DNA from: Lentilactobacillus rapi DSM 19907 = JCM 15042
Lineage (GTDB): Bacteria; Bacillota; Bacilli; Lactobacillales; Lactobacillaceae
Direction: 5' to 3'
Assembly (NCBI RefSeq): GCF_001436255.1
Contig: NZ_AZEI01000073.1
Span: forward strand, 1-44,880
DNA: 44,880 nucleotides
The position numbers were made by a program, and so were the translations under genes. The notes beneath the pieces were generated by a model. It ran no database searches. It saw only the letters and a program-made list of their open reading frames with translations, and was not told the origin of the DNA. Below are positions 1 through 44,880 of this stretch, piece after piece. Each line of letters begins with the position of its first letter. Position 1 is the stretch's first letter.

Positions 1-11
1 AAACATAATAA

Positions 12-47
12 AACCCCTTGAATTAGATTTCTCCAATTCAAGGGGTT
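12..47. terminator. Intergenic hairpin, probable terminator
   Basis: Perfect 13-bp inverted repeat (arms 12-24 and 35-47, 10-nt loop). The sequence left of it reads T-rich on the minus strand, so it could end transcripts of the acetyltransferase gene to the right. A half copy of repeat R2 (about 59-113) lies between that gene and this hairpin. Confidence 0.5.
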
Positions 48-58
48 CAGTTCAGAAG

Positions 59-113
59 TGAATGCATTACTTTTTTGGCTTAAATTCTGAGATCAAATCG
101 CCTGTCGTTTCAA
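59..113 (+). repeat. R2 repeat, right half only (R2-E)
   Basis: This stretch matches the right half of the R2 hairpin family: inner-stem half GAATGCATTACTTTTTTG followed by the arm running from CTTAAATTCTG to CGCCTGTCG. It is nearly identical to the reverse complement of the left half of the full copy at 18484-18590, including that copy's inner stem. No matching left half is present, so the element is truncated and cannot fold as the full copies do. Confidence 0.6.
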
Positions 114-175
114 ACTCGTTTTTGGAAATTAAAACGAGATTATTGGAAGGGGGCACATCTTCAGACGCATTCGAT

Positions 176-793
176 TTACCATAGATCCTCTTGTAAACGA
201 ATATCGTCTTTGTCCGTAATCTTGCGGACAACCTTACAAGGATTGCCGACTGCTAACGAATTTGCCGGAATATCCCGGGTGACCACACTGCCGGCGCCAA
301 TGACACAACCGTCGCCAATTGTAACGCCGCCAATGACCGTTACGTTGCTGGCTAACCAGCAGTTGCTGCCGATCGTAATTGGCTTGGCATATTCGTCGTC
401 ATATTGACTACCATCCGGCTTGGTTTTCATATTCCGTTCTTGGAAACGCAAAGGGTGAACGGGAGTCACCAACGTTACGTTAGGGCCGATCAGAACATCA
501 TCCCCAATTTTAATTGGGCCGGAATCTAGAACGGTAAAATTAAAGTTGGCGTAAAAGTTTTTGCCGGTCTCAGTGTATTTCCCGTAATCAAAAAACATGG
601 GTCCCTGAATGAAGGTTCCTTCTTGGTGGTTGGGCAACAGCTCATCTAAAATGGCGTTGCGCTGATCAACTTCTTCTTCGTCCAAATTGTTATATCGTTG
701 GCAGAGCCGATGAGCAGCTACCCGTTCGCCGGCCAGTTTGGGATCGCCAGTATCGTAGATTTTGCCACTAAGCATTTTTTCAGTTGCAGTCAT
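176..793 (-). CDS. Maltose/galactoside-type sugar O-acetyltransferase
   Basis: A 205-aa hexapeptide-repeat acyltransferase of the maltose acetyltransferase (Maa)/LacA group. These enzymes transfer acetyl from acetyl-CoA to a sugar hydroxyl in the cytoplasm. Residues 5-55 form the Mac-type helical N-terminal domain. Residues about 75-190 form the left-handed beta-helix with repeats such as IGDDVLIGPNVTL and IGSNCWLASNVTVIGG, ending in the AVGNPCKVVR cap. H113 in TPVHP fits the catalytic histidine. The ATG start has a GGAGG ribosome site 6 nt upstream (800-804). Length is normal for the family. The gene appears monocistronic, and the physiological acceptor is unknown. Confidence 0.9.
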   Translation of the reverse strand: MTATEKMLSGKIYDTGDPKLAGERVAAHRLCQRYNNLDEEEVDQRNAILDELLPNHQEGTFIQGPMFFDYGKYTETGKNFYANFNFTVLDSGPIKIGDDVLIGPNVTLVTPVHPLRFQERNMKTKPDGSQYDDEYAKPITIGSNCWLASNVTVIGGVTIGDGCVIGAGSVVTRDIPANSLAVGNPCKVVRKITDKDDIRLQEDLW

Positions 794-938
794 GATAATC
801 CTCCAATAACTTATTTAATAATTTAATTTTAGAGGAAATGTAAGCGCTTGTCGAATTGTAAAATTAATGTATATTTTGTATAAGTTGACTTTACTTTATT
901 GAATGAATAATTTATACTCTGGGTCAAAGGTGATGATT

Positions 939-1178
939 ATGAAGAAAAATTTTGGTGATTCAATCTCAAATAAGGTCTATGAATATCGAGTGCTGGCAAG
1001 ACTATCTCAAAAAGAACTGGCTGACAAAGTCGGGGTCACGAAGCAAACCATCTTTGTGATGGAAAAAGGGCATTATATTCCATCGATGTTGCTGGCTTTT
1101 CGGATCGCAAATTTTTTTGATGTTAACGTAACTGATATTTTTACGTACTTGAAAGGAAATGATGAAGATGATCAGTGA
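939..1178 (+). CDS. XRE-family HTH regulator, small
   Basis: A 79-aa protein that is essentially one lambda-repressor-type helix-turn-helix: YRVLARLSQKELADKVGVTKQTIFVMEKGHYIPS, followed by the usual FDVNVTDIF tail. It is a DNA-binding regulator of the YozG type. I chose the ATG at 939 because AAAGG (926-930) sits 8 nt upstream; ATGs at 903 and 933 are in frame but have poor spacing. Its last codons overlap the start of the next gene, so the two are probably translationally coupled. By position it is the likely regulator of the membrane protein and ABC cassette that follow; this is inference. Confidence 0.85.
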   Translation: MKKNFGDSISNKVYEYRVLARLSQKELADKVGVTKQTIFVMEKGHYIPSMLLAFRIANFFDVNVTDIFTYLKGNDEDDQ

Positions 1179-1497
1179 ATCTTGGTTTGAGCCCTTACGC
1201 GTATGGGCAGAACAATCCGTTGCTCAATATAATCAGGTTATTGGGTCTTGCCTCGTGTTTTTCTTTGCGGCCTGTATCTTTTATTTTTATGAATGGATCT
1301 ATCTCTGGCGTGCTGACGAACGGATTAAAGTCATTAGGTACGCAAGTTATTACTGGATGTTTGGGGCCGTCGTTTTTTGTGATCTTTTATTTCCCAAAAC
1401 GTATCTGTGGCACATCTTCTTTTTACTCAAGTACGGTATTGTTTTAACGGTCGGCGCACTCTATATCGTCATTCGAAAAATTAGGGATGCCGCGTAA
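1159..1497 (+). CDS. Small three-TM membrane protein downstream of XRE gene
   Basis: A 112-aa hydrophobic protein with three likely membrane segments (about residues 27-49, 61-79 and 82-106) and a basic C-terminus. I do not recognise the family. Its start overlaps the end of the XRE gene by 20 nt; ATGs at 1159, 1162 and 1168 are all possible, with AAAGGA at 1152-1157 as ribosome site. Pairs of an XRE regulator and a small integral membrane protein are common in lactobacilli and often sit beside bacteriocin-immunity-like transporters, which fits the ABC genes downstream. Confidence 0.7.
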   Translation: MMKMISESWFEPLRVWAEQSVAQYNQVIGSCLVFFFAACIFYFYEWIYLWRADERIKVIRYASYYWMFGAVVFCDLLFPKTYLWHIFFLLKYGIVLTVGALYIVIRKIRDAA

Positions 1498-1540
1498 TGT
1501 CGATAATGGGCCACTATAGGAGTGAAGCGATATTATTAAA

Positions 1541-1633
1541 GTGATTTTTCAGTTTGCGATCCACGTTATGCCGATCATCGCTTTATTAGGATTGGCGTTT
1601 CTGATTGGATTTACGGTGGGCTTGTATTATTGA
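1541..1633 (+). CDS. Putative tiny membrane peptide ending TVGLYY (copy 1)
   Basis: A 30-codon frame from GTG 1541 to TGA 1631-1633 encodes one hydrophobic segment ending TVGLYY. It aligns without gaps to the peptide at 3471-3560, with 13 identical residues over 22 positions. The start is unclear. AGGAG at 1518-1522 is too far from the GTG but 9 nt from an in-frame ATT at 1532, so an ATT start is possible. It lies between the small membrane protein and the ABC ATPase. The repeated occurrence around one transporter is the main reason to believe it is real. Confidence 0.4.
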   Translation: MIFQFAIHVMPIIALLGLAFLIGFTVGLYY

Positions 1634-1687
1634 TGAAGATGATTTGGGGGTGGTAAAAGACTGGGGTGATAAAAGGAGACGATTAAC

Positions 1688-2572
1688 TTGAAATCAGTAT
1701 TATTTGTCAATAATCTTAATAAGAGTTTTAAAAGTAACCAGGTTCTTTTTAACGTGACTTTTAGTTGTAAAAAAGGTCGGATTGTTGGCTTGATTGGCAC
1801 CAATGGTGCTGGAAAAACAACAATTATGAAGTCAATTTTAGGACTCGTTAAGAGTAATGGTGAAGTTGAGATAAATGGGAAAACTGTCCACTTTAATCAC
1901 GCTACGGGTGTTGATTCTGTCGGTGCTTTAATTGAGTACCCAGGAATTTATCCTTATTTAACTGGTAAGCAACATTTGAATATGCTTGCCAATGAAAAGA
2001 ATAAGGCAGAAATTAATGACTTGGTTTCCGAGTTTAAAATGGACGGCTATATTAACAAGCGCGCCAAAAAATATTCGCTAGGGATGAAACAAAAGCTTGG
2101 CATTGCGATGGCTTTGGTTAACCAGCCAGATCTAGTCATTTTAGATGAACCGATGAACGGACTTGATCCTCAGTCAACTTATGACTTGAGGAAGTTAATC
2201 TTGTCTAGGGCGCAATCTGGGACAACCTTTTTAATTTCAAGTCATATTTTGTCTGAATTGCAAAAGTTGGCAAATGATGTTGTCCTTCTTGATAAGGGGC
2301 GGGTTATTAGAAATACTACAATGCAGGCGCTTCTCTCTAAGAGCTTAAAACGCATTGCATTAAGAACCGATGATGATCCTAAAGCAAAAAAGATTTTACA
2401 AGAAAATGGGTATCATTTAGAACCAGGTGAGCGAATTAGCATTGTGTTGGAAGATGGGAGAGGGATTGAGGAAGCTATTAAACAATTAACCGAACAGAAT
2501 ATTCTGATTCAGGATATTGTTCATCAAGACAGTGACCTTGAAAAAGTAGTTTTAGATTTACTGAAAGGCTAG
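1688..2572 (+). CDS. ABC transporter ATPase, LanF/BcrA-like
   Basis: A 294-aa ATP-binding subunit. Visible motifs are Walker A GTNGAGKTT (37-45), signature SLGMKQK (130-136), Walker B LVILDEP (149-155) and H-loop SSH (184-186). Where most ABC proteins have a Q-loop glutamine, this one has E83 in LIEYPGIYPYLTG. That 'E-loop' is known from LanF-type lantibiotic immunity and BcrA-like bacitracin transporters. The start is TTG at 1688 with AAGGAG (1673-1678) 9 nt upstream. It is followed 13 nt later by its permease. The likely role is export or expulsion of a membrane-active peptide. The coding sequence looks more AT-rich than neighbouring genes, consistent with transfer. Confidence 0.85.
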   Translation: MKSVLFVNNLNKSFKSNQVLFNVTFSCKKGRIVGLIGTNGAGKTTIMKSILGLVKSNGEVEINGKTVHFNHATGVDSVGALIEYPGIYPYLTGKQHLNMLANEKNKAEINDLVSEFKMDGYINKRAKKYSLGMKQKLGIAMALVNQPDLVILDEPMNGLDPQSTYDLRKLILSRAQSGTTFLISSHILSELQKLANDVVLLDKGRVIRNTTMQALLSKSLKRIALRTDDDPKAKKILQENGYHLEPGERISIVLEDGRGIEEAIKQLTEQNILIQDIVHQDSDLEKVVLDLLKG

Positions 2573-2585
2573 AAAGGAGAATATC

Positions 2586-3362
2586 ATGATTATTTTGTTC
2601 AAGCAGGAACTATATAAATTAACCCGAAGACGGAGTACCTGGGCTTGTACTTTGGGTATTATGGCTATTAATGTTTTTCTCGCGGTTATCAGTAAGCTCT
2701 ATCCTCAACACTTCATCCCTAAAGAATTGTTTGTCTCTAACTATGCGGCCGATTCTTTTGTAGCATTACTATTAATTGGGTCGGCAGCATCGCTCATCTC
2801 CTCAGAGTTTGAGTACAATACGATGAAAAACATCGTTTGCCAAATACATTCTCGGCCCAAAATATTGCTGGCAAAATGGCTGCTTTTGTTGACATATTCT
2901 GTATTCTTGTACATTTGGTTTTCTGGACTTACATATTTAAATCAATTCATCTTTTTTAGAAATGACTATTCTTTGACGAGCTTGATAAGTGATCAAAAAA
3001 CGCACCTGTGGGAATATTGGCTAGAAACGATCTTTAGTAATTTCTTGACCACGTGGTTGGTGTTGAGTGTGGTTCTTCTGATATCAGCCATTTTGAAAAA
3101 GAGTACCTTGGCAATAACTGTTGGTGTTTTGGGTTATTTTGCGGTAAACATCGTTGGTAAGGTGACAGCTCAGTTAATTCAGCGTTGGCCACTTTTAAAA
3201 TGGAACCCAATCAATTTATTGAATTATTCGGAACAAATTGCGCAGCCCTCGATGCAAAGGGTAACCGGATTAAATTTGGATCAGCTACTTGTTGGAAATA
3301 TGATGTACATCATTTTGTTCATGCTGGTTGGAGTATGGCTGTTTTCAAACAAAGAGATTTAG
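2586..3362 (+). CDS. ABC-2 type permease, partner of the LanF-like ATPase
   Basis: A 258-aa integral membrane protein with a basic N-terminus (ELYKLTRRRSTW) and about six hydrophobic segments, as in LanE/LanG or BcrB-type permeases. An AAAGGAG ribosome site (2574-2580) precedes the ATG closely. It lies 13 nt after the ATPase gene and clearly forms one operon with it. Only one permease is present, so the complex would resemble a BcrAB-type homodimer rather than the three-gene LanFEG set. No bacteriocin precursor or modification gene is visible nearby, which favours immunity or stress resistance over production. Confidence 0.8.
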   Translation: MIILFKQELYKLTRRRSTWACTLGIMAINVFLAVISKLYPQHFIPKELFVSNYAADSFVALLLIGSAASLISSEFEYNTMKNIVCQIHSRPKILLAKWLLLLTYSVFLYIWFSGLTYLNQFIFFRNDYSLTSLISDQKTHLWEYWLETIFSNFLTTWLVLSVVLLISAILKKSTLAITVGVLGYFAVNIVGKVTAQLIQRWPLLKWNPINLLNYSEQIAQPSMQRVTGLNLDQLLVGNMMYIILFMLVGVWLFSNKEI

Positions 3363-3470
3363 TTTCACTAATAATGAGTCTGTTCTCAAATAGTGCATCC
3401 TAATATTGTTGTTTGCTATCGATACGGTTACGTGGCTGGCAAAACTACTTTATAGCTACCCATTCGAAAC

Positions 3471-3560
3471 ATGTGGACGCTTTGGATCTATGTGATGCTG
3501 ATCGTTATCTCGCTGGCATTAACATTTCTGATGTGGTATACAGTGGGCTTATATTATTAA
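3471..3560 (+). CDS. Putative tiny membrane peptide ending TVGLYY (copy 2)
   Basis: ATG 3471 to TAA 3558-3560 encodes 29 aa with one membrane span and the C-terminus TVGLYY. It matches the peptide at 1541-1633 in length, hydrophobicity and ending, and the last seven codons differ from copy 1 only at synonymous positions, including the stop. There is no good ribosome site. The upstream 100 nt (3363-3470) carries hydrophobic but broken reading frames, possibly a decayed membrane gene. The peptide sits just before the terminator at 3599-3645, so it would be the last gene of the ABC operon. Confidence 0.4.
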   Translation: MWTLWIYVMLIVISLALTFLMWYTVGLYY

Positions 3561-3598
3561 TAATGAACTCATTAAGACAATAAATTCTTGGGATACAC

Positions 3599-3645
3599 AA
3601 ATCCACCAATTTGGTATTTTTTGAAAGTACCGAATTGGTGGATTT
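3599..3645. terminator. Rho-independent terminator after the ABC cassette
   Basis: An 18-bp near-perfect inverted repeat (3599-3616 and 3628-3645) with an 11-nt loop closes the ABC cassette. The T-tail is short, but the stem is long. The rest of 3646-3847 holds no gene that I can see. Confidence 0.65.
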
Positions 3646-3847
3646 TGTTAATGATGAATTAATAGATATACATAAACTTGTATGAATAAGGGTGAAATAT
3701 GATATGGATTTATCCTTATATGACCTAAGAACTAGTGTGTTCGAATTGAAACTTGAGCTTTTTTTCTAAATGCGTGAGGGGGACATCTCAGTCCAACGCT
3801 TAAATTGGCGGCTGAAATTCGCGAGGTTGCTGTAACCCAGTTCGAAA

Positions 3848-3882
3848 ATGAGAGCCAAATCCGTACGGAGTTTGACTCTCAT
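3848..3882 (-). terminator. Terminator of the padR-MFS operon
   Basis: Inverted repeat with arms 3848-3858 and 3871-3882 around a TCCGTACGGA loop. It lies 15 nt beyond the stop of the MFS gene in the direction of its transcription, followed on the minus strand by TTTTCG. Confidence 0.6.
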
Positions 3883-3896
3883 TAAGTATCTCTCAA

Positions 3897-5471
3897 TTAT
3901 TTATCCTGTTTTAGCTCAATATCCTGGCTCGCAATCCGGTTTCTCATCAAAATTGCCGCCCCTAATGCCCCTAAAAGCACAAGAACCCCCGAAGAAATGG
4001 CTACCGCAGCCATGCCGTTATCGTAGGCAGCAATGACGATTTTTTGAAGCGTTGAGGCAAATGGCATTTGCTGCATGCGGGTTGAGAACGCGATCGTGTG
4101 ACCGGAAAATGGCCCCGCGTTGACTAATGCATCCTTGATCCCGTTGACGACTTTAGCCGGCATCTGAATGAGGTGCAGGTGATTATTTAAATGAGTTTCA
4201 TATTGGGCATCTTGGATCAATCCCAAGCCAACCACGCCGACGGTTGTTCCGAACTGACGGAAGACGTTGAGCAGGCCGGAGACCATGCCCATTTCTTGGG
4301 GAAGGGCGCCTTCCATGCCGGCTGTGTTCAGCAGTGGGTTGACCATTCCGTTGGTAATCCCCATCAGTACCATTCCTGGCCACAATTCAACGAAACTAAC
4401 TGTTGGACTGATTGCGTAAGCCATGGCGAAGAAGCCGATCCCGCCGATGACCATACTGCCAACAATCATCCACTTTTTCGAGAAGCGGGAACTGAGAATG
4501 CCGGCAACCGGGCCCAGTACCAGCGACCAACCACTAATGGTCAACTGGCGGACTCCAGTTTGGACGGCTGAGTAGCCGATGTAGTTTTGCATCAAAGCGG
4601 TTAAAAAGGCGTTGTAGGCGTAGATCCCGGCACCTAATGCGAAAGCAATGATGATGGTTCCTAAGAAATGGGGGCGTTTAAACATCTTGATATCAATCAT
4701 TGGATCGCCCACCTTGGCTTCAATGAAGACAAACACGATCATGACTAAGACCCCGCCGACAAGCAAGCCACTAACCCGGGCATCGAGCCATGACCAGTGG
4801 GGATGACTTTCTTTAACAATTAAGTCATAGATCACGGCAAACAAACCAATCGCTGAAGTGATCATCCCAGCCAAGTCAATTTTGTGGTTCTTCCCATAAC
4901 TTGGCGTTTCCCGCACATAAATCAAGGTCAAAATCACGGCAATGATGCCAAACGGAACGTTGACGTAGAAAATTGATGGCCAGCCAAAATGCTCAACCAA
5001 ATAACCACCAATTAACGGTCCCGAAGCCGCAGATGCCCCGATAATGGAGCCGAGAATTCCAAGGGCCAACCCACGATCTTTGCCATCAAAGTTGGAGGCA
5101 ACCAGTGCCATTGACAGGGAGGTCATGCCCGCACCGCCAATTGCTTGAACCCCACGGCCAATGTCGAGGATTAATAAATTAGGCGCCATTCCATTGATTG
5201 CGGAAGCTACCACAAATAAAATGAGTGATCCTAAGAAAATCTTTTTACGACCGTACATGTCGCCTAATTTGGACATGATCATTAACGTGACGGCATAAAT
5301 CAAGGTGTAGGCGTTTAGCACCCATTGTAAATCCGTAAAGGTGGTTTTAAACCCGCGGACCATTGTGGGTAAGGCCACGTTGACGACAGTGACATCAAGT
5401 AGTCCCATGAAAACGCCGAGCCCCATTGCGGTGAGGGCGATCCATTGCTGTGTTTTAGTTTGCTTCTTCAT
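3897..5471 (-). CDS. DHA2-family MFS multidrug exporter (14 TM)
   Basis: A 524-aa major facilitator with 14 likely membrane helices, of the EmrB/QacA (DHA2) type, driven by proton antiport. Visible motifs include motif A-like GDMYGRKKIFLG in the loop after helix 2, LDVTVVNVALP in helix 1 (the family's motif D1), and GPLIGGYL (the antiporter motif C region). I place the start at 5471 (MKKQTKTQQW), preceded by GAGG 8 nt upstream, rather than at the longer frame beginning at 5516. The gene overlaps the 3' end of padR by 17 nt, so the two are co-transcribed. Substrates are unknown. Confidence 0.88.
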   Translation of the reverse strand: MKKQTKTQQWIALTAMGLGVFMGLLDVTVVNVALPTMVRGFKTTFTDLQWVLNAYTLIYAVTLMIMSKLGDMYGRKKIFLGSLILFVVASAINGMAPNLLILDIGRGVQAIGGAGMTSLSMALVASNFDGKDRGLALGILGSIIGASAASGPLIGGYLVEHFGWPSIFYVNVPFGIIAVILTLIYVRETPSYGKNHKIDLAGMITSAIGLFAVIYDLIVKESHPHWSWLDARVSGLLVGGVLVMIVFVFIEAKVGDPMIDIKMFKRPHFLGTIIIAFALGAGIYAYNAFLTALMQNYIGYSAVQTGVRQLTISGWSLVLGPVAGILSSRFSKKWMIVGSMVIGGIGFFAMAYAISPTVSFVELWPGMVLMGITNGMVNPLLNTAGMEGALPQEMGMVSGLLNVFRQFGTTVGVVGLGLIQDAQYETHLNNHLHLIQMPAKVVNGIKDALVNAGPFSGHTIAFSTRMQQMPFASTLQKIVIAAYDNGMAAVAISSGVLVLLGALGAAILMRNRIASQDIELKQDK

Positions 5472-6024
5472 TTGTTTTTCCTCTGTTCTGATTGATTTCT
5501 TGGCGACATTTTTCAACCCAACGTTGCTTTGCCTGGCAGATTGAAATACTTAAATTAAGTGAGCGGATTGCCCAGCGGAGATGATCGCGGTTGTCTGGAT
5601 CGTTGTCCATTAGAGTTTGTAAATGATCATGGACGGCTTGATAGGCCTGCAAATCAGCTTGAACTGAGTTCGCGTACTCATTAAAAATCTGCAACTGAGT
5701 AGCTGGATCAACGCCAGCCATTCCCCGAAACTTGAAGCGAAAAATTGATTCGCGTTTGGCGTCTTGGGCGACGGGTTCCGCCATGAGTTCGGTAAACCGT
5801 TTGGCGCCGAGTTCGGTAAGATGGGCCAACTTTTTATTGCGGTGATTCTTTTCAATGACTTTAAATTCGATGTAACCATGCGCTGCTAATTTCTGAAGCA
5901 GTGGGTACATCACGCCATTGGAAATTTCCCGGCGGGGAACCAGACTGCTTTCTAAAATCCCCCGTAGTTTATAGCCTGACATGTCGCGTGAGGTCAGCAT
6001 GCCAAGAATTAAGAGTTCGTACAA
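5455..6024 (-). CDS. PadR-family transcriptional regulator
   Basis: A 189-aa regulator. Residues 1-85 form the PadR winged helix (LILGMLTSRDMSGYKLRGILES, then ISNGVMYPLLQKLAAHGYI). The remainder is a long C-terminal helical dimerisation region typical of the AphA/Vir subgroup. The start is TTG at 6022-6024 with GGAGGT 6 nt upstream; the next ATG would remove part of the conserved N-terminal helix. It precedes and overlaps the drug exporter, so it most likely represses its own operon and responds to the exporter's substrates, as LmrR-type regulators do. Confidence 0.88.
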   Translation of the reverse strand: MYELLILGMLTSRDMSGYKLRGILESSLVPRREISNGVMYPLLQKLAAHGYIEFKVIEKNHRNKKLAHLTELGAKRFTELMAEPVAQDAKRESIFRFKFRGMAGVDPATQLQIFNEYANSVQADLQAYQAVHDHLQTLMDNDPDNRDHLRWAIRSLNLSISICQAKQRWVEKCRQEINQNRGKTNEEAN

Positions 6025-6101
6025 AGTGAAACCTCCATTTGTTAATATGTCGAAGCGACTTATCTATAATAGGTCGTTGAGACGGGTAATGCAAGTGAAA
6101 A

Positions 6102-6234
6102 GAGTGTGCGTAGCAAAGCGGTTAGAAGTTGGAGCACAAGCCCCTCCCAGCGTAAATCCCGGTTTTGGGGATTTATGCTGGGAGGGGCTTGTGTGCAGAC
6201 TTCTGCTTTGCGGAGCACCATTCGGCCATGTAGA
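6102..6234 (+). repeat. R1 hairpin repeat, full copy (R1-a)
   Basis: Full-length R1 element. The left arm runs from GTGTGCGTAGCAAAGCGG to GCACAAG. The variable middle stem pairs CCTCCCAGCGT with ATGCTGGGAGG. The apical stem is AAATCCC/GGGGATT. The right arm runs from CTTGTGTGC to GCTTTGCGGAGC. Here the inner arm pair is CACAAG/CTTGTG where most other copies have CATAAG/CTTATG, a compensatory change. It lies upstream of padR and is followed by three tandem right-half copies. Confidence 0.8.
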
Positions 6235-6240
6235 CCTAAT

Positions 6241-6490
6241 TCCCGATTCTGGAATTTTCACTGGTGGTGCTTATGCGCAGGTTATTGCTTTGCGGAGCAC
6301 CATTCGGCAATGTAGCCTAACCCGGTAATCCCGGTTTTGGGGATTTATGCTGGGAGGGGCTTGTGTGCAGACTTCTGCTTTGCGGAGCACCATTCGGCCA
6401 TGTAGCCTCGGTAATCCGGGCTTTGGGGATTTATGCTGGGCGGGACTTATGTGCAGACTTCTGCTTTGCGGAGCACGATTCGCCAATATG
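6241..6490 (+). repeat. Three tandem right-half copies of R1
   Basis: Three consecutive units (about 6241-6313, 6324-6405 and 6406-6490) repeat the right half of R1: an apical piece such as GGTTTTGGGGATT, a right middle stem, CTTATG- or CTTGTG-type arm, and GCTTTGCGGAGCACCATTCGG or a close variant. The second is nearly identical to the right half of R1-a. The first has a different middle-stem half (CACTGGTGG). No left halves lie between them, so they cannot form the usual hairpin. Together with R1-a this fills most of the 575-bp gap between padR and the next gene. Confidence 0.75.
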
Positions 6491-6516
6491 ACCCAATCCA
6501 TTTTGCGGAATTAAAA

Positions 6517-6548
6517 AAGCCAACCTGCTTCTTCAACAAGGTTGGCTT
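6517..6548 (-). terminator. Minus-strand terminator of the 49-aa ORF
   Basis: Perfect 10-bp stem AAGCCAACCT/AGGTTGGCTT (6517-6526 and 6539-6548). On the minus strand it is followed by a run of six T. It would end transcripts of the small ORF at 6601-6750. Confidence 0.75.
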
Positions 6549-6600
6549 GGCATTACTATTCTCATATGAAAATCTGATATGCATTGCTTTGTGGTGCATT

Positions 6601-6750
6601 CTACCGATTCATTCGGCGATAAATCAAATACAGAATCAAGGCAAAAATAATCCCAAAACCGATCAGCGGTTGTTCTCTAAAAATTAAATGGAGAAAATAC
6701 ACGGAGTGGAAGCCGTGAATTCCTACAACAAAAAAATTAAATATATTCAT
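6601..6750 (-). CDS. 49-aa single-pass membrane protein, hypothetical
   Basis: ATG 6748-6750 to TAG 6601-6603 encodes 49 aa beginning MNIFNFFVVGIHGFHSVYF, with a hydrophobic segment (LIGFGIIFALILYLIY) and a basic end (RRMNR). A same-strand terminator lies 52 nt downstream at 6517-6548, which supports a real transcript. The ribosome site is weak (AAGAAG). It is divergent from cardiolipin synthase. I do not recognise the family. Confidence 0.55.
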   Translation of the reverse strand: MNIFNFFVVGIHGFHSVYFLHLIFREQPLIGFGIIFALILYLIYRRMNR

Positions 6751-6825
6751 AAATGTTGGCTTCTTTCTAGTATACTAACAGTTGTAATCTTATTTTAGAC
6801 CAAAAATGGCCGTCAGGAGGAAAAT

Positions 6826-8286
6826 ATGAATATTGATTGGTCATTGATCTTCAACATCATTGTTGTGGTCAACGCAATTTTTGCTATTTTTACCGTCTTT
6901 AGGGAGAAGCGAGACATTGCTGCTATCTGGGCGTGGTTGCTGGTGCTGGTGTTTTTGCCGCTAGTTGGTTTCATTGCCTACGCCTTTCTTGGCAGAAAGC
7001 TACCTAAAAATCGGTTATTCAAATTACATAAGCACGTGCAAATGCAGCTGGACGAACGGCTGAATGAACAGCGGAAGCAATTGGGTCACAATGCCAAGAC
7101 ACCTGCCGATGAAGTCGTTAAGCGGTCTCGGACAGCCGTTGATATGTTCATGACGACAGATGCTGCCTTCTTGTCGCGGCAAAACAAAGTCCATATTTTT
7201 ACGAATGGCAATGACCTTTTTCACCGCGTGATTGAAGACATTGAGGGCGCCAAAAAGAGCATTCACATTGAGTTTTACACGTTTTATAACGATAAAATTG
7301 GCAATGAAATTCTTGGTCTTTTAGTCCAAAAAGCCAAGCAGGGCGTTGAAGTCCGGGTCATCTACGATTCTTGGGGGTCAATGGGAACAACCCGCAAATT
7401 TTTCAAGCCATTAATTGATGCGGGCGGCCACGCCTTTCCATTCTTGAACACCCGCTCAGTTGTCTTGGATTTCCGGATTAACTTTCGTGATCACAGAAAG
7501 ATCATCGTGGTTGACGGGATCATCGGCTATACCGGTGGCTTCAACATTGGCGACCAATACCTCGGCCGCAAGAAAAAGTTCGGCAATTGGCGTGATACAC
7601 ACATCCGCATTATTGGGTCCGGCGTCTTTGGTCTGCAGGCGCGCTTCATTCTTGATTGGAACGCAACCAGTCCCCGGGATCAAATTGATGAAGAGGAAGT
7701 TGAAGCGAAATACTTCCCAGTTACGACCACTAAAGGTAATGTTAACATGCAAATCGTTTCCAGTGGGCCGGATTCTGACTTGCAGCAGATTAAGATGGGC
7801 TATATTAAGCTGATCACGATGGCAAAAGATTATTGCTGGATTCAGTCGCCGTATTTAATCCCAGATGATAGTGTGTTGGATGCGTTGCGGATTGCTGCCA
7901 TGTCCGGCGTTGATGTTCGGATTATGGTTCCCAGCATGCCGGACCATCCGTTTGTCTACCGTGCCACCCAGTACTATGCCCACCAACTGGCTGAAGAAGG
8001 GGTTAAAATATACTTCTATAACAACGGCTTCATCCATTCGAAGACAATGGTGATTGATGACGAGATTTCTTCGGTGGGATCAGCCAACTTGGACTACCGC
8101 AGCTTCAAGTTGAACTTTGAAATCAACTCGTTTATTTATGATCAAAAATTCTCGACAGAAATGCGCGACATTTTCTTGAATGACATGGACGAAAGTAGCT
8201 TGCAAACGCCTGAACGGTTTAAGCAACAATCGCTATGGCTTAAGTTTAAACAAACGTTTAGCCGCTTACTGTCACCGATTTTGTAG
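6826..8286 (+). CDS. cls: Cardiolipin synthase
   Basis: A 486-aa membrane phospholipase D-type synthase that condenses two phosphatidylglycerol molecules to cardiolipin and glycerol. Two N-terminal membrane helices (about 6-24 and 32-55) are followed by two HKD motifs: H223-x-K225-x4-D230 in DHRKIIVVDG and H404-x-K406-x4-D411 in IHSKTMVIDD. Both have the downstream GGFN or GSAN signature. Length matches bacterial Cls (about 480-500 aa). An AGGAGG-type ribosome site at about 6815 supports the ATG. The pentapeptide-repeat gene follows 12 nt after the stop and is probably co-transcribed. Confidence 0.93.
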   Translation: MNIDWSLIFNIIVVVNAIFAIFTVFREKRDIAAIWAWLLVLVFLPLVGFIAYAFLGRKLPKNRLFKLHKHVQMQLDERLNEQRKQLGHNAKTPADEVVKRSRTAVDMFMTTDAAFLSRQNKVHIFTNGNDLFHRVIEDIEGAKKSIHIEFYTFYNDKIGNEILGLLVQKAKQGVEVRVIYDSWGSMGTTRKFFKPLIDAGGHAFPFLNTRSVVLDFRINFRDHRKIIVVDGIIGYTGGFNIGDQYLGRKKKFGNWRDTHIRIIGSGVFGLQARFILDWNATSPRDQIDEEEVEAKYFPVTTTKGNVNMQIVSSGPDSDLQQIKMGYIKLITMAKDYCWIQSPYLIPDDSVLDALRIAAMSGVDVRIMVPSMPDHPFVYRATQYYAHQLAEEGVKIYFYNNGFIHSKTMVIDDEISSVGSANLDYRSFKLNFEINSFIYDQKFSTEMRDIFLNDMDESSLQTPERFKQQSLWLKFKQTFSRLLSPIL

Positions 8287-8298
8287 TTGGAGGTCAAA

Positions 8299-8889
8299 AT
8301 GACAATCATTGGGAAAAAACTGGCATTTGAAGACATTGAGCCTGGTAATACTTACGAGAATTGTCGATTTGCAACTTCAATGCAGGAAATCCGGGTGTCT
8401 GATGTCACTTTTAAGCAGTGCCAATTTGAGCAGGATAACTTTGGCGGCAGTGAATGGCTCGATTGTACCTTTAACAATAGTTCGTTTGCCAATGACCGAT
8501 TTGAGGGGAGTACCTTCTATCGGGATCAATTTGAAAGCTGTCAGTTGATTGGGGTCGAGTTTCAGGAGAATAATTGGAAGAATTGTACCATTAATGATTC
8601 CAGGGCTGATTACGCTAATTTTAGCGGTTCGAAGTTGAATCATTGCACTTTTACCGATTCCAGCTTCAAAGAAGTCTACTTTAGATACCTTAAACTAGTC
8701 GGTGGTCTCAAAACCAGCCGCTGCAATTTTGAGGGGGCCAGCTTTGTCAACACTAAGCTCAAAGGGGTCGATCTTTCCCAGAGTGAGTTTGGCTATCTGG
8801 AGGTTAACCCAGATGATTTAAAGGGACTGACGATTAATCAGTTCCAAGCCGCTTCGCTTATTGGATTGCTTGGAGTTAACGTTAAATAA
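8299..8889 (+). CDS. Pentapeptide-repeat protein
   Basis: A 196-aa protein made mostly of A(D/N)LXX-type pentapeptide repeats, for example CQFEQDNFGGSEW, CTFNNSSFANDRF, ADYANFSGSKL and GASFVNTKLKGVDL, forming a right-handed quadrilateral beta-helix. A short loop interrupts the coils near residues 130-140, as in Qnr/MfpA-type proteins, but I cannot say that it acts on gyrase. I chose ATG 8299 with GGAGG (8289-8293) 5 nt upstream; the longer frame starting at TTG 8287 would place the ribosome site inside the gene. It is probably in an operon with cls. Confidence 0.82.
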   Translation: MTIIGKKLAFEDIEPGNTYENCRFATSMQEIRVSDVTFKQCQFEQDNFGGSEWLDCTFNNSSFANDRFEGSTFYRDQFESCQLIGVEFQENNWKNCTINDSRADYANFSGSKLNHCTFTDSSFKEVYFRYLKLVGGLKTSRCNFEGASFVNTKLKGVDLSQSEFGYLEVNPDDLKGLTINQFQAASLIGLLGVNVK

Positions 8890-8906
8890 TTTGGTAGGCA
8901 AATCAA

Positions 8907-8936
8907 TTGAAAGCCATTGCCAACTCGAAGTATAAT
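8907..8936 (+). promoter_or_regulatory. Promoter of the structured RNA
   Basis: -35 TTGAAA (8907-8912) and -10 TATAAT (8931-8936) with an 18-nt spacer. The predicted start is near 8943, at the beginning of a stretch with no convincing coding frame that ends in a terminator. Confidence 0.65.
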
Positions 8937-8942
8937 AATGGT

Positions 8943-9172
8943 GGAAGGTGAGTAGACTAATCACCTGTTAGGCAAGTGAAAGATATACAGAAATGTGTAG
9001 GCGCTAAGTCATCGAGCTTAGATCCGTGTAGCTTGTCAGTACCACTCAACAGAAGAACGAAACGAAATGTTATACCGACCAGAAGTTATGGTCAATGATT
9101 GGTCTAATACCTTTCAGGAAGTATTGTTAGATAGTGCCACATCACTCAGAGGGCGATGGGGTGCTATTTTTT
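8943..9172 (+). ncRNA. Unassigned structured RNA of about 230 nt
   Basis: Bounded by a near-consensus promoter (8907-8936) and an intrinsic terminator (stem 9131-9143/9155-9167, T-run 9166-9172). Internal hairpins are visible: AGGTGA/TCACCT (8946-8951, 8961-8966), CTAAG/CTTAG (9004-9008, 9017-9021), GACCA/TGGTC (9077-9081, 9089-9093) and AATAC/GTATT (9106-9110, 9121-9125). There is no ORF with a ribosome site. The size fits a 6S-like or other housekeeping small RNA. It lacks the T-box GGTGG motif, and no downstream gene begins close enough for a riboswitch. I cannot name it. Confidence 0.6.
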
Positions 9173-9196
9173 GTAAGCAGTTGCTTTGGGTGGTAG

Positions 9197-9225
9197 TTGT
9201 ATTAATACTCATATGAGTATATGAT
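9197..9225 (+). promoter_or_regulatory. Promoter with 16-bp palindrome in the spacer
   Basis: -35 TTGTAT (9197-9202) and -10 TATGAT (9220-9225), 17-nt spacer. The spacer holds the perfect palindrome ATACTCATATGAGTAT (9205-9220), which could be a repressor operator. It would drive the sense RNA of the par-like locus. Confidence 0.5.
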
Positions 9226-9231
9226 GTAATC

Positions 9232-9540
9232 AAGTTAGTAAGTTCAGTTCATTACTTGGCTTGCTAGCCTAGTGAATTTCGAATGGTCTACACCCCTCAA
9301 TTATTCTAATTCACGGAGGTGGTTGCCATGTCGAAGTGAGTGGGTCGGAGGTATCTTATACGCTCGCAATAACTTGCGCCAGACGTTTTATATCGTTTGT
9401 CGTGGGGTCGTGTGTCTATCAATTGCGTATAGGAATATAAAAAAAGCTAACCATTAAAAACGGTTAGCCAACCTCATCATTCTAATTCACGTTTGTAGCT
9501 GTTGGAGGGGTTTCCAGCAGCTACTTTTCATATACAATAA
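9232..9540. other. Fst/par-like convergent RNA locus (candidate type I toxin-antitoxin)
   Basis: The layout resembles the pAD1 par family. A rightward RNA would start near 9232. A leftward RNA would start near 9530, contain a hairpin (about 9497-9525) and end at a shared stem (9446-9468). The 13-nt direct repeat ATTCTAATTCACG occurs at 9303-9315 and 9479-9491, so the two transcripts would be complementary there. The sense frame GTG 9336 to TAA about 9440 gives a short hydrophobic peptide (LAITCARRFISFVVGSCVYQL core), but it lacks a clear Fst motif and start, so the toxin may be decayed. I am unsure of function. Confidence 0.4.
9446..9468 (-). terminator. Terminator, strong on minus strand
   Basis: Stem GCTAACC/GGTTAGC (9446-9452, 9462-9468). 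On the minus strand it is followed by seven T. It would end the antisense RNA of the par-like locus and may slow the sense RNA as well. Confidence 0.7.
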
Positions 9541-9558
9541 TATCATAAGGTGATAAAT

Positions 9559-9747
9559 ATGGCAAAGCAAAGGTACACAGAAGCGCAACGGGAAGCCAAC
9601 GAACGATGGCGAAAGAAGAATCGTGAACGGACGCAATATCTAAATAAACGTTCAATTACGAAGCATTTTATCAGTGATTTGGCGACAGATGACGACTTAA
9701 GAGAGATACAAGAGTGGGTACGAAACAGGCTTAAACAAAACGAGTAA
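9559..9747 (+). CDS. Small basic hypothetical protein (62 aa)
   Basis: A 62-aa, highly charged protein beginning MAKQRYTEAQREANERWRKK, with an acidic C-terminal half. The RYTEAQ-x-x-A-x-x-R/K-W/Y start resembles small ribbon-helix-helix-like proteins of plasmids and integrative elements in lactobacilli, but the DNA-binding fold is not evident. AAGG at 9547-9550, 8 nt upstream, supports ATG 9559 over an upstream GTG at 9550. It lies directly beside the par-like RNA locus. Confidence 0.65.
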   Translation: MAKQRYTEAQREANERWRKKNRERTQYLNKRSITKHFISDLATDDDLREIQEWVRNRLKQNE

Positions 9748-9833
9748 AAAATGCATTCAGTAGCATGGAGGTGTGTGCGATAACGGCTGTTTTTGTAATA
9801 AAGACGTAAAAGCACTTTTCATTTTCAAATGGG

Positions 9834-9851
9834 GGGGTATAATTAACCCCA
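9834..9851. promoter_or_regulatory. G7 tract and GGGG/CCCC palindrome around TATAAT
   Basis: A run of seven G is followed by TATAAT and then ACCCC, forming a small hairpin or operator around a possible -10 box about 110 nt before the next gene. The homopolymer could vary in length. The -35 box is unclear. Confidence 0.3.
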
Positions 9852-9919
9852 TAAAATTACCGGTTAGTTATATCGTGATAAACAAACGGTGTTAATTTTA
9901 TTAAAAAGGAAAGTACGAT

Positions 9920-9970
9920 ATGGATTTGATCACGATTGCAAATAGGAGAGGTGCTACATGGACGCATTAA
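9920..9970 (+). CDS. 16-aa upstream reading frame overlapping the next gene
   Basis: ATG 9920-9922 preceded by AAAGGA (about 9905-9910) opens MDLITIANRRGATWTH and stops at 9968-9970, 13 nt inside the following gene in another frame. Translation of this short frame would pass over the ribosome site of the next gene and could couple or limit its expression. It is a small candidate only. Confidence 0.25.
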   Translation: MDLITIANRRGATWTH

Positions 9971-10284
9971 AGAAATTAAGCGAATTGCACGACTACGTGA
10001 AGAAAAATTATGAACAAGGCAATTACGATAGTGCCAAAGCCGACTACCAACAATGGGCCGACAGTTCGACTCATCGTGACCACAGTTCGGCTACTGCAAC
10101 TCAAAGTGATTACCAGATGGGCTTCGAACAAGCAGTTCGTGATCATGAGCAGAATCGTGGTTTCCGTCATTATCCAGAAAGTTTGGTTGAGCTCGGGAAT
10201 ACGGTGACTGACAATCAAATGACCGAGTTGTCCGAATTTATCAAGGGGTATCATGAAGGTAAGAAGCACGTTCAAGAATCATAA
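9958..10284 (+). CDS. Hydrophilic hypothetical protein (108 aa)
   Basis: A 108-aa soluble, charged protein (MDALKKLSELHDYVKKNYEQGNYDSAKADYQQ...) with no signal peptide or membrane segment. It has a histidine- and aspartate-rich middle and a helical C-terminus (MTELSEFIKGYHEGKKH). AGGAGAGG just upstream supports the ATG. I recognise no family. It is followed by a terminator at 10397-10437 and looks monocistronic apart from the overlapping 16-aa upstream frame. Confidence 0.7.
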   Translation: MDALKKLSELHDYVKKNYEQGNYDSAKADYQQWADSSTHRDHSSATATQSDYQMGFEQAVRDHEQNRGFRHYPESLVELGNTVTDNQMTELSEFIKGYHEGKKHVQES

Positions 10285-10396
10285 AACTGTGTTCTGGTAG
10301 TAAAAAAGTTCTCTTGATCAGCAAATGGTTGGAAGGACTTTTTGATAGCTTATTCAAATCATTGTTTATCAAGTTAGATATCAATATTACGAAAAG

Positions 10397-10437
10397 GAGC
10401 TTCTAATGGCATCATACAGCCACTAGAAGCTCTTTTT
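10397..10437. terminator. Bidirectional terminator between the 108-aa gene and alpha-xylosidase
   Basis: Nine-bp stem GAGCTTCTA/TAGAAGCTC (10397-10405, 10424-10432) extended by TGGC/GCCA inside. TTTTT follows on the plus strand and TTTTC on the minus strand, so it can serve both converging genes. Confidence 0.8.
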
Positions 10438-10479
10438 GTAATAATCAAGATTATCTGGATTGATTTTTGGTCAGAACCA

Positions 10480-12762
10480 TTAGATATTAAACGTTGATTC
10501 TTTACCAGCCATCACGAACTCTTTAACGTCACCATCCATATGAATCAAAACTTTCGAGTTACCCTTCAAGCCCTTGGTCGTAACGGTCACTTGATCACCT
10601 TTGCGAGTGACAGATACAGAACCGGCGTGGGCGCCATGCTGGTCAACGACTCTGGTTGTCGCTTCGGCACCGTCTAAAATTTCGTAAACATTAATATCAG
10701 GGGCATCCGTGTAATCATACTCGGCGTGTTCCGCAGCCGGATTTCTCAAGATGACGCTGTTTTCTCGAGCCAACAATGGCAGAGTTAAGTTGTCATATTG
10801 TTCAGCGAGCCATTCGCCACCCTTTGAGATGTCATACGTCTTTTCGGTGAGAATGTTGGTCCATTTGCCAGCTGGCAGGTAGTACTTAACATTGCCTTCC
10901 GCATTAAAGATTGGTGCTACCAGTAACTTGCTGCCAAGCATATATTCGTGCTCAAGGAAGTAAGTGTTGCGATCCTTGGTGAATTCCAGGAAAGCAGGCC
11001 GCATCAATGGCGTGCCAGTCTCATGCGTATTAACTGCTTCATCGAAAAGATAAGGCATCAAGGAGAGCTTCAAATCAACAAACTTGCGGGTATTTTCGAC
11101 CGCTTCTTCATCAAACAACCACGGCACCTTGTACTGAACACTGCCGTGATAACGGGAGTGAGACGATAGGAGGCCAAATTGGGTCCACCGTTTGTACAAG
11201 TCTGGCGTCGCATGTTCTTCGAATCCGCTGATGTCATGGCTCCAAAAGCCAAAGCCGGAAACGAGGAATGAGAGGCCGCCACGAAGAGAATCGGCCATTG
11301 ATTTGTAACGGGAAAGGTTGTCGCCACCCCAATGAACTGGGAACTTTTGCGAGCCAACAGTGGCTGAACGGGCAAAGACAACCGCTTGGTCGGCTCCCCT
11401 TTCTTGTTTGAGCAAGTCATAAACCGCTTCATTATATTGATAAGTGTAGTAATTATGCTCACGTTTCGGATCGGAACCGTCAAAGAATACGGCGTCTTCA
11501 ACCGGAATTCGTTCACCAAAGTCGGTCTTGAAGCAGTCAACGCCCATATCAAGTAAGGCCTTTAACTTGCTTTGGTACCACTTAACGGCGGCAGGGTTCG
11601 TGAAGTCAACGAAGCCATTTCCAGCTTGCCAGAGATCCCATTGCCAAACGTTACCATCTTCACGCTTGATGAAGTAGCCATTTTGACGGCCTTCTTCAAA
11701 TAACGGGGATTTTTGGGCAATGTAAGGGTTGATCCAAACACAGACCTTAATCCCGCGGTCATGGATCTTTTTGATTAAGCCTTCTGGATCGGGGAATTGT
11801 TCAGGATCCCAGAGGAAGTTACACCATTCGAAGCCTTTTTGCCAAAAGCAGTCGAAATGAAAAACGTCTAATGGAATCTTGCGGTCACGCATGCCATCAA
11901 TGAACTTCATAACGGTTTCTTCCCGATAGTCGGTGGTAAATGAGGTTGATAACCAAAGACCAAATGACCAGGCAGGTGGTAATGAAATTTGGCCGGTCAA
12001 GCGGGTGTATTTGTTCAAGACATCTTTTGGCGTTGGCCCGTCAATCACGTAGTACTGCAAGGATTCACCCTCAACGCTAAATTGAGTGCGGTCAACGTTT
12101 TCCGAAGCAATTTCAAACGACACTTTTTCCGGCTGGTCAACGAAGATACCATAGCCCTCACTGCTTAAATAGAATGGCACGTTCTTGTATGCTTGTTCGC
12201 TACCGGTGCCGCCATCCCGGTTCCAAATGTCCACGGACTGGCCATTTTTAACCAAGGCAGTAAAACGTTCGCCGAGACCATAAATCAGTTCATCGACGCC
12301 CATGGAGAGCTGTTCCCGCATGTAATGCTTGTTGGTGTCCTTATCATGAATAACGCCTTCAGCTTTTTCCATCGACTTGGTAATCACCTTATCACCATGG
12401 AGAAAATCGAGTTCGAAATCGGATTTGAACGGTACTTTTACGGTTAACGAACCAGATTTGAACGATAATTCTTTGTCATCGGTTTCGATGGCAACATTGG
12501 GATGTTCATTTTCCAATTCAAATGAAGGCCCAGGATTGTTTTGATCAAAGTGGGTTAATTTAACCCCGATCACACCCTCAACGGGGGAGGTCAACTTAAT
12601 CGTTGTCATTCCCAGGTTCAGTTCGTCATTGCGATCGTTAATCTTATTAAATGGTGCGTAGAGCGTTAATGAATCGTCGGTTTTTCGATAATCAAAAACT
12701 TCTTTTGGCGACTGAATCTCGTATTGAGGTCGAGTCAACCAGTAACCATCAGTAAACTTCAT
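10480..12762 (-). CDS. xylQ: Alpha-xylosidase (GH31)
   Basis: A 760-aa GH31 enzyme closely patterned on YicI/XylQ, which releases xylose from isoprimeverose and other alpha-xylosides in the cytoplasm. The nucleophile is D414 in FKTDFGERIP, a form characteristic of alpha-xylosidases. The acid/base is D481 in HWGGD, 67 residues later (66 in YicI). The N-terminal beta-sandwich occupies about 1-260, the barrel about 260-600, and C-terminal beta domains follow. I use ATG 12762 (MKFTDGYW) with AGAGGT 8 nt upstream; the longer frame adds 31 residues unlike the family. It is divergent from the transporter gene and shares a control region with cre and operator boxes. The symbol follows Lactobacillus pentosus xylQ. 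Confidence 0.92.
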   Translation of the reverse strand: MKFTDGYWLTRPQYEIQSPKEVFDYRKTDDSLTLYAPFNKINDRNDELNLGMTTIKLTSPVEGVIGVKLTHFDQNNPGPSFELENEHPNVAIETDDKELSFKSGSLTVKVPFKSDFELDFLHGDKVITKSMEKAEGVIHDKDTNKHYMREQLSMGVDELIYGLGERFTALVKNGQSVDIWNRDGGTGSEQAYKNVPFYLSSEGYGIFVDQPEKVSFEIASENVDRTQFSVEGESLQYYVIDGPTPKDVLNKYTRLTGQISLPPAWSFGLWLSTSFTTDYREETVMKFIDGMRDRKIPLDVFHFDCFWQKGFEWCNFLWDPEQFPDPEGLIKKIHDRGIKVCVWINPYIAQKSPLFEEGRQNGYFIKREDGNVWQWDLWQAGNGFVDFTNPAAVKWYQSKLKALLDMGVDCFKTDFGERIPVEDAVFFDGSDPKREHNYYTYQYNEAVYDLLKQERGADQAVVFARSATVGSQKFPVHWGGDNLSRYKSMADSLRGGLSFLVSGFGFWSHDISGFEEHATPDLYKRWTQFGLLSSHSRYHGSVQYKVPWLFDEEAVENTRKFVDLKLSLMPYLFDEAVNTHETGTPLMRPAFLEFTKDRNTYFLEHEYMLGSKLLVAPIFNAEGNVKYYLPAGKWTNILTEKTYDISKGGEWLAEQYDNLTLPLLARENSVILRNPAAEHAEYDYTDAPDINVYEILDGAEATTRVVDQHGAHAGSVSVTRKGDQVTVTTKGLKGNSKVLIHMDGDVKEFVMAGKESTFNI

Positions 12763-12788
12763 AAAGCGACACCTCTGAATTTGTATTT

Positions 12789-12807
12789 GAAAGTTGAATT
12801 TATTAAT
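12789..12807. promoter_or_regulatory. Candidate XylR operator, xylQ side
   Basis: GAAAGTTGAATTTATTAAT is an exact 19-bp direct repeat of 12972-12990. It lies just downstream of the xylQ -10 box, as expected for a repressor site. Assignment to the ROK regulator at 14788 is by context. Confidence 0.6.
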
Positions 12808-12817
12808 CGTCACCAAC

Positions 12818-12846
12818 AGTGTAATTGTTCCGAAAATATTTGTCAA
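12818..12846 (-). promoter_or_regulatory. xylQ promoter
   Basis: On the minus strand, -35 TTGACA (complement of 12841-12846) and -10 TACACT (complement of 12818-12823) with a 17-nt spacer. Confidence 0.7.
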
Positions 12847-12855
12847 CGCTTTCAT
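12841..12855 (-). promoter_or_regulatory. cre box at xylQ promoter (CcpA)
   Basis: Minus-strand ATGAAAGCGTTGACA fits the consensus WTGNAANCGNWNNCW at every fixed position and covers the -35 box. This predicts carbon catabolite repression by CcpA. Confidence 0.75.
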
Positions 12856-12935
12856 CAGAAAACGTTTGTGACGTTGCTACAATAGTGGGGATCTCGTTGG
12901 AATAACTTCTATGCTAAAAAGCATGCCAAATATTG

Positions 12936-12964
12936 TTGACTTATGTAATCGGTTACAATAGAAT
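12936..12964 (+). promoter_or_regulatory. xylP promoter
   Basis: -35 TTGACT (12936-12941) and -10 TAGAAT (12959-12964), 17-nt spacer. The spacer contains a cre box and the operator candidate follows the -10. Confidence 0.7.
12943..12957 (+). promoter_or_regulatory. cre box at xylP promoter (CcpA)
   Basis: ATGTAATCGGTTACA fits every fixed position of WTGNAANCGNWNNCW and lies within the promoter spacer, a position expected to give strong catabolite repression. Confidence 0.75.
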
Positions 12965-12971
12965 TCAATTC

Positions 12972-12990
12972 GAAAGTTGAATTTATTAAT
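12972..12990. promoter_or_regulatory. Candidate XylR operator, xylP side
   Basis: Second exact copy of GAAAGTTGAATTTATTAAT. It sits within a larger imperfect palindrome (TTCAA...TTGAA, from about 12964), 8 nt after the -10 box. With the copy at 12789-12807 it brackets the divergent promoters. Confidence 0.6.
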
Positions 12991-13018
12991 GTTAAACAAA
13001 ACTGACGAGGTGTTCATT

Positions 13019-14434
13019 ATGAAGCAAACAGTTTCCAATGGAGAAACGTCCAAGCCAAAGCCCACAGCTGCTCTCAAGAATATGGTGCCCTGGAATGAAC
13101 GATTCTCATATAGCTTAAGTGACTTTGCCTGTAACCTATCATTTCAAATGGTTGGAACCTATTTAATGATTTTCTATACGGATACATTTGGAATTAGTGC
13201 CGCCGCAGTGGGGACCCTATTCCTGGTTGCCCGGATAGTTGATGCTTTTGACGGTCCTTTCTGGGGTATTATGATTGATCATACCCATACGAAATGGGGA
13301 AAGAGCCGGCCGTATTGGTTGTGGTTCTCGATTCCATTTGCGGTCTTCTGTGTTTTGGTATTTACCACACCAAACCTGAGTTTAACCGGTAAGCTCGTTT
13401 GGGCCTATATTACCTATATTGGTGTCGATGTTCTTTATTCGGCAGTTAACATTCCAATTACTTCGATTTTGCCATCATTAACCAGCAACCCCCAAGAACG
13501 AGTAACCTTATCAACGATTCGCCAATTTATGGGAACTGCCGGCGCTGCGATCATTACTGGAATTACCTTGACCATGGTTGCCTTCTTTGGCGGGGGCTCC
13601 ACGACTAGTGCTCATGGTTGGTTCATTTGGGCATTAATTGTTGGAATCGTGGTTGTCCTGATCTTCGCAGTTGTCTTTAAGAACACTAAAGAACGGGTTC
13701 AAACCAAGAGTTCGCGTCAATCAATTCCGATCAAGGAATCACTAAAGGCACTCAAGCGTAACTGGCCTTGGGCAATCATCATCTTTATCAACTTTATTTA
13801 CTGGATGGGGATGCAGACCCGTTCTCAAGTGACGGTTTACTTCTTCAAATACAACATGAACAATGCCGGCTTGGCTTCGTTTGTCTTGAGCTTGCAGTTT
13901 GTTTCATTGTTAGCAGTTGTTTTAACGCCACTGACTTCCAAAATGATTGGAAAACGAAATACGATGTTAGCGGGAATGATTATGGCGGTTGCCGGCCAAC
14001 TATTGTTAAGTGTTGGGGCGACTCATTTGAGTGTGACGATCATTATTATTGCCACGATTATCGGCTACCTTGGTACCGGGTATGTTTCCGGCTTGATCGC
14101 TGTTATGCTGGCGGATGCCGTGGATTATGGCGAATGGAAGAACGGTGTCCGGGCCGAAGGAATTGTAACCTCATTCTCAAGTTTCAGTGCCAAGTTAGGA
14201 ATGGGAATCGGTGGCGTCATCACGGGCTGGATTCTGTCAGTCACAGGTTATGTGGCTAACAAGACCCAATCCGCTGCATCATTGCACGGAATCGAAATGA
14301 ATTACATTTGGGTACCATTATTGGGATTTGCCCTTTCCGCAATCGCCTTGATGTTCTATCATGTTGATAGTATCGAAAAGAAGATGCAAACGGATTTGGC
14401 AGCTAAGCATGAGAGGGAGAATGAAGAGAAATAG
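13019..14434 (+). CDS. xylP: GPH-family oligosaccharide/isoprimeverose transporter
   Basis: A 471-aa, 12-helix glycoside-pentoside-hexuronide:cation symporter (LacS/MelB/XylP type) without a C-terminal EIIA domain. Family motifs are visible: FGISAAAVGTLFLVARIVDAFDGPFWGIMIDHTHTKWGKSRPYWLW in the first cytoplasmic loop and ADAVDYGEWKNGVRAEG in the second half. I use ATG 13019 with an ACGAGGTG ribosome site 6 nt upstream. Its position opposite alpha-xylosidase points to uptake of isoprimeverose or small xyloglucan fragments with protons or sodium. It resembles the second GPH gene at 25698-27101. The stop codon abuts an R1 repeat. Confidence 0.88.
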   Translation: MKQTVSNGETSKPKPTAALKNMVPWNERFSYSLSDFACNLSFQMVGTYLMIFYTDTFGISAAAVGTLFLVARIVDAFDGPFWGIMIDHTHTKWGKSRPYWLWFSIPFAVFCVLVFTTPNLSLTGKLVWAYITYIGVDVLYSAVNIPITSILPSLTSNPQERVTLSTIRQFMGTAGAAIITGITLTMVAFFGGGSTTSAHGWFIWALIVGIVVVLIFAVVFKNTKERVQTKSSRQSIPIKESLKALKRNWPWAIIIFINFIYWMGMQTRSQVTVYFFKYNMNNAGLASFVLSLQFVSLLAVVLTPLTSKMIGKRNTMLAGMIMAVAGQLLLSVGATHLSVTIIIIATIIGYLGTGYVSGLIAVMLADAVDYGEWKNGVRAEGIVTSFSSFSAKLGMGIGGVITGWILSVTGYVANKTQSAASLHGIEMNYIWVPLLGFALSAIALMFYHVDSIEKKMQTDLAAKHERENEEK

Positions 14435-14556
14435 TGTGTGGAGCAAAGCGGTTAGAAGTCGGAGCATAAGTCTCCACAACTGATAATTCCTGGTTCTGGA
14501 ATTTTCAGTTGTGGTGCTTATGTGCAGACTTCTGCTTTGCGGAGCACCATTTGGCT
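14433..14556 (+). repeat. R1 hairpin repeat, full copy (R1-b), beginning at the xylP stop
   Basis: The left arm starts inside the xylP stop codon (GTGTGTGGAGCAAAGCGG) and reaches GCATAAG. The middle stem pairs TCCACAACTGA with TCAGTTGTGG. The apical stem is AATTCC/GGAATT. The right arm is CTTATGTGCAGACTTCTG to TTTGCGGAGCACC. It may act as the xylP terminator, but there is no T-run. Confidence 0.8.
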
Positions 14557-14570
14557 ATGATGCCTGAGGA

Positions 14571-14634
14571 ATCTTGGACTTGGATTTCTGGATAAGGTGC
14601 TTACATGCAGATCCCTGTTTGGAGGAGCTGTCCT
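14571..14634 (+). repeat. R1 right-half remnant
   Basis: Diverged right half: apical remnant ATCTTGGACTTGGATT, then GGTGCTTACATGCAG and GGAGGAGCTGTCCT. No left half is present. Confidence 0.5.
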
Positions 14635-14640
14635 AAAAAA

Positions 14641-14758
14641 GTGAGCGGAGTAAAGCGGTTAGGAACTGGAGCCTAAGTCTCCTCAATCAGAAATCCCGGT
14701 TTTGGATTTTTGATTGAGGTGCTTAGGTGTAAGTTCCTGCTTTACGCAGCTGTCCTAT
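14641..14758 (+). repeat. R1 hairpin repeat, full copy (R1-c)
   Basis: Left arm GTGAGCGGAGTAAAGCGG, then GGAACT and CCTAAG. The middle stem pairs TCCTCAATCA with TGATTGAGG. The right arm has CTTAGG, AGTTCC and GCTTTAC, ending GCAGCTGTCCT. Three arm pairs (GTAAAGC/GCTTTAC, GGAACT/AGTTCC, CCTAAG/CTTAGG) differ from R1-b on both sides at once and keep pairing. A further left tip, GTGAGCGGA, recurs at 14774-14782 just before the regulator gene. Confidence 0.8.
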
Positions 14759-14787
14759 CCCAATAACAAAAAAGTGAGCGGATAACA

Positions 14788-15945
14788 TTGATTATTAATA
14801 AAGAAGTGATGAGAAATCATAACGAACGAACGGTTCTTCAAGCGATTATCAATAATGGACCGATTTCTCGCAATGACATGTCAAAATTGTTGGGCTTGAA
14901 CAAAATGTCGGTTTCAGACATTGTCGGTACCTTTATTGACCGAAAATTGGTCAACAGCCTAGGTGAAGACAAATCTACCGGAACAAGCGGCAGAAAGCCT
15001 GAACTTGTCGAGTTTAATGCTTCATATGGTTACGTTATCAATTTCAGCATTTCTGGACACCAACTCGAGATGTTGGCAACCAAGCTGGACGGGCGGACGC
15101 TTGAACACAGTATCCAGCCAATTAATAACCAATCAATTTCTCAAATTTCAGCAATGATGGAAGAACAAATCAATCAGTTGCCCAAATTTGATTCGGTCAA
15201 CGGTCTGTTGGCAATCTCAATTGCGATTTTTGGAGTGGTTTATGATGGTGAAATTATTACTTCACCGTTTATTGACTACGATGATTTTGACCTGGTGGGC
15301 TTCTTCCGCGACAAGTATTCGGTGCCCGTCATTTTGGAAAACGAAGCGAACCTGTCTGCGATTTTCGAACAGGATTTTAGTAAGCAGGAGTTGCAAAATA
15401 TCGTTTCGGTTAGTATCCACGAAGGAATTGGGGCGGGCATCATCTTGAATACGCAGCTGTATACGGGAAATTATGGTCAAGCCGGTGAAATTGGCCGGAT
15501 TATTATTCAGGATGCCGGCCGAAGGAAACGACGACTAACGGCGTTGCCAAACTTTGATTCGGAATGGTCCCAAACCCGGATTATCAAGAAAGCCGGTGCT
15601 CTCAAAAAGAATCAGGCTTATGCATTGGCAGACCTAATTAACGATTATAATCATGGTGATCCAGACATTGCAGAGTTGATTGAAGATTTCTGCTACCACC
15701 TGGCGATAGTAACGGCGGATCTGATTGCTGCGTATGATCCGCAAATGATCTTCTTCAATTCGCCGTTAATCGAACAAATTCCAGAAGTTTTGAAAAATAT
15801 CCAAATGAAATTGACTTTCATGCCCCTGGTACCGCCACTGGTTATGTCAAAGGATGTAAACTTGGCAACCTTGCTGGGAGGCGCCTCAATGGCAATCCAT
15901 AAGGCTTTGGATATGCAGGGAGTTAGATTGATTTTTCACCATTAG
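14788..15945 (+). CDS. xylR: ROK-family repressor, XylR-like
   Basis: A 385-aa regulator. An N-terminal winged helix (about 10-75: NERTVLQAIINNGPISRNDMSKLLGLNKMSVSDIV) is followed by a ROK sugar-kinase-like domain with the signature GIGAGIILNTQLYTGNYGQAGEIG. It lacks the CxCGxxGC zinc cluster common in ROK kinases, as many XylR regulators do. The start is uncertain. TTG 14788 has only a weak ribosome site; ATG 14809 would cost seven residues before the HTH. Context (alpha-xylosidase, GPH transporter, two identical 19-bp operator candidates) indicates a xylose- or isoprimeverose-responsive repressor. Symbol by analogy with xylPQR of L. pentosus. Confidence 0.82.
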   Translation: MIINKEVMRNHNERTVLQAIINNGPISRNDMSKLLGLNKMSVSDIVGTFIDRKLVNSLGEDKSTGTSGRKPELVEFNASYGYVINFSISGHQLEMLATKLDGRTLEHSIQPINNQSISQISAMMEEQINQLPKFDSVNGLLAISIAIFGVVYDGEIITSPFIDYDDFDLVGFFRDKYSVPVILENEANLSAIFEQDFSKQELQNIVSVSIHEGIGAGIILNTQLYTGNYGQAGEIGRIIIQDAGRRKRRLTALPNFDSEWSQTRIIKKAGALKKNQAYALADLINDYNHGDPDIAELIEDFCYHLAIVTADLIAAYDPQMIFFNSPLIEQIPEVLKNIQMKLTFMPLVPPLVMSKDVNLATLLGGASMAIHKALDMQGVRLIFHH

Positions 15946-15948
15946 GAC

Positions 15949-16066
15949 AGTGTGCGGAACAAAACGGTTAGAAACTGGAGCATAAGCCCTTCCGACCCTG
16001 AACCCTGGGCTTGGGATCGGGGTCGGAAGGGCTTATGTGCAAGTTTCTGTTTTGTGGAGCACGATT
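15949..16066 (+). repeat. R1 hairpin repeat, full copy (R1-d)
   Basis: Begins right after the xylR stop. The left arm has ACAAAACGG and GAAACT. The middle stem pairs CCTTCCGACCC with GGGTCGGAAGG. The right arm has AGTTTC and GTTTTGT. The pairs ACAAAAC/GTTTTGT and GAAACT/AGTTTC are again compensatory relative to other copies. A short right-half remnant follows at about 16086-16125. Confidence 0.8.
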
Positions 16067-16231
16067 CATCCATATCGCCTAGGACCTTAACGGAAGGGCT
16101 TATGTGCAGACTTCTGCTATGCAGATCAACCCTAATCCATATAATTTATTTTTTTGACAAAGATACCCACACACACTCGTTTTACCAGTCACCAATATAA
16201 CCAACACAAACAAATCGGAAGTGATAATCAC

Positions 16232-18454
16232 ATGAAATTAGATCACGATTTAATCAATCAACTAACTTTAAAAGAAAAGGCTGCTCTCGTGTCAGGCAAA
16301 GATTCCTGGTACACAGCCACAATTGAACGGCTTGGCTTACAACCAATGATGATGTCTGACGGACCATCCGGCTTGCGAAAACAGGTTGGGACCTCAGAGC
16401 AGACCAACATTAACGATAGTGTTGAAGCGGTTTGTTTTCCAGCGTCAGCGCTGACAGCCTGTTCGTTCGACCGTGAACGCCTTAACCAACTTGGCGAACA
16501 TTTAGGAATTGCCGCTAAAGCCGAGAAACTGGGAGTTTTGCTGGGACCGGGGATTAATTTAAAACGTAGTCCGCTTGCTGGCAGAAACTTTGAGTATTTT
16601 TCTGAAGATCCCTATTTAGTGGGTGAATTAGCGGCTGCCTACGTTAAGGGAGTTCAAGCTGAAGGCGTTGGGGTCAGCGTCAAACATTTTGCGGCTAATA
16701 ATCGCGAGGATCAACGGTTTACCTCATCTTCAAACATCGACGAACGAACGTTGCGGGAACTATATTTGGCAACTTTTGAAAAAATCGTTAAACAAGCCGA
16801 TCCGGCCACAATCATGTGTTCATACAATGAAATCAACGGCACCCTCAATTCACAGAATCAGCGCCTGTTAACGAAAATTTTGCGCGATGAATGGGGATTC
16901 AAGGGGCTGGTCATGTCTGATTGGGGTGCAGTAGCTGATCATAAGGCTGCTATCAAAGCCGGCTTAGATTTGGAAATGCCTGGCAAGGGCACCGAGTCCG
17001 TTGACGAAATTGTGGCCGCCGTTGAAGATGGTTCCCTGTCCGAAGTGGATTTAGATCGCGCGGTCAGTCGGGTTTTGAAAATGATTGAAAAGTGGCAGCC
17101 TGATGATGCTGACCAAAGCGGCTCATATGACATGAATGAGCAACATGAATTTGCCCGAAAACTGGCAACGGATAGTTTTGTGTTATTGAAAAACGAACAT
17201 CATGTTTTACCAGTTAATGAAGGTGAAAAGCTGGCGGTGATTGGCGAACTCGCTGAAAATCCCCGCTATCAAGGAAGTGGCAGCTCTCACGTCAATGCTC
17301 ACCATTTGGTCACTCCACTGGCAGCCATTAATCGTGCCCGGCCAGATACAACTTACAAGGCTGGCTATTCGTTGGCGACTGATGACATTAATGCTAAAAG
17401 TGTTGCGGAGGCGGTTTCGGCTGCTAAACTCGCTGACAAGGTCATTATTTTTGCCGGCTATCCAGAGCGAATGGAATCGGAAGGCTTTGATAAAACTAGT
17501 ATTGATCTGCCAACCAATCAAAATCAGTTAATTGACGCGGTGAGTCAAGTTAACGATCAGGTGATTGTGGTGCTGCAAAACGGTTCGGCAGTCCGAACGC
17601 CTTGGATCGACAAGGTTGCCGCCACACTGGAAACTTATTTAGCTGGTGAAGCTGTGGGTGAGGCCACTTGGGATGTGTTAAGCGGTAAAGTAAATCCCTC
17701 GGGTAAATTGGCTGAAACTTTCCCATTACGGCTGGAAGATACGCCAAGTTACCTAACGTTTGATGCGGATCCGGATGAAGAAAATTATCGTGAAGGCTTG
17801 TTCATGGGTTATCGTTACTATGATAAAAAGAAACAGCCAGTTCAGTTCCCGTTTGGCTTTGGGTTGAGTTATACGACCTTTAAGTATGACGATTTGCAGC
17901 TCAAGGTTGGCGCTGATCACGTGTCAGGGAGCCTGCGGGTTACAAATACTGGCTCCCGTCCAGGTGCCGAGGCTGTCCAAATTTACGTTGGTAATCGGAC
18001 TAGCCGAATTGAGAAACCGGTGAAGACGTTGGCAAATTTTGTGAAGGTCTCCTTGGCTGCTGGTGAGGAAAAAGTGGTTACTTTTGATTTAGATCAGCGC
18101 GCATTTAGTTGGTATAATCCCAAAGCGGCTAATTGGCAGCTTGATAACGGTGCGTATGAAATTTTGGTAGGGTCAAGCAGTGCTGATATTCGGTTGAATA
18201 AAATGATTGAGCTGAATTGGACACCGGAACGACCGATCAAAGTGGATCAGAGAACTTACATTGGTGATTTGATTAAGCAGGATAAGTTCGCCGAGGCCGT
18301 CAAACAAGCTGGCTTATCAGACATCTTCAGTAAGCTGGCTGATGACGATGATCCTACTGCCAAGATGTTTCAAAATATGCCGTTGCGAGCTGCGACGACG
18401 ATGGGCGTTTCACCCGAAAAGATTAACAAGCTGATTGAGATTATGAATAACTAA
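16232..18454 (+). CDS. GH3 beta-glycosidase (beta-glucosidase/beta-xylosidase)
   Basis: A 740-aa family 3 glycoside hydrolase. The N-terminal barrel carries the conserved KHF (151-153) and the nucleophile D230 in GLVMSDWGA. The alpha/beta sandwich follows at about 330-560 and a fibronectin-III-like C-terminal domain from about 600. There is no signal peptide, so it acts on imported oligosaccharides. ATG 16232 is preceded by GGAAGTGA; the longer frame from 16154 adds an unlikely 26-residue tail. In this locus it probably removes beta-linked glucose, or xylose, from xyloglucan- or cello-oligosaccharides before or after alpha-xylosidase; sequence alone does not settle which. Confidence 0.88.
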   Translation: MKLDHDLINQLTLKEKAALVSGKDSWYTATIERLGLQPMMMSDGPSGLRKQVGTSEQTNINDSVEAVCFPASALTACSFDRERLNQLGEHLGIAAKAEKLGVLLGPGINLKRSPLAGRNFEYFSEDPYLVGELAAAYVKGVQAEGVGVSVKHFAANNREDQRFTSSSNIDERTLRELYLATFEKIVKQADPATIMCSYNEINGTLNSQNQRLLTKILRDEWGFKGLVMSDWGAVADHKAAIKAGLDLEMPGKGTESVDEIVAAVEDGSLSEVDLDRAVSRVLKMIEKWQPDDADQSGSYDMNEQHEFARKLATDSFVLLKNEHHVLPVNEGEKLAVIGELAENPRYQGSGSSHVNAHHLVTPLAAINRARPDTTYKAGYSLATDDINAKSVAEAVSAAKLADKVIIFAGYPERMESEGFDKTSIDLPTNQNQLIDAVSQVNDQVIVVLQNGSAVRTPWIDKVAATLETYLAGEAVGEATWDVLSGKVNPSGKLAETFPLRLEDTPSYLTFDADPDEENYREGLFMGYRYYDKKKQPVQFPFGFGLSYTTFKYDDLQLKVGADHVSGSLRVTNTGSRPGAEAVQIYVGNRTSRIEKPVKTLANFVKVSLAAGEEKVVTFDLDQRAFSWYNPKAANWQLDNGAYEILVGSSSADIRLNKMIELNWTPERPIKVDQRTYIGDLIKQDKFAEAVKQAGLSDIFSKLADDDDPTAKMFQNMPLRAATTMGVSPEKINKLIEIMNN

Positions 18455-18483
18455 CATGGATATGTCGATTAAAAAAGAGATTG

Positions 18484-18590
18484 TGACGAAAGGCGATTTG
18501 ATCCCAGAATTTAAGTGAAAAAAGTAATGCATTCTGATTTTGGAATGCATTACTTTTTTGCTTAAATGGCAGGGATCAGCCGTTTGTCGC
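18484..18590 (-). repeat. R2 hairpin repeat, full copy, reverse orientation (R2-A), likely bidirectional terminator
   Basis: Outer arms read GACGAAAGG...CCCAGAATTTAAG and CTTAAATGGCAGGGATCAGC. The inner stem pairs AAAAAAGTAATGCATTC (about 18519-18535) with GAATGCATTACTTTTTT (about 18543-18559). The inner stem differs from the other full copies, but the arms are the same. T-runs on both sides and a position between the converging GH3 and gldA genes suit a terminator. Confidence 0.8.
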
Positions 18591-18693
18591 AAGTTTTGTC
18601 AATATCAAAATGGAAAGCTAAGTTGCATTTATAAACACTTTGCCGACTAATGTCCCAACCACTTAATGTCACTAATTGAGTTTTAGCTAACCA

Positions 18694-19806
18694 TTATTCT
18701 CTAAACTCGTTTCCCTGATAATCCGTACTATATTGATCCACAGCCTTGATAGCCGCAAAGACGTCATCCGGTGTAATATCAGTTGGCATGCACTTCATCG
18801 TATCGTTTTCGTCGCAAGCTTGGGTGGCAACCTTCATTAAGTCCTTATCCGAAGCATCACCAAGATGAAGATCGGCTAAGGTTGTTGGCAGACCAAGTTT
18901 CAAGTCGAAGTTCAGGAATTTCTCGAAGCGCTTCTTGTCACTGCCATCGAGAATCAATTCAACCAGCGTACCATAAGCGACTTTTTCACCATGAGTTAAG
19001 TGATGAATATCACCGGACAATGCGGTGAAGCCATTATGAATCGCATGAGCCGCTGCTAACCCACCACTTTCAAAGCCAAGGCCACTCAACAAGGTGTTTG
19101 CTTCAACCACTTTATCCAAAGCTGGAGTTGCAACATGTTGCTTGTTGGCGGAAATTGCTAATGGACCGTATTCAAAAAGCGTATCTTCACAAGCTTGGCC
19201 AATTGAGCCGGCCACGATGGTTTGCTTAGCGCCCAACATGTTATTGGCATTGGCGGTCCGAACATCGGTTGCTTCAACGTTGGTAGCTAATGCATCAGCC
19301 ATGCCAGAAATCAGGAGATGAACTGGGGCGCCGGAAATAACCTTGGTGTCCAGCAAAACAATTTCTGGGTTCTTCTTATAGAATCGATAGTGATCAAATT
19401 GACCATCATCGGTATAAATAACTGAAAGTCGTGAACACGGTGCATCGGTTGAAGCAATCGTTGGGGCAATCATTACGGCAATCCCCAAGTTGTCAGCAAT
19501 GGCCTTTGCTGAATCGGCGGTCTTTCCGCCACCCAGGCCAATGATGATCTGATCTTGGCTATCTTGACCGATCTTGGTCACACGATCAATTTCTGTTTCC
19601 GAAGCTTCACCTTTGAAGGTGACCAGGTTGACGTCAAACCCATTTTTTTCTAAGTACTCGTTAAATTCATTACCAACAATTTTCAGAACGTTTGAATCCG
19701 AGAGAAGTAAGACCTTTTTACCATATTTTTCGATGTAAGATGAACTGTCGAACAATTCACCGGGACCCTGAATATAGGTGCTTGGACTAGCAAATAATTC
19801 TGTCAT
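18694..19806 (-). CDS. gldA: Glycerol dehydrogenase (NAD, iron/zinc ADH family)
   Basis: A 370-aa GldA-type dehydrogenase that oxidises glycerol to dihydroxyacetone with NAD, or runs in reverse to dispose of NADH. The NAD-binding segment is GLGGGKTADSAKA (90-102) with APTIASTDAPCS (114-125). The metal ligands are D171, H254 and H272, matching GldA spacing. The ATG has a GGAGG ribosome site 7 nt upstream (19814-19818). An R1 element begins 11 nt beyond that ribosome site, so it lies in the leader. A promoter and a Rex-like box lie further upstream (19951-20004). Monocistronic. Confidence 0.92.
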   Translation of the reverse strand: MTELFASPSTYIQGPGELFDSSSYIEKYGKKVLLLSDSNVLKIVGNEFNEYLEKNGFDVNLVTFKGEASETEIDRVTKIGQDSQDQIIIGLGGGKTADSAKAIADNLGIAVMIAPTIASTDAPCSRLSVIYTDDGQFDHYRFYKKNPEIVLLDTKVISGAPVHLLISGMADALATNVEATDVRTANANNMLGAKQTIVAGSIGQACEDTLFEYGPLAISANKQHVATPALDKVVEANTLLSGLGFESGGLAAAHAIHNGFTALSGDIHHLTHGEKVAYGTLVELILDGSDKKRFEKFLNFDLKLGLPTTLADLHLGDASDKDLMKVATQACDENDTMKCMPTDITPDDVFAAIKAVDQYSTDYQGNEFRE

Positions 19807-19828
19807 AATTTAACCTCCTCAAAATAAA

Positions 19829-19946
19829 GTGAGCGGAGCAAAGCGGTTAAAAGTCGGAGCATAAGTCTCCACCAACAGAAATCCTGGTTTTGGGGATTTT
19901 TGTTGGTGGTGCTTATGGGCAGACTTTTGTTTTGCGCAGCTGTTCT
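19829..19946 (+). repeat. R1 hairpin repeat, full copy (R1-e) in the gldA leader
   Basis: Left arm GTGAGCGGAGCAAAGCGG with AAAGTC. The middle stem pairs TCCACCAACA with TGTTGGTGG. The apical stem is AAATCC/GGATTT. The right arm has GACTTT, ending GCGCAGCTGTTCT. Transcripts from the promoter at 19977-20004 would cross it leftwards before reaching the gldA ribosome site. Confidence 0.8.
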
Positions 19947-19950
19947 GCTA

Positions 19951-19968
19951 TTGTGATAAAATTCACTC
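19951..19968. promoter_or_regulatory. Rex-like redox operator upstream of gldA
   Basis: TTGTGATAAAATTCACTC resembles the Rex site TTGTGAANNNNTTCACAA, differing at position 7 and at the last two bases. It lies just downstream of the predicted gldA -10 box, a repressing position. Rex senses NADH/NAD, which fits an NAD-linked dehydrogenase. It is a candidate only. Confidence 0.45.
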
Positions 19969-19976
19969 ACACCCTT

Positions 19977-20004
19977 AGTATAACGGGTTTGGAAGCGGAA
20001 ACAA
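19977..20004 (-). promoter_or_regulatory. Probable gldA promoter
   Basis: Minus strand -35 TTGTTT (complement of 19999-20004) and -10 TATACT (complement of 19977-19982), 16-nt spacer. The start near 19970 gives a leader of about 165 nt containing R1-e. Confidence 0.5.
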
Positions 20005-20020
20005 CCAAATTGCCTGACAA

Positions 20021-20066
20021 AAAAGCTTCATCGTCTGAACTGGAGTGTTCGGTCGATGAAGCTTTT
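20021..20066. terminator. Long-looped inverted repeat, possible terminator
   Basis: Thirteen-bp perfect arms AAAAGCTTCATCG (20021-20033) and CGATGAAGCTTTT (20054-20066) with a 20-nt loop. It lies between R1-e and R1-f, downstream of queT on the minus strand and just upstream of the gldA promoter. It may insulate the two units. The T-tail is short. Confidence 0.45.
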
Positions 20067-20116
20067 GATGTGATGTTGCCGAAAGGGAACTTTAACGGAT
20101 TAGACTCACTTATATA

Positions 20117-20150
20117 GGACAGCTGTGCAAAGGCAAAGCAGAAATTTGCG
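20117..20150 (-). repeat. R1 right-half remnant, reverse orientation
   Basis: AGGACAGCTG followed by AAAGCAGAA matches the reverse complement of an R1 right end. The rest has decayed. Confidence 0.4.
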
Positions 20151-20179
20151 ATCAAGTATCAGGCTCCATAGAGTAATGA

Positions 20180-20290
20180 TGCTCCGCAAAGCAGAAGTCT
20201 GCACGTAAGCACCTCGAACAAAAATTCCAAAATCAGGAATTTCCGTTCGAGGCGACTTACGCTCCGACTTCTAACGGCTTTGCTCCGCAT
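20180..20290 (-). repeat. R1 hairpin repeat, full copy, reverse orientation (R1-f)
   Basis: Plus strand reads GCTCCGCAAAGCAGAAGTC...GGAGCAAAGCC in reverse complement. The arm pair is CGTAAG/CTTACG, a fourth paired state at this position. The middle stem pairs CCTCGAAC with GTTCGAGG. The apical hairpin is ATTCCAAAATCAGGAAT (20224-20240), identical over 17 nt to that of R2 copies C and D. It abuts the queT stop codon. Confidence 0.8.
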
Positions 20291-20291
20291 A

Positions 20292-20810
20292 CTACTTTGC
20301 CAAGTCATATCTCAAATTAATCAAATAAATCACCACCGCACCAATCGTCATCGTTACGAATTCACCGATGCCGGCCGTGAGGTAGGTACTCCAGAACGTT
20401 GGCCAGAATGCTGTATGGCCGATAATTGCAATTTCAAATCCAATAATGAACATGTAGAACGTTCCAATTAGAACTGACGCCACTAATTTTGAAACGATTG
20501 ACTTCATATGCTTGGTTACTAAGTAAATTGTCACCAAATTAATCAACGTTTCGAACGTGCCAACGATCATATCAATCGCACCATTTGGCGACATGATATT
20601 GGTAATAAAGCAAGCAAGCGTAATGGCGATGATATAGCGCTTGTTGAATGGAACTAGGTTGTTCAGTCCTTCAGAAAAGCGGAATTGAACGGGCCCGTAA
20701 CTTACGGCTGCAAAGACCATCGTCAAAACGATGTAGAGTGCAGCAACAACGGCAGCCTTGGTTAAATCAAGAACGCTGTCGATGCCGAGAACATTAGTCT
20801 TAGAATTCAT
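20292..20810 (-). CDS. queT: QueT-type S component of an ECF transporter
   Basis: A 172-aa membrane protein with about six hydrophobic segments and the QueT-family stretch YGPVQFRFSEGLNNLVPFN. It is the substrate-binding subunit for a queuosine precursor and needs the shared EcfAA'T module, which is not in this window. It follows the purine permease on the same strand with an 84-nt gap that holds a strong hairpin (20851-20894). AAGGAAGG precedes the ATG. I see no clear preQ1 riboswitch in front of it. Substrate assignment rests on family resemblance. Confidence 0.75.
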   Translation of the reverse strand: MNSKTNVLGIDSVLDLTKAAVVAALYIVLTMVFAAVSYGPVQFRFSEGLNNLVPFNKRYIIAITLACFITNIMSPNGAIDMIVGTFETLINLVTIYLVTKHMKSIVSKLVASVLIGTFYMFIIGFEIAIIGHTAFWPTFWSTYLTAGIGEFVTMTIGAVVIYLINLRYDLAK

Positions 20811-20850
20811 AAATAAATTCCTTCCTTGTAAATTATTTAGTTGTCAAGAC

Positions 20851-20894
20851 AACCTTTTAACCTTACCGCTTTTCGAATCGAAGGTCAAAAGGTT
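20851..20894 (-). promoter_or_regulatory. Hairpin between purine permease and queT
   Basis: Arms 20851-20864 and 20881-20894 pair over 13 of 14 positions around a 16-nt loop, directly at the permease stop codon. No T-run follows, but a second small palindrome (GTTGTC/GACAAC) does. It may stabilise the upstream mRNA or adjust queT translation rather than terminate. Confidence 0.4.
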
Positions 20895-22205
20895 TTAGCG
20901 ATTCAGGATCCAGAGGAAGAAGACAAAGACGACGGCTAATCCGTACATCATTGCACTGACTTCTTTCCCACGCTTGGCAGCGATCATGGTGATTGGGTAG
21001 GTGATGAAGCCAAGGGCGATCCCATCGGCAATACTATAAGTGAATGGCATGCCGACTAATGTGATGAACGCAGGCGCAGCAATTTCAAACTGTTCCCAGT
21101 GGACGTTTTTAAGGGACTGAGCCATTAACACCCCAACAATAATCAGGGCAGGCGCCGTGACTTGGCTGGTAATGACGGTCAATAGCGGTGAGAAGAATGT
21201 TCCCAAAATAAAGAGAATTCCAACCACGATAGCGGTAAAACCGGTTCGGCCACCAACGGCAATCCCAGCTGACGATTCAACGAAGGCACCCATCGGGGAT
21301 GTTCCAAGTAGCGAGCCGGCCAACATGGTTGAAGAGTCGGCGATCAATGCGCGGCCAATTCGAGGGATCTTGTTGTTCTTGATGAAGCCAGCCTGTTCAG
21401 CCAAGCCAACCAAAGTGCCGGCTGTATCAAAGAAGGTTACCAGCAAGAAGGTCAGCACGACGACAATCAGTTGAAGCGAGTTAATGTCGCCAACGTGGGT
21501 CAAGGCAACTCCAAATGTCGGTGCCAGGCTTGGCATTGCGGCTACCCATTGATGGGGAAGCGGAATTAGGCCCGTTGCCATCCCCAAAATGGCGTTGAGT
21601 ACCATGCCAATAAAGATGGCACCGGGAATTCGCATGCTCATGAGGATGATGGTCACAATCAAGCCAAAGATGGTTAGCCAGGTTGTTCCCACTTGAAATG
21701 AACCTAGGCTGACCAACGTATCTTTGTTTGCTTCAATTAAGCCGCCGTCATTCATCCCAATAAAGGCAATGAACAAGCCGATCCCACCGCCAATTGCGGC
21801 TTTTAAATCTGCAGGAATCGAATCAATGATCTTTTCCCGCAACTTTAAGGCAGTTAAAATCATAAAGATGATTGAGGCAACAAAGACACCAGCCAATGCA
21901 GTTTGCCAAGACACCTTCATACCGATGACAACGGAATAAGCAAAGAAGGCGTTGATTCCTAAACTGGCAGATATGGCGATGGGGTAATTAGCGAGGAACC
22001 CCATCAAAAAGCAGCCGAATGCCGAGGCCAGCGCAGTTGCAGTAAAAACGGCACCCTTGTCCATGCCGCTAACTCCTAAGACATTCGGATTCACAAATAG
22101 GATATAAACCATTGAAACAAACGTGGTAATCCCAGCGATGGTTTCAGTTCGGAAATTTGTTTTCCGACCCTCGAAATCAAAAAAGTGGGCAATTGAATTT
22201 AACAT
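20895..22205 (-). CDS. NCS2-family purine (guanine/hypoxanthine) permease
   Basis: A 436-aa, roughly 12-helix proton symporter of the AzgA/PbuG/PbuO branch of the xanthine-uracil permease superfamily. The N-terminus FDFEGRKTNFRTETIAGITTFVSMVYILFVNP is typical, and FFDTAGTLVGLAEQAG holds the helix-8 substrate motif. The ATG has GAGGAG upstream (complement of about 22214-22219). The leader contains a PurBox match (22222-22234) and a large palindrome (22246-22282). Import of hypoxanthine, guanine or adenine is the expected role. Sequence does not show which base. Confidence 0.88.
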   Translation of the reverse strand: MLNSIAHFFDFEGRKTNFRTETIAGITTFVSMVYILFVNPNVLGVSGMDKGAVFTATALASAFGCFLMGFLANYPIAISASLGINAFFAYSVVIGMKVSWQTALAGVFVASIIFMILTALKLREKIIDSIPADLKAAIGGGIGLFIAFIGMNDGGLIEANKDTLVSLGSFQVGTTWLTIFGLIVTIILMSMRIPGAIFIGMVLNAILGMATGLIPLPHQWVAAMPSLAPTFGVALTHVGDINSLQLIVVVLTFLLVTFFDTAGTLVGLAEQAGFIKNNKIPRIGRALIADSSTMLAGSLLGTSPMGAFVESSAGIAVGGRTGFTAIVVGILFILGTFFSPLLTVITSQVTAPALIIVGVLMAQSLKNVHWEQFEIAAPAFITLVGMPFTYSIADGIALGFITYPITMIAAKRGKEVSAMMYGLAVVFVFFLWILNR

Positions 22206-22221
22206 AAATAATAGCTCCTCT

Positions 22222-22234
22222 ATTGTTCGGATAT
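22222..22234 (-). promoter_or_regulatory. PurR box (PurBox) upstream of purine permease
   Basis: Minus strand ATATCCGAACAAT matches the PurBox consensus AWWWCCGAACWWT at all positions. It supports control of the permease by PurR and PRPP, as known for purine genes in Bacillus and lactococci. Confidence 0.65.
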
Positions 22235-22237
22235 AAA

Positions 22238-22282
22238 TAAAAAAAGAACATATTTATACTATCATTATAGTAGAATATGTTC
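22238..22282 (-). promoter_or_regulatory. Palindrome with T-run or -10 box in permease leader
   Basis: Arms GAACATATT...AATATGTTC (22246-22282) are followed on the minus strand by seven T (to 22239), so it looks like a terminator. It lies only about 33 nt from the permease start. Its loop also contains a TATAAT (complement of 22264-22269) with TTCGCA 17 nt before it. It is either an attenuator/terminator of the upstream gene or a palindromic operator around the promoter. Confidence 0.5.
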
Positions 22283-22342
22283 AATCTGCGAATCAATTAG
22301 GATAAATAGATATAATTGTTTATGTCGATCTTGGAATACTAA

Positions 22343-22855
22343 TTAGTTATTCTTCAATACATCAAGCATGGCTGCGTTGAAATCCACTAAGTCGTCGGGG
22401 GTTCGACTAGTCACTAAGTTATTGTCGATAACGACCGACTGATCCTTCACGCGCGCCCCTGCATAGTAAAGATCAGGTTGAACAGTGAGGTAGGCAGTCA
22501 TCGTGCGCCCCTTGGTGAGGCCAGTTTGGATGAATAGCTGAGGACCATGGCAAATCGCAAAAGTTGGTTTGTCTGCAAGGAGAAATGCTTTGACAAAGTT
22601 GACAAATCTGTCGTCAGCCCGTAATTGATCGGGGGAAAAGCCTCCAGGGATCAGTAAACCATCAAAGTCTGCCGGGGTAACATCAGCGATTGATTGATCT
22701 GCGGTGATATCGACACCATGTTTGCCCTTGATTTTGTTGCCGGCCTTGTTTTCAATCACGGTCACTTCATGGCCGGCATTCTTTAAGGCGTCAACTGGGG
22801 AGGTATACTCAATATCCTCAACGTCATTGGTGACAATTACAGCAATTTTACTCAT
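22343..22855 (-). CDS. DJ-1/PfpI family protein (YhbO-like)
   Basis: A 170-aa cytoplasmic protein of the DJ-1/PfpI superfamily. The nucleophile elbow is C102-H103-G104 (AICHGPQLF), with acidic residues near E13-E16 and GGFSPDQLR (71-79). YhbO/PfpI-type members act on glyoxal or methylglyoxal adducts or as stress proteins. Start ATG with a GGAAGAG ribosome site. It is divergent from the HxlR regulator, whose single cysteine suggests thiol or electrophile sensing, so control of this gene by that regulator is plausible. Confidence 0.88.
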   Translation of the reverse strand: MSKIAVIVTNDVEDIEYTSPVDALKNAGHEVTVIENKAGNKIKGKHGVDITADQSIADVTPADFDGLLIPGGFSPDQLRADDRFVNFVKAFLLADKPTFAICHGPQLFIQTGLTKGRTMTAYLTVQPDLYYAGARVKDQSVVIDNNLVTSRTPDDLVDFNAAMLDVLKNN

Positions 22856-22901
22856 TAGTCTCTTCCTTTCTTGTTAAAGCATGGTATCTATTTTATACTG
22901 A

Positions 22902-22916
22902 GTATCAAATCGATAC
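22902..22916. promoter_or_regulatory. Inverted repeat between pfpI and hxlR genes
   Basis: GTATC-AAATC-GATAC, with another GTATC at about 22884, in the short divergent promoter region. It is a candidate operator for the HxlR-family regulator. Confidence 0.4.
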
Positions 22917-22960
22917 AATAACGCACTTGCAGGTGCGTGCCCATTTTCGGAGGAGAAAAA

Positions 22961-23371
22961 ATGACTGACGTAATCAGAAAAGACGTAAAGGATCGATTAG
23001 AGGGCGGCGATTTCAGCTGTTCAAAAGAATTTACCTTATCGATGTTTAGCGGTAAATGGAAAATTGTTGTGCTGTTTCATTTAGGAACTGACGGTGCCTA
23101 TCGGTTTAACGAATTAATGCGGTTAATGCCAAAAGTGACGCACAAGGTACTGACCAATCAGCTTCGGGAAATGGCAGAGGACGGTCTGATTTCACGGGAA
23201 GTCACCACCGATTCCCGGGTAAAAGTGACCTACCGGATAACGGATCTGGGCCGGACCCTGATGCCGATCATTAATCAGATGTACGAGTGGGGCGAAAAAC
23301 GAATTAAGGAATTGCAGATCGAGCCTCAATATAGTGTGAAGCCGGTGAGCAAAGTTCGAAGCCAAAACTAA
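22961..23371 (+). CDS. HxlR-family regulator with a single cysteine
   Basis: A 136-aa winged-helix regulator: CSKEFTLSMFSGKWKIVVLFHL, RFNELMRLMPKVTHKVLTNQLREMAEDGLI, then the wing VKVTYRITDLG. The only cysteine is C20, just before the first helix, the place of the redox cysteine in YodB/HypR-type members that respond to quinones, diamide or aldehydes. ATG 22961 has GGAGGAG (22949-22955) upstream; the longer frame is less likely. It is divergent from the DJ-1/PfpI gene. Confidence 0.85.
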   Translation: MTDVIRKDVKDRLEGGDFSCSKEFTLSMFSGKWKIVVLFHLGTDGAYRFNELMRLMPKVTHKVLTNQLREMAEDGLISREVTTDSRVKVTYRITDLGRTLMPIINQMYEWGEKRIKELQIEPQYSVKPVSKVRSQN

Positions 23372-23419
23372 GTGTTCTTTTAGATAGCTGTCTAGTTCTG
23401 ATTTAATAATTCCTAACGT

Positions 23420-24364
23420 TTATAGTTTAAAAGCATTATCTACTTCATTAAATTCTTCGTCAGTCAATGCAATATTCATTGCCTTGGCGTTGCTTTGAAC
23501 CTGTTGAGGTGTTTTTGCCCCCGGGATGACAACCGAGACATCCGGGTTCTTGATGTACCATGCCAAGACAACTTGGGCGATTGTAGCGTCGTGGTTATCC
23601 GCAATTGGCTGCAAGTTTTTCACTGACTGGACGATGCCACTAAAGCGGCTGCCAGCAAAGTTTGGATCATTTTTTCTTAAATCACCGGCTGGGAAATCAA
23701 CTGGTGAGCCATCATACTTACCTGTTAGTAAGCCCGATGCTAGCGGGAAGAATGGCACAAAGGAGATGTGTTCTTTCCTCAAGTAAGGGAACAACGCCTT
23801 TTCCGGTTGGCGATGAATTAAGCTGTATTGGTCTTCTACGACATCGACTTGATGATTCTTGTTGGCTTCTTTGAGCTGGGCCAATGAAAAGTTTGAAACG
23901 CCAATCGCCTTGATGAGGCCTTCCTGCTTGAGTTCGTCCAAAGCAGCCACTGCTTGGTCCTTTGGCGTCTGGTCATCTGGAAAATGGATGTAAAAAATGT
24001 CGAGGTAGTCGGTCTGCAGGCGCTTTAAGCTTGCTTTCACAAATCGTTTGAGGTCTGCTGGATCATTGCTAATTGTGGTGTGCCCGTTTTTATCAACAAG
24101 CTGAGCACCTTTCGTAGCGATGGTGATTTTTGAGCGATCATAGTCTTTGATCACCTGGCCAATGAGTTCTTCCGAACGTCCCAGGCCATACGCGTAGGCA
24201 GTGTCAAGCATGGTAATGCCACTATTTAAGGCAGCTCGGACCGAGTTCATCCCATCTTCTTCGCTAAGATCCGGAAACAGGTTATGACCACCAACAGCAT
24301 TGGTTCCAAATCCCAGTGGCGTTGTTTCAACAGCTGATTTGCCAATCTTTACAGTTTGAGTCAT
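23420..24364 (-). CDS. Aldo/keto reductase
   Basis: A 314-aa NADPH-dependent aldo/keto reductase with the complete tetrad D54, Y59, K85 and H127 (LDTAYAYG, ATKG, IHFPD), and the C-terminal cofactor segment VVIPGAKTPQQVQSNAKA. It reduces aldehydes or ketones; the substrate is unknown. I use ATG 24364 (MTQTVKIG) with GGAGGA about 7 nt upstream; the 10-residue longer form would swallow the ribosome site. It is divergent from the NAD(P)-fold gene at 24464. Confidence 0.87.
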   Translation of the reverse strand: MTQTVKIGKSAVETTPLGFGTNAVGGHNLFPDLSEEDGMNSVRAALNSGITMLDTAYAYGLGRSEELIGQVIKDYDRSKITIATKGAQLVDKNGHTTISNDPADLKRFVKASLKRLQTDYLDIFYIHFPDDQTPKDQAVAALDELKQEGLIKAIGVSNFSLAQLKEANKNHQVDVVEDQYSLIHRQPEKALFPYLRKEHISFVPFFPLASGLLTGKYDGSPVDFPAGDLRKNDPNFAGSRFSGIVQSVKNLQPIADNHDATIAQVVLAWYIKNPDVSVVIPGAKTPQQVQSNAKAMNIALTDEEFNEVDNAFKL

Positions 24365-24387
24365 GTGCCATCCTCCTTTGATTTCTG

Positions 24388-24416
24388 TTGACATATATGG
24401 TACATATTAATTATGA
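24388..24416 (+). promoter_or_regulatory. Promoter of the 24464-25613 gene group
   Basis: -35 TTGACA (24388-24393) and -10 TTATGA (24411-24416), 17-nt spacer. Confidence 0.5.
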
Positions 24417-24463
24417 AACAACTGAACTAAATAATAAATCATTTAGATTAGGAAGTTACGCCT

Positions 24464-25021
24464 TTGAAAAAATTATTGATCTTAAATGAAAATAATCTCG
24501 TTGTTCCCCAATTTGAGAAGCTATTGGCAGCCGAGCCTCAAATCAGCTATGAAGAATACCAAGGGGATCTTCAAGACATGACGGGCTATGCCAAGCGTTT
24601 AAAGGACGTTGACTGGATTTTTTCAGCCGTTGGACCGCTGGACGTTGATTTGGATTTTGGAGAATTATTCGATGCCATTGACGAAGTTCAGCCACCCCTG
24701 AGTCATTTTGTGATGCTCTCTTATGCCGGAGTTGATGATGAATTAGAAACTGTCCCCGTTTACGAGGGGGTTAAAGATTCCAAAGAATTTATAAAACAGC
24801 AAAGATATGCAATAAAAATTGTCGATGAGGCAGAAATTCCGTATTCTATAATTAGGATGACGAAGTTGACTGATCAAGCTGGATTAAATTATCAACTATT
24901 TAATGAAGGAACCGCAATGCCATACGGAGAGGTGTCCAGTGGGGCAGTTGCGAAGCTGGCATTCGAGATGTTCAACAATAATGACTTCATTAATCGATCG
25001 GTCGGAATTATCAGCAAATAG
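24464..25021 (+). CDS. NAD(P)-binding-fold (NmrA/SDR-like) small protein
   Basis: A 185-aa protein of the atypical SDR type. Strand pattern and motifs such as DWIFSAVGPLD, FVMLSYAGVDD and IPYSIIRMTKLTD match NmrA/YwnB-like epimerase relatives. The N-terminus (KKLLILNENNLVVPQFEKLL) lacks the glycine-rich GxxGxxG loop, so dinucleotide binding may be altered or lost. TTG start at 24464 with AGGAAG 8 nt upstream. The next gene begins 16 nt after the stop. Function unknown; possibly a redox sensor or regulator. Confidence 0.72.
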   Translation: MKKLLILNENNLVVPQFEKLLAAEPQISYEEYQGDLQDMTGYAKRLKDVDWIFSAVGPLDVDLDFGELFDAIDEVQPPLSHFVMLSYAGVDDELETVPVYEGVKDSKEFIKQQRYAIKIVDEAEIPYSIIRMTKLTDQAGLNYQLFNEGTAMPYGEVSSGAVAKLAFEMFNNNDFINRSVGIISK

Positions 25022-25036
25022 AATTGGGGTGATCAT

Positions 25037-25396
25037 ATGGCAATTAAATTGGATTCAGATCAAGTGAAGGTGTTGAAAGCACAATTATCCGAAGCAAATA
25101 AAAATTCTCATTTTGTGATTATCGAGGCGTTTCAAAAGGATGAACACACTGGCGTCCGCATGGTGACGGATTGGAATAACTATGTGAACATGAAGACGAC
25201 CAATAAGGAAAATTTCCAGTTTAGAATCATTAGGGACATTCTGCCGATCACTGACAATCTGGTGTATTGGGCCGTGGCACAACAAAATTTGCATACTGCC
25301 ACTCAAAAGGGCCAACAAAATGAACAGGTGATCGATGATTTGGAATACTACACCAATAAGGTGATGGAAGAAAATAAAGTGAAGAGTAGCGGCTAA
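25037..25396 (+). CDS. Hypothetical soluble protein (119 aa)
   Basis: A 119-aa hydrophilic protein (MAIKLDSDQVKVLKAQLSEANK...) with no membrane segment or signal peptide and a helical, charged C-terminus. I recognise no family. GGGGTGA precedes the ATG, 16 nt after the NAD(P)-fold gene, so they are probably one operon. The following 51-aa gene has its own ribosome site. Confidence 0.75.
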   Translation: MAIKLDSDQVKVLKAQLSEANKNSHFVIIEAFQKDEHTGVRMVTDWNNYVNMKTTNKENFQFRIIRDILPITDNLVYWAVAQQNLHTATQKGQQNEQVIDDLEYYTNKVMEENKVKSSG

Positions 25397-25457
25397 CCTG
25401 AATGTTGCCTGGCGACACAGGTTTCCACGATGCAGCTTAGGACAGATGGAGGCTTAC

Positions 25458-25613
25458 ATGAATTCTAAAGAAGTTGCCCAATACGTCGATTTGGCGATGA
25501 AAAATCTGCATTTCATGAAAATGCAAAGAGAAAATGTGGTGTCTGAGGTTCAACGGTTGCTGAACCATTTATCAATTGAAGAAGTTCAGAACCAATTGAA
25601 TGGACACAAATAA
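25458..25613 (+). CDS. Small helical protein (51 aa)
   Basis: ATG 25458 with a GGAGG ribosome site (25448-25452) 5 nt upstream encodes 51 aa (MNSKEVAQYVDLAMKNLHFM..., ending VQNQLNGHK). It is predicted helical and amphipathic, without a membrane span. It ends inside the left arm of the terminator at 25604-25671, so it looks like the last gene of the 24464 group. No family recognised. Confidence 0.65.
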   Translation: MNSKEVAQYVDLAMKNLHFMKMQRENVVSEVQRLLNHLSIEEVQNQLNGHK

Positions 25614-25671
25614 ATCCAAATGGGACTGGAAGTGATCATACCTTCCGAGTCTCATTTGGATTTATTTGTGT
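25604..25671. terminator. Long bidirectional terminator
   Basis: Arms of 24 nt pair with one mismatch (from 25604 and back to 25671), continuing inward with GGAAG/CTTCC around a short loop. It serves the plus-strand 51-aa gene, whose stop codon lies within the left arm, and the converging transporter gene. Confidence 0.8.
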
Positions 25672-25697
25672 AAGTAACCACTATGGTCGGCTACTTT

Positions 25698-27101
25698 TTA
25701 CTCCTCTTTTAACCTTCTCGCCATCAAATCGGCCTCAATTTTCGGCTGCATTTTATCGAACTGATAGAAATACATCAGGATTAACCCAATGCCAAACCCA
25801 ATTAGTGGAACCCAAATATAATTCATTTCAATTGCTTTCAAGGCTTGAGGTGTCTGCTGGTGGTTGGCTATATAGCCGTTCATACTCAATAGGAATCCGG
25901 TAACGGCACCGCCAACGCCCATGCCGAAGTTGGAGGCAATTCCGGAGAATGAGGTCACTAAGCCTTCTGCTCGAACACCGCTTTTCCATTCGCCATAGTC
26001 CACGGTGTCGGCTAGCATCACTGGTAGTAAGCCCGCGAAGAAACCGTTCCCAAAATAACCCAGAATTGTCGCAGCAGCCAGAATTGGTACACTCAAATAG
26101 TGAGCCCCAATCCCTAAGATTGCTTGACTAATCACGCAAAGTCCCAACCCAATTGACATTGTGCCTTTCTTGCCAAAGTGAGCGGTCAGGAAAGGGGTAA
26201 AGACAATCACGACTAACGAAATAGCTTGCAGACCCAACATAACTGAGGCCAACCCCGCATCGTGCATGTTGTATTTAAAGAAATAGACGGTTACTTGAAG
26301 CTTGGTTTGCATGCCGATCCAGAAGAAGAAATACATCAATGAAATGATCATCCACGGCCAATTCCCCTTTAAAGCCTTGATGGACTCTGATAATGGTAAT
26401 TTGTGATCATTTTTGGGATGAACCCGTTCGCGGGTATTCTTAAAAGTGACCAGTAGTAGACAGCTGGTCAAGACGCCAATGATTACGGCAGTCAGGAAAA
26501 AGCCGAGCTGGTTGTTGCCACGACCCAAGAGGGCGACCATCGGCAGAACCATGACTGAAATCAAGGTTGCCCCAGTGGTTGCCAAAACTTGGCGGACGGT
26601 ACTCAACCGGACTCGTTCTTGAGGATTGCTGGTGAGGGATGGCAAAATCGAGGTGATTGGAATGTTGATTCCCAGATATAACACGTCGATTGCAATGTAG
26701 GTGACATATGCCCAAATCAGTTTACCCATCGAATCTAACGGCACCGAAGAGAAGGCCAGGATGAAGAAGATCCCGTATGGAATGGAGAACCAAAGGAAGA
26801 ATGGTCGGCTCTTACCCCATCTGGTGTGGGTGTGGTCAATCAAGATCCCCCAAGCGGGGCCACAAACTGCGTCAACGATTCTGGCGACGAAAAACAACGT
26901 GCCGATTGCGCCGGCAGCGACGAGAAAAACGTCAGTGTAGTAATACATTAAGTAGGTTCCGACCATTCCATTGGCGATATTGCAGGCGAAATCACTGACG
27001 CCATAACTCACCCGTTCTTTGTTACTCAATTTTTCAAGATGCTCATCGGGCTGGGTGTCGGTACTGAGCTCTGAAACAGATAAGTCATTTTCTGATTTCA
27101 T
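25698..27101 (-). CDS. GPH-family sugar transporter
   Basis: A 467-aa, 12-helix glycoside:cation symporter similar in sequence to the xylP-like gene at 13019-14434 (shared ARIVDA, IDHTHTRWGKSRP, ADTVDYGEWKSGVRAEG). There is no EIIA domain. It lies 21 nt downstream of the sucrose phosphorylase gene in an operon led by the GH13 glucosidase, so it probably imports an alpha-glucoside such as sucrose or an isomalto-oligosaccharide. Some GPH permeases carry sucrose, but the substrate is inferred from neighbours only. Confidence 0.85.
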   Translation of the reverse strand: MKSENDLSVSELSTDTQPDEHLEKLSNKERVSYGVSDFACNIANGMVGTYLMYYYTDVFLVAAGAIGTLFFVARIVDAVCGPAWGILIDHTHTRWGKSRPFFLWFSIPYGIFFILAFSSVPLDSMGKLIWAYVTYIAIDVLYLGINIPITSILPSLTSNPQERVRLSTVRQVLATTGATLISVMVLPMVALLGRGNNQLGFFLTAVIIGVLTSCLLLVTFKNTRERVHPKNDHKLPLSESIKALKGNWPWMIISLMYFFFWIGMQTKLQVTVYFFKYNMHDAGLASVMLGLQAISLVVIVFTPFLTAHFGKKGTMSIGLGLCVISQAILGIGAHYLSVPILAAATILGYFGNGFFAGLLPVMLADTVDYGEWKSGVRAEGLVTSFSGIASNFGMGVGGAVTGFLLSMNGYIANHQQTPQALKAIEMNYIWVPLIGFGIGLILMYFYQFDKMQPKIEADLMARRLKEE

Positions 27102-27122
27102 GATTTGTCATCCTTCCATTCC

Positions 27123-28598
27123 CTAATCAGCTAGGTTGGCTGAATCCAGAACCTTTGTCCAAGATTCGGATTCATCCTTGGCTTCAACAGTCAATAATTT
27201 CGTGTTAAGGTCTGCGGTTAACCGGGCCGCTGTTTTGCCATCGGCTGAGCTGCGGACAATGCTGATTTCTGATTGGCTTGGCTGCTCAACTTGGATGCTG
27301 CCATCGAGGTCAAATGCGGCGCTGGCATTGCGGAATCTCAATAATGCAAAGAGGTCCTTCACAACGGGCCGTTGGGTTTCCTGGTCAATTTCAGCTAATG
27401 AATAGTAATGCCGGTTGATGTTACGGCCTTCTTTGGTTTTCTCGAGTAAGTCCAAATCATTTTTGCCAGCCAACAAGCCTACGTAATAGATCTGCGGTAT
27501 TCCTGGCGCAAAAATTTGAATTGCCCGGGCCATTAGATAAGCTGGGTCGCTATCACCAAGAGCGGAGTAGTAGGTGGTATTGATTTGGTAAACATCCAGG
27601 TTGTGATAAGCCGTACTTGAGTAGACTTTTTTGACGTTGGCACCGACCTTGTACATTTCAGATTTGGTGTAATCGAGTTCTTGATCACTCAAAATGTCTT
27701 TGGCATCGACGACCCCAATGCCGTCATGGGTGTCCAAAGTTGTGAATTGATGCATGGGGCTGGATTTCAGCCAGGCGGCCAACCGGGTTGCATCACCCGA
27801 GTAGAGGCTGTAAAGAGTCACGATTGGAAGGGCAAAGTCGTAACTGAAGTAATTGTGGTCAGTTAATTTACGGACAATGTGATAATTTTCGTGGATTTCC
27901 GGTAAAAGGGTAGCTCCTTGGGGTTGGGTGATCTTGTTGATGCTGTCCAACAAGTTCCAAATTTCAGGTTCTACGAAAAAATCATTGGTATCTAATTTCT
28001 TAACCGCATAGGCAAAGGCGTCCAAGCGAATAATTGAAGCCCCATTTTTCATGAGAAATTCCAAGGTGGCTTTGATGAAATCCTTGGTGGCTTGCTTGGT
28101 CACATCGAGATCGATTTGATCGTCACCAAATGTATTCCAAACTTTGCCGGTTTGGCCGTCCGCAAAGGTGATTTCTTGGACGGGTGCCTTGGGCTTACGC
28201 TTATAGATCAGGTCGATGTCCTTTTGAGTGGGGCGTCCAGCCGGCCAAAATTCATCCCAGTGAATAAAGAGGTCACGATATTTTGACTGGTCGTGATTCT
28301 GCAGGAAGTCTTGGAAATACTTGGAATGCTTGGAAATGTGGTTCACCATAAAATCAAACATCAGGTAATAATTCTTGGCAAGCGTTTGAATATCGTTCCA
28401 GTCTCCAAACTTGGGATCAACCTGTTGGTAATCAACGGGTGAGAAGCCCCGGTCACCGGCAGACGGGAAGAATGGCAAGATGTGGACGCCACCGACCACA
28501 CCATCGAGTTGCGTACTGAGCACGTGTTGCAAGTCTTTAAGATTATCTCCAAGACTATCTGGATAGGTAATGAGCATTGCTTTATTTGTGAGTTTCAT
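27123..28598 (-). CDS. gtfA: Sucrose phosphorylase (GH13_18)
   Basis: A 491-aa enzyme that splits sucrose with phosphate into alpha-glucose-1-phosphate and fructose, saving one ATP. Catalytic residues are D193 (RLDAFAY), E234 (LPEIHE) and D292 (LDTHDG), matching Bifidobacterium sucrose phosphorylase spacing. The signature [27 protein letters not shown] is typical of sucrose phosphorylases. Related GH13_18 members use sucrose-6-phosphate or glucosylglycerol, so substrate confidence is good, not absolute. Its ATG overlaps the stop of the upstream glucosidase gene by 4 nt (ATGA), showing translational coupling. Confidence 0.9.
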
Positions 28599-30256
28599 GA
28601 ATTTTTCCTTTCATACATATACATATAGAGGTTGGCTGCCCACGGCTTGAGGGCAATTAGCGAATCAAGGGCTGCAGCCGGATCGTTACTTAAGACCAGG
28701 TTGGTGAGCTTGAACTGATCAGGGACCTGGAATTCAGCTGGCTGATCGCTTAAATTAGTGACAACCAGATAACCGGAATTGTTTGCTTCACGCGTGTAAA
28801 CGTAGAGTTGATGGTCGTGGGTATCGATGAGGTGATATTGACCTGACAGCAGTGTCTCATCCGTGAGGCGGAGATCAATCAGCTGCCGATAAAAGTTCAA
28901 AGTGGATTGAGGCGATGGCTGTTGGTCGGCCACATTAATCTCTGGATAGTTTGAGTTAACTTCGATCCATGGTTGGGTGTGACTGAAACCGGCAAATTTG
29001 CTTGTTGACCACTGCATCGGTGTTCGGGCGTTGTCGCGGCTCTTTGCCCGTAAGCTGGTCATGATTTTGGCAACCGGCCAGCCGGCGGCCAATTTTTCTT
29101 GGTAGAAGTGCTTGCTATCGAGGTCACGGAATTGATCGATGTGATCAAATGAAACGTTGGTCATCCCAAGCTCTTGTCCCTGGTAGACAAACGGGGTTCC
29201 CTTCATCAACAGATACATCATGCCAAGTGCCTGGGCGCTTTTTTCACGGTAATCAGTATCGTTGCCAAAGTAGGAGACGGCTCGGGGAAGATCATGATTT
29301 TCAAGGAATAGGGCGTTCCAGCCGTTATCTGCCAACCCATTTTGCCAGCGGGTGAGAGCAGCTCTTAACTGAGCAACGTCTACTTGACCGACCGTGAACT
29401 TTTCCCAAAAGCTGACGTGGTCAAATTGAAAAATCATGTTGAAATAGCCATGTTGCTCATCGACCCACTGTTGGGCCCTTGACACTGGCACGCCGCCAGC
29501 CTCGCCGACGGTCATCAGGTGATCGGGTTTGAAGTCATCACTTAATTCCTGAAGAAAATCGTCAATGCCGGCCACATCATTCATAGCCTCATCAGGTTGA
29601 TCAACGTCAGCGAAGGTTTGCAATTTCTTCAGATGGGAGATCGCGTCCAGCCTGAATCCGTCAACTCCGTGGCTGGCCCACCAATCAATGATCTCACTGA
29701 CAGCTTGATGAACCCGGGGATTTTCCCAGTTCAGGTCAGGCTGTTGTTTGGCGAATAGGTGATAATAATACTCATCGGTTTGGGGATTGTATTCCCAGGC
29801 CGAGCCGCCGAATAAGGACTGCCAATTGTTCGGCGCCTTGCCAGCTACTGGCTTTTTCCAAATATAAAAGTCGTGGTAAGGATTGTTTTGAGACTTCTTG
29901 GCTTCTTCAAACCAATGGTGCTGGTCGGACGTGTGGTTGATGACTAAATCGAAGACTACTTTGATACCTTTATCGTGAAACTTGGTAATCATTTCAAAAA
30001 CGTCTGCTAATTTTCCATATTGGGGATCAATCTGTTCGTAATTCGACACATCATACCCATTATCAACGTTTGGTGACGCGAAGAATGGGGATAACCAGAC
30101 AAAGTTGACTCCTAGTGATTTGATGTAGGGAATCTTTTCAATAATTCCCTGAATGTCGCCGACACCATCTTGATTGCTGTCATAAAAACTTTTCGGATAA
30201 ATCTGGTACCCAATGGCATTTTGCCACCAGGGTGGTTGGGATGAGGATTGATTCAA
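28595..30256 (-). CDS. GH13_31 alpha-glucosidase (oligo-1,6-glucosidase type)
   Basis: A 553-aa cytoplasmic alpha-glucosidase: [29 protein letters not shown], region I DLVINHTS, nucleophile D203 (GFRLDAISH), acid/base E252 (TVGEAGG) and [10 protein letters not shown]. The residue after the nucleophile is alanine, where isomaltases and oligo-1,6-glucosidases usually have valine, so its preference for alpha-1,6 over alpha-1,4 links is open. The start is TTG 30256 (MNQSSSQ) with GGAGG 8 nt upstream. It is the first gene of the three-gene operon controlled by the LacI-type regulator opposite. Confidence 0.88.
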
Positions 30257-30297
30257 GCTAAACACCTCCAAATTAATGTAACCCTTTTCATGAGTTC

Positions 30298-30326
30298 ATC
30301 ATACAGGTTTGCTTTTTCTGTGTCAA
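30298..30326 (-). promoter_or_regulatory. Promoter of the glucosidase-phosphorylase-transporter operon
   Basis: Minus strand -35 TTGACA (complement of 30321-30326) and -10 TATGAT (complement of 30298-30303), 17-nt spacer. Confidence 0.75.
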
Positions 30327-30336
30327 TCGTTTGACA
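30321..30336. promoter_or_regulatory. LacI-family operator
   Basis: TGTCAATCGTTTGACA is a palindrome with only its four central bases imperfect and a central CG, as LacI-family operators have. It covers the -35 box of the leftward operon and lies about 75 nt before the regulator gene. Confidence 0.7.
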
Positions 30337-30411
30337 TAAATTAACATAAAATGGATTTAAAAATAGCTTGTGGTATACTTGGTTAGAAATAAAACGTAAG
30401 GAGACAGGCAT

Positions 30412-31398
30412 ATGCAGCCGAAATTAGATGATGTGGCCAAATTGGCCGGTGTGTCAACTACGACAGTTTCCCGGGTGATCAATGACCGGGGATACTTATC
30501 GGAAACCACAAAAGAAAAGGTATATAAAGCCATGCGGCATTTGAACTATCAACCTAGTTCGGCTGCCCGGGCACTCCACGGTAAACAATTTAAATTAATT
30601 GGCTTGATTTTTGCCGGGATCACCAATCCGATTATTGCTGAAGTGGTCGAAAAGATAGAAGACCGCTTGTTTAATAAGGGCTATAAGGCAATTATCTGCA
30701 ATAGTTTGGATAATCCGGATAAGGAGCGGCAATATTTGAGAATGCTGATGGCTAATCAAGTGGATGGGATTATCACGGGTTCTCATAATGAAGGGATTAA
30801 GGAATATGGGATGACCGAACTGCCGATTGTCTCTTATGACCGATACTTCAAGGATAAAATTCCAACCGTTCGAAGTGACAATTATGGTGGTGGTCAATTG
30901 GCAGCCAAGACACTGATTGACAAAGGGGCTAAGAAGCTGTTACTTATATCCGGTAGTATCGATGTTCAGATGCCGAATAACGATCGAATTACAGGCTTCA
31001 ACAAGGCCGTCGAGGAGCGGGGCCTCACTCCACAAACCGTTGAATTACCATTCAATTCAACACCTGCCATTAAACGGGCAACCATCCACCAATCATTGTT
31101 AATCGACCATCCCGATGCCGTTTTCTGTACCGATGATTTGACGGCAATTTTATGTATGCAGGAAGCTAAAAAGCTCGGTTTAAAGATACCGGCAGACCTG
31201 CAAGTAATCGGTTTTGATGGTTCCACGAATGTCCAGGAGTACAATCCGGATTTAAGTACAATTGTCCAGCCCTTGGACGATATTGCTGATCTACTCGTGC
31301 GACTGTTATTTAACCGCCTGAATGATGAGGGTGAAAACTTGTTGGATGAGTATACATTGCCGGTCAAATTGATTCAAAGAGCATCGGTTCGAAAGTGA
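30412..31398 (+). CDS. LacI-family repressor
   Basis: A 328-aa regulator. The N-terminal HTH is KLDDVAKLAGVSTTTVSRVINDRGYLSETT with hinge YQPSSAARALHGK. The periplasmic-binding-protein-like effector domain starts near residue 60. It is divergent from the glucosidase operon and almost certainly represses it through the palindrome at 30321-30336. The effector is probably sucrose, another alpha-glucoside or a product. The start is ATG, the third-last base of the triplet that follows an AAGGAGA ribosome site. An R2 hairpin lies just after the stop. Confidence 0.9.
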   Translation: MQPKLDDVAKLAGVSTTTVSRVINDRGYLSETTKEKVYKAMRHLNYQPSSAARALHGKQFKLIGLIFAGITNPIIAEVVEKIEDRLFNKGYKAIICNSLDNPDKERQYLRMLMANQVDGIITGSHNEGIKEYGMTELPIVSYDRYFKDKIPTVRSDNYGGGQLAAKTLIDKGAKKLLLISGSIDVQMPNNDRITGFNKAVEERGLTPQTVELPFNSTPAIKRATIHQSLLIDHPDAVFCTDDLTAILCMQEAKKLGLKIPADLQVIGFDGSTNVQEYNPDLSTIVQPLDDIADLLVRLLFNRLNDEGENLLDEYTLPVKLIQRASVRK

Positions 31399-31407
31399 GC
31401 TGACCAA

Positions 31408-31515
31408 CCGGCTGATCCTGGCCATTTAACAAAAAGAACCAACTATTCCTAATTTGAATCAGGAATAATTGGTTCTTTTTGTTAAATTCTGGGATTAAAT
31501 TGCCTTCCGTCCCAA
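31408..31515 (+). repeat. R2 hairpin repeat, full copy (R2-B), likely terminator of lacI-type gene
   Basis: Outer arms CGGCTGATCCTGGCCATTTAAC and GTTAAATTCTGGGATT through GCC. The inner stem pairs AAAAAGAACCAACTATTCC with GGAATAATTGGTTCTTTTT. Compared with copies C and D, the GAACC/GGTTC pair changes on both sides. It lies 10 nt after the regulator stop. Confidence 0.8.
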
Positions 31516-31924
31516 TCTTGTCCCTTTGAGGTTGAATAGTGAAACTATCAAAATACTATGTACCGCCTGGGGTTGCCAGGCGTTATTAGGAGTAAGAACC
31601 TATCAGCGTTTGTTTGAACTTGAAAGATATATTGGGGGTAGATCGTAAATTCTTGCTTCCGATATTTAATCGTGGGTTACGCTGACGGGCTCTCTTAACA
31701 AGATCAATGCAAGCATAAAGCTTTCATTTAGGTCAAATAATTGGATGTAAACTACATCCAATATCAATAATAGACTTTTTTTACCAATGTTCAATTATAT
31801 TGATCTTTGGCTGATGGGAATTGAATAAAGCAGTTTGTGGTGGCCCCTTTGACGGGAATGATGATCGCTTGCTTCCACCTGCTGGGACTATGTTATTATG
31901 AACATAATCTAGTGAGGTGATCCA
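31516..31924. other. Intergenic stretch before rexB
   Basis: I see no gene in these 409 bp. It holds a short GC hairpin CGCCTGG/CCAGGCG (31564-31582), a perfect palindrome ATTGGATGTA/TACATCCAAT (31740-31762), and the small palindrome ATTATGAACATAAT (31895-31908) in the presumed rexBA promoter area. No clear -35/-10 pair stands out. Confidence 0.4.
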
Positions 31925-34900
31925 ATGACACTTCAATTTGTGTTAGGAAAAAATGGGTACGATCATCAAGAAAAAATGATGCGTATTCTTAAAAATGATC
32001 GGCAACAACATGCCGGAGACAATTTCTTTTACCTAGTTCCCAATCATATTAAATTTGAATCTGAAGTTGAAATTCTTAAACGGTTGGCCGACCCAACCGC
32101 TGCCATCGCTGCCGAAAGTGACGTTCAAGTTTTGTCATTTACTCGGCTGGCCTGGTTCTTTTTGCGCAATTCGCCTAAATATCAGAAACAACGGATTAGC
32201 CAAGCCGGCATTAACATGCTGCTGTATCAAATTATTTTGGATAATCAAAATAAACTGATTTTGTTTTCTCAAGAGGTCCATCATCCCGGGTTTGTTGACC
32301 AAGTGGCTCATCAAATTGCTGAGATGCAAGCCGGCAACGTTTTACCGGAAGATCTGCTTGAACTCTATGAAAATGAAGATACGGTGATCAGCAATGACCT
32401 TCGCGACAAATTACACGACTTTTCAATTATTTATTCGGAATATGTGAAGCAGATTGATGATCGGTACTTCGATAATCATAATATTTTGAATCTGCTGAGT
32501 GATCATTTAGAGCAGCTTGACCTTTCAACTTATCACTTTTATATTTCGGATTTCTCCAAATTCACCGCTCAAGAATCTCGCTTGGTGGAGACGCTGATTA
32601 GTAAAGCCGCCAGCGTGACGGTTTCTTTGACGTTGGACCAAGCATATCGAGATGAGTTGCCAGAAGAACCCAACTTATTTTATCAATCGGCCAAATTATT
32701 TCTGCGGCTATATAAATATGCGGCTGCTGAAAAAGTGCCCTATGTCGGCGCGGTAATGGCCGACCAACCACGGGTAACTCAAGACCTGCTGAAATTAGAG
32801 CGGTATTGGGAGCAGTCGAGTCGAATGGGGGCAAACACGCCCAGTCAGCTTGAATCTAAAAAGGCCATCCAAGTTTATCAGGCTGACAATTTGTACTCGG
32901 AACTTGATCAAGTGGCCACGATGATTCATGGGATGGTTGCGAGTGGGCAGTATCGTTATTCTGACTTCTTGATTTTGACCCGCCATTTGGATGCCTACAA
33001 CAATATTTTAGAGCCAGTCTTTTCGCTGCAAGCGATTCCCTACTTTAAAGATATTCAAAAGTCGATGGTCGACCATCCATTGGTGGAACTGCTGGGTTCA
33101 TTGTTTGATATCTACGATCCAGCCCGTCATCGCAACTACCAATACGATGACGTCATGCGCTTTTTGAAATCCGAATTGGTGATCCCCCAAGTCGATGGGC
33201 ACCCAATGGCAATTGCTGATTATCGCGAGGCAGTTTCCCGCACTGAAAATTTGGTTCTCAAGAACAATTATCAGGGAAGTCGCTGGACTCAAGACGAAGA
33301 CTGGCAGTATGTATGGGTTGCTGACGATGATGAAGGCACGGTCATTACTGATCAGGACAAAGAAATTACCCAACAGATCAATGTGATCCGTCACCTGGTG
33401 AAAGACACCCTGCCGAAATTTTATCGACAACTAGCCAAAGCAAGGACGAATCGCGACGCGGCTAGTGTCTTGTATCGTTTCTTGACTGAGGCTGGGGTGG
33501 TTGACCAATTACAAGCCTGGCGGGACGCAGCAGTTGATGATAATCACATTAATCGTTCCAATCAAATTGAGCAGGTTTGGCGGATGTTTTGCTCATTGCT
33601 GGACGAAAGCGTGGCAATTATTGGTGATAAGCCATTTGTCGCGGCAGATTTTTGGGCGCTGATCTATGCCGGATTTGAAGGGGCCGATTACTCTCAAATT
33701 CCGTCAACATTGGATCAAGTGACCGTTTCTGAAAGCGGGATGGTTCAGATGAACAACCACAAAGTGACGTTCATAATTGGCGCCAACGATGATAATATGC
33801 CCGCTCGAACAGTGAACGAAAATTTGTTTGGGGATGACGATGTTGCTCAGCTACAACAAAATTTAAGCGACGATCAATATCTCAATGATTCCTCTGATGC
33901 GCAAATGGCCTTTGAACCTTATTTGAATTATTTAGCCTTTATGACCCCCTGTGAGAAGTTGATTTTTACGTATACAGGCCAGACCAATGATGAGACAAGT
34001 GTTCAGCTGTCACCGTATGTCCAACGAATTGCGACCCATTTTGGCTTGAAAGTGAATCATTACCCGGCAATTCCAACCAGTGATCAGCCAATCGATCTTT
34101 ACGTTGGAACCAAGCGGGGAACATTACATCATTTAATTCAAGTGATTCAGGCCGCTTACAGGGATGATCCGACGGCACCGACATTATCGACGGCATGGCG
34201 GTTTATTTTTAGCGCCTTGGAAAACGATTCTGAGCTTAACCAGCTCACCAACCGCTTACTGGAAAGTATTGCCTACAAAAATGATCCTAAGCCATTGACG
34301 CCCGACATTGTAACGGGCCTCTATGGAGATAAATTAGATGTGTCGATTTCGCAGTTGCAGTCATTCTATGAAAATCCCTATGAATATTTTCTAAAGTATG
34401 GGCTCCGATTGCAGGAACGCCAAAAGTTTGAGTTATCGAGTGCCAGTACCGGAACCTTCTTCCATGAAGCGTTGGATCGAATCTTTAAAGAAGTTCATGA
34501 ACAGCAGATTGATCTGACGACCTTGAGTGATCAGGATATTGAAGACCTGGTCGCTGAAAATGTTCAGAAGATGATTACGAATCCTGACAATTATCAGTAC
34601 GTGATTTTGGCGAGTTCCAACCGGATGAAATACCTGACTTCTCAGCTGCAGGCAACAATTCAGGAAATGATTCGGGTCATGCGTGATCAGCAAACTGCCA
34701 CCCCAATGCGCCCACGAACGACTGAAAAAGTTTTCGGCCAACCAAGTGGTGACAATCTCAAAGGCCTTTCATTTGAGTTGCCTAATAATCGGCAAGTGAA
34801 TGTTCGTGGCCGGATTGACCGAATTGATTCGATGACGGTTGGCGATAAACGATATTTTGGAATTGTTGACTATAAGTCTGGCAACAAATTGTTTGATTAC

Positions 34901-35488
34901 ACGGAAGCTTACACCGGAATTTCGATGCAGTTGTTGACCTATCTGGACGTCTTAAAGCACAATTTGTTGGAATTGAGCCCGGATGATCCGGATGCCTCAT
35001 TAGCGGGTGCCCTTTATTTGCACATTATTAATTCCAAATTAAAAACCGTTGATATCCAAAAAACTGGATTTAAAGAAGCCCTGTTGGATCAGCACAAATA
35101 TCAGGGGATTTTAGTCTCCGATCCTGATTTGGTCAGTGGCTTGGAGCCTCAACTTGAGGTGGGAAGCGCTCAGGTTTATCCATATACATTAAAGAAAAAT
35201 GGTGAGCCATCCAAGAAATCTGCATTAATTTCCGAAGACGCACTTGAGGCCTTTTTGACGCACACTGAACACTTGATTGTCGATGCAGCCAACAAGATTT
35301 TTGCCGGGGACATTAATTTATCACCGACTAAGTACGGCAGCCGGTCGGCCATGCAGTACACCAAATTTAAGTCGATTATGAACTTCGATCCATTATTAGG
35401 GAATCAAGATTCGCCCAATAATCGCTACCGAATCATTAACAAGCTCAAGCCAAATGACATTATCAAAAAGCTGAAGGAGGAAAAGTAA
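31925..35488 (+). CDS. rexB: ATP-dependent exonuclease subunit B (RexB/AddB)
   Basis: An 1187-aa subunit of the RexAB (AddAB) helicase-nuclease, which resects double-strand breaks for recombination. The C-terminal RecB-type nuclease has GRIDRID and VDYKSGN (D982, K984). The N-terminus, where AddB proteins have a Walker A loop, reads FVLGKNGYDHQ and lacks GKT. The C-terminal region where AddB has an iron-sulfur cysteine cluster reads KYGSRSAMQYTKFKSIMNFD (about 1138-1157) with no cysteine. Both losses occur in lactic acid bacterial RexB. Its stop overlaps the rexA start by one base (TAATG), so the two are translationally coupled. Confidence 0.92.
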   Translation: MTLQFVLGKNGYDHQEKMMRILKNDRQQHAGDNFFYLVPNHIKFESEVEILKRLADPTAAIAAESDVQVLSFTRLAWFFLRNSPKYQKQRISQAGINMLLYQIILDNQNKLILFSQEVHHPGFVDQVAHQIAEMQAGNVLPEDLLELYENEDTVISNDLRDKLHDFSIIYSEYVKQIDDRYFDNHNILNLLSDHLEQLDLSTYHFYISDFSKFTAQESRLVETLISKAASVTVSLTLDQAYRDELPEEPNLFYQSAKLFLRLYKYAAAEKVPYVGAVMADQPRVTQDLLKLERYWEQSSRMGANTPSQLESKKAIQVYQADNLYSELDQVATMIHGMVASGQYRYSDFLILTRHLDAYNNILEPVFSLQAIPYFKDIQKSMVDHPLVELLGSLFDIYDPARHRNYQYDDVMRFLKSELVIPQVDGHPMAIADYREAVSRTENLVLKNNYQGSRWTQDEDWQYVWVADDDEGTVITDQDKEITQQINVIRHLVKDTLPKFYRQLAKARTNRDAASVLYRFLTEAGVVDQLQAWRDAAVDDNHINRSNQIEQVWRMFCSLLDESVAIIGDKPFVAADFWALIYAGFEGADYSQIPSTLDQVTVSESGMVQMNNHKVTFIIGANDDNMPARTVNENLFGDDDVAQLQQNLSDDQYLNDSSDAQMAFEPYLNYLAFMTPCEKLIFTYTGQTNDETSVQLSPYVQRIATHFGLKVNHYPAIPTSDQPIDLYVGTKRGTLHHLIQVIQAAYRDDPTAPTLSTAWRFIFSALENDSELNQLTNRLLESIAYKNDPKPLTPDIVTGLYGDKLDVSISQLQSFYENPYEYFLKYGLRLQERQKFELSSASTGTFFHEALDRIFKEVHEQQIDLTTLSDQDIEDLVAENVQKMITNPDNYQYVILASSNRMKYLTSQLQATIQEMIRVMRDQQTATPMRPRTTEKVFGQPSGDNLKGLSFELPNNRQVNVRGRIDRIDSMTVGDKRYFGIVDYKSGNKLFDYTEAYTGISMQLLTYLDVLKHNLLELSPDDPDASLAGALYLHIINSKLKTVDIQKTGFKEALLDQHKYQGILVSDPDLVSGLEPQLEVGSAQVYPYTLKKNGEPSKKSALISEDALEAFLTHTEHLIVDAANKIFAGDINLSPTKYGSRSAMQYTKFKSIMNFDPLLGNQDSPNNRYRIINKLKPNDIIKKLKEEK

Positions 35489-38400
35489 TGGATTACACGC
35501 CAGATCAAGAAAAAGCGATTAATGATCGCCCTGCAGGTAATCTCCTGGTTTCTGCCTCGGCTGGTTCTGGGAAGACCCGGGTGTTGGTGGATCGAATTAT
35601 CAAAATGGTCAAAAATCACGAAGCCAACATCGACCAACTGCTAGTAGTTACTTTCACGAACGCTGCTGCCAAGGAAATGCGGCAGCGGCTTCAGCGATCA
35701 TTGCGGGAAGAATTCAACGCAACGGATAGTCCACAAGAGAAAGCAGCCCTGTTGACTCAAATCCAGAAGGTCTCGGTGGCTGATATCACCACGATGGATG
35801 CCTACTGTCAGAAATTAGTTTCCAGATATTATTATATTTTAGGGATTGACCCGAACTTTAGAATCCTTTCTGATGATACGGAAAAAGAACTCCTGAAGGA
35901 TCAAGCATGGCAAGACGTGCGTGAAGACTTATATGGCAATGATCAGGATGGCTCCTTTGCCCGGTTAACCGAAAACTTTTCCAATGATCGCAGTGACGAC
36001 GGCTTAACCAACGTGGTATACAAGATGGACGAATTTGCCAGTGTTACCGACGATCCCGACGGTTGGCTGGAAAATTCGGCACAATTTTATGATTTTCAGG
36101 GGCAAAGCTTGATCAAAAGCGATTTTTACCGCCAGTTCATCAAACCGCAAATTGATGATTTCTTCAGCCAGGTCGAGATGGATCACTTCTTAATGATTCA
36201 GTTGGCTCAGCAAGCCGAACTTTTCAAAGATGAGGAAGCCCTCGATAAGCAGCTCGATTCACTCAAGAATTTGAAGCAGCACATCGATAACTGTAGCTCG
36301 TGGGATGAGTTACGGGATGCTGTCAATCAATTTACTTTTGATAAGCTTCCATCGGCAACGGGCCTTGAAGCTGATCAACAAAAGGTTCACACCCAAATTC
36401 GTGATATTAATAATAGCATCAAGAATAAAGACAAACGATTCCAAAAATTTCAGGCACGCTACTTCTTGTTAAACGAAGCCACTAACATTAAGATCATGCA
36501 GGCAGCCAAGGGCCGGATTGAAAAATTGGTGGCCGTTGTTCAACAATTTCGTCAGGCCTATCGGGAACTCAAAAATCAACGCCACCTAATGGAATTCATT
36601 GACATTGAGCACGCTGCTTATGACATTTTGAATAACTCCAGTGACCAAGCAAAGCTGATCCAACAGAAGCTGCAGAATCAGTATTACGAAATCATGGTCG
36701 ATGAGTATCAGGATAATAACCGGCTGCAGGACGCTATTTTAAATAAAATTGCCAAACCGGATCAGGGAAACCGGTTTATGGTTGGTGACTCCAAACAGTC
36801 AATTTATCGGTTTAGATTGGCAGATCCCCAGATGTTTATTGATAAAGAGGAAAGCTATACGGATCAAGATAATGATAACGAGTTGGTCTCCCTGGCGGAA
36901 AACTTTCGGTCTGCCCAAAATATTGATGATTTCACTAACCTGATTTTTGAACAAATCATGGATAAGCAGGTTGGCGAAATTGATTATTCAAAAGCTAAGC
37001 TGAAATTTGGAAATACAGAGGCCCTCAAAAGTTATCCTTCCAAGGTTTCCCTACTAATTTATGAGAATAGCACTGGCGCTGGGGATGAGGAAGTTGAGGA
37101 CACCCAGATCGAAGATAGTGATACTGGTCAAGTTGAAATGATTGCCCAAAAAATTCGCGCCCTGTTGGATAATCACGAGCAAATTTATGATCACGATCAT
37201 TTACGTGATATCACGCCCGGTGACATTGCCATCATCTCGCCAACCCACAATAGTGAGCTGACAATGGCCGATGTTTTCAAGCAATATCACATTGAAGCGG
37301 AGATTACTGGTGCTAAAAGTTATTTAAAAACAACCGAGATTCAAGTGATGATGTCCCTATTATCGGTTATTGACAACCCTTATCAGGACATTCCCCTGGT
37401 TGCTGTCTTGCGGTCACCGATCGTTGGCCTTGATGAAAATCAGCTGGCGTTTGTTCGGATTAACCGGAAAACGGGTGATTATTATCAAGCGGTACTGGAT
37501 TTCGTTCAGCAATATCCAACGGCGGCACCAACCGATTATGGGCAACGGGTTTATAGCAAAATCGCCACTTTTTTAAGCCAATTGACTCATTTTAAAAATG
37601 TTGCCCAACAAGACGGCCTCGTGGCTTTGATTTGGGATATTTATAATACGACCGGTTATTTAGACTATGTTGGCGGGATGCCGGGCGGCTACCAGCGCCA
37701 AACCAACTTACATGCCTTGTACGAGCGGGCCGCTGATTATGAAAAGAATGGCTTCAAGGGGCTGTTCAGGTTTGTCCTGTTCATTGAACGGATGCAGGAC
37801 CATGATAAAGACCTGGCGACAGCCAATCTGGCCACCGCGGCTGACAAAGTTCAGGTAATGACCATTCACGGGAGTAAAGGCCTCCAGTTCCCGGTCGTTT
37901 TCTTAAACGATGTTGGCAAGAAGTTCAACGATCAGGATTTACGAGGCAACTATATTTTGAATGATCATCTTGGAATTGGCATCTCTTATTTAAATACTGA
38001 AACCCGAGAGGTATTTGATCCATTGCAAAGAGAAGCCGTTAAGGCGGTTACAAAGAATGCGTTTTTATCTGAAGAAATGCGTAAATTATATGTGGCGATG
38101 ACCAGAGCTGAACAGCGACTTTATTTAGTTGCCAAGGTTAAAGGTTCTAAAGATCAACCATTTGATGAGAAAAAGCAGATTTTAACCTGGCAGTCAAAGA
38201 CCAACGTTGGGAGATTATTGTTGCCGACTGCCACTCGTAACAGTGCTCAGAATTATTTATCATGGATTGGCCCGGCAATTTCTCGGCATCCGTTGGTATT
38301 AAACGAATTTGGTGATAGCCAATCCTTTGACGAACTGGCCGCTGATCAATCGAAGTTCGATATCCAGTTTTTCGACAATGCCAAGTTGACCAAAGCAATG

Positions 38401-39231
38401 AAGCAGGCAGATAAAGCCGCACTATCTCCTAACGACTGGATCGATCAATTGACTGTTTCTCAGTCTTCGGATCCCGAATCAGCTAAAATAGCGGGTTTGA
38501 TGGATTACGAGTATCCTTATCAGGCCGCAACCCACACCACTGCCTATCAGTCAGTTTCTGAGATTAAGCGGTTATTTGATGATCCGGATAATATTCAGTT
38601 GGGCAATCATTCGTTATTAGATGCTGATCAGGTCATTCGCCCAAGCCGTTATACGCAGTCGAGCCTAGCTGCCCCCACGTTTATTTCTGGTAACGGAAAG
38701 CAGCAGCCTTCGCCAACCGACGTGGGAACTGCGACCCACATGCTGCTTCAACAGATCAATCTTTCAATAACTCCAGATCAGAAATCCGTTACTCAGCTCC
38801 GTGATCGGTTGGTTGAGCAAGGCATTATTCTCAAAAATGTCGCGGATAAGATTAACATTGATGGGGTTTTAAAATTCTATCAAACTTCTGTCGGGCAACG
38901 CGTTTTAAGCAACCCCGAGCAAACCCAGCGTGAAGCCCCATTTTCATTACTGATGAAGGCCAGCGATGTCTTCAAAAACTTCAATGACGATGATCAACGT
39001 ATCCTGATTCATGGGATTATTGATGGCTATTGTGTCACTGATGATGGCGCTTATTTGTTTGACTACAAGACTGATCGATTGACGCCCAAGGTGACCGTTC
39101 AAACAATCGTTGATCGATATCGCGGTCAGCTGGAGCTGTATGGGATGGCATTGGCAAAAATTCTTGGTCGCCCAATTACTGAAAAGTATTTGTATTTATT
39201 AGCGGACCAACAATTAATTAAAGTTAACTAA
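35488..39231 (+). CDS. rexA: ATP-dependent helicase/nuclease subunit A (RexA/AddA)
   Basis: A 1247-aa UvrD-type helicase-nuclease. Walker A is SASAGSGKT (22-30). The helicase block includes VTFTNAAAKEMRQRL, VDEYQDNN, GDSKQSIYRFR, ENFRS, MTIHGSKGLQFPVVF and YVAMTRAEQRLYL. The C-terminal nuclease has IDGYCVTDDGAYLFDYKTDRL. It forms RexAB with the preceding gene and follows it with a one-base stop-start overlap. Length fits AddA (about 1230-1250). GGAGG at 35476-35480 lies within the end of rexB. Confidence 0.95.
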   Translation: MDYTPDQEKAINDRPAGNLLVSASAGSGKTRVLVDRIIKMVKNHEANIDQLLVVTFTNAAAKEMRQRLQRSLREEFNATDSPQEKAALLTQIQKVSVADITTMDAYCQKLVSRYYYILGIDPNFRILSDDTEKELLKDQAWQDVREDLYGNDQDGSFARLTENFSNDRSDDGLTNVVYKMDEFASVTDDPDGWLENSAQFYDFQGQSLIKSDFYRQFIKPQIDDFFSQVEMDHFLMIQLAQQAELFKDEEALDKQLDSLKNLKQHIDNCSSWDELRDAVNQFTFDKLPSATGLEADQQKVHTQIRDINNSIKNKDKRFQKFQARYFLLNEATNIKIMQAAKGRIEKLVAVVQQFRQAYRELKNQRHLMEFIDIEHAAYDILNNSSDQAKLIQQKLQNQYYEIMVDEYQDNNRLQDAILNKIAKPDQGNRFMVGDSKQSIYRFRLADPQMFIDKEESYTDQDNDNELVSLAENFRSAQNIDDFTNLIFEQIMDKQVGEIDYSKAKLKFGNTEALKSYPSKVSLLIYENSTGAGDEEVEDTQIEDSDTGQVEMIAQKIRALLDNHEQIYDHDHLRDITPGDIAIISPTHNSELTMADVFKQYHIEAEITGAKSYLKTTEIQVMMSLLSVIDNPYQDIPLVAVLRSPIVGLDENQLAFVRINRKTGDYYQAVLDFVQQYPTAAPTDYGQRVYSKIATFLSQLTHFKNVAQQDGLVALIWDIYNTTGYLDYVGGMPGGYQRQTNLHALYERAADYEKNGFKGLFRFVLFIERMQDHDKDLATANLATAADKVQVMTIHGSKGLQFPVVFLNDVGKKFNDQDLRGNYILNDHLGIGISYLNTETREVFDPLQREAVKAVTKNAFLSEEMRKLYVAMTRAEQRLYLVAKVKGSKDQPFDEKKQILTWQSKTNVGRLLLPTATRNSAQNYLSWIGPAISRHPLVLNEFGDSQSFDELAADQSKFDIQFFDNAKLTKAMKQADKAALSPNDWIDQLTVSQSSDPESAKIAGLMDYEYPYQAATHTTAYQSVSEIKRLFDDPDNIQLGNHSLLDADQVIRPSRYTQSSLAAPTFISGNGKQQPSPTDVGTATHMLLQQINLSITPDQKSVTQLRDRLVEQGIILKNVADKINIDGVLKFYQTSVGQRVLSNPEQTQREAPFSLLMKASDVFKNFNDDDQRILIHGIIDGYCVTDDGAYLFDYKTDRLTPKVTVQTIVDRYRGQLELYGMALAKILGRPITEKYLYLLADQQLIKVN

Positions 39232-39326
39232 TTTTACGGATTGCTAAAGGTTGAGCAAAAAGGGTCGTGCCAAAATCCTGTGGTGATATACTCGAGTAGA
39301 TATTTCAGAGCAGGGGATTGGATACA

Positions 39327-39878
39327 ATGAAGAAATTGTTGCAAATAATATTGGCGATAGCGTTGATGCTGATCGCAACAGGGTGTTCCAACACCACTCA
39401 AACGCGTCATAAAACGGGTGTGGTCGGTCAACCCCAAATCGTGAACTGGCGCCACTCGTCTGAATCTAGACCGTACCCGACCATTACGCGGGCCAATGAT
39501 CGCTATCTGCGGGTTTCAATCGGCAGACAGCGAGTTTATGTGATGAGCCCCAATAATCGGGTTCTGTACACAATGTATGCTTCGACCGGTCGGGATAATT
39601 CCACGCCGAAAGGAACTTTCCATATTCAACAAGAACGCGGTAACTTCTTCTATAATCAACATTCCAAGGAAGGCGCCCGTTATTGGACATCATGGAAAGA
39701 CCATGGAATCTACCTTTTCCACACGGTGCCAACCGATGCTGACGGTCACTATATCAAGTCGGAAGCCAAGACATTGGGGAAGCAGGCCGATTCGCACGGC
39801 TGCATTAGGCTGTCGATCCCGGATGCCAAGTGGATTAATCGGACTGTGCCAGCAGGAACGAAGGTTGACGTGCAGTGA
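39327..39878 (+). CDS. L,D-transpeptidase (YkuD) lipoprotein
   Basis: A 183-aa envelope enzyme. A lipoprotein signal (MKKLLQIILAIALMLIATGC) puts the lipid on C20. The YkuD catalytic domain spans about 60-183, with H132 and the nucleophile motif SHGCIRL (C159). L,D-transpeptidases form 3-3 crosslinks or modify peptidoglycan stems. Start ATG 39327 with AGGGGA 9 nt upstream; the TTG-started longer frame is less likely. Monocistronic, 95 nt after rexA. Confidence 0.88.
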   Translation: MKKLLQIILAIALMLIATGCSNTTQTRHKTGVVGQPQIVNWRHSSESRPYPTITRANDRYLRVSIGRQRVYVMSPNNRVLYTMYASTGRDNSTPKGTFHIQQERGNFFYNQHSKEGARYWTSWKDHGIYLFHTVPTDADGHYIKSEAKTLGKQADSHGCIRLSIPDAKWINRTVPAGTKVDVQ

Positions 39879-40054
39879 GCGCTGGGGATGAGTTGGGTGA
39901 ACTCCCACCAATACATGAAGCAGTTTTAATCTTGATAACTAAGAAGTGCTGGTTTTAATGACAAACCGAAACCGGATCAGACCGGGATATATTCATTTCC
40001 AATTGATACTTATTCGCTTGGATCGACACTGATACTTAGATTAAAGTCGTGCTC
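39879..40054. other. Intergenic stretch after the L,D-transpeptidase
   Basis: I see no gene or strong signal here. With R2-C it fills the gap to the small membrane gene at 40174. Confidence 0.4.
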
Positions 40055-40159
40055 AAACGGCTGATCCCTGCCATTTAACAAAAATGACCAACTATTCCAA
40101 AATCAGGAATAATTGGTCATTTTCGTTAAATTCTGGGATCAAAATGCCTTTCGTCCCAA
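40055..40159 (+). repeat. R2 hairpin repeat, full copy (R2-C)
   Basis: Arms from AAACGGCTGATCCCTGCC to GTTAAATTCTGGGATC and TTTCGTCCC. The inner stem pairs ATGACCAACTATTCC with GGAATAATTGGTCAT. The apical core ATTCCAAAATCAGGAAT (40094-40110) is identical to that of R1-f. It is nearly identical to R2-D, 1.1 kb to the right, and sits between converging genes. Confidence 0.85.
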
Positions 40160-40173
40160 CCTTTAAAAAATCA

Positions 40174-40365
40174 TTAGCTCAAGTTAAACAAATTCACTAA
40201 GATGATTCCCATTACTAAAACGACAGTGATGATCCCGATCGAAAACTTGGTGAAAAATTTGCCATTAATTTTATTTAATAGGAAAAAGGTAATTCCCAGA
40301 CAAATAATGCCGATCACATACATCATAATTAGCGCCGTTTTGACTGTTAAATCTGATTCTGCCAT
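40174..40365 (-). CDS. Small two-TM membrane protein (63 aa)
   Basis: A 63-aa protein with two hydrophobic helices (about 10-30 and 38-60) separated by a short basic loop (NKINGKFFTKF). I take ATG 40363-40365 (MAESDL) with GGGGTGA upstream. No family recognised. It lies 42 nt downstream of the GNAT gene on the same strand and may be in its operon. Confidence 0.65.
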   Translation of the reverse strand: MAESDLTVKTALIMMYVIGIICLGITFFLLNKINGKFFTKFSIGIITVVLVMGIILVNLFNLS

Positions 40366-40407
40366 TCCTATCACCCCATCAAAAACATTTTACCTCATTT
40401 TTAATGA

Positions 40408-40941
40408 TTACCCAATAATGAGTTGATAGGCGTATCGGGGAGTGGCTTCGTGACCCTTTTCGGTCATGTAAATTGTGCCACGCTTGGTAAAACCGTTGGT
40501 GGTGATGACATGTTGCATGCCTAGGTTATCGGGATGGGTGTCAATTCGAATGTCCTTGTAACCAAGAACGCCGGAAATCGTGATCAACCCAGTGATCATC
40601 TTGTCTGAAAGGTGCTGGCCACGGAAGTCTGCTGACATGGCAATTCTGTGGATAGCGGTGTAGCGGCCGTGGACGCCGTTGACCCACTCGCCGTCGTGAA
40701 TATTGAGATAATTGACATCCAGCCCTTGATGCAGAGCAGCGGTTCCGGCAATTTTGCCGTCAATGATCAGGACATAGGTAATGCCGAATTTGACGTCGGT
40801 TTCTAAAGCCTCATCGTCTGGGTAGCCATTTTGCCATTGGTCGATGCCTTGTTGTTTGAGGTACGCTTTTGCTTCTTTGATGATTTTTTTAATTGTTGGT
40901 AAGTCTTCATTGGTTGCTTGTCGTAAATATGTTGCTGGCAT
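40408..40941 (-). CDS. GNAT-family N-acetyltransferase
   Basis: A 177-aa acetyltransferase: LRQATNEDLPTIKKIIKEA at the start, YVLIIDGKIAGTAAL in the middle, and IHRIAMSADFRGQHLSDKMI as the acetyl-CoA loop (R/Q-x-x-G/A form, here RGQHLS), then DIRIDTHPDNLGMQHVITTNGF. It transfers acetyl from acetyl-CoA to an amine; the substrate is unknown. ATG 40941 is preferred for its conserved N-terminus, although the GAGG ribosome site is 11 nt upstream. A start at GTG 40950 is possible. Confidence 0.82.
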   Translation of the reverse strand: MPATYLRQATNEDLPTIKKIIKEAKAYLKQQGIDQWQNGYPDDEALETDVKFGITYVLIIDGKIAGTAALHQGLDVNYLNIHDGEWVNGVHGRYTAIHRIAMSADFRGQHLSDKMITGLITISGVLGYKDIRIDTHPDNLGMQHVITTNGFTKRGTIYMTEKGHEATPRYAYQLIIG

Positions 40942-41157
40942 TGTGCTCACATCCTCGTTGGTATTTCTAACCATAATAATTAGATTAAATTAACACGAAA
41001 GAGCATTATAGAGCAAAAATATGGGACATGCAACCGGAAATATTCGTGAATTTTGGGCAATAAAAAAGATGATCAGCCGTGGTGCGTGGGCATTAGTCAG
41101 CAGAGCGTTTATAAATGCAATTGAGCTTTGCGTTCTTATGTTGATAGAGCCTGCACT

Positions 41158-41260
41158 AAACGGCTGATCTCGGCCATTTAACAAAAATGACCAACTATTC
41201 CAAAATCAGGAATAATTGGTCACTTTCGTTAAATTCTGGGACCAAAACGCCGATTGTCCC
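41158..41260 (+). repeat. R2 hairpin repeat, full copy (R2-D)
   Basis: Same arms and inner stem as R2-C with a few changes (CTCGGCC for CCTGCC; GGTCACTTTC for GGTCATTTTC). Apical core ATTCCAAAATCAGGAAT at 41197-41213. It lies downstream of the CsbD-like gene and upstream of the GNAT gene. The rest of 40942-41157 holds no gene that I can support. Confidence 0.85.
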
Positions 41261-41293
41261 AGTCTTGGATGACCTCAGGGCTTGTCGCCCGCT

Positions 41294-41482
41294 TTAGTCA
41301 TCTAGTACTTCATTTGTTTTTTCGGCAGCTTTTTCTTTTACATCCTCTACCTTATCTTTCGCCTTGCCGGATGTCTTTTGGGCCTTACCCTTTAATTTGA
41401 GCTTGTCGTTTCCGGTCATGTCACCGATACTTTCTTTGACCTTACCAACTACTTCATCTTTTTTATTCTTTAAGTCTCCCAT
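41294..41482 (-). CDS. CsbD-like stress protein
   Basis: A 62-aa CsbD-family protein: GDLKNKKDEVVGKVKESIGDMTGNDKLKLKGKAQKTSGKAKDKVEDVKEKAAEK. It is lysine-rich and helical, with no membrane span. Members are general-stress-induced, and the molecular role is not known. ATG 41482 with AAAGGAT 9 nt upstream; the 25-residue extension in the longer frame is not CsbD-like. The next plus-strand gene is divergent, 160 nt away. Confidence 0.85.
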   Translation of the reverse strand: MGDLKNKKDEVVGKVKESIGDMTGNDKLKLKGKAQKTSGKAKDKVEDVKEKAAEKTNEVLDD

Positions 41483-41642
41483 TGTTACACATCCTTTCTT
41501 ATCTATGCTATAAGCATATATGAATATCAACAGATCTGCAAAGTTAACGCCTGACAATTTATAACGATGAGAATTGTATGAGTTATCTCCTAGACCCGCA
41601 AAGAATGTGCTATTATTGTCTTAAGACTAGGGGGTGCAACGA

Positions 41643-43232
41643 ATGGCTAACAATAATAGCGTTACAAAAACACAATCCGAAAGTAATGAAGTTAAAAAGC
41701 ATCAACAAATTTTGACTATGATTGCGTTGATGACTTCTAAATTGCTTGGTGAAAATACATATGCAAAAAGTTCAATCTTTTCCGAGAGGATGGCCAGAGG
41801 GGGCCAACTTTTTCTTGATAAACCCATTGAACAAAGTATGTCACTTGCGGAGTTCAAATTATCTAAGGAAGTTCAGATGGGTTATTTGGTTGCAGTTGAC
41901 GATTTGAGATCGGTAACTCTGGACCAGGTTCATTACATGTCTCTGTGGGCAACTGGTCAAAACGATGACACCATCGTCAGTCGGGCGGCCGGAAATGCTT
42001 TTTCAGTCTATTTAGCGCAAAGTACGGATCAGAAAAAATTTGTCAATGGGTACAAGACGGCAGTCATTCAATTTATCCGCGCGATTGCTGGTGAAAATGG
42101 CGTGGTGGCAAAGATAACCAGTGCTTTTCAGAAGCTATCTTTTGCTGACGCCGAGAAGCTGGCCAATGATTGGTTTGGCAGCGTGAATGGTTACATGCGC
42201 GGGGCCAGTCCTTTCCGCAAGATTACGGATGGAACTGATGATCCAGTGGATGAGCGAATCGTTCAGGGCCTTTTTGACGAAATTAACAATGGGTATTTGA
42301 CAACTCATTCGTTCGGCGATGACCAGATGCCATTGCTTGGTAACTATATCTATTCCGGTGATGATTTCAGTGATCAAACTGATTTGCCAGCTATGATGAC
42401 TCAGTCCTTGACCGATATCAGTTTATCTGAAGCGATTAATTTGTTCGTAAATGGTCGGTTCAGTGAAGTCCTTGACCTATTATGTTCACTAGGGCTCTAT
42501 ACATTTGTGTATCAATTCGTGAATGCAGGGCAGGCTGATCTGGTTGGTATGCCGGTGACGACAGCTACTGATATGCAGCAAGTTATCAAAATCACTGGCT
42601 CACAGCTAACTGATATCTTCGAACGATTCAGCTTGCCAGTAACCCTTGCGGAACTGGCGGCTGACTTACCGATTATCGATCTCAGTAATGCCGGAACCGC
42701 CAGAAATGCGAGTCAACAGAATTTTCAGCAGAATTTAAGCGTGGTGATGGATAATAGCCACCAGCCGTTTATTAACGATCGTGGTGAAACAACCCCTGTT
42801 AATTATGGCTTTGTTGAGGCCCTTCATGGATTGATTCAAGCTACTTATTGTTTACCAATCCTTGTTCAATATACGGTGACGAGAAACCAGCTGTTAGCAC
42901 AGATCCAAGCTGGTGATTATACGGAACCAAGGAACGTGGCCCCTGCTGATTTTAATATTGCTTCATCGTTAGGGGATTACGTGGAACAACTGGCTCGTTT
43001 CCAAGTGGATCAGCTGATGCCAATCGTTAAACGTGGTAAGGATGACTATGATGGCCTGAACCAGTCTGGCAGCCTCAGTGCGTTCAACCACTTGATGCGA
43101 GTGGCACCCCAGATGCGAGCGGTTAACCCGAAATACGCTGAGATGCCCAAACAAACAAAGAAGTTGTATTACTGGCTATATCAAAGCTCATTTGCAAGTG
43201 AAATTGCTGCGGCAGATAGAGTCCAGCTTTGA
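41643..43232 (+). CDS. Large hypothetical protein (529 aa), family not recognised
   Basis: A 529-aa soluble-looking protein starting MANNNSVTKTQSESNEVKKHQQ. There is no signal peptide, no convincing membrane span and no nucleotide-binding or metal motif that I can identify. It is acidic, Asp/Gln-rich and mostly helical by eye, with recurring phrases such as SLAEFKLSKEV, SLSEAINLFVNGRFSEVLDLL and PVTLAELAADLPIIDL. ATG 41643 follows GGGGG by 8 nt; the frame also opens nine bases earlier. It is monocistronic and closed by the terminator at 43251-43294. Codon use looks ordinary for the window. Confidence 0.8.
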   Translation: MANNNSVTKTQSESNEVKKHQQILTMIALMTSKLLGENTYAKSSIFSERMARGGQLFLDKPIEQSMSLAEFKLSKEVQMGYLVAVDDLRSVTLDQVHYMSLWATGQNDDTIVSRAAGNAFSVYLAQSTDQKKFVNGYKTAVIQFIRAIAGENGVVAKITSAFQKLSFADAEKLANDWFGSVNGYMRGASPFRKITDGTDDPVDERIVQGLFDEINNGYLTTHSFGDDQMPLLGNYIYSGDDFSDQTDLPAMMTQSLTDISLSEAINLFVNGRFSEVLDLLCSLGLYTFVYQFVNAGQADLVGMPVTTATDMQQVIKITGSQLTDIFERFSLPVTLAELAADLPIIDLSNAGTARNASQQNFQQNLSVVMDNSHQPFINDRGETTPVNYGFVEALHGLIQATYCLPILVQYTVTRNQLLAQIQAGDYTEPRNVAPADFNIASSLGDYVEQLARFQVDQLMPIVKRGKDDYDGLNQSGSLSAFNHLMRVAPQMRAVNPKYAEMPKQTKKLYYWLYQSSFASEIAAADRVQL

Positions 43233-43250
43233 ATAATCATGATACGATAA

Positions 43251-43298
43251 AAGGATCGACGGTCAAGCAGTTATCTGCCTGACTGTCGATCCTTATTT
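43251..43298. terminator. Terminator between the 529-aa gene and thiolase
   Basis: Stem from AAGGATCGAC (43251-43260) through GCAG to CTGC and GTCGATCCTT (about 43285-43294), TTAT loop, then TATTTAT. It serves both converging genes. Confidence 0.75.
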
Positions 43299-43312
43299 AT
43301 AACGTCCTTTTG

Positions 43313-44491
43313 TTAAATCGCCCGAATTCCGATTGCGGACCCCATGCCGCCACCCATGCATAGGGAAGCAATCCCAATTTCTTGATGGGTTCTTCGCAGA
43401 TTGTGGATCAGTGTCGTGATGATTCGGGCACCGGAGTCTCCGAGGGGATGGCCTAAAGCAATCGCGCCGCCACTAATGTTGACTTTTTCTAATGAAAGGT
43501 GGAGGTCGCGGGTAACCGCAATACATTGCGCGGCAAAGGCTTCGTTTAGCTCAACCAAGTCAACGTCTGCAATCGTCATTTTTAATTTGGTGAGGAGGCG
43601 GTTGATGGCAAGGTAAGGCGCGTATCCCATGATCTCAGGATCGATCCCAGCCTCGGTATAGCCAAGAATTTCTGCGATTGGCCGGAGACCTAGCTCTTTG
43701 GCATGGGAGGCCGTTGTCAGGATCAGGGCCGAGGCGCCATCGTTTAGTCCGGCGGAGTTCCCGGCGGTAACAGTCCCATCTGGTTTGAATGCGGGCTTTA
43801 ATTGAGATAACTTTTCCAAACTCGTGTCGAATCTGACGGGTTCATCCTGATTGATTGGGTGTGCCAGTTCTTTAGTCTTGATAGGAATCAGTTCATCATC
43901 AAATTGATGGTTACGAATTGCAGCAGCGGCGAGTTGATGTGACCGTAACGCGAACGAATCCTGCTCCTGGCGGGTAACGTTAAACCGGTTGGCAACATTT
44001 TCGGCGGTGATCCCCATTAACTCACCTGAAATAGAATCTCGAAGGCCGTCGTGTTCCAATGCATCGTGCATGGTGACTGCCCCAAACTTAGTTGCTTGAC
44101 GTTGATTCATGTTGAGGTAAGGCGCATTTGACATGCTTTCTGTACCGCCAGCGATGATTATTTTCGATTCACCAAGCAGCAGTGCTGAACTTGCTTGGTG
44201 GACGGCTTGCATGCCGGATCCGCAGACTTGATTAACTGTGAATGCTGTCTTGCTTTGAGGAATATGACTTTGTAATTCGATCTGACGAGCAATATTTTGA
44301 CCGTTCCCCGCTTGAATCGCGTTGCCAAAAATTACTTGGTCAATTAATGAGGCAGGGATATTTGTTTTCGCAAGCAAATTTTTAACGGTCATTGTCCCGA
44401 GTTGTTCTGCCGTGACATTTTTTAATGCACCGTTAAGTTTACCTATTGGAGTCCGTTTGCCTTCAATGATTACGATATTGTCCAAATTCAT
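43313..44491 (-). CDS. Acetyl-CoA C-acetyltransferase (thiolase)
   Basis: A 392-aa biosynthetic thiolase condensing two acetyl-CoA to acetoacetyl-CoA. In lactobacilli this is the first step of the mevalonate pathway. The catalytic triad is complete: C90 ([13 protein letters not shown]), H348 ([13 protein letters not shown]) and C378 (SLCMGGGMG), with NEAFAAQ. Length and spacing match the Zoogloea enzyme. ATG with AAAGGAG about 5 nt upstream. No other mevalonate genes are adjacent in the window. Confidence 0.93.
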
Positions 44492-44621
44492 TGGCTCCTT
44501 TGTAAAGATTTCATGTGCTAGTATAACGGGTTATTCACCTCAATAGCGAACTTTTGACTCAACCTTAATGAATTGCTAAATCATTACTTAATAGAAAAAA
44601 CGATTAATTTTGAAATAGTAG

Positions 44622-44650
44622 TTGACCTGGATCAAAAATCCTGATAGTAT
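44622..44650 (+). promoter_or_regulatory. rRNA promoter P1
   Basis: -35 TTGACC (44622-44627), 17-nt spacer, -10 TAGTAT (44645-44650). Confidence 0.65.
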
Positions 44651-44709
44651 ATTACTCGTTGCTTAGTTAGCAATTGCATATATACCAATTACTTCTTAAA
44701 AAGTTTTTG

Positions 44710-44738
44710 TTGACTTACAGGATTTGATGAGATATAAT
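44710..44738 (+). promoter_or_regulatory. rRNA promoter P2
   Basis: -35 TTGACT (44710-44715), 17-nt spacer, consensus -10 TATAAT (44733-44738), 88 nt after P1. Tandem promoters with this spacing are usual for rrn operons. Confidence 0.75.
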
Positions 44739-44744
44739 TGTTAT

Positions 44745-44880
44745 TGCTGTTGAGGCAATGAAACATAAGGATTTCGAATGACGAACGATTTACTAGGAGT
44801 CATCAAAAATGTTTGTGTTTCTCATGTAGACCTTTGAAAACTGAACAAAATTTTCGACAAACAAATGTGCAGGGCGTTCC
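44745..44880 (+). promoter_or_regulatory. rRNA operon leader (5' part; 16S lies beyond the window)
   Basis: No coding frame. It contains CTTTGAAAACTGAACAAA followed by TCGACAAAC, a pattern familiar from the leader and spacer regions of lactobacillus rRNA operons, where it belongs to antitermination and RNase III processing stems. The 16S gene itself would start to the right of 44880. Confidence 0.7.

Follow-up and report, generated by a model that had tools for sequence, protein, structure and literature searches.

R1, an interspersed hairpin repeat of Lactobacillaceae with a conserved architecture and helices that vary by paired changes

Background

Dispersed bacterial repeats are usually regarded as recognised by their sequence. 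The 44,880-nt stretch of Lentilactobacillus rapi analysed here (the window) contains a repeat, R1, whose copies share outer arms and an apical hairpin, while the stem between them is exchanged from copy to copy and still pairs with itself, which raises the question of what is recognised, and kept, in such an element. An earlier note made from the same letters had described six copies with compensatory changes in arms and stem, and had proposed either selection on the folded RNA or DNA or a rewriting of the arms by self-templated repair.

Results and discussion

Architecture of the repeat

All six full copies were found at the places described for them, with every quoted stem and arm pair present (Table 1). 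The R1 unit is a hairpin of 113 nt, the interruptions of which are mostly conserved. A bulge found on the 5' side alone measures 4 nt in 138 of 150 aligned copies and reads GGTT in 113 of them; the other interruptions are a GGA/GCA internal loop, a CT/T offset and an apical loop, which has 7 nt in each of the six window copies. The conserved blocks are AGTGAGC, AAGCGGTTA, GGAG, TAAG, CTTA, CTGCTT and GCTGTCCTA, and the ends are AGTGAGCGGA and TAGGACAGC, the right end carrying TCCT. Each of the six copies folds better than 200 out of 200 dinucleotide shuffles (z from -7.8 to -12.2). The statement that the stem differs completely between copies is correct within the window but not genome-wide, since some stems recur, such as CCTCGAACGG in 10 of the 148 distinct copies of the host genome. 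The window also carries elements of a sequence-divergent family, R2, which the R1 model scores at three sites.

Table 1. R1 and R2 elements in the window and state of the orthologous sites
Feature	Position	Strand	Evidence	Orthologous site
R1 full copy, type B ('AGTGTGC...GCACCATTC' subtype)	6103..6216	+	cmsearch 118.3 bits; fold z -10.96	L. dabitei: counterpart present at 0.991
R1 3' half-copy (apical hairpin and 3' arm only)	6237..6298	+	nhmmer model 52-113	
R1 3' half-copy	6312..6388	+	nhmmer model 38-113	
R1 3' half-copy	6409..6474	+	nhmmer model 49-113	
R1 full copy, starting at MFS transporter stop codon	14433..14545	+	124.8 bits	L. dabitei: helix 3 and inner stem changed on both arms, 3' flank conserved
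R1 3' half-copy, between full copies 14433..14545 and 14640..14750	14567..14628	+	nhmmer model 50-113	
R1 full copy, type A (ends AGCTGTCCTA), upstream of ROK-family gene	14640..14750	+	121.3 bits	L. dabitei: 4 of 4 scored helices differ
R1 full copy, after ROK gene stop codon	15949..16060	+	106.5 bits	L. kisonensis: 53-nt gap (locus L147) without element
Degenerate R1 remnant (3' arm)	16067..16140	+	alignment	
R2 element, predicted fold of R1 architecture	18478..18590	+	67.2 bits with R1 model; fold z -9.39	
R1 full copy, type A, beside reverse-strand Shine-Dalgarno of Fe-ADH gene	19828..19940	+	122.3 bits	empty in both L. kisonensis and L. dabitei
R1 full copy, downstream of QueT gene	20181..20293	-	126.6 bits	
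R2 element; inner hairpin folds, outer part unlike R1	31405..31518	-	84% identical to 40050-40162 copy	
R2 element, predicted fold of R1 architecture	40050..40162	-	54.2 bits with R1 model; fold z -10.60	
R2 element, outer part differs	41153..41265	-	45.7 bits with R1 model; fold z -7.32	

Abundance and distribution

The covariance-model search of the genome and its relatives, a check put forward in the earlier note, extended the family well beyond the window. The 392 kb examined of the host genome, a sample picked mostly for its R1 matches, contain at least 205 copies, 190 of them full; in a separate count the model matched 150 of 150 candidates scored, and thus at least 150, out of 1314 first-look candidates. 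Matches were obtained in 41 of 151 Lactobacillaceae genomes, belonging to 18 of the 40 genera sampled. A chance origin of the family is excluded. Most copies of the host genome sit in head-to-tail arrays, and in 125 of 125 multi-copy arrays from three samples all units lie on one strand.

No named family corresponds to R1: Rfam 15 gave no match at the gathering threshold in the window (at E<=1, eight matches below gathering were obtained in 14400-16150, namely six miRNAs, one snoRNA and one Dictyoglomi-1), and no description of such a repeat was found in the available portions of the literature searched (one collection, including PMC2267715, PMC3049150 and PMC3446304). R1 adds a family absent from Rfam, with hundreds of copies per genome that have a common shape and free stem sequence, and whose arms are co-inherited through reshuffling.

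Paired changes and modular helices

In the 148 best distinct host copies 98.9% of the cells are paired and double changes occur at 31 of 39 pairs, with 905 doubly changed cells against 253 after shuffling and 33-47% pairing in slid controls; since it was built from the best 150 of 372 matches, a total that often counts a copy once on each strand, this alignment leans toward well-paired copies. A second genus (G094, 93 copies) rendered 94.8% of cells paired, 30 of 39 pairs doubly changed, 421 doubly changed cells against 136 shuffled, and 27-46% pairing in slid controls. The compensatory changes of arms and stem claimed earlier are thus supported, and the architecture (one-sided bulge, GGA/GCA loop and TAAG/CTTA step) is kept while every helix varies via paired changes.

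Excess linkage between the two arms of one helix is 0.77-1.00, as compared with 0.26-0.49 for adjacent outer segments along one arm (H2/H3 and H3/H4), so that helices reassort as paired units; inner segments are linked along one arm too (H5/H6, 0.82; H4/H5 on the 3' arm, 0.64). Rare alleles were dropped from these values, which rest on 30-135 of the 148 copies. At least two mismatches in H2 or H3 are present in 11 of 186 copies, that is, 3 in H2 (1.6%, against 19% when arms are re-paired) and 8 in H3 (4.3%, against 42%). One alignment omits a copy with an odd 3' arm (L008).

Paired changes in all helices could also be produced by quasipalindrome correction, in which replication rewrites one arm from the other and the arms stay complementary, and long palindromes that are nearly perfect tend to undergo such self-templated correction. 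This process predicts symmetric G.U and A.C intermediates, whereas 172 G.U were counted against 16 A.C in host copies (59 of the 172 at a single pair) and, with a weaker asymmetry, 72 against 44 in G094, these counts omitting pairs with a G.U consensus and, in G094, one mostly unformed pair. It should also erode the one-sided bulge, which is kept in most copies as described above, and it does not predict the 11 copies that retain badly mismatched arms or the replacement of whole helices seen between orthologous copies. The one-strand wobble preference, the surviving one-sided bulge and the whole-helix replacement disfavour quasipalindrome correction, which may still contribute but which we regard as a highly improbable explanation of R1. 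Of the two possibilities raised earlier, selection of the folded RNA or DNA is the one that fits best.

Turnover between sister species

The flanks of R1 sites are ca. 94% identical between the host and L. dabitei. Against this background the main subtype, type A, has been turned over between the sister species, whole hairpins or inner parts being replaced. A counterpart in L. dabitei at >=94% is kept by 10 of 52 comparable type A copies (11 copies with N in the orthologous array were set aside and 9 were counted as absent), and 5 of 10 type B copies are also without a counterpart at 94%. A non-allelic copy was nearer than the ortholog for 4 of 10 type B copies and for 44 of 52 type A copies, the latter figure being inflated because the best of ca. 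185 copies is compared with the best of a few. Copy number differs in 19 of 36 mapped orthologous arrays, in which units have been gained or lost and arrays shifted, and some copies have an empty orthologous site. Stem exchange at orthologous intergenic sites, which the earlier note had proposed to look for together with presence or absence, was thus observed. In 20 position-matched pairs, changes on both arms and on one arm numbered 6 and 2 in H2, 11 and 1 in H3, 9 and 6 in H4, and 13 and 1 in H5 (39 against 10 over the four helices); this set is restricted to arrays of equal copy number and free of N, without the mispaired array L072:8184, and still includes at least one array (L072:15334) shifted by one unit. 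The exchanged tracts are unbroken and run through the apex.

A serious rival to a mobile element is suggested by these data, namely RecA-dependent gene conversion and unequal crossing-over among dispersed repeats, with some selection for the hairpin and with the conserved blocks serving as short homologies. As in chromosomal gene-conversion families, non-allelic copies are often more alike than allelic ones (in a comparison biased as stated), units are gained and lost, arrays are shifted and tracts are contiguous through the apex; asymmetric chimeras also occur, as the 11 mismatched copies indicate, and one copy, L064:15807, is half-converted. Unlike in those families, however, R1 exchange mostly respects pairing and both arms change together. 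Random tract ends alone would yield mismatched arms much more frequently, as the re-paired values of H2 and H3 indicate, than was observed, and gene conversion leaves both the occupation of empty sites and the spread over 18 genera unexplained. We consider it, on balance, rather unlikely.

R1 could also act in cis as a structured RNA that serves the host, as an mRNA leader, a processing element or an attenuation element, the folded state being selected at each site. The one-strand G.U excess is in line with this, as is the intergenic location, a single one of 92 arrays falling inside a script-predicted ORF. So is the slower change of stems in retained orthologs, where, counted evenly, 28 of 1464 stem positions differ against 20 of 566 unpaired ones (p 0.035). 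In the same orthologs WC/GU and WC/AC differences number 13 and 5, which departs from the standing 172:16 with p 0.024, or p 0.14 after leaving out one GU-rich pair. On the other hand, sister species differ by gains, losses and swaps of copies, no Rfam match was found in the window, and arrays lie in both orientations to their neighbours: relative to the upstream gene, in most cases the closer neighbour (median 20 vs 139 nt), type A arrays are antisense in 30 cases and sense in 16, and type B arrays in 8 and 9, respectively. The G.U strand of type A is therefore more often antisense to the upstream gene. A structured RNA of this kind appears doubtful to us. From the retained orthologs, selection acting on spread is not clearly told apart from selection acting at the site; sister-species arrays provide a comparative test of the two, one that would need larger numbers than those reached here.

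A proposed mobile repeat recognised by its fold

The explanation that we favour, at about an even chance of being right, is that R1 is a non-autonomous mobile repeat, that it is recognised as a folded strand, and that its copies spread and overwrite one another. A protein would recognise how one strand (ssDNA or RNA) folds and not its sequence, and therefore spread would be limited to copies with pairing arms; copies would be selected for shape, not sequence, because folded-strand recognition would govern their spread. Drifted copies that still pair would stay active, so that covariation could be maintained without a host function at each site, and exchanges leaving mismatched arms would happen but fail to spread. 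New copies would tend to land 5-10 nt from a CCT, in many cases one complementary to a Shine-Dalgarno sequence. Arrays would arise through local duplication between CCT-type sites, TCCT being present at the right end of R1, with the help of the hairpin, and R1 bodies would later be overwritten from other copies. R1 would then be a natural record of the requirements of a structure-recognising mobile system. In 32 of 54 arrays a CCT lies in the 16 nt that precede the first copy on its 5' side (11 with shuffled letters; 4 for AGG). At 9 of 9 modelled empty sites the best fit was obtained with 1-8 nt removed from the left; a model of insertion with a spacer carried by R1 surpassed that of a host spacer at only 2 of the 9 and was set aside.

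A more far-reaching proposal, which we think unlikely, is that a dedicated Lactobacillaceae recombination system acting on folded-strand shape trades hairpins or inner parts among dispersed sites, the helices being separately inherited alleles whose arms travel together, with bulges and loops marking the exchange points. If true, heredity would run through base-paired modules.

The dispersed and intergenic location, the empty sites, the near-static copies and hitch-hiking on plasmids are all compatible with a MITE that derives from an IS and is mobilised in trans by a DDE transposase, a possibility that the earlier note had also considered. Terminal repeats with target duplications would be expected of it; the longest word common to left and right flanks of 54 arrays averaged 3.54, against 3.52 in re-paired flanks, so that a regular target duplication was not detected, a short irregular one being possible. 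No transposase was noted between R1 half-elements in the sampled sequence: the pair at L149, a 5' half and a 3' half 4.7 kb apart on the same strand and the only such pair unbroken by N among the matches listed, encloses metabolic genes. Helix-wise sequence freedom would moreover be unexpected for elements recognised by their terminal repeats, and we take a MITE to be very unlikely.

No autonomous parent element of R1 was found. In the 24 genomes of the genus, a Y1_Tnp domain (PF01797) was detected in 7, none of them among the R1-rich G003, G004, G009, G014 and G018, and RVT_1 in 8, none among the R1-rich G004, G006, G009, G014 and G016. A Y1/IS200-type transposase and a reverse transcriptase mobilising R1 RNA were accordingly rejected as candidate mobilisers, given that the presence of neither follows R1 abundance; a divergent Y1 enzyme below detection in R1-rich genomes is possible.

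Relationship to known repeats

Integron attC sites are recognised as folded strands by means of unpaired landmark bases, have a variable stem, and form arrays that gain and lose units. R1, with its conserved unpaired landmarks, variable stems and arrays of changing unit number, may be seen as analogous, but there are no cassette genes between R1 units.

The evidence points to a previously undescribed family of mobile, shape-recognised repeats that would work like REP/REPIN and yet departs from it on two tested points. Like these, R1 is a high-copy extragenic palindrome thought to be non-autonomous, and E. coli TnpA-REP requires a folded single strand with its bulge, according to the accessible text of PMC8266576 and PMC3116915. 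REP/REPIN palindromes span 20-40 bp (available part of PMC3733652), in contrast to the 113 nt and several interruptions of R1, the helices of which are freely varied by paired change in one-strand head-to-tail arrays. Also unlike REP/REPIN-RAYT, several R1-rich genomes are without a detected Y1 (HUH) transposase.

BOX, RUP and SPRITE of Streptococcus pneumoniae are likewise small interspersed repeats with a strong predicted fold; in the sections available of PMC3049150 they are held to be non-autonomous parasites, currently dormant, with about half of the insertions core. Type A R1 differs in its turnover from one sister species to the other. A link to IS ends has been made for BOX and RUP, whereas none was found for R1 in the sequence searched. 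Of the bcr repeats, bcr1 has a target duplication, and none was seen for R1, which also has other hosts. The bcr1-bcr18 repeats of the Bacillus cereus group are intergenic families, some MITE-like and some with conserved RNA structure, and helix-wise exchange is not mentioned for them in the available part of the source (PMC3446304).

Orientation to the replication fork and carriage on plasmids

Arrays run against the replication fork in 69-71 cases vs 50-52 in G094 (p 0.07-0.15) and in 30-31 vs 16-17 in G006 (p 0.04-0.08, with an assumed origin position). By deduction, this orientation places the folding strand on the leading template, contrary to an IS608-like ssDNA route, and the bias, being weak and opposite to the direction expected, was discarded as support for such a route; it may merely mirror gene direction.

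One 120-nt R1 query gave no match in 50,697 phage records, and 82 plasmid records match R1. In the six of these that were inspected, R1 is present as a single type B copy beside copY (four records) or a single type A copy beside LacI-type and alpha-glucosidase genes (two records); being single copies beside the same genes, they look like hitch-hikers.

Architecture of R1 and inheritance of its helices

R1 is a large repeat family, present family-wide, whose structure is conserved and whose main subtype is in rapid turnover; it is filed here as a non-autonomous structured interspersed repeat. The six copies recognized in the window by the earlier note are all present where it placed them, and each folds into a structure far stabler than shuffled sequence. 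The aligned core comprises 113 nt and starts with AGTGAGC, after which come the outer helix H2 (6 bp), a 4-nt one-sided bulge (found in 138 of the 150 copies aligned and reading GGTT in 113 of them), H3 (7 bp), a GGA/GCA internal loop and H4 (8 bp), which terminates in TAAG/CTTA, with the variable stem H5 and the apical hairpin further in. Partial copies are mainly 3' parts (14 vs 1, 14 vs 5 and 6 vs 1 in three samples, five of the partial copies from the sister species G011, probably L. dabitei, adjoining N runs). Tandem 3' half-copies spaced by 82-90 bp, with CACCATTCGGC..ATGTAG-like sequence ahead, are found in the window and are possibly a shortened unit in their own right. The leader of a ROK gene carries a sequence (AAAAAGTGAGCGGATAA) similar to the 5' end of R1 (AGTGAGCGGA), and a motif like it is also found at that place in relatives without R1.

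Positions in the window of R2 and of two R1-like features
Feature	Description	Position
R2	Second hairpin family, related in design	18478-18590, 31405-31518, 40050-40162, 41153-41265
R1 half-copies	Tandem 3' halves	6237-6480
ROK leader	Similar to R1 5' end	14763-14790

The compensatory changes between arms that had been noticed in the window copies extend to the genome. Among 148 distinct host copies, 98.9% of cells are paired, both-sided changes occur at 31 of 39 pairs and 905 doubly changed cells were observed vs 253 after shuffling, in an alignment of the best 150 hits that was fitted to the model and is thereby biased towards pairing; sliding the partner by 1-3 columns reduced pairing to 33-47%. 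The corresponding figures for 93 copies of G094, a genome of another genus, were 94.8% of cells, 30 of 39 pairs doubly changed, 421 vs 136 doubly changed cells, and 27-46% when slid. With pairs of G.U consensus omitted, G.U exceeded A.C by 172 to 16 in the host, one pair supplying 59 of the 172, and by 72 to 44 in G094. The folding strand therefore seems to be the one written here; this is clear in the host and weak in G094.

The surprising part of R1 biology is the exchange of paired modules. R1 helices are inherited as paired units: information shared above shuffles between the two arms of a helix was 0.81 for H2, 0.90 for H3, 0.78 for H4, 1.00 for H5 and 0.77 for the apical segment, with arms 58 (H4) to 98 (H2) alignment columns apart, vs 0.26 and 0.30 (H2/H3), 0.44 and 0.49 (H3/H4), and 0.43 and 0.64 (H4/H5) for neighbours 2-6 columns apart on the same arm. 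Linkage of H5 to the apical segment on one arm reached 0.82, so that these two parts travel together. Two or more mismatched pairs were found in 3 (H2) and 8 (H3) of 186 full copies, vs 19% (H2) and 42% (H3, with equal offset freedom) when arms were randomly re-paired.

Turnover against the sister species

Mapping by both flanks onto fetched stretches of G011 placed 36 of 92 host arrays (runs of neighbouring copies), and copy number, with partial copies and arrays containing N included, differed in 19 of the 36. Sites filled in one genome and empty in another were found, among them the Fe-ADH site of window copy 19828, where L. kisonensis and L. dabitei have no element. A truncated R1 occupies the same place and orientation in L. 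fungorum (L164 8577-8663), and this site is a possible insertion hot spot.

Stem exchange, also proposed in the earlier note, was seen, for example, at two loci: at L064:4823 both hairpins differ although they share an identical spacer and lie between nearly identical flanks, and at L088:601 one hairpin has been replaced between almost unchanged neighbours. Of 72 full copies of type A (the main subtype, with right end TCC) in mapped arrays, G011 has N at 11 and no element at 9; the counterpart is at least 94% identical for 10 and below 94% for 42, with flank identity of 93.9% for the comparable copies. The mean best match of these 52 was 0.837 in the orthologous array vs 0.928 elsewhere in the own-genome sample, a comparison tilted towards the latter by its larger pool of copies. 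Type B, which starts with AGTGTGC, was retained in 5 of 10 cases.

Among 20 pairs matched by position, of which 15 are type A and 5 type B, both-arm vs one-arm changes were 6:2 for H2, 11:1 for H3, 9:6 for H4 (four of the six being single-base) and 13:1 for H5, and in none had both arms of H2 or H3 changed while H5 was kept. One-sided exchange does occur, as indicated by the half-converted copy at L064:15807. At L149 3220-3300 of G004 (probably L. kisonensis), the H3-H4 segment of an R1 5' part has been expanded to form a short tandem repeat.

To weigh selection on spreading against selection in place, both partners of 18 orthologous pairs that had been retained were folded: differences fell at 28 of 1464 stem vs 20 of 566 unpaired positions (p 0.035). 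Thirteen were Watson-Crick/G.U and five Watson-Crick/A.C, less biased than the standing 172:16 (p 0.024); without the one G.U-rich pair (standing 113:16), 13:5 is not distinguishable (p 0.14).

Abundance and host range

A covariance model built from R1 copies matched all 150 scored candidates of a first-look pool of 1314 in the host genome, 150 being a minimum. By nhmmer, the window and 40 fetched regions (392 kb, picked mainly for R1 hits) contain 205 copies, 190 of them full-length, in the 92 arrays of 1-6 copies. Matches were obtained in 21 of 60 genomes, namely the host, 16 of 23 other Lentilactobacillus genomes and 4 of 13 further members of the family, and in none of 23 from other families; in a wider set with stricter filters, R1 was present in 41 of 151 family genomes, host included, and 18 of 40 genera. 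The single 2.99 Mb contig of G094 bears at least 150 copies of its own subfamily, whose outer helix and ends are unlike those of host R1. This subfamily (L183-L201) is GC-rich, with outer helix CCGGCGC/GCGCCGG, ends GCGCGTTAT, the bulge as in R1 and some identical helix-3 alleles, e.g. AGAAGTC. N runs lie within some G011 arrays; they are perhaps assembly gaps at hairpins, and draft genomes may under-count R1.

Predicted folds of the R2 copies at 18478 and 40050 share with R1 the bulge position, the 7-bp helix, the internal loop and a TAAG-like step, their sequence being otherwise unlike R1; the outer parts of the remaining two fold differently. Three of the four score 46-67 bits under the R1 model. 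A genome search with one R2 query gave at least about 40 loci (the best 40 of 142 candidates), and many of those listed are 84-99% identical to the 40050 copy over the greater part of its length, and this includes the inner stem.

Insertion sites, arrays and mobilization

Only one of the 92 arrays lies within a script-predicted ORF, and among the 63 arrays that have a gene within 500 nt on either side, the upstream gene is antisense for 30 of the 46 that are type A and for 8 of the 17 that are type B. In 32 of 54 type A arrays a CCT stands within 16 nt to the left of the first copy (AGG in 4), vs 11.0 (sd 2.7) in letter-shuffled flanks, a baseline that does not control for a general gene-start preference. 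This CCT lies mostly 5-8 nt from the element and usually reads as a Shine-Dalgarno sequence on the opposite strand. No regular target duplication was detected at the ends of 54 arrays (longest word shared by left and right flanks 3.54 vs 3.52 re-paired).

All copies of a multi-copy array lie on one strand (63 of 63 in the host, 39 of 39 in the G011 and 23 of 23 in the G004 samples), separated in the host sample by spacers mostly of 10-14 nt. These spacers resemble one another (2.29 vs 0.84 shared bases) as well as the host flank of the first copy of the array (2.10 vs 0.86; 0 of 1000 re-pairings). Local duplication of spacer plus element is the simplest account of this pattern.

R1 works like REP/REPIN-type mobile hairpins, yet departs from them in the two criteria tested. 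As candidate mobilisers, Y1_Tnp (7 of 24 genus genomes) and RVT_1 (8 of 24) were rejected, their occurrence not matching R1 abundance. Nor does a transposase lie between the half-elements of L149, the one same-strand 5'-half/3'-half pair noted without intervening N; the interval holds an MFS transporter gene together with genes of the shikimate and prephenate pathways. Host recombination may be enough to explain the exchange of bodies, though not the occupation of new sites. Four plasmids (L173, L175, L177 and L178), from Loigolactobacillus, Listeria monocytogenes, Limosilactobacillus and Secundilactobacillus, carry next to copY a type B copy that is 98-100% identical among them, and on three of them it is adjoined by a heavy-metal P-type ATPase gene.
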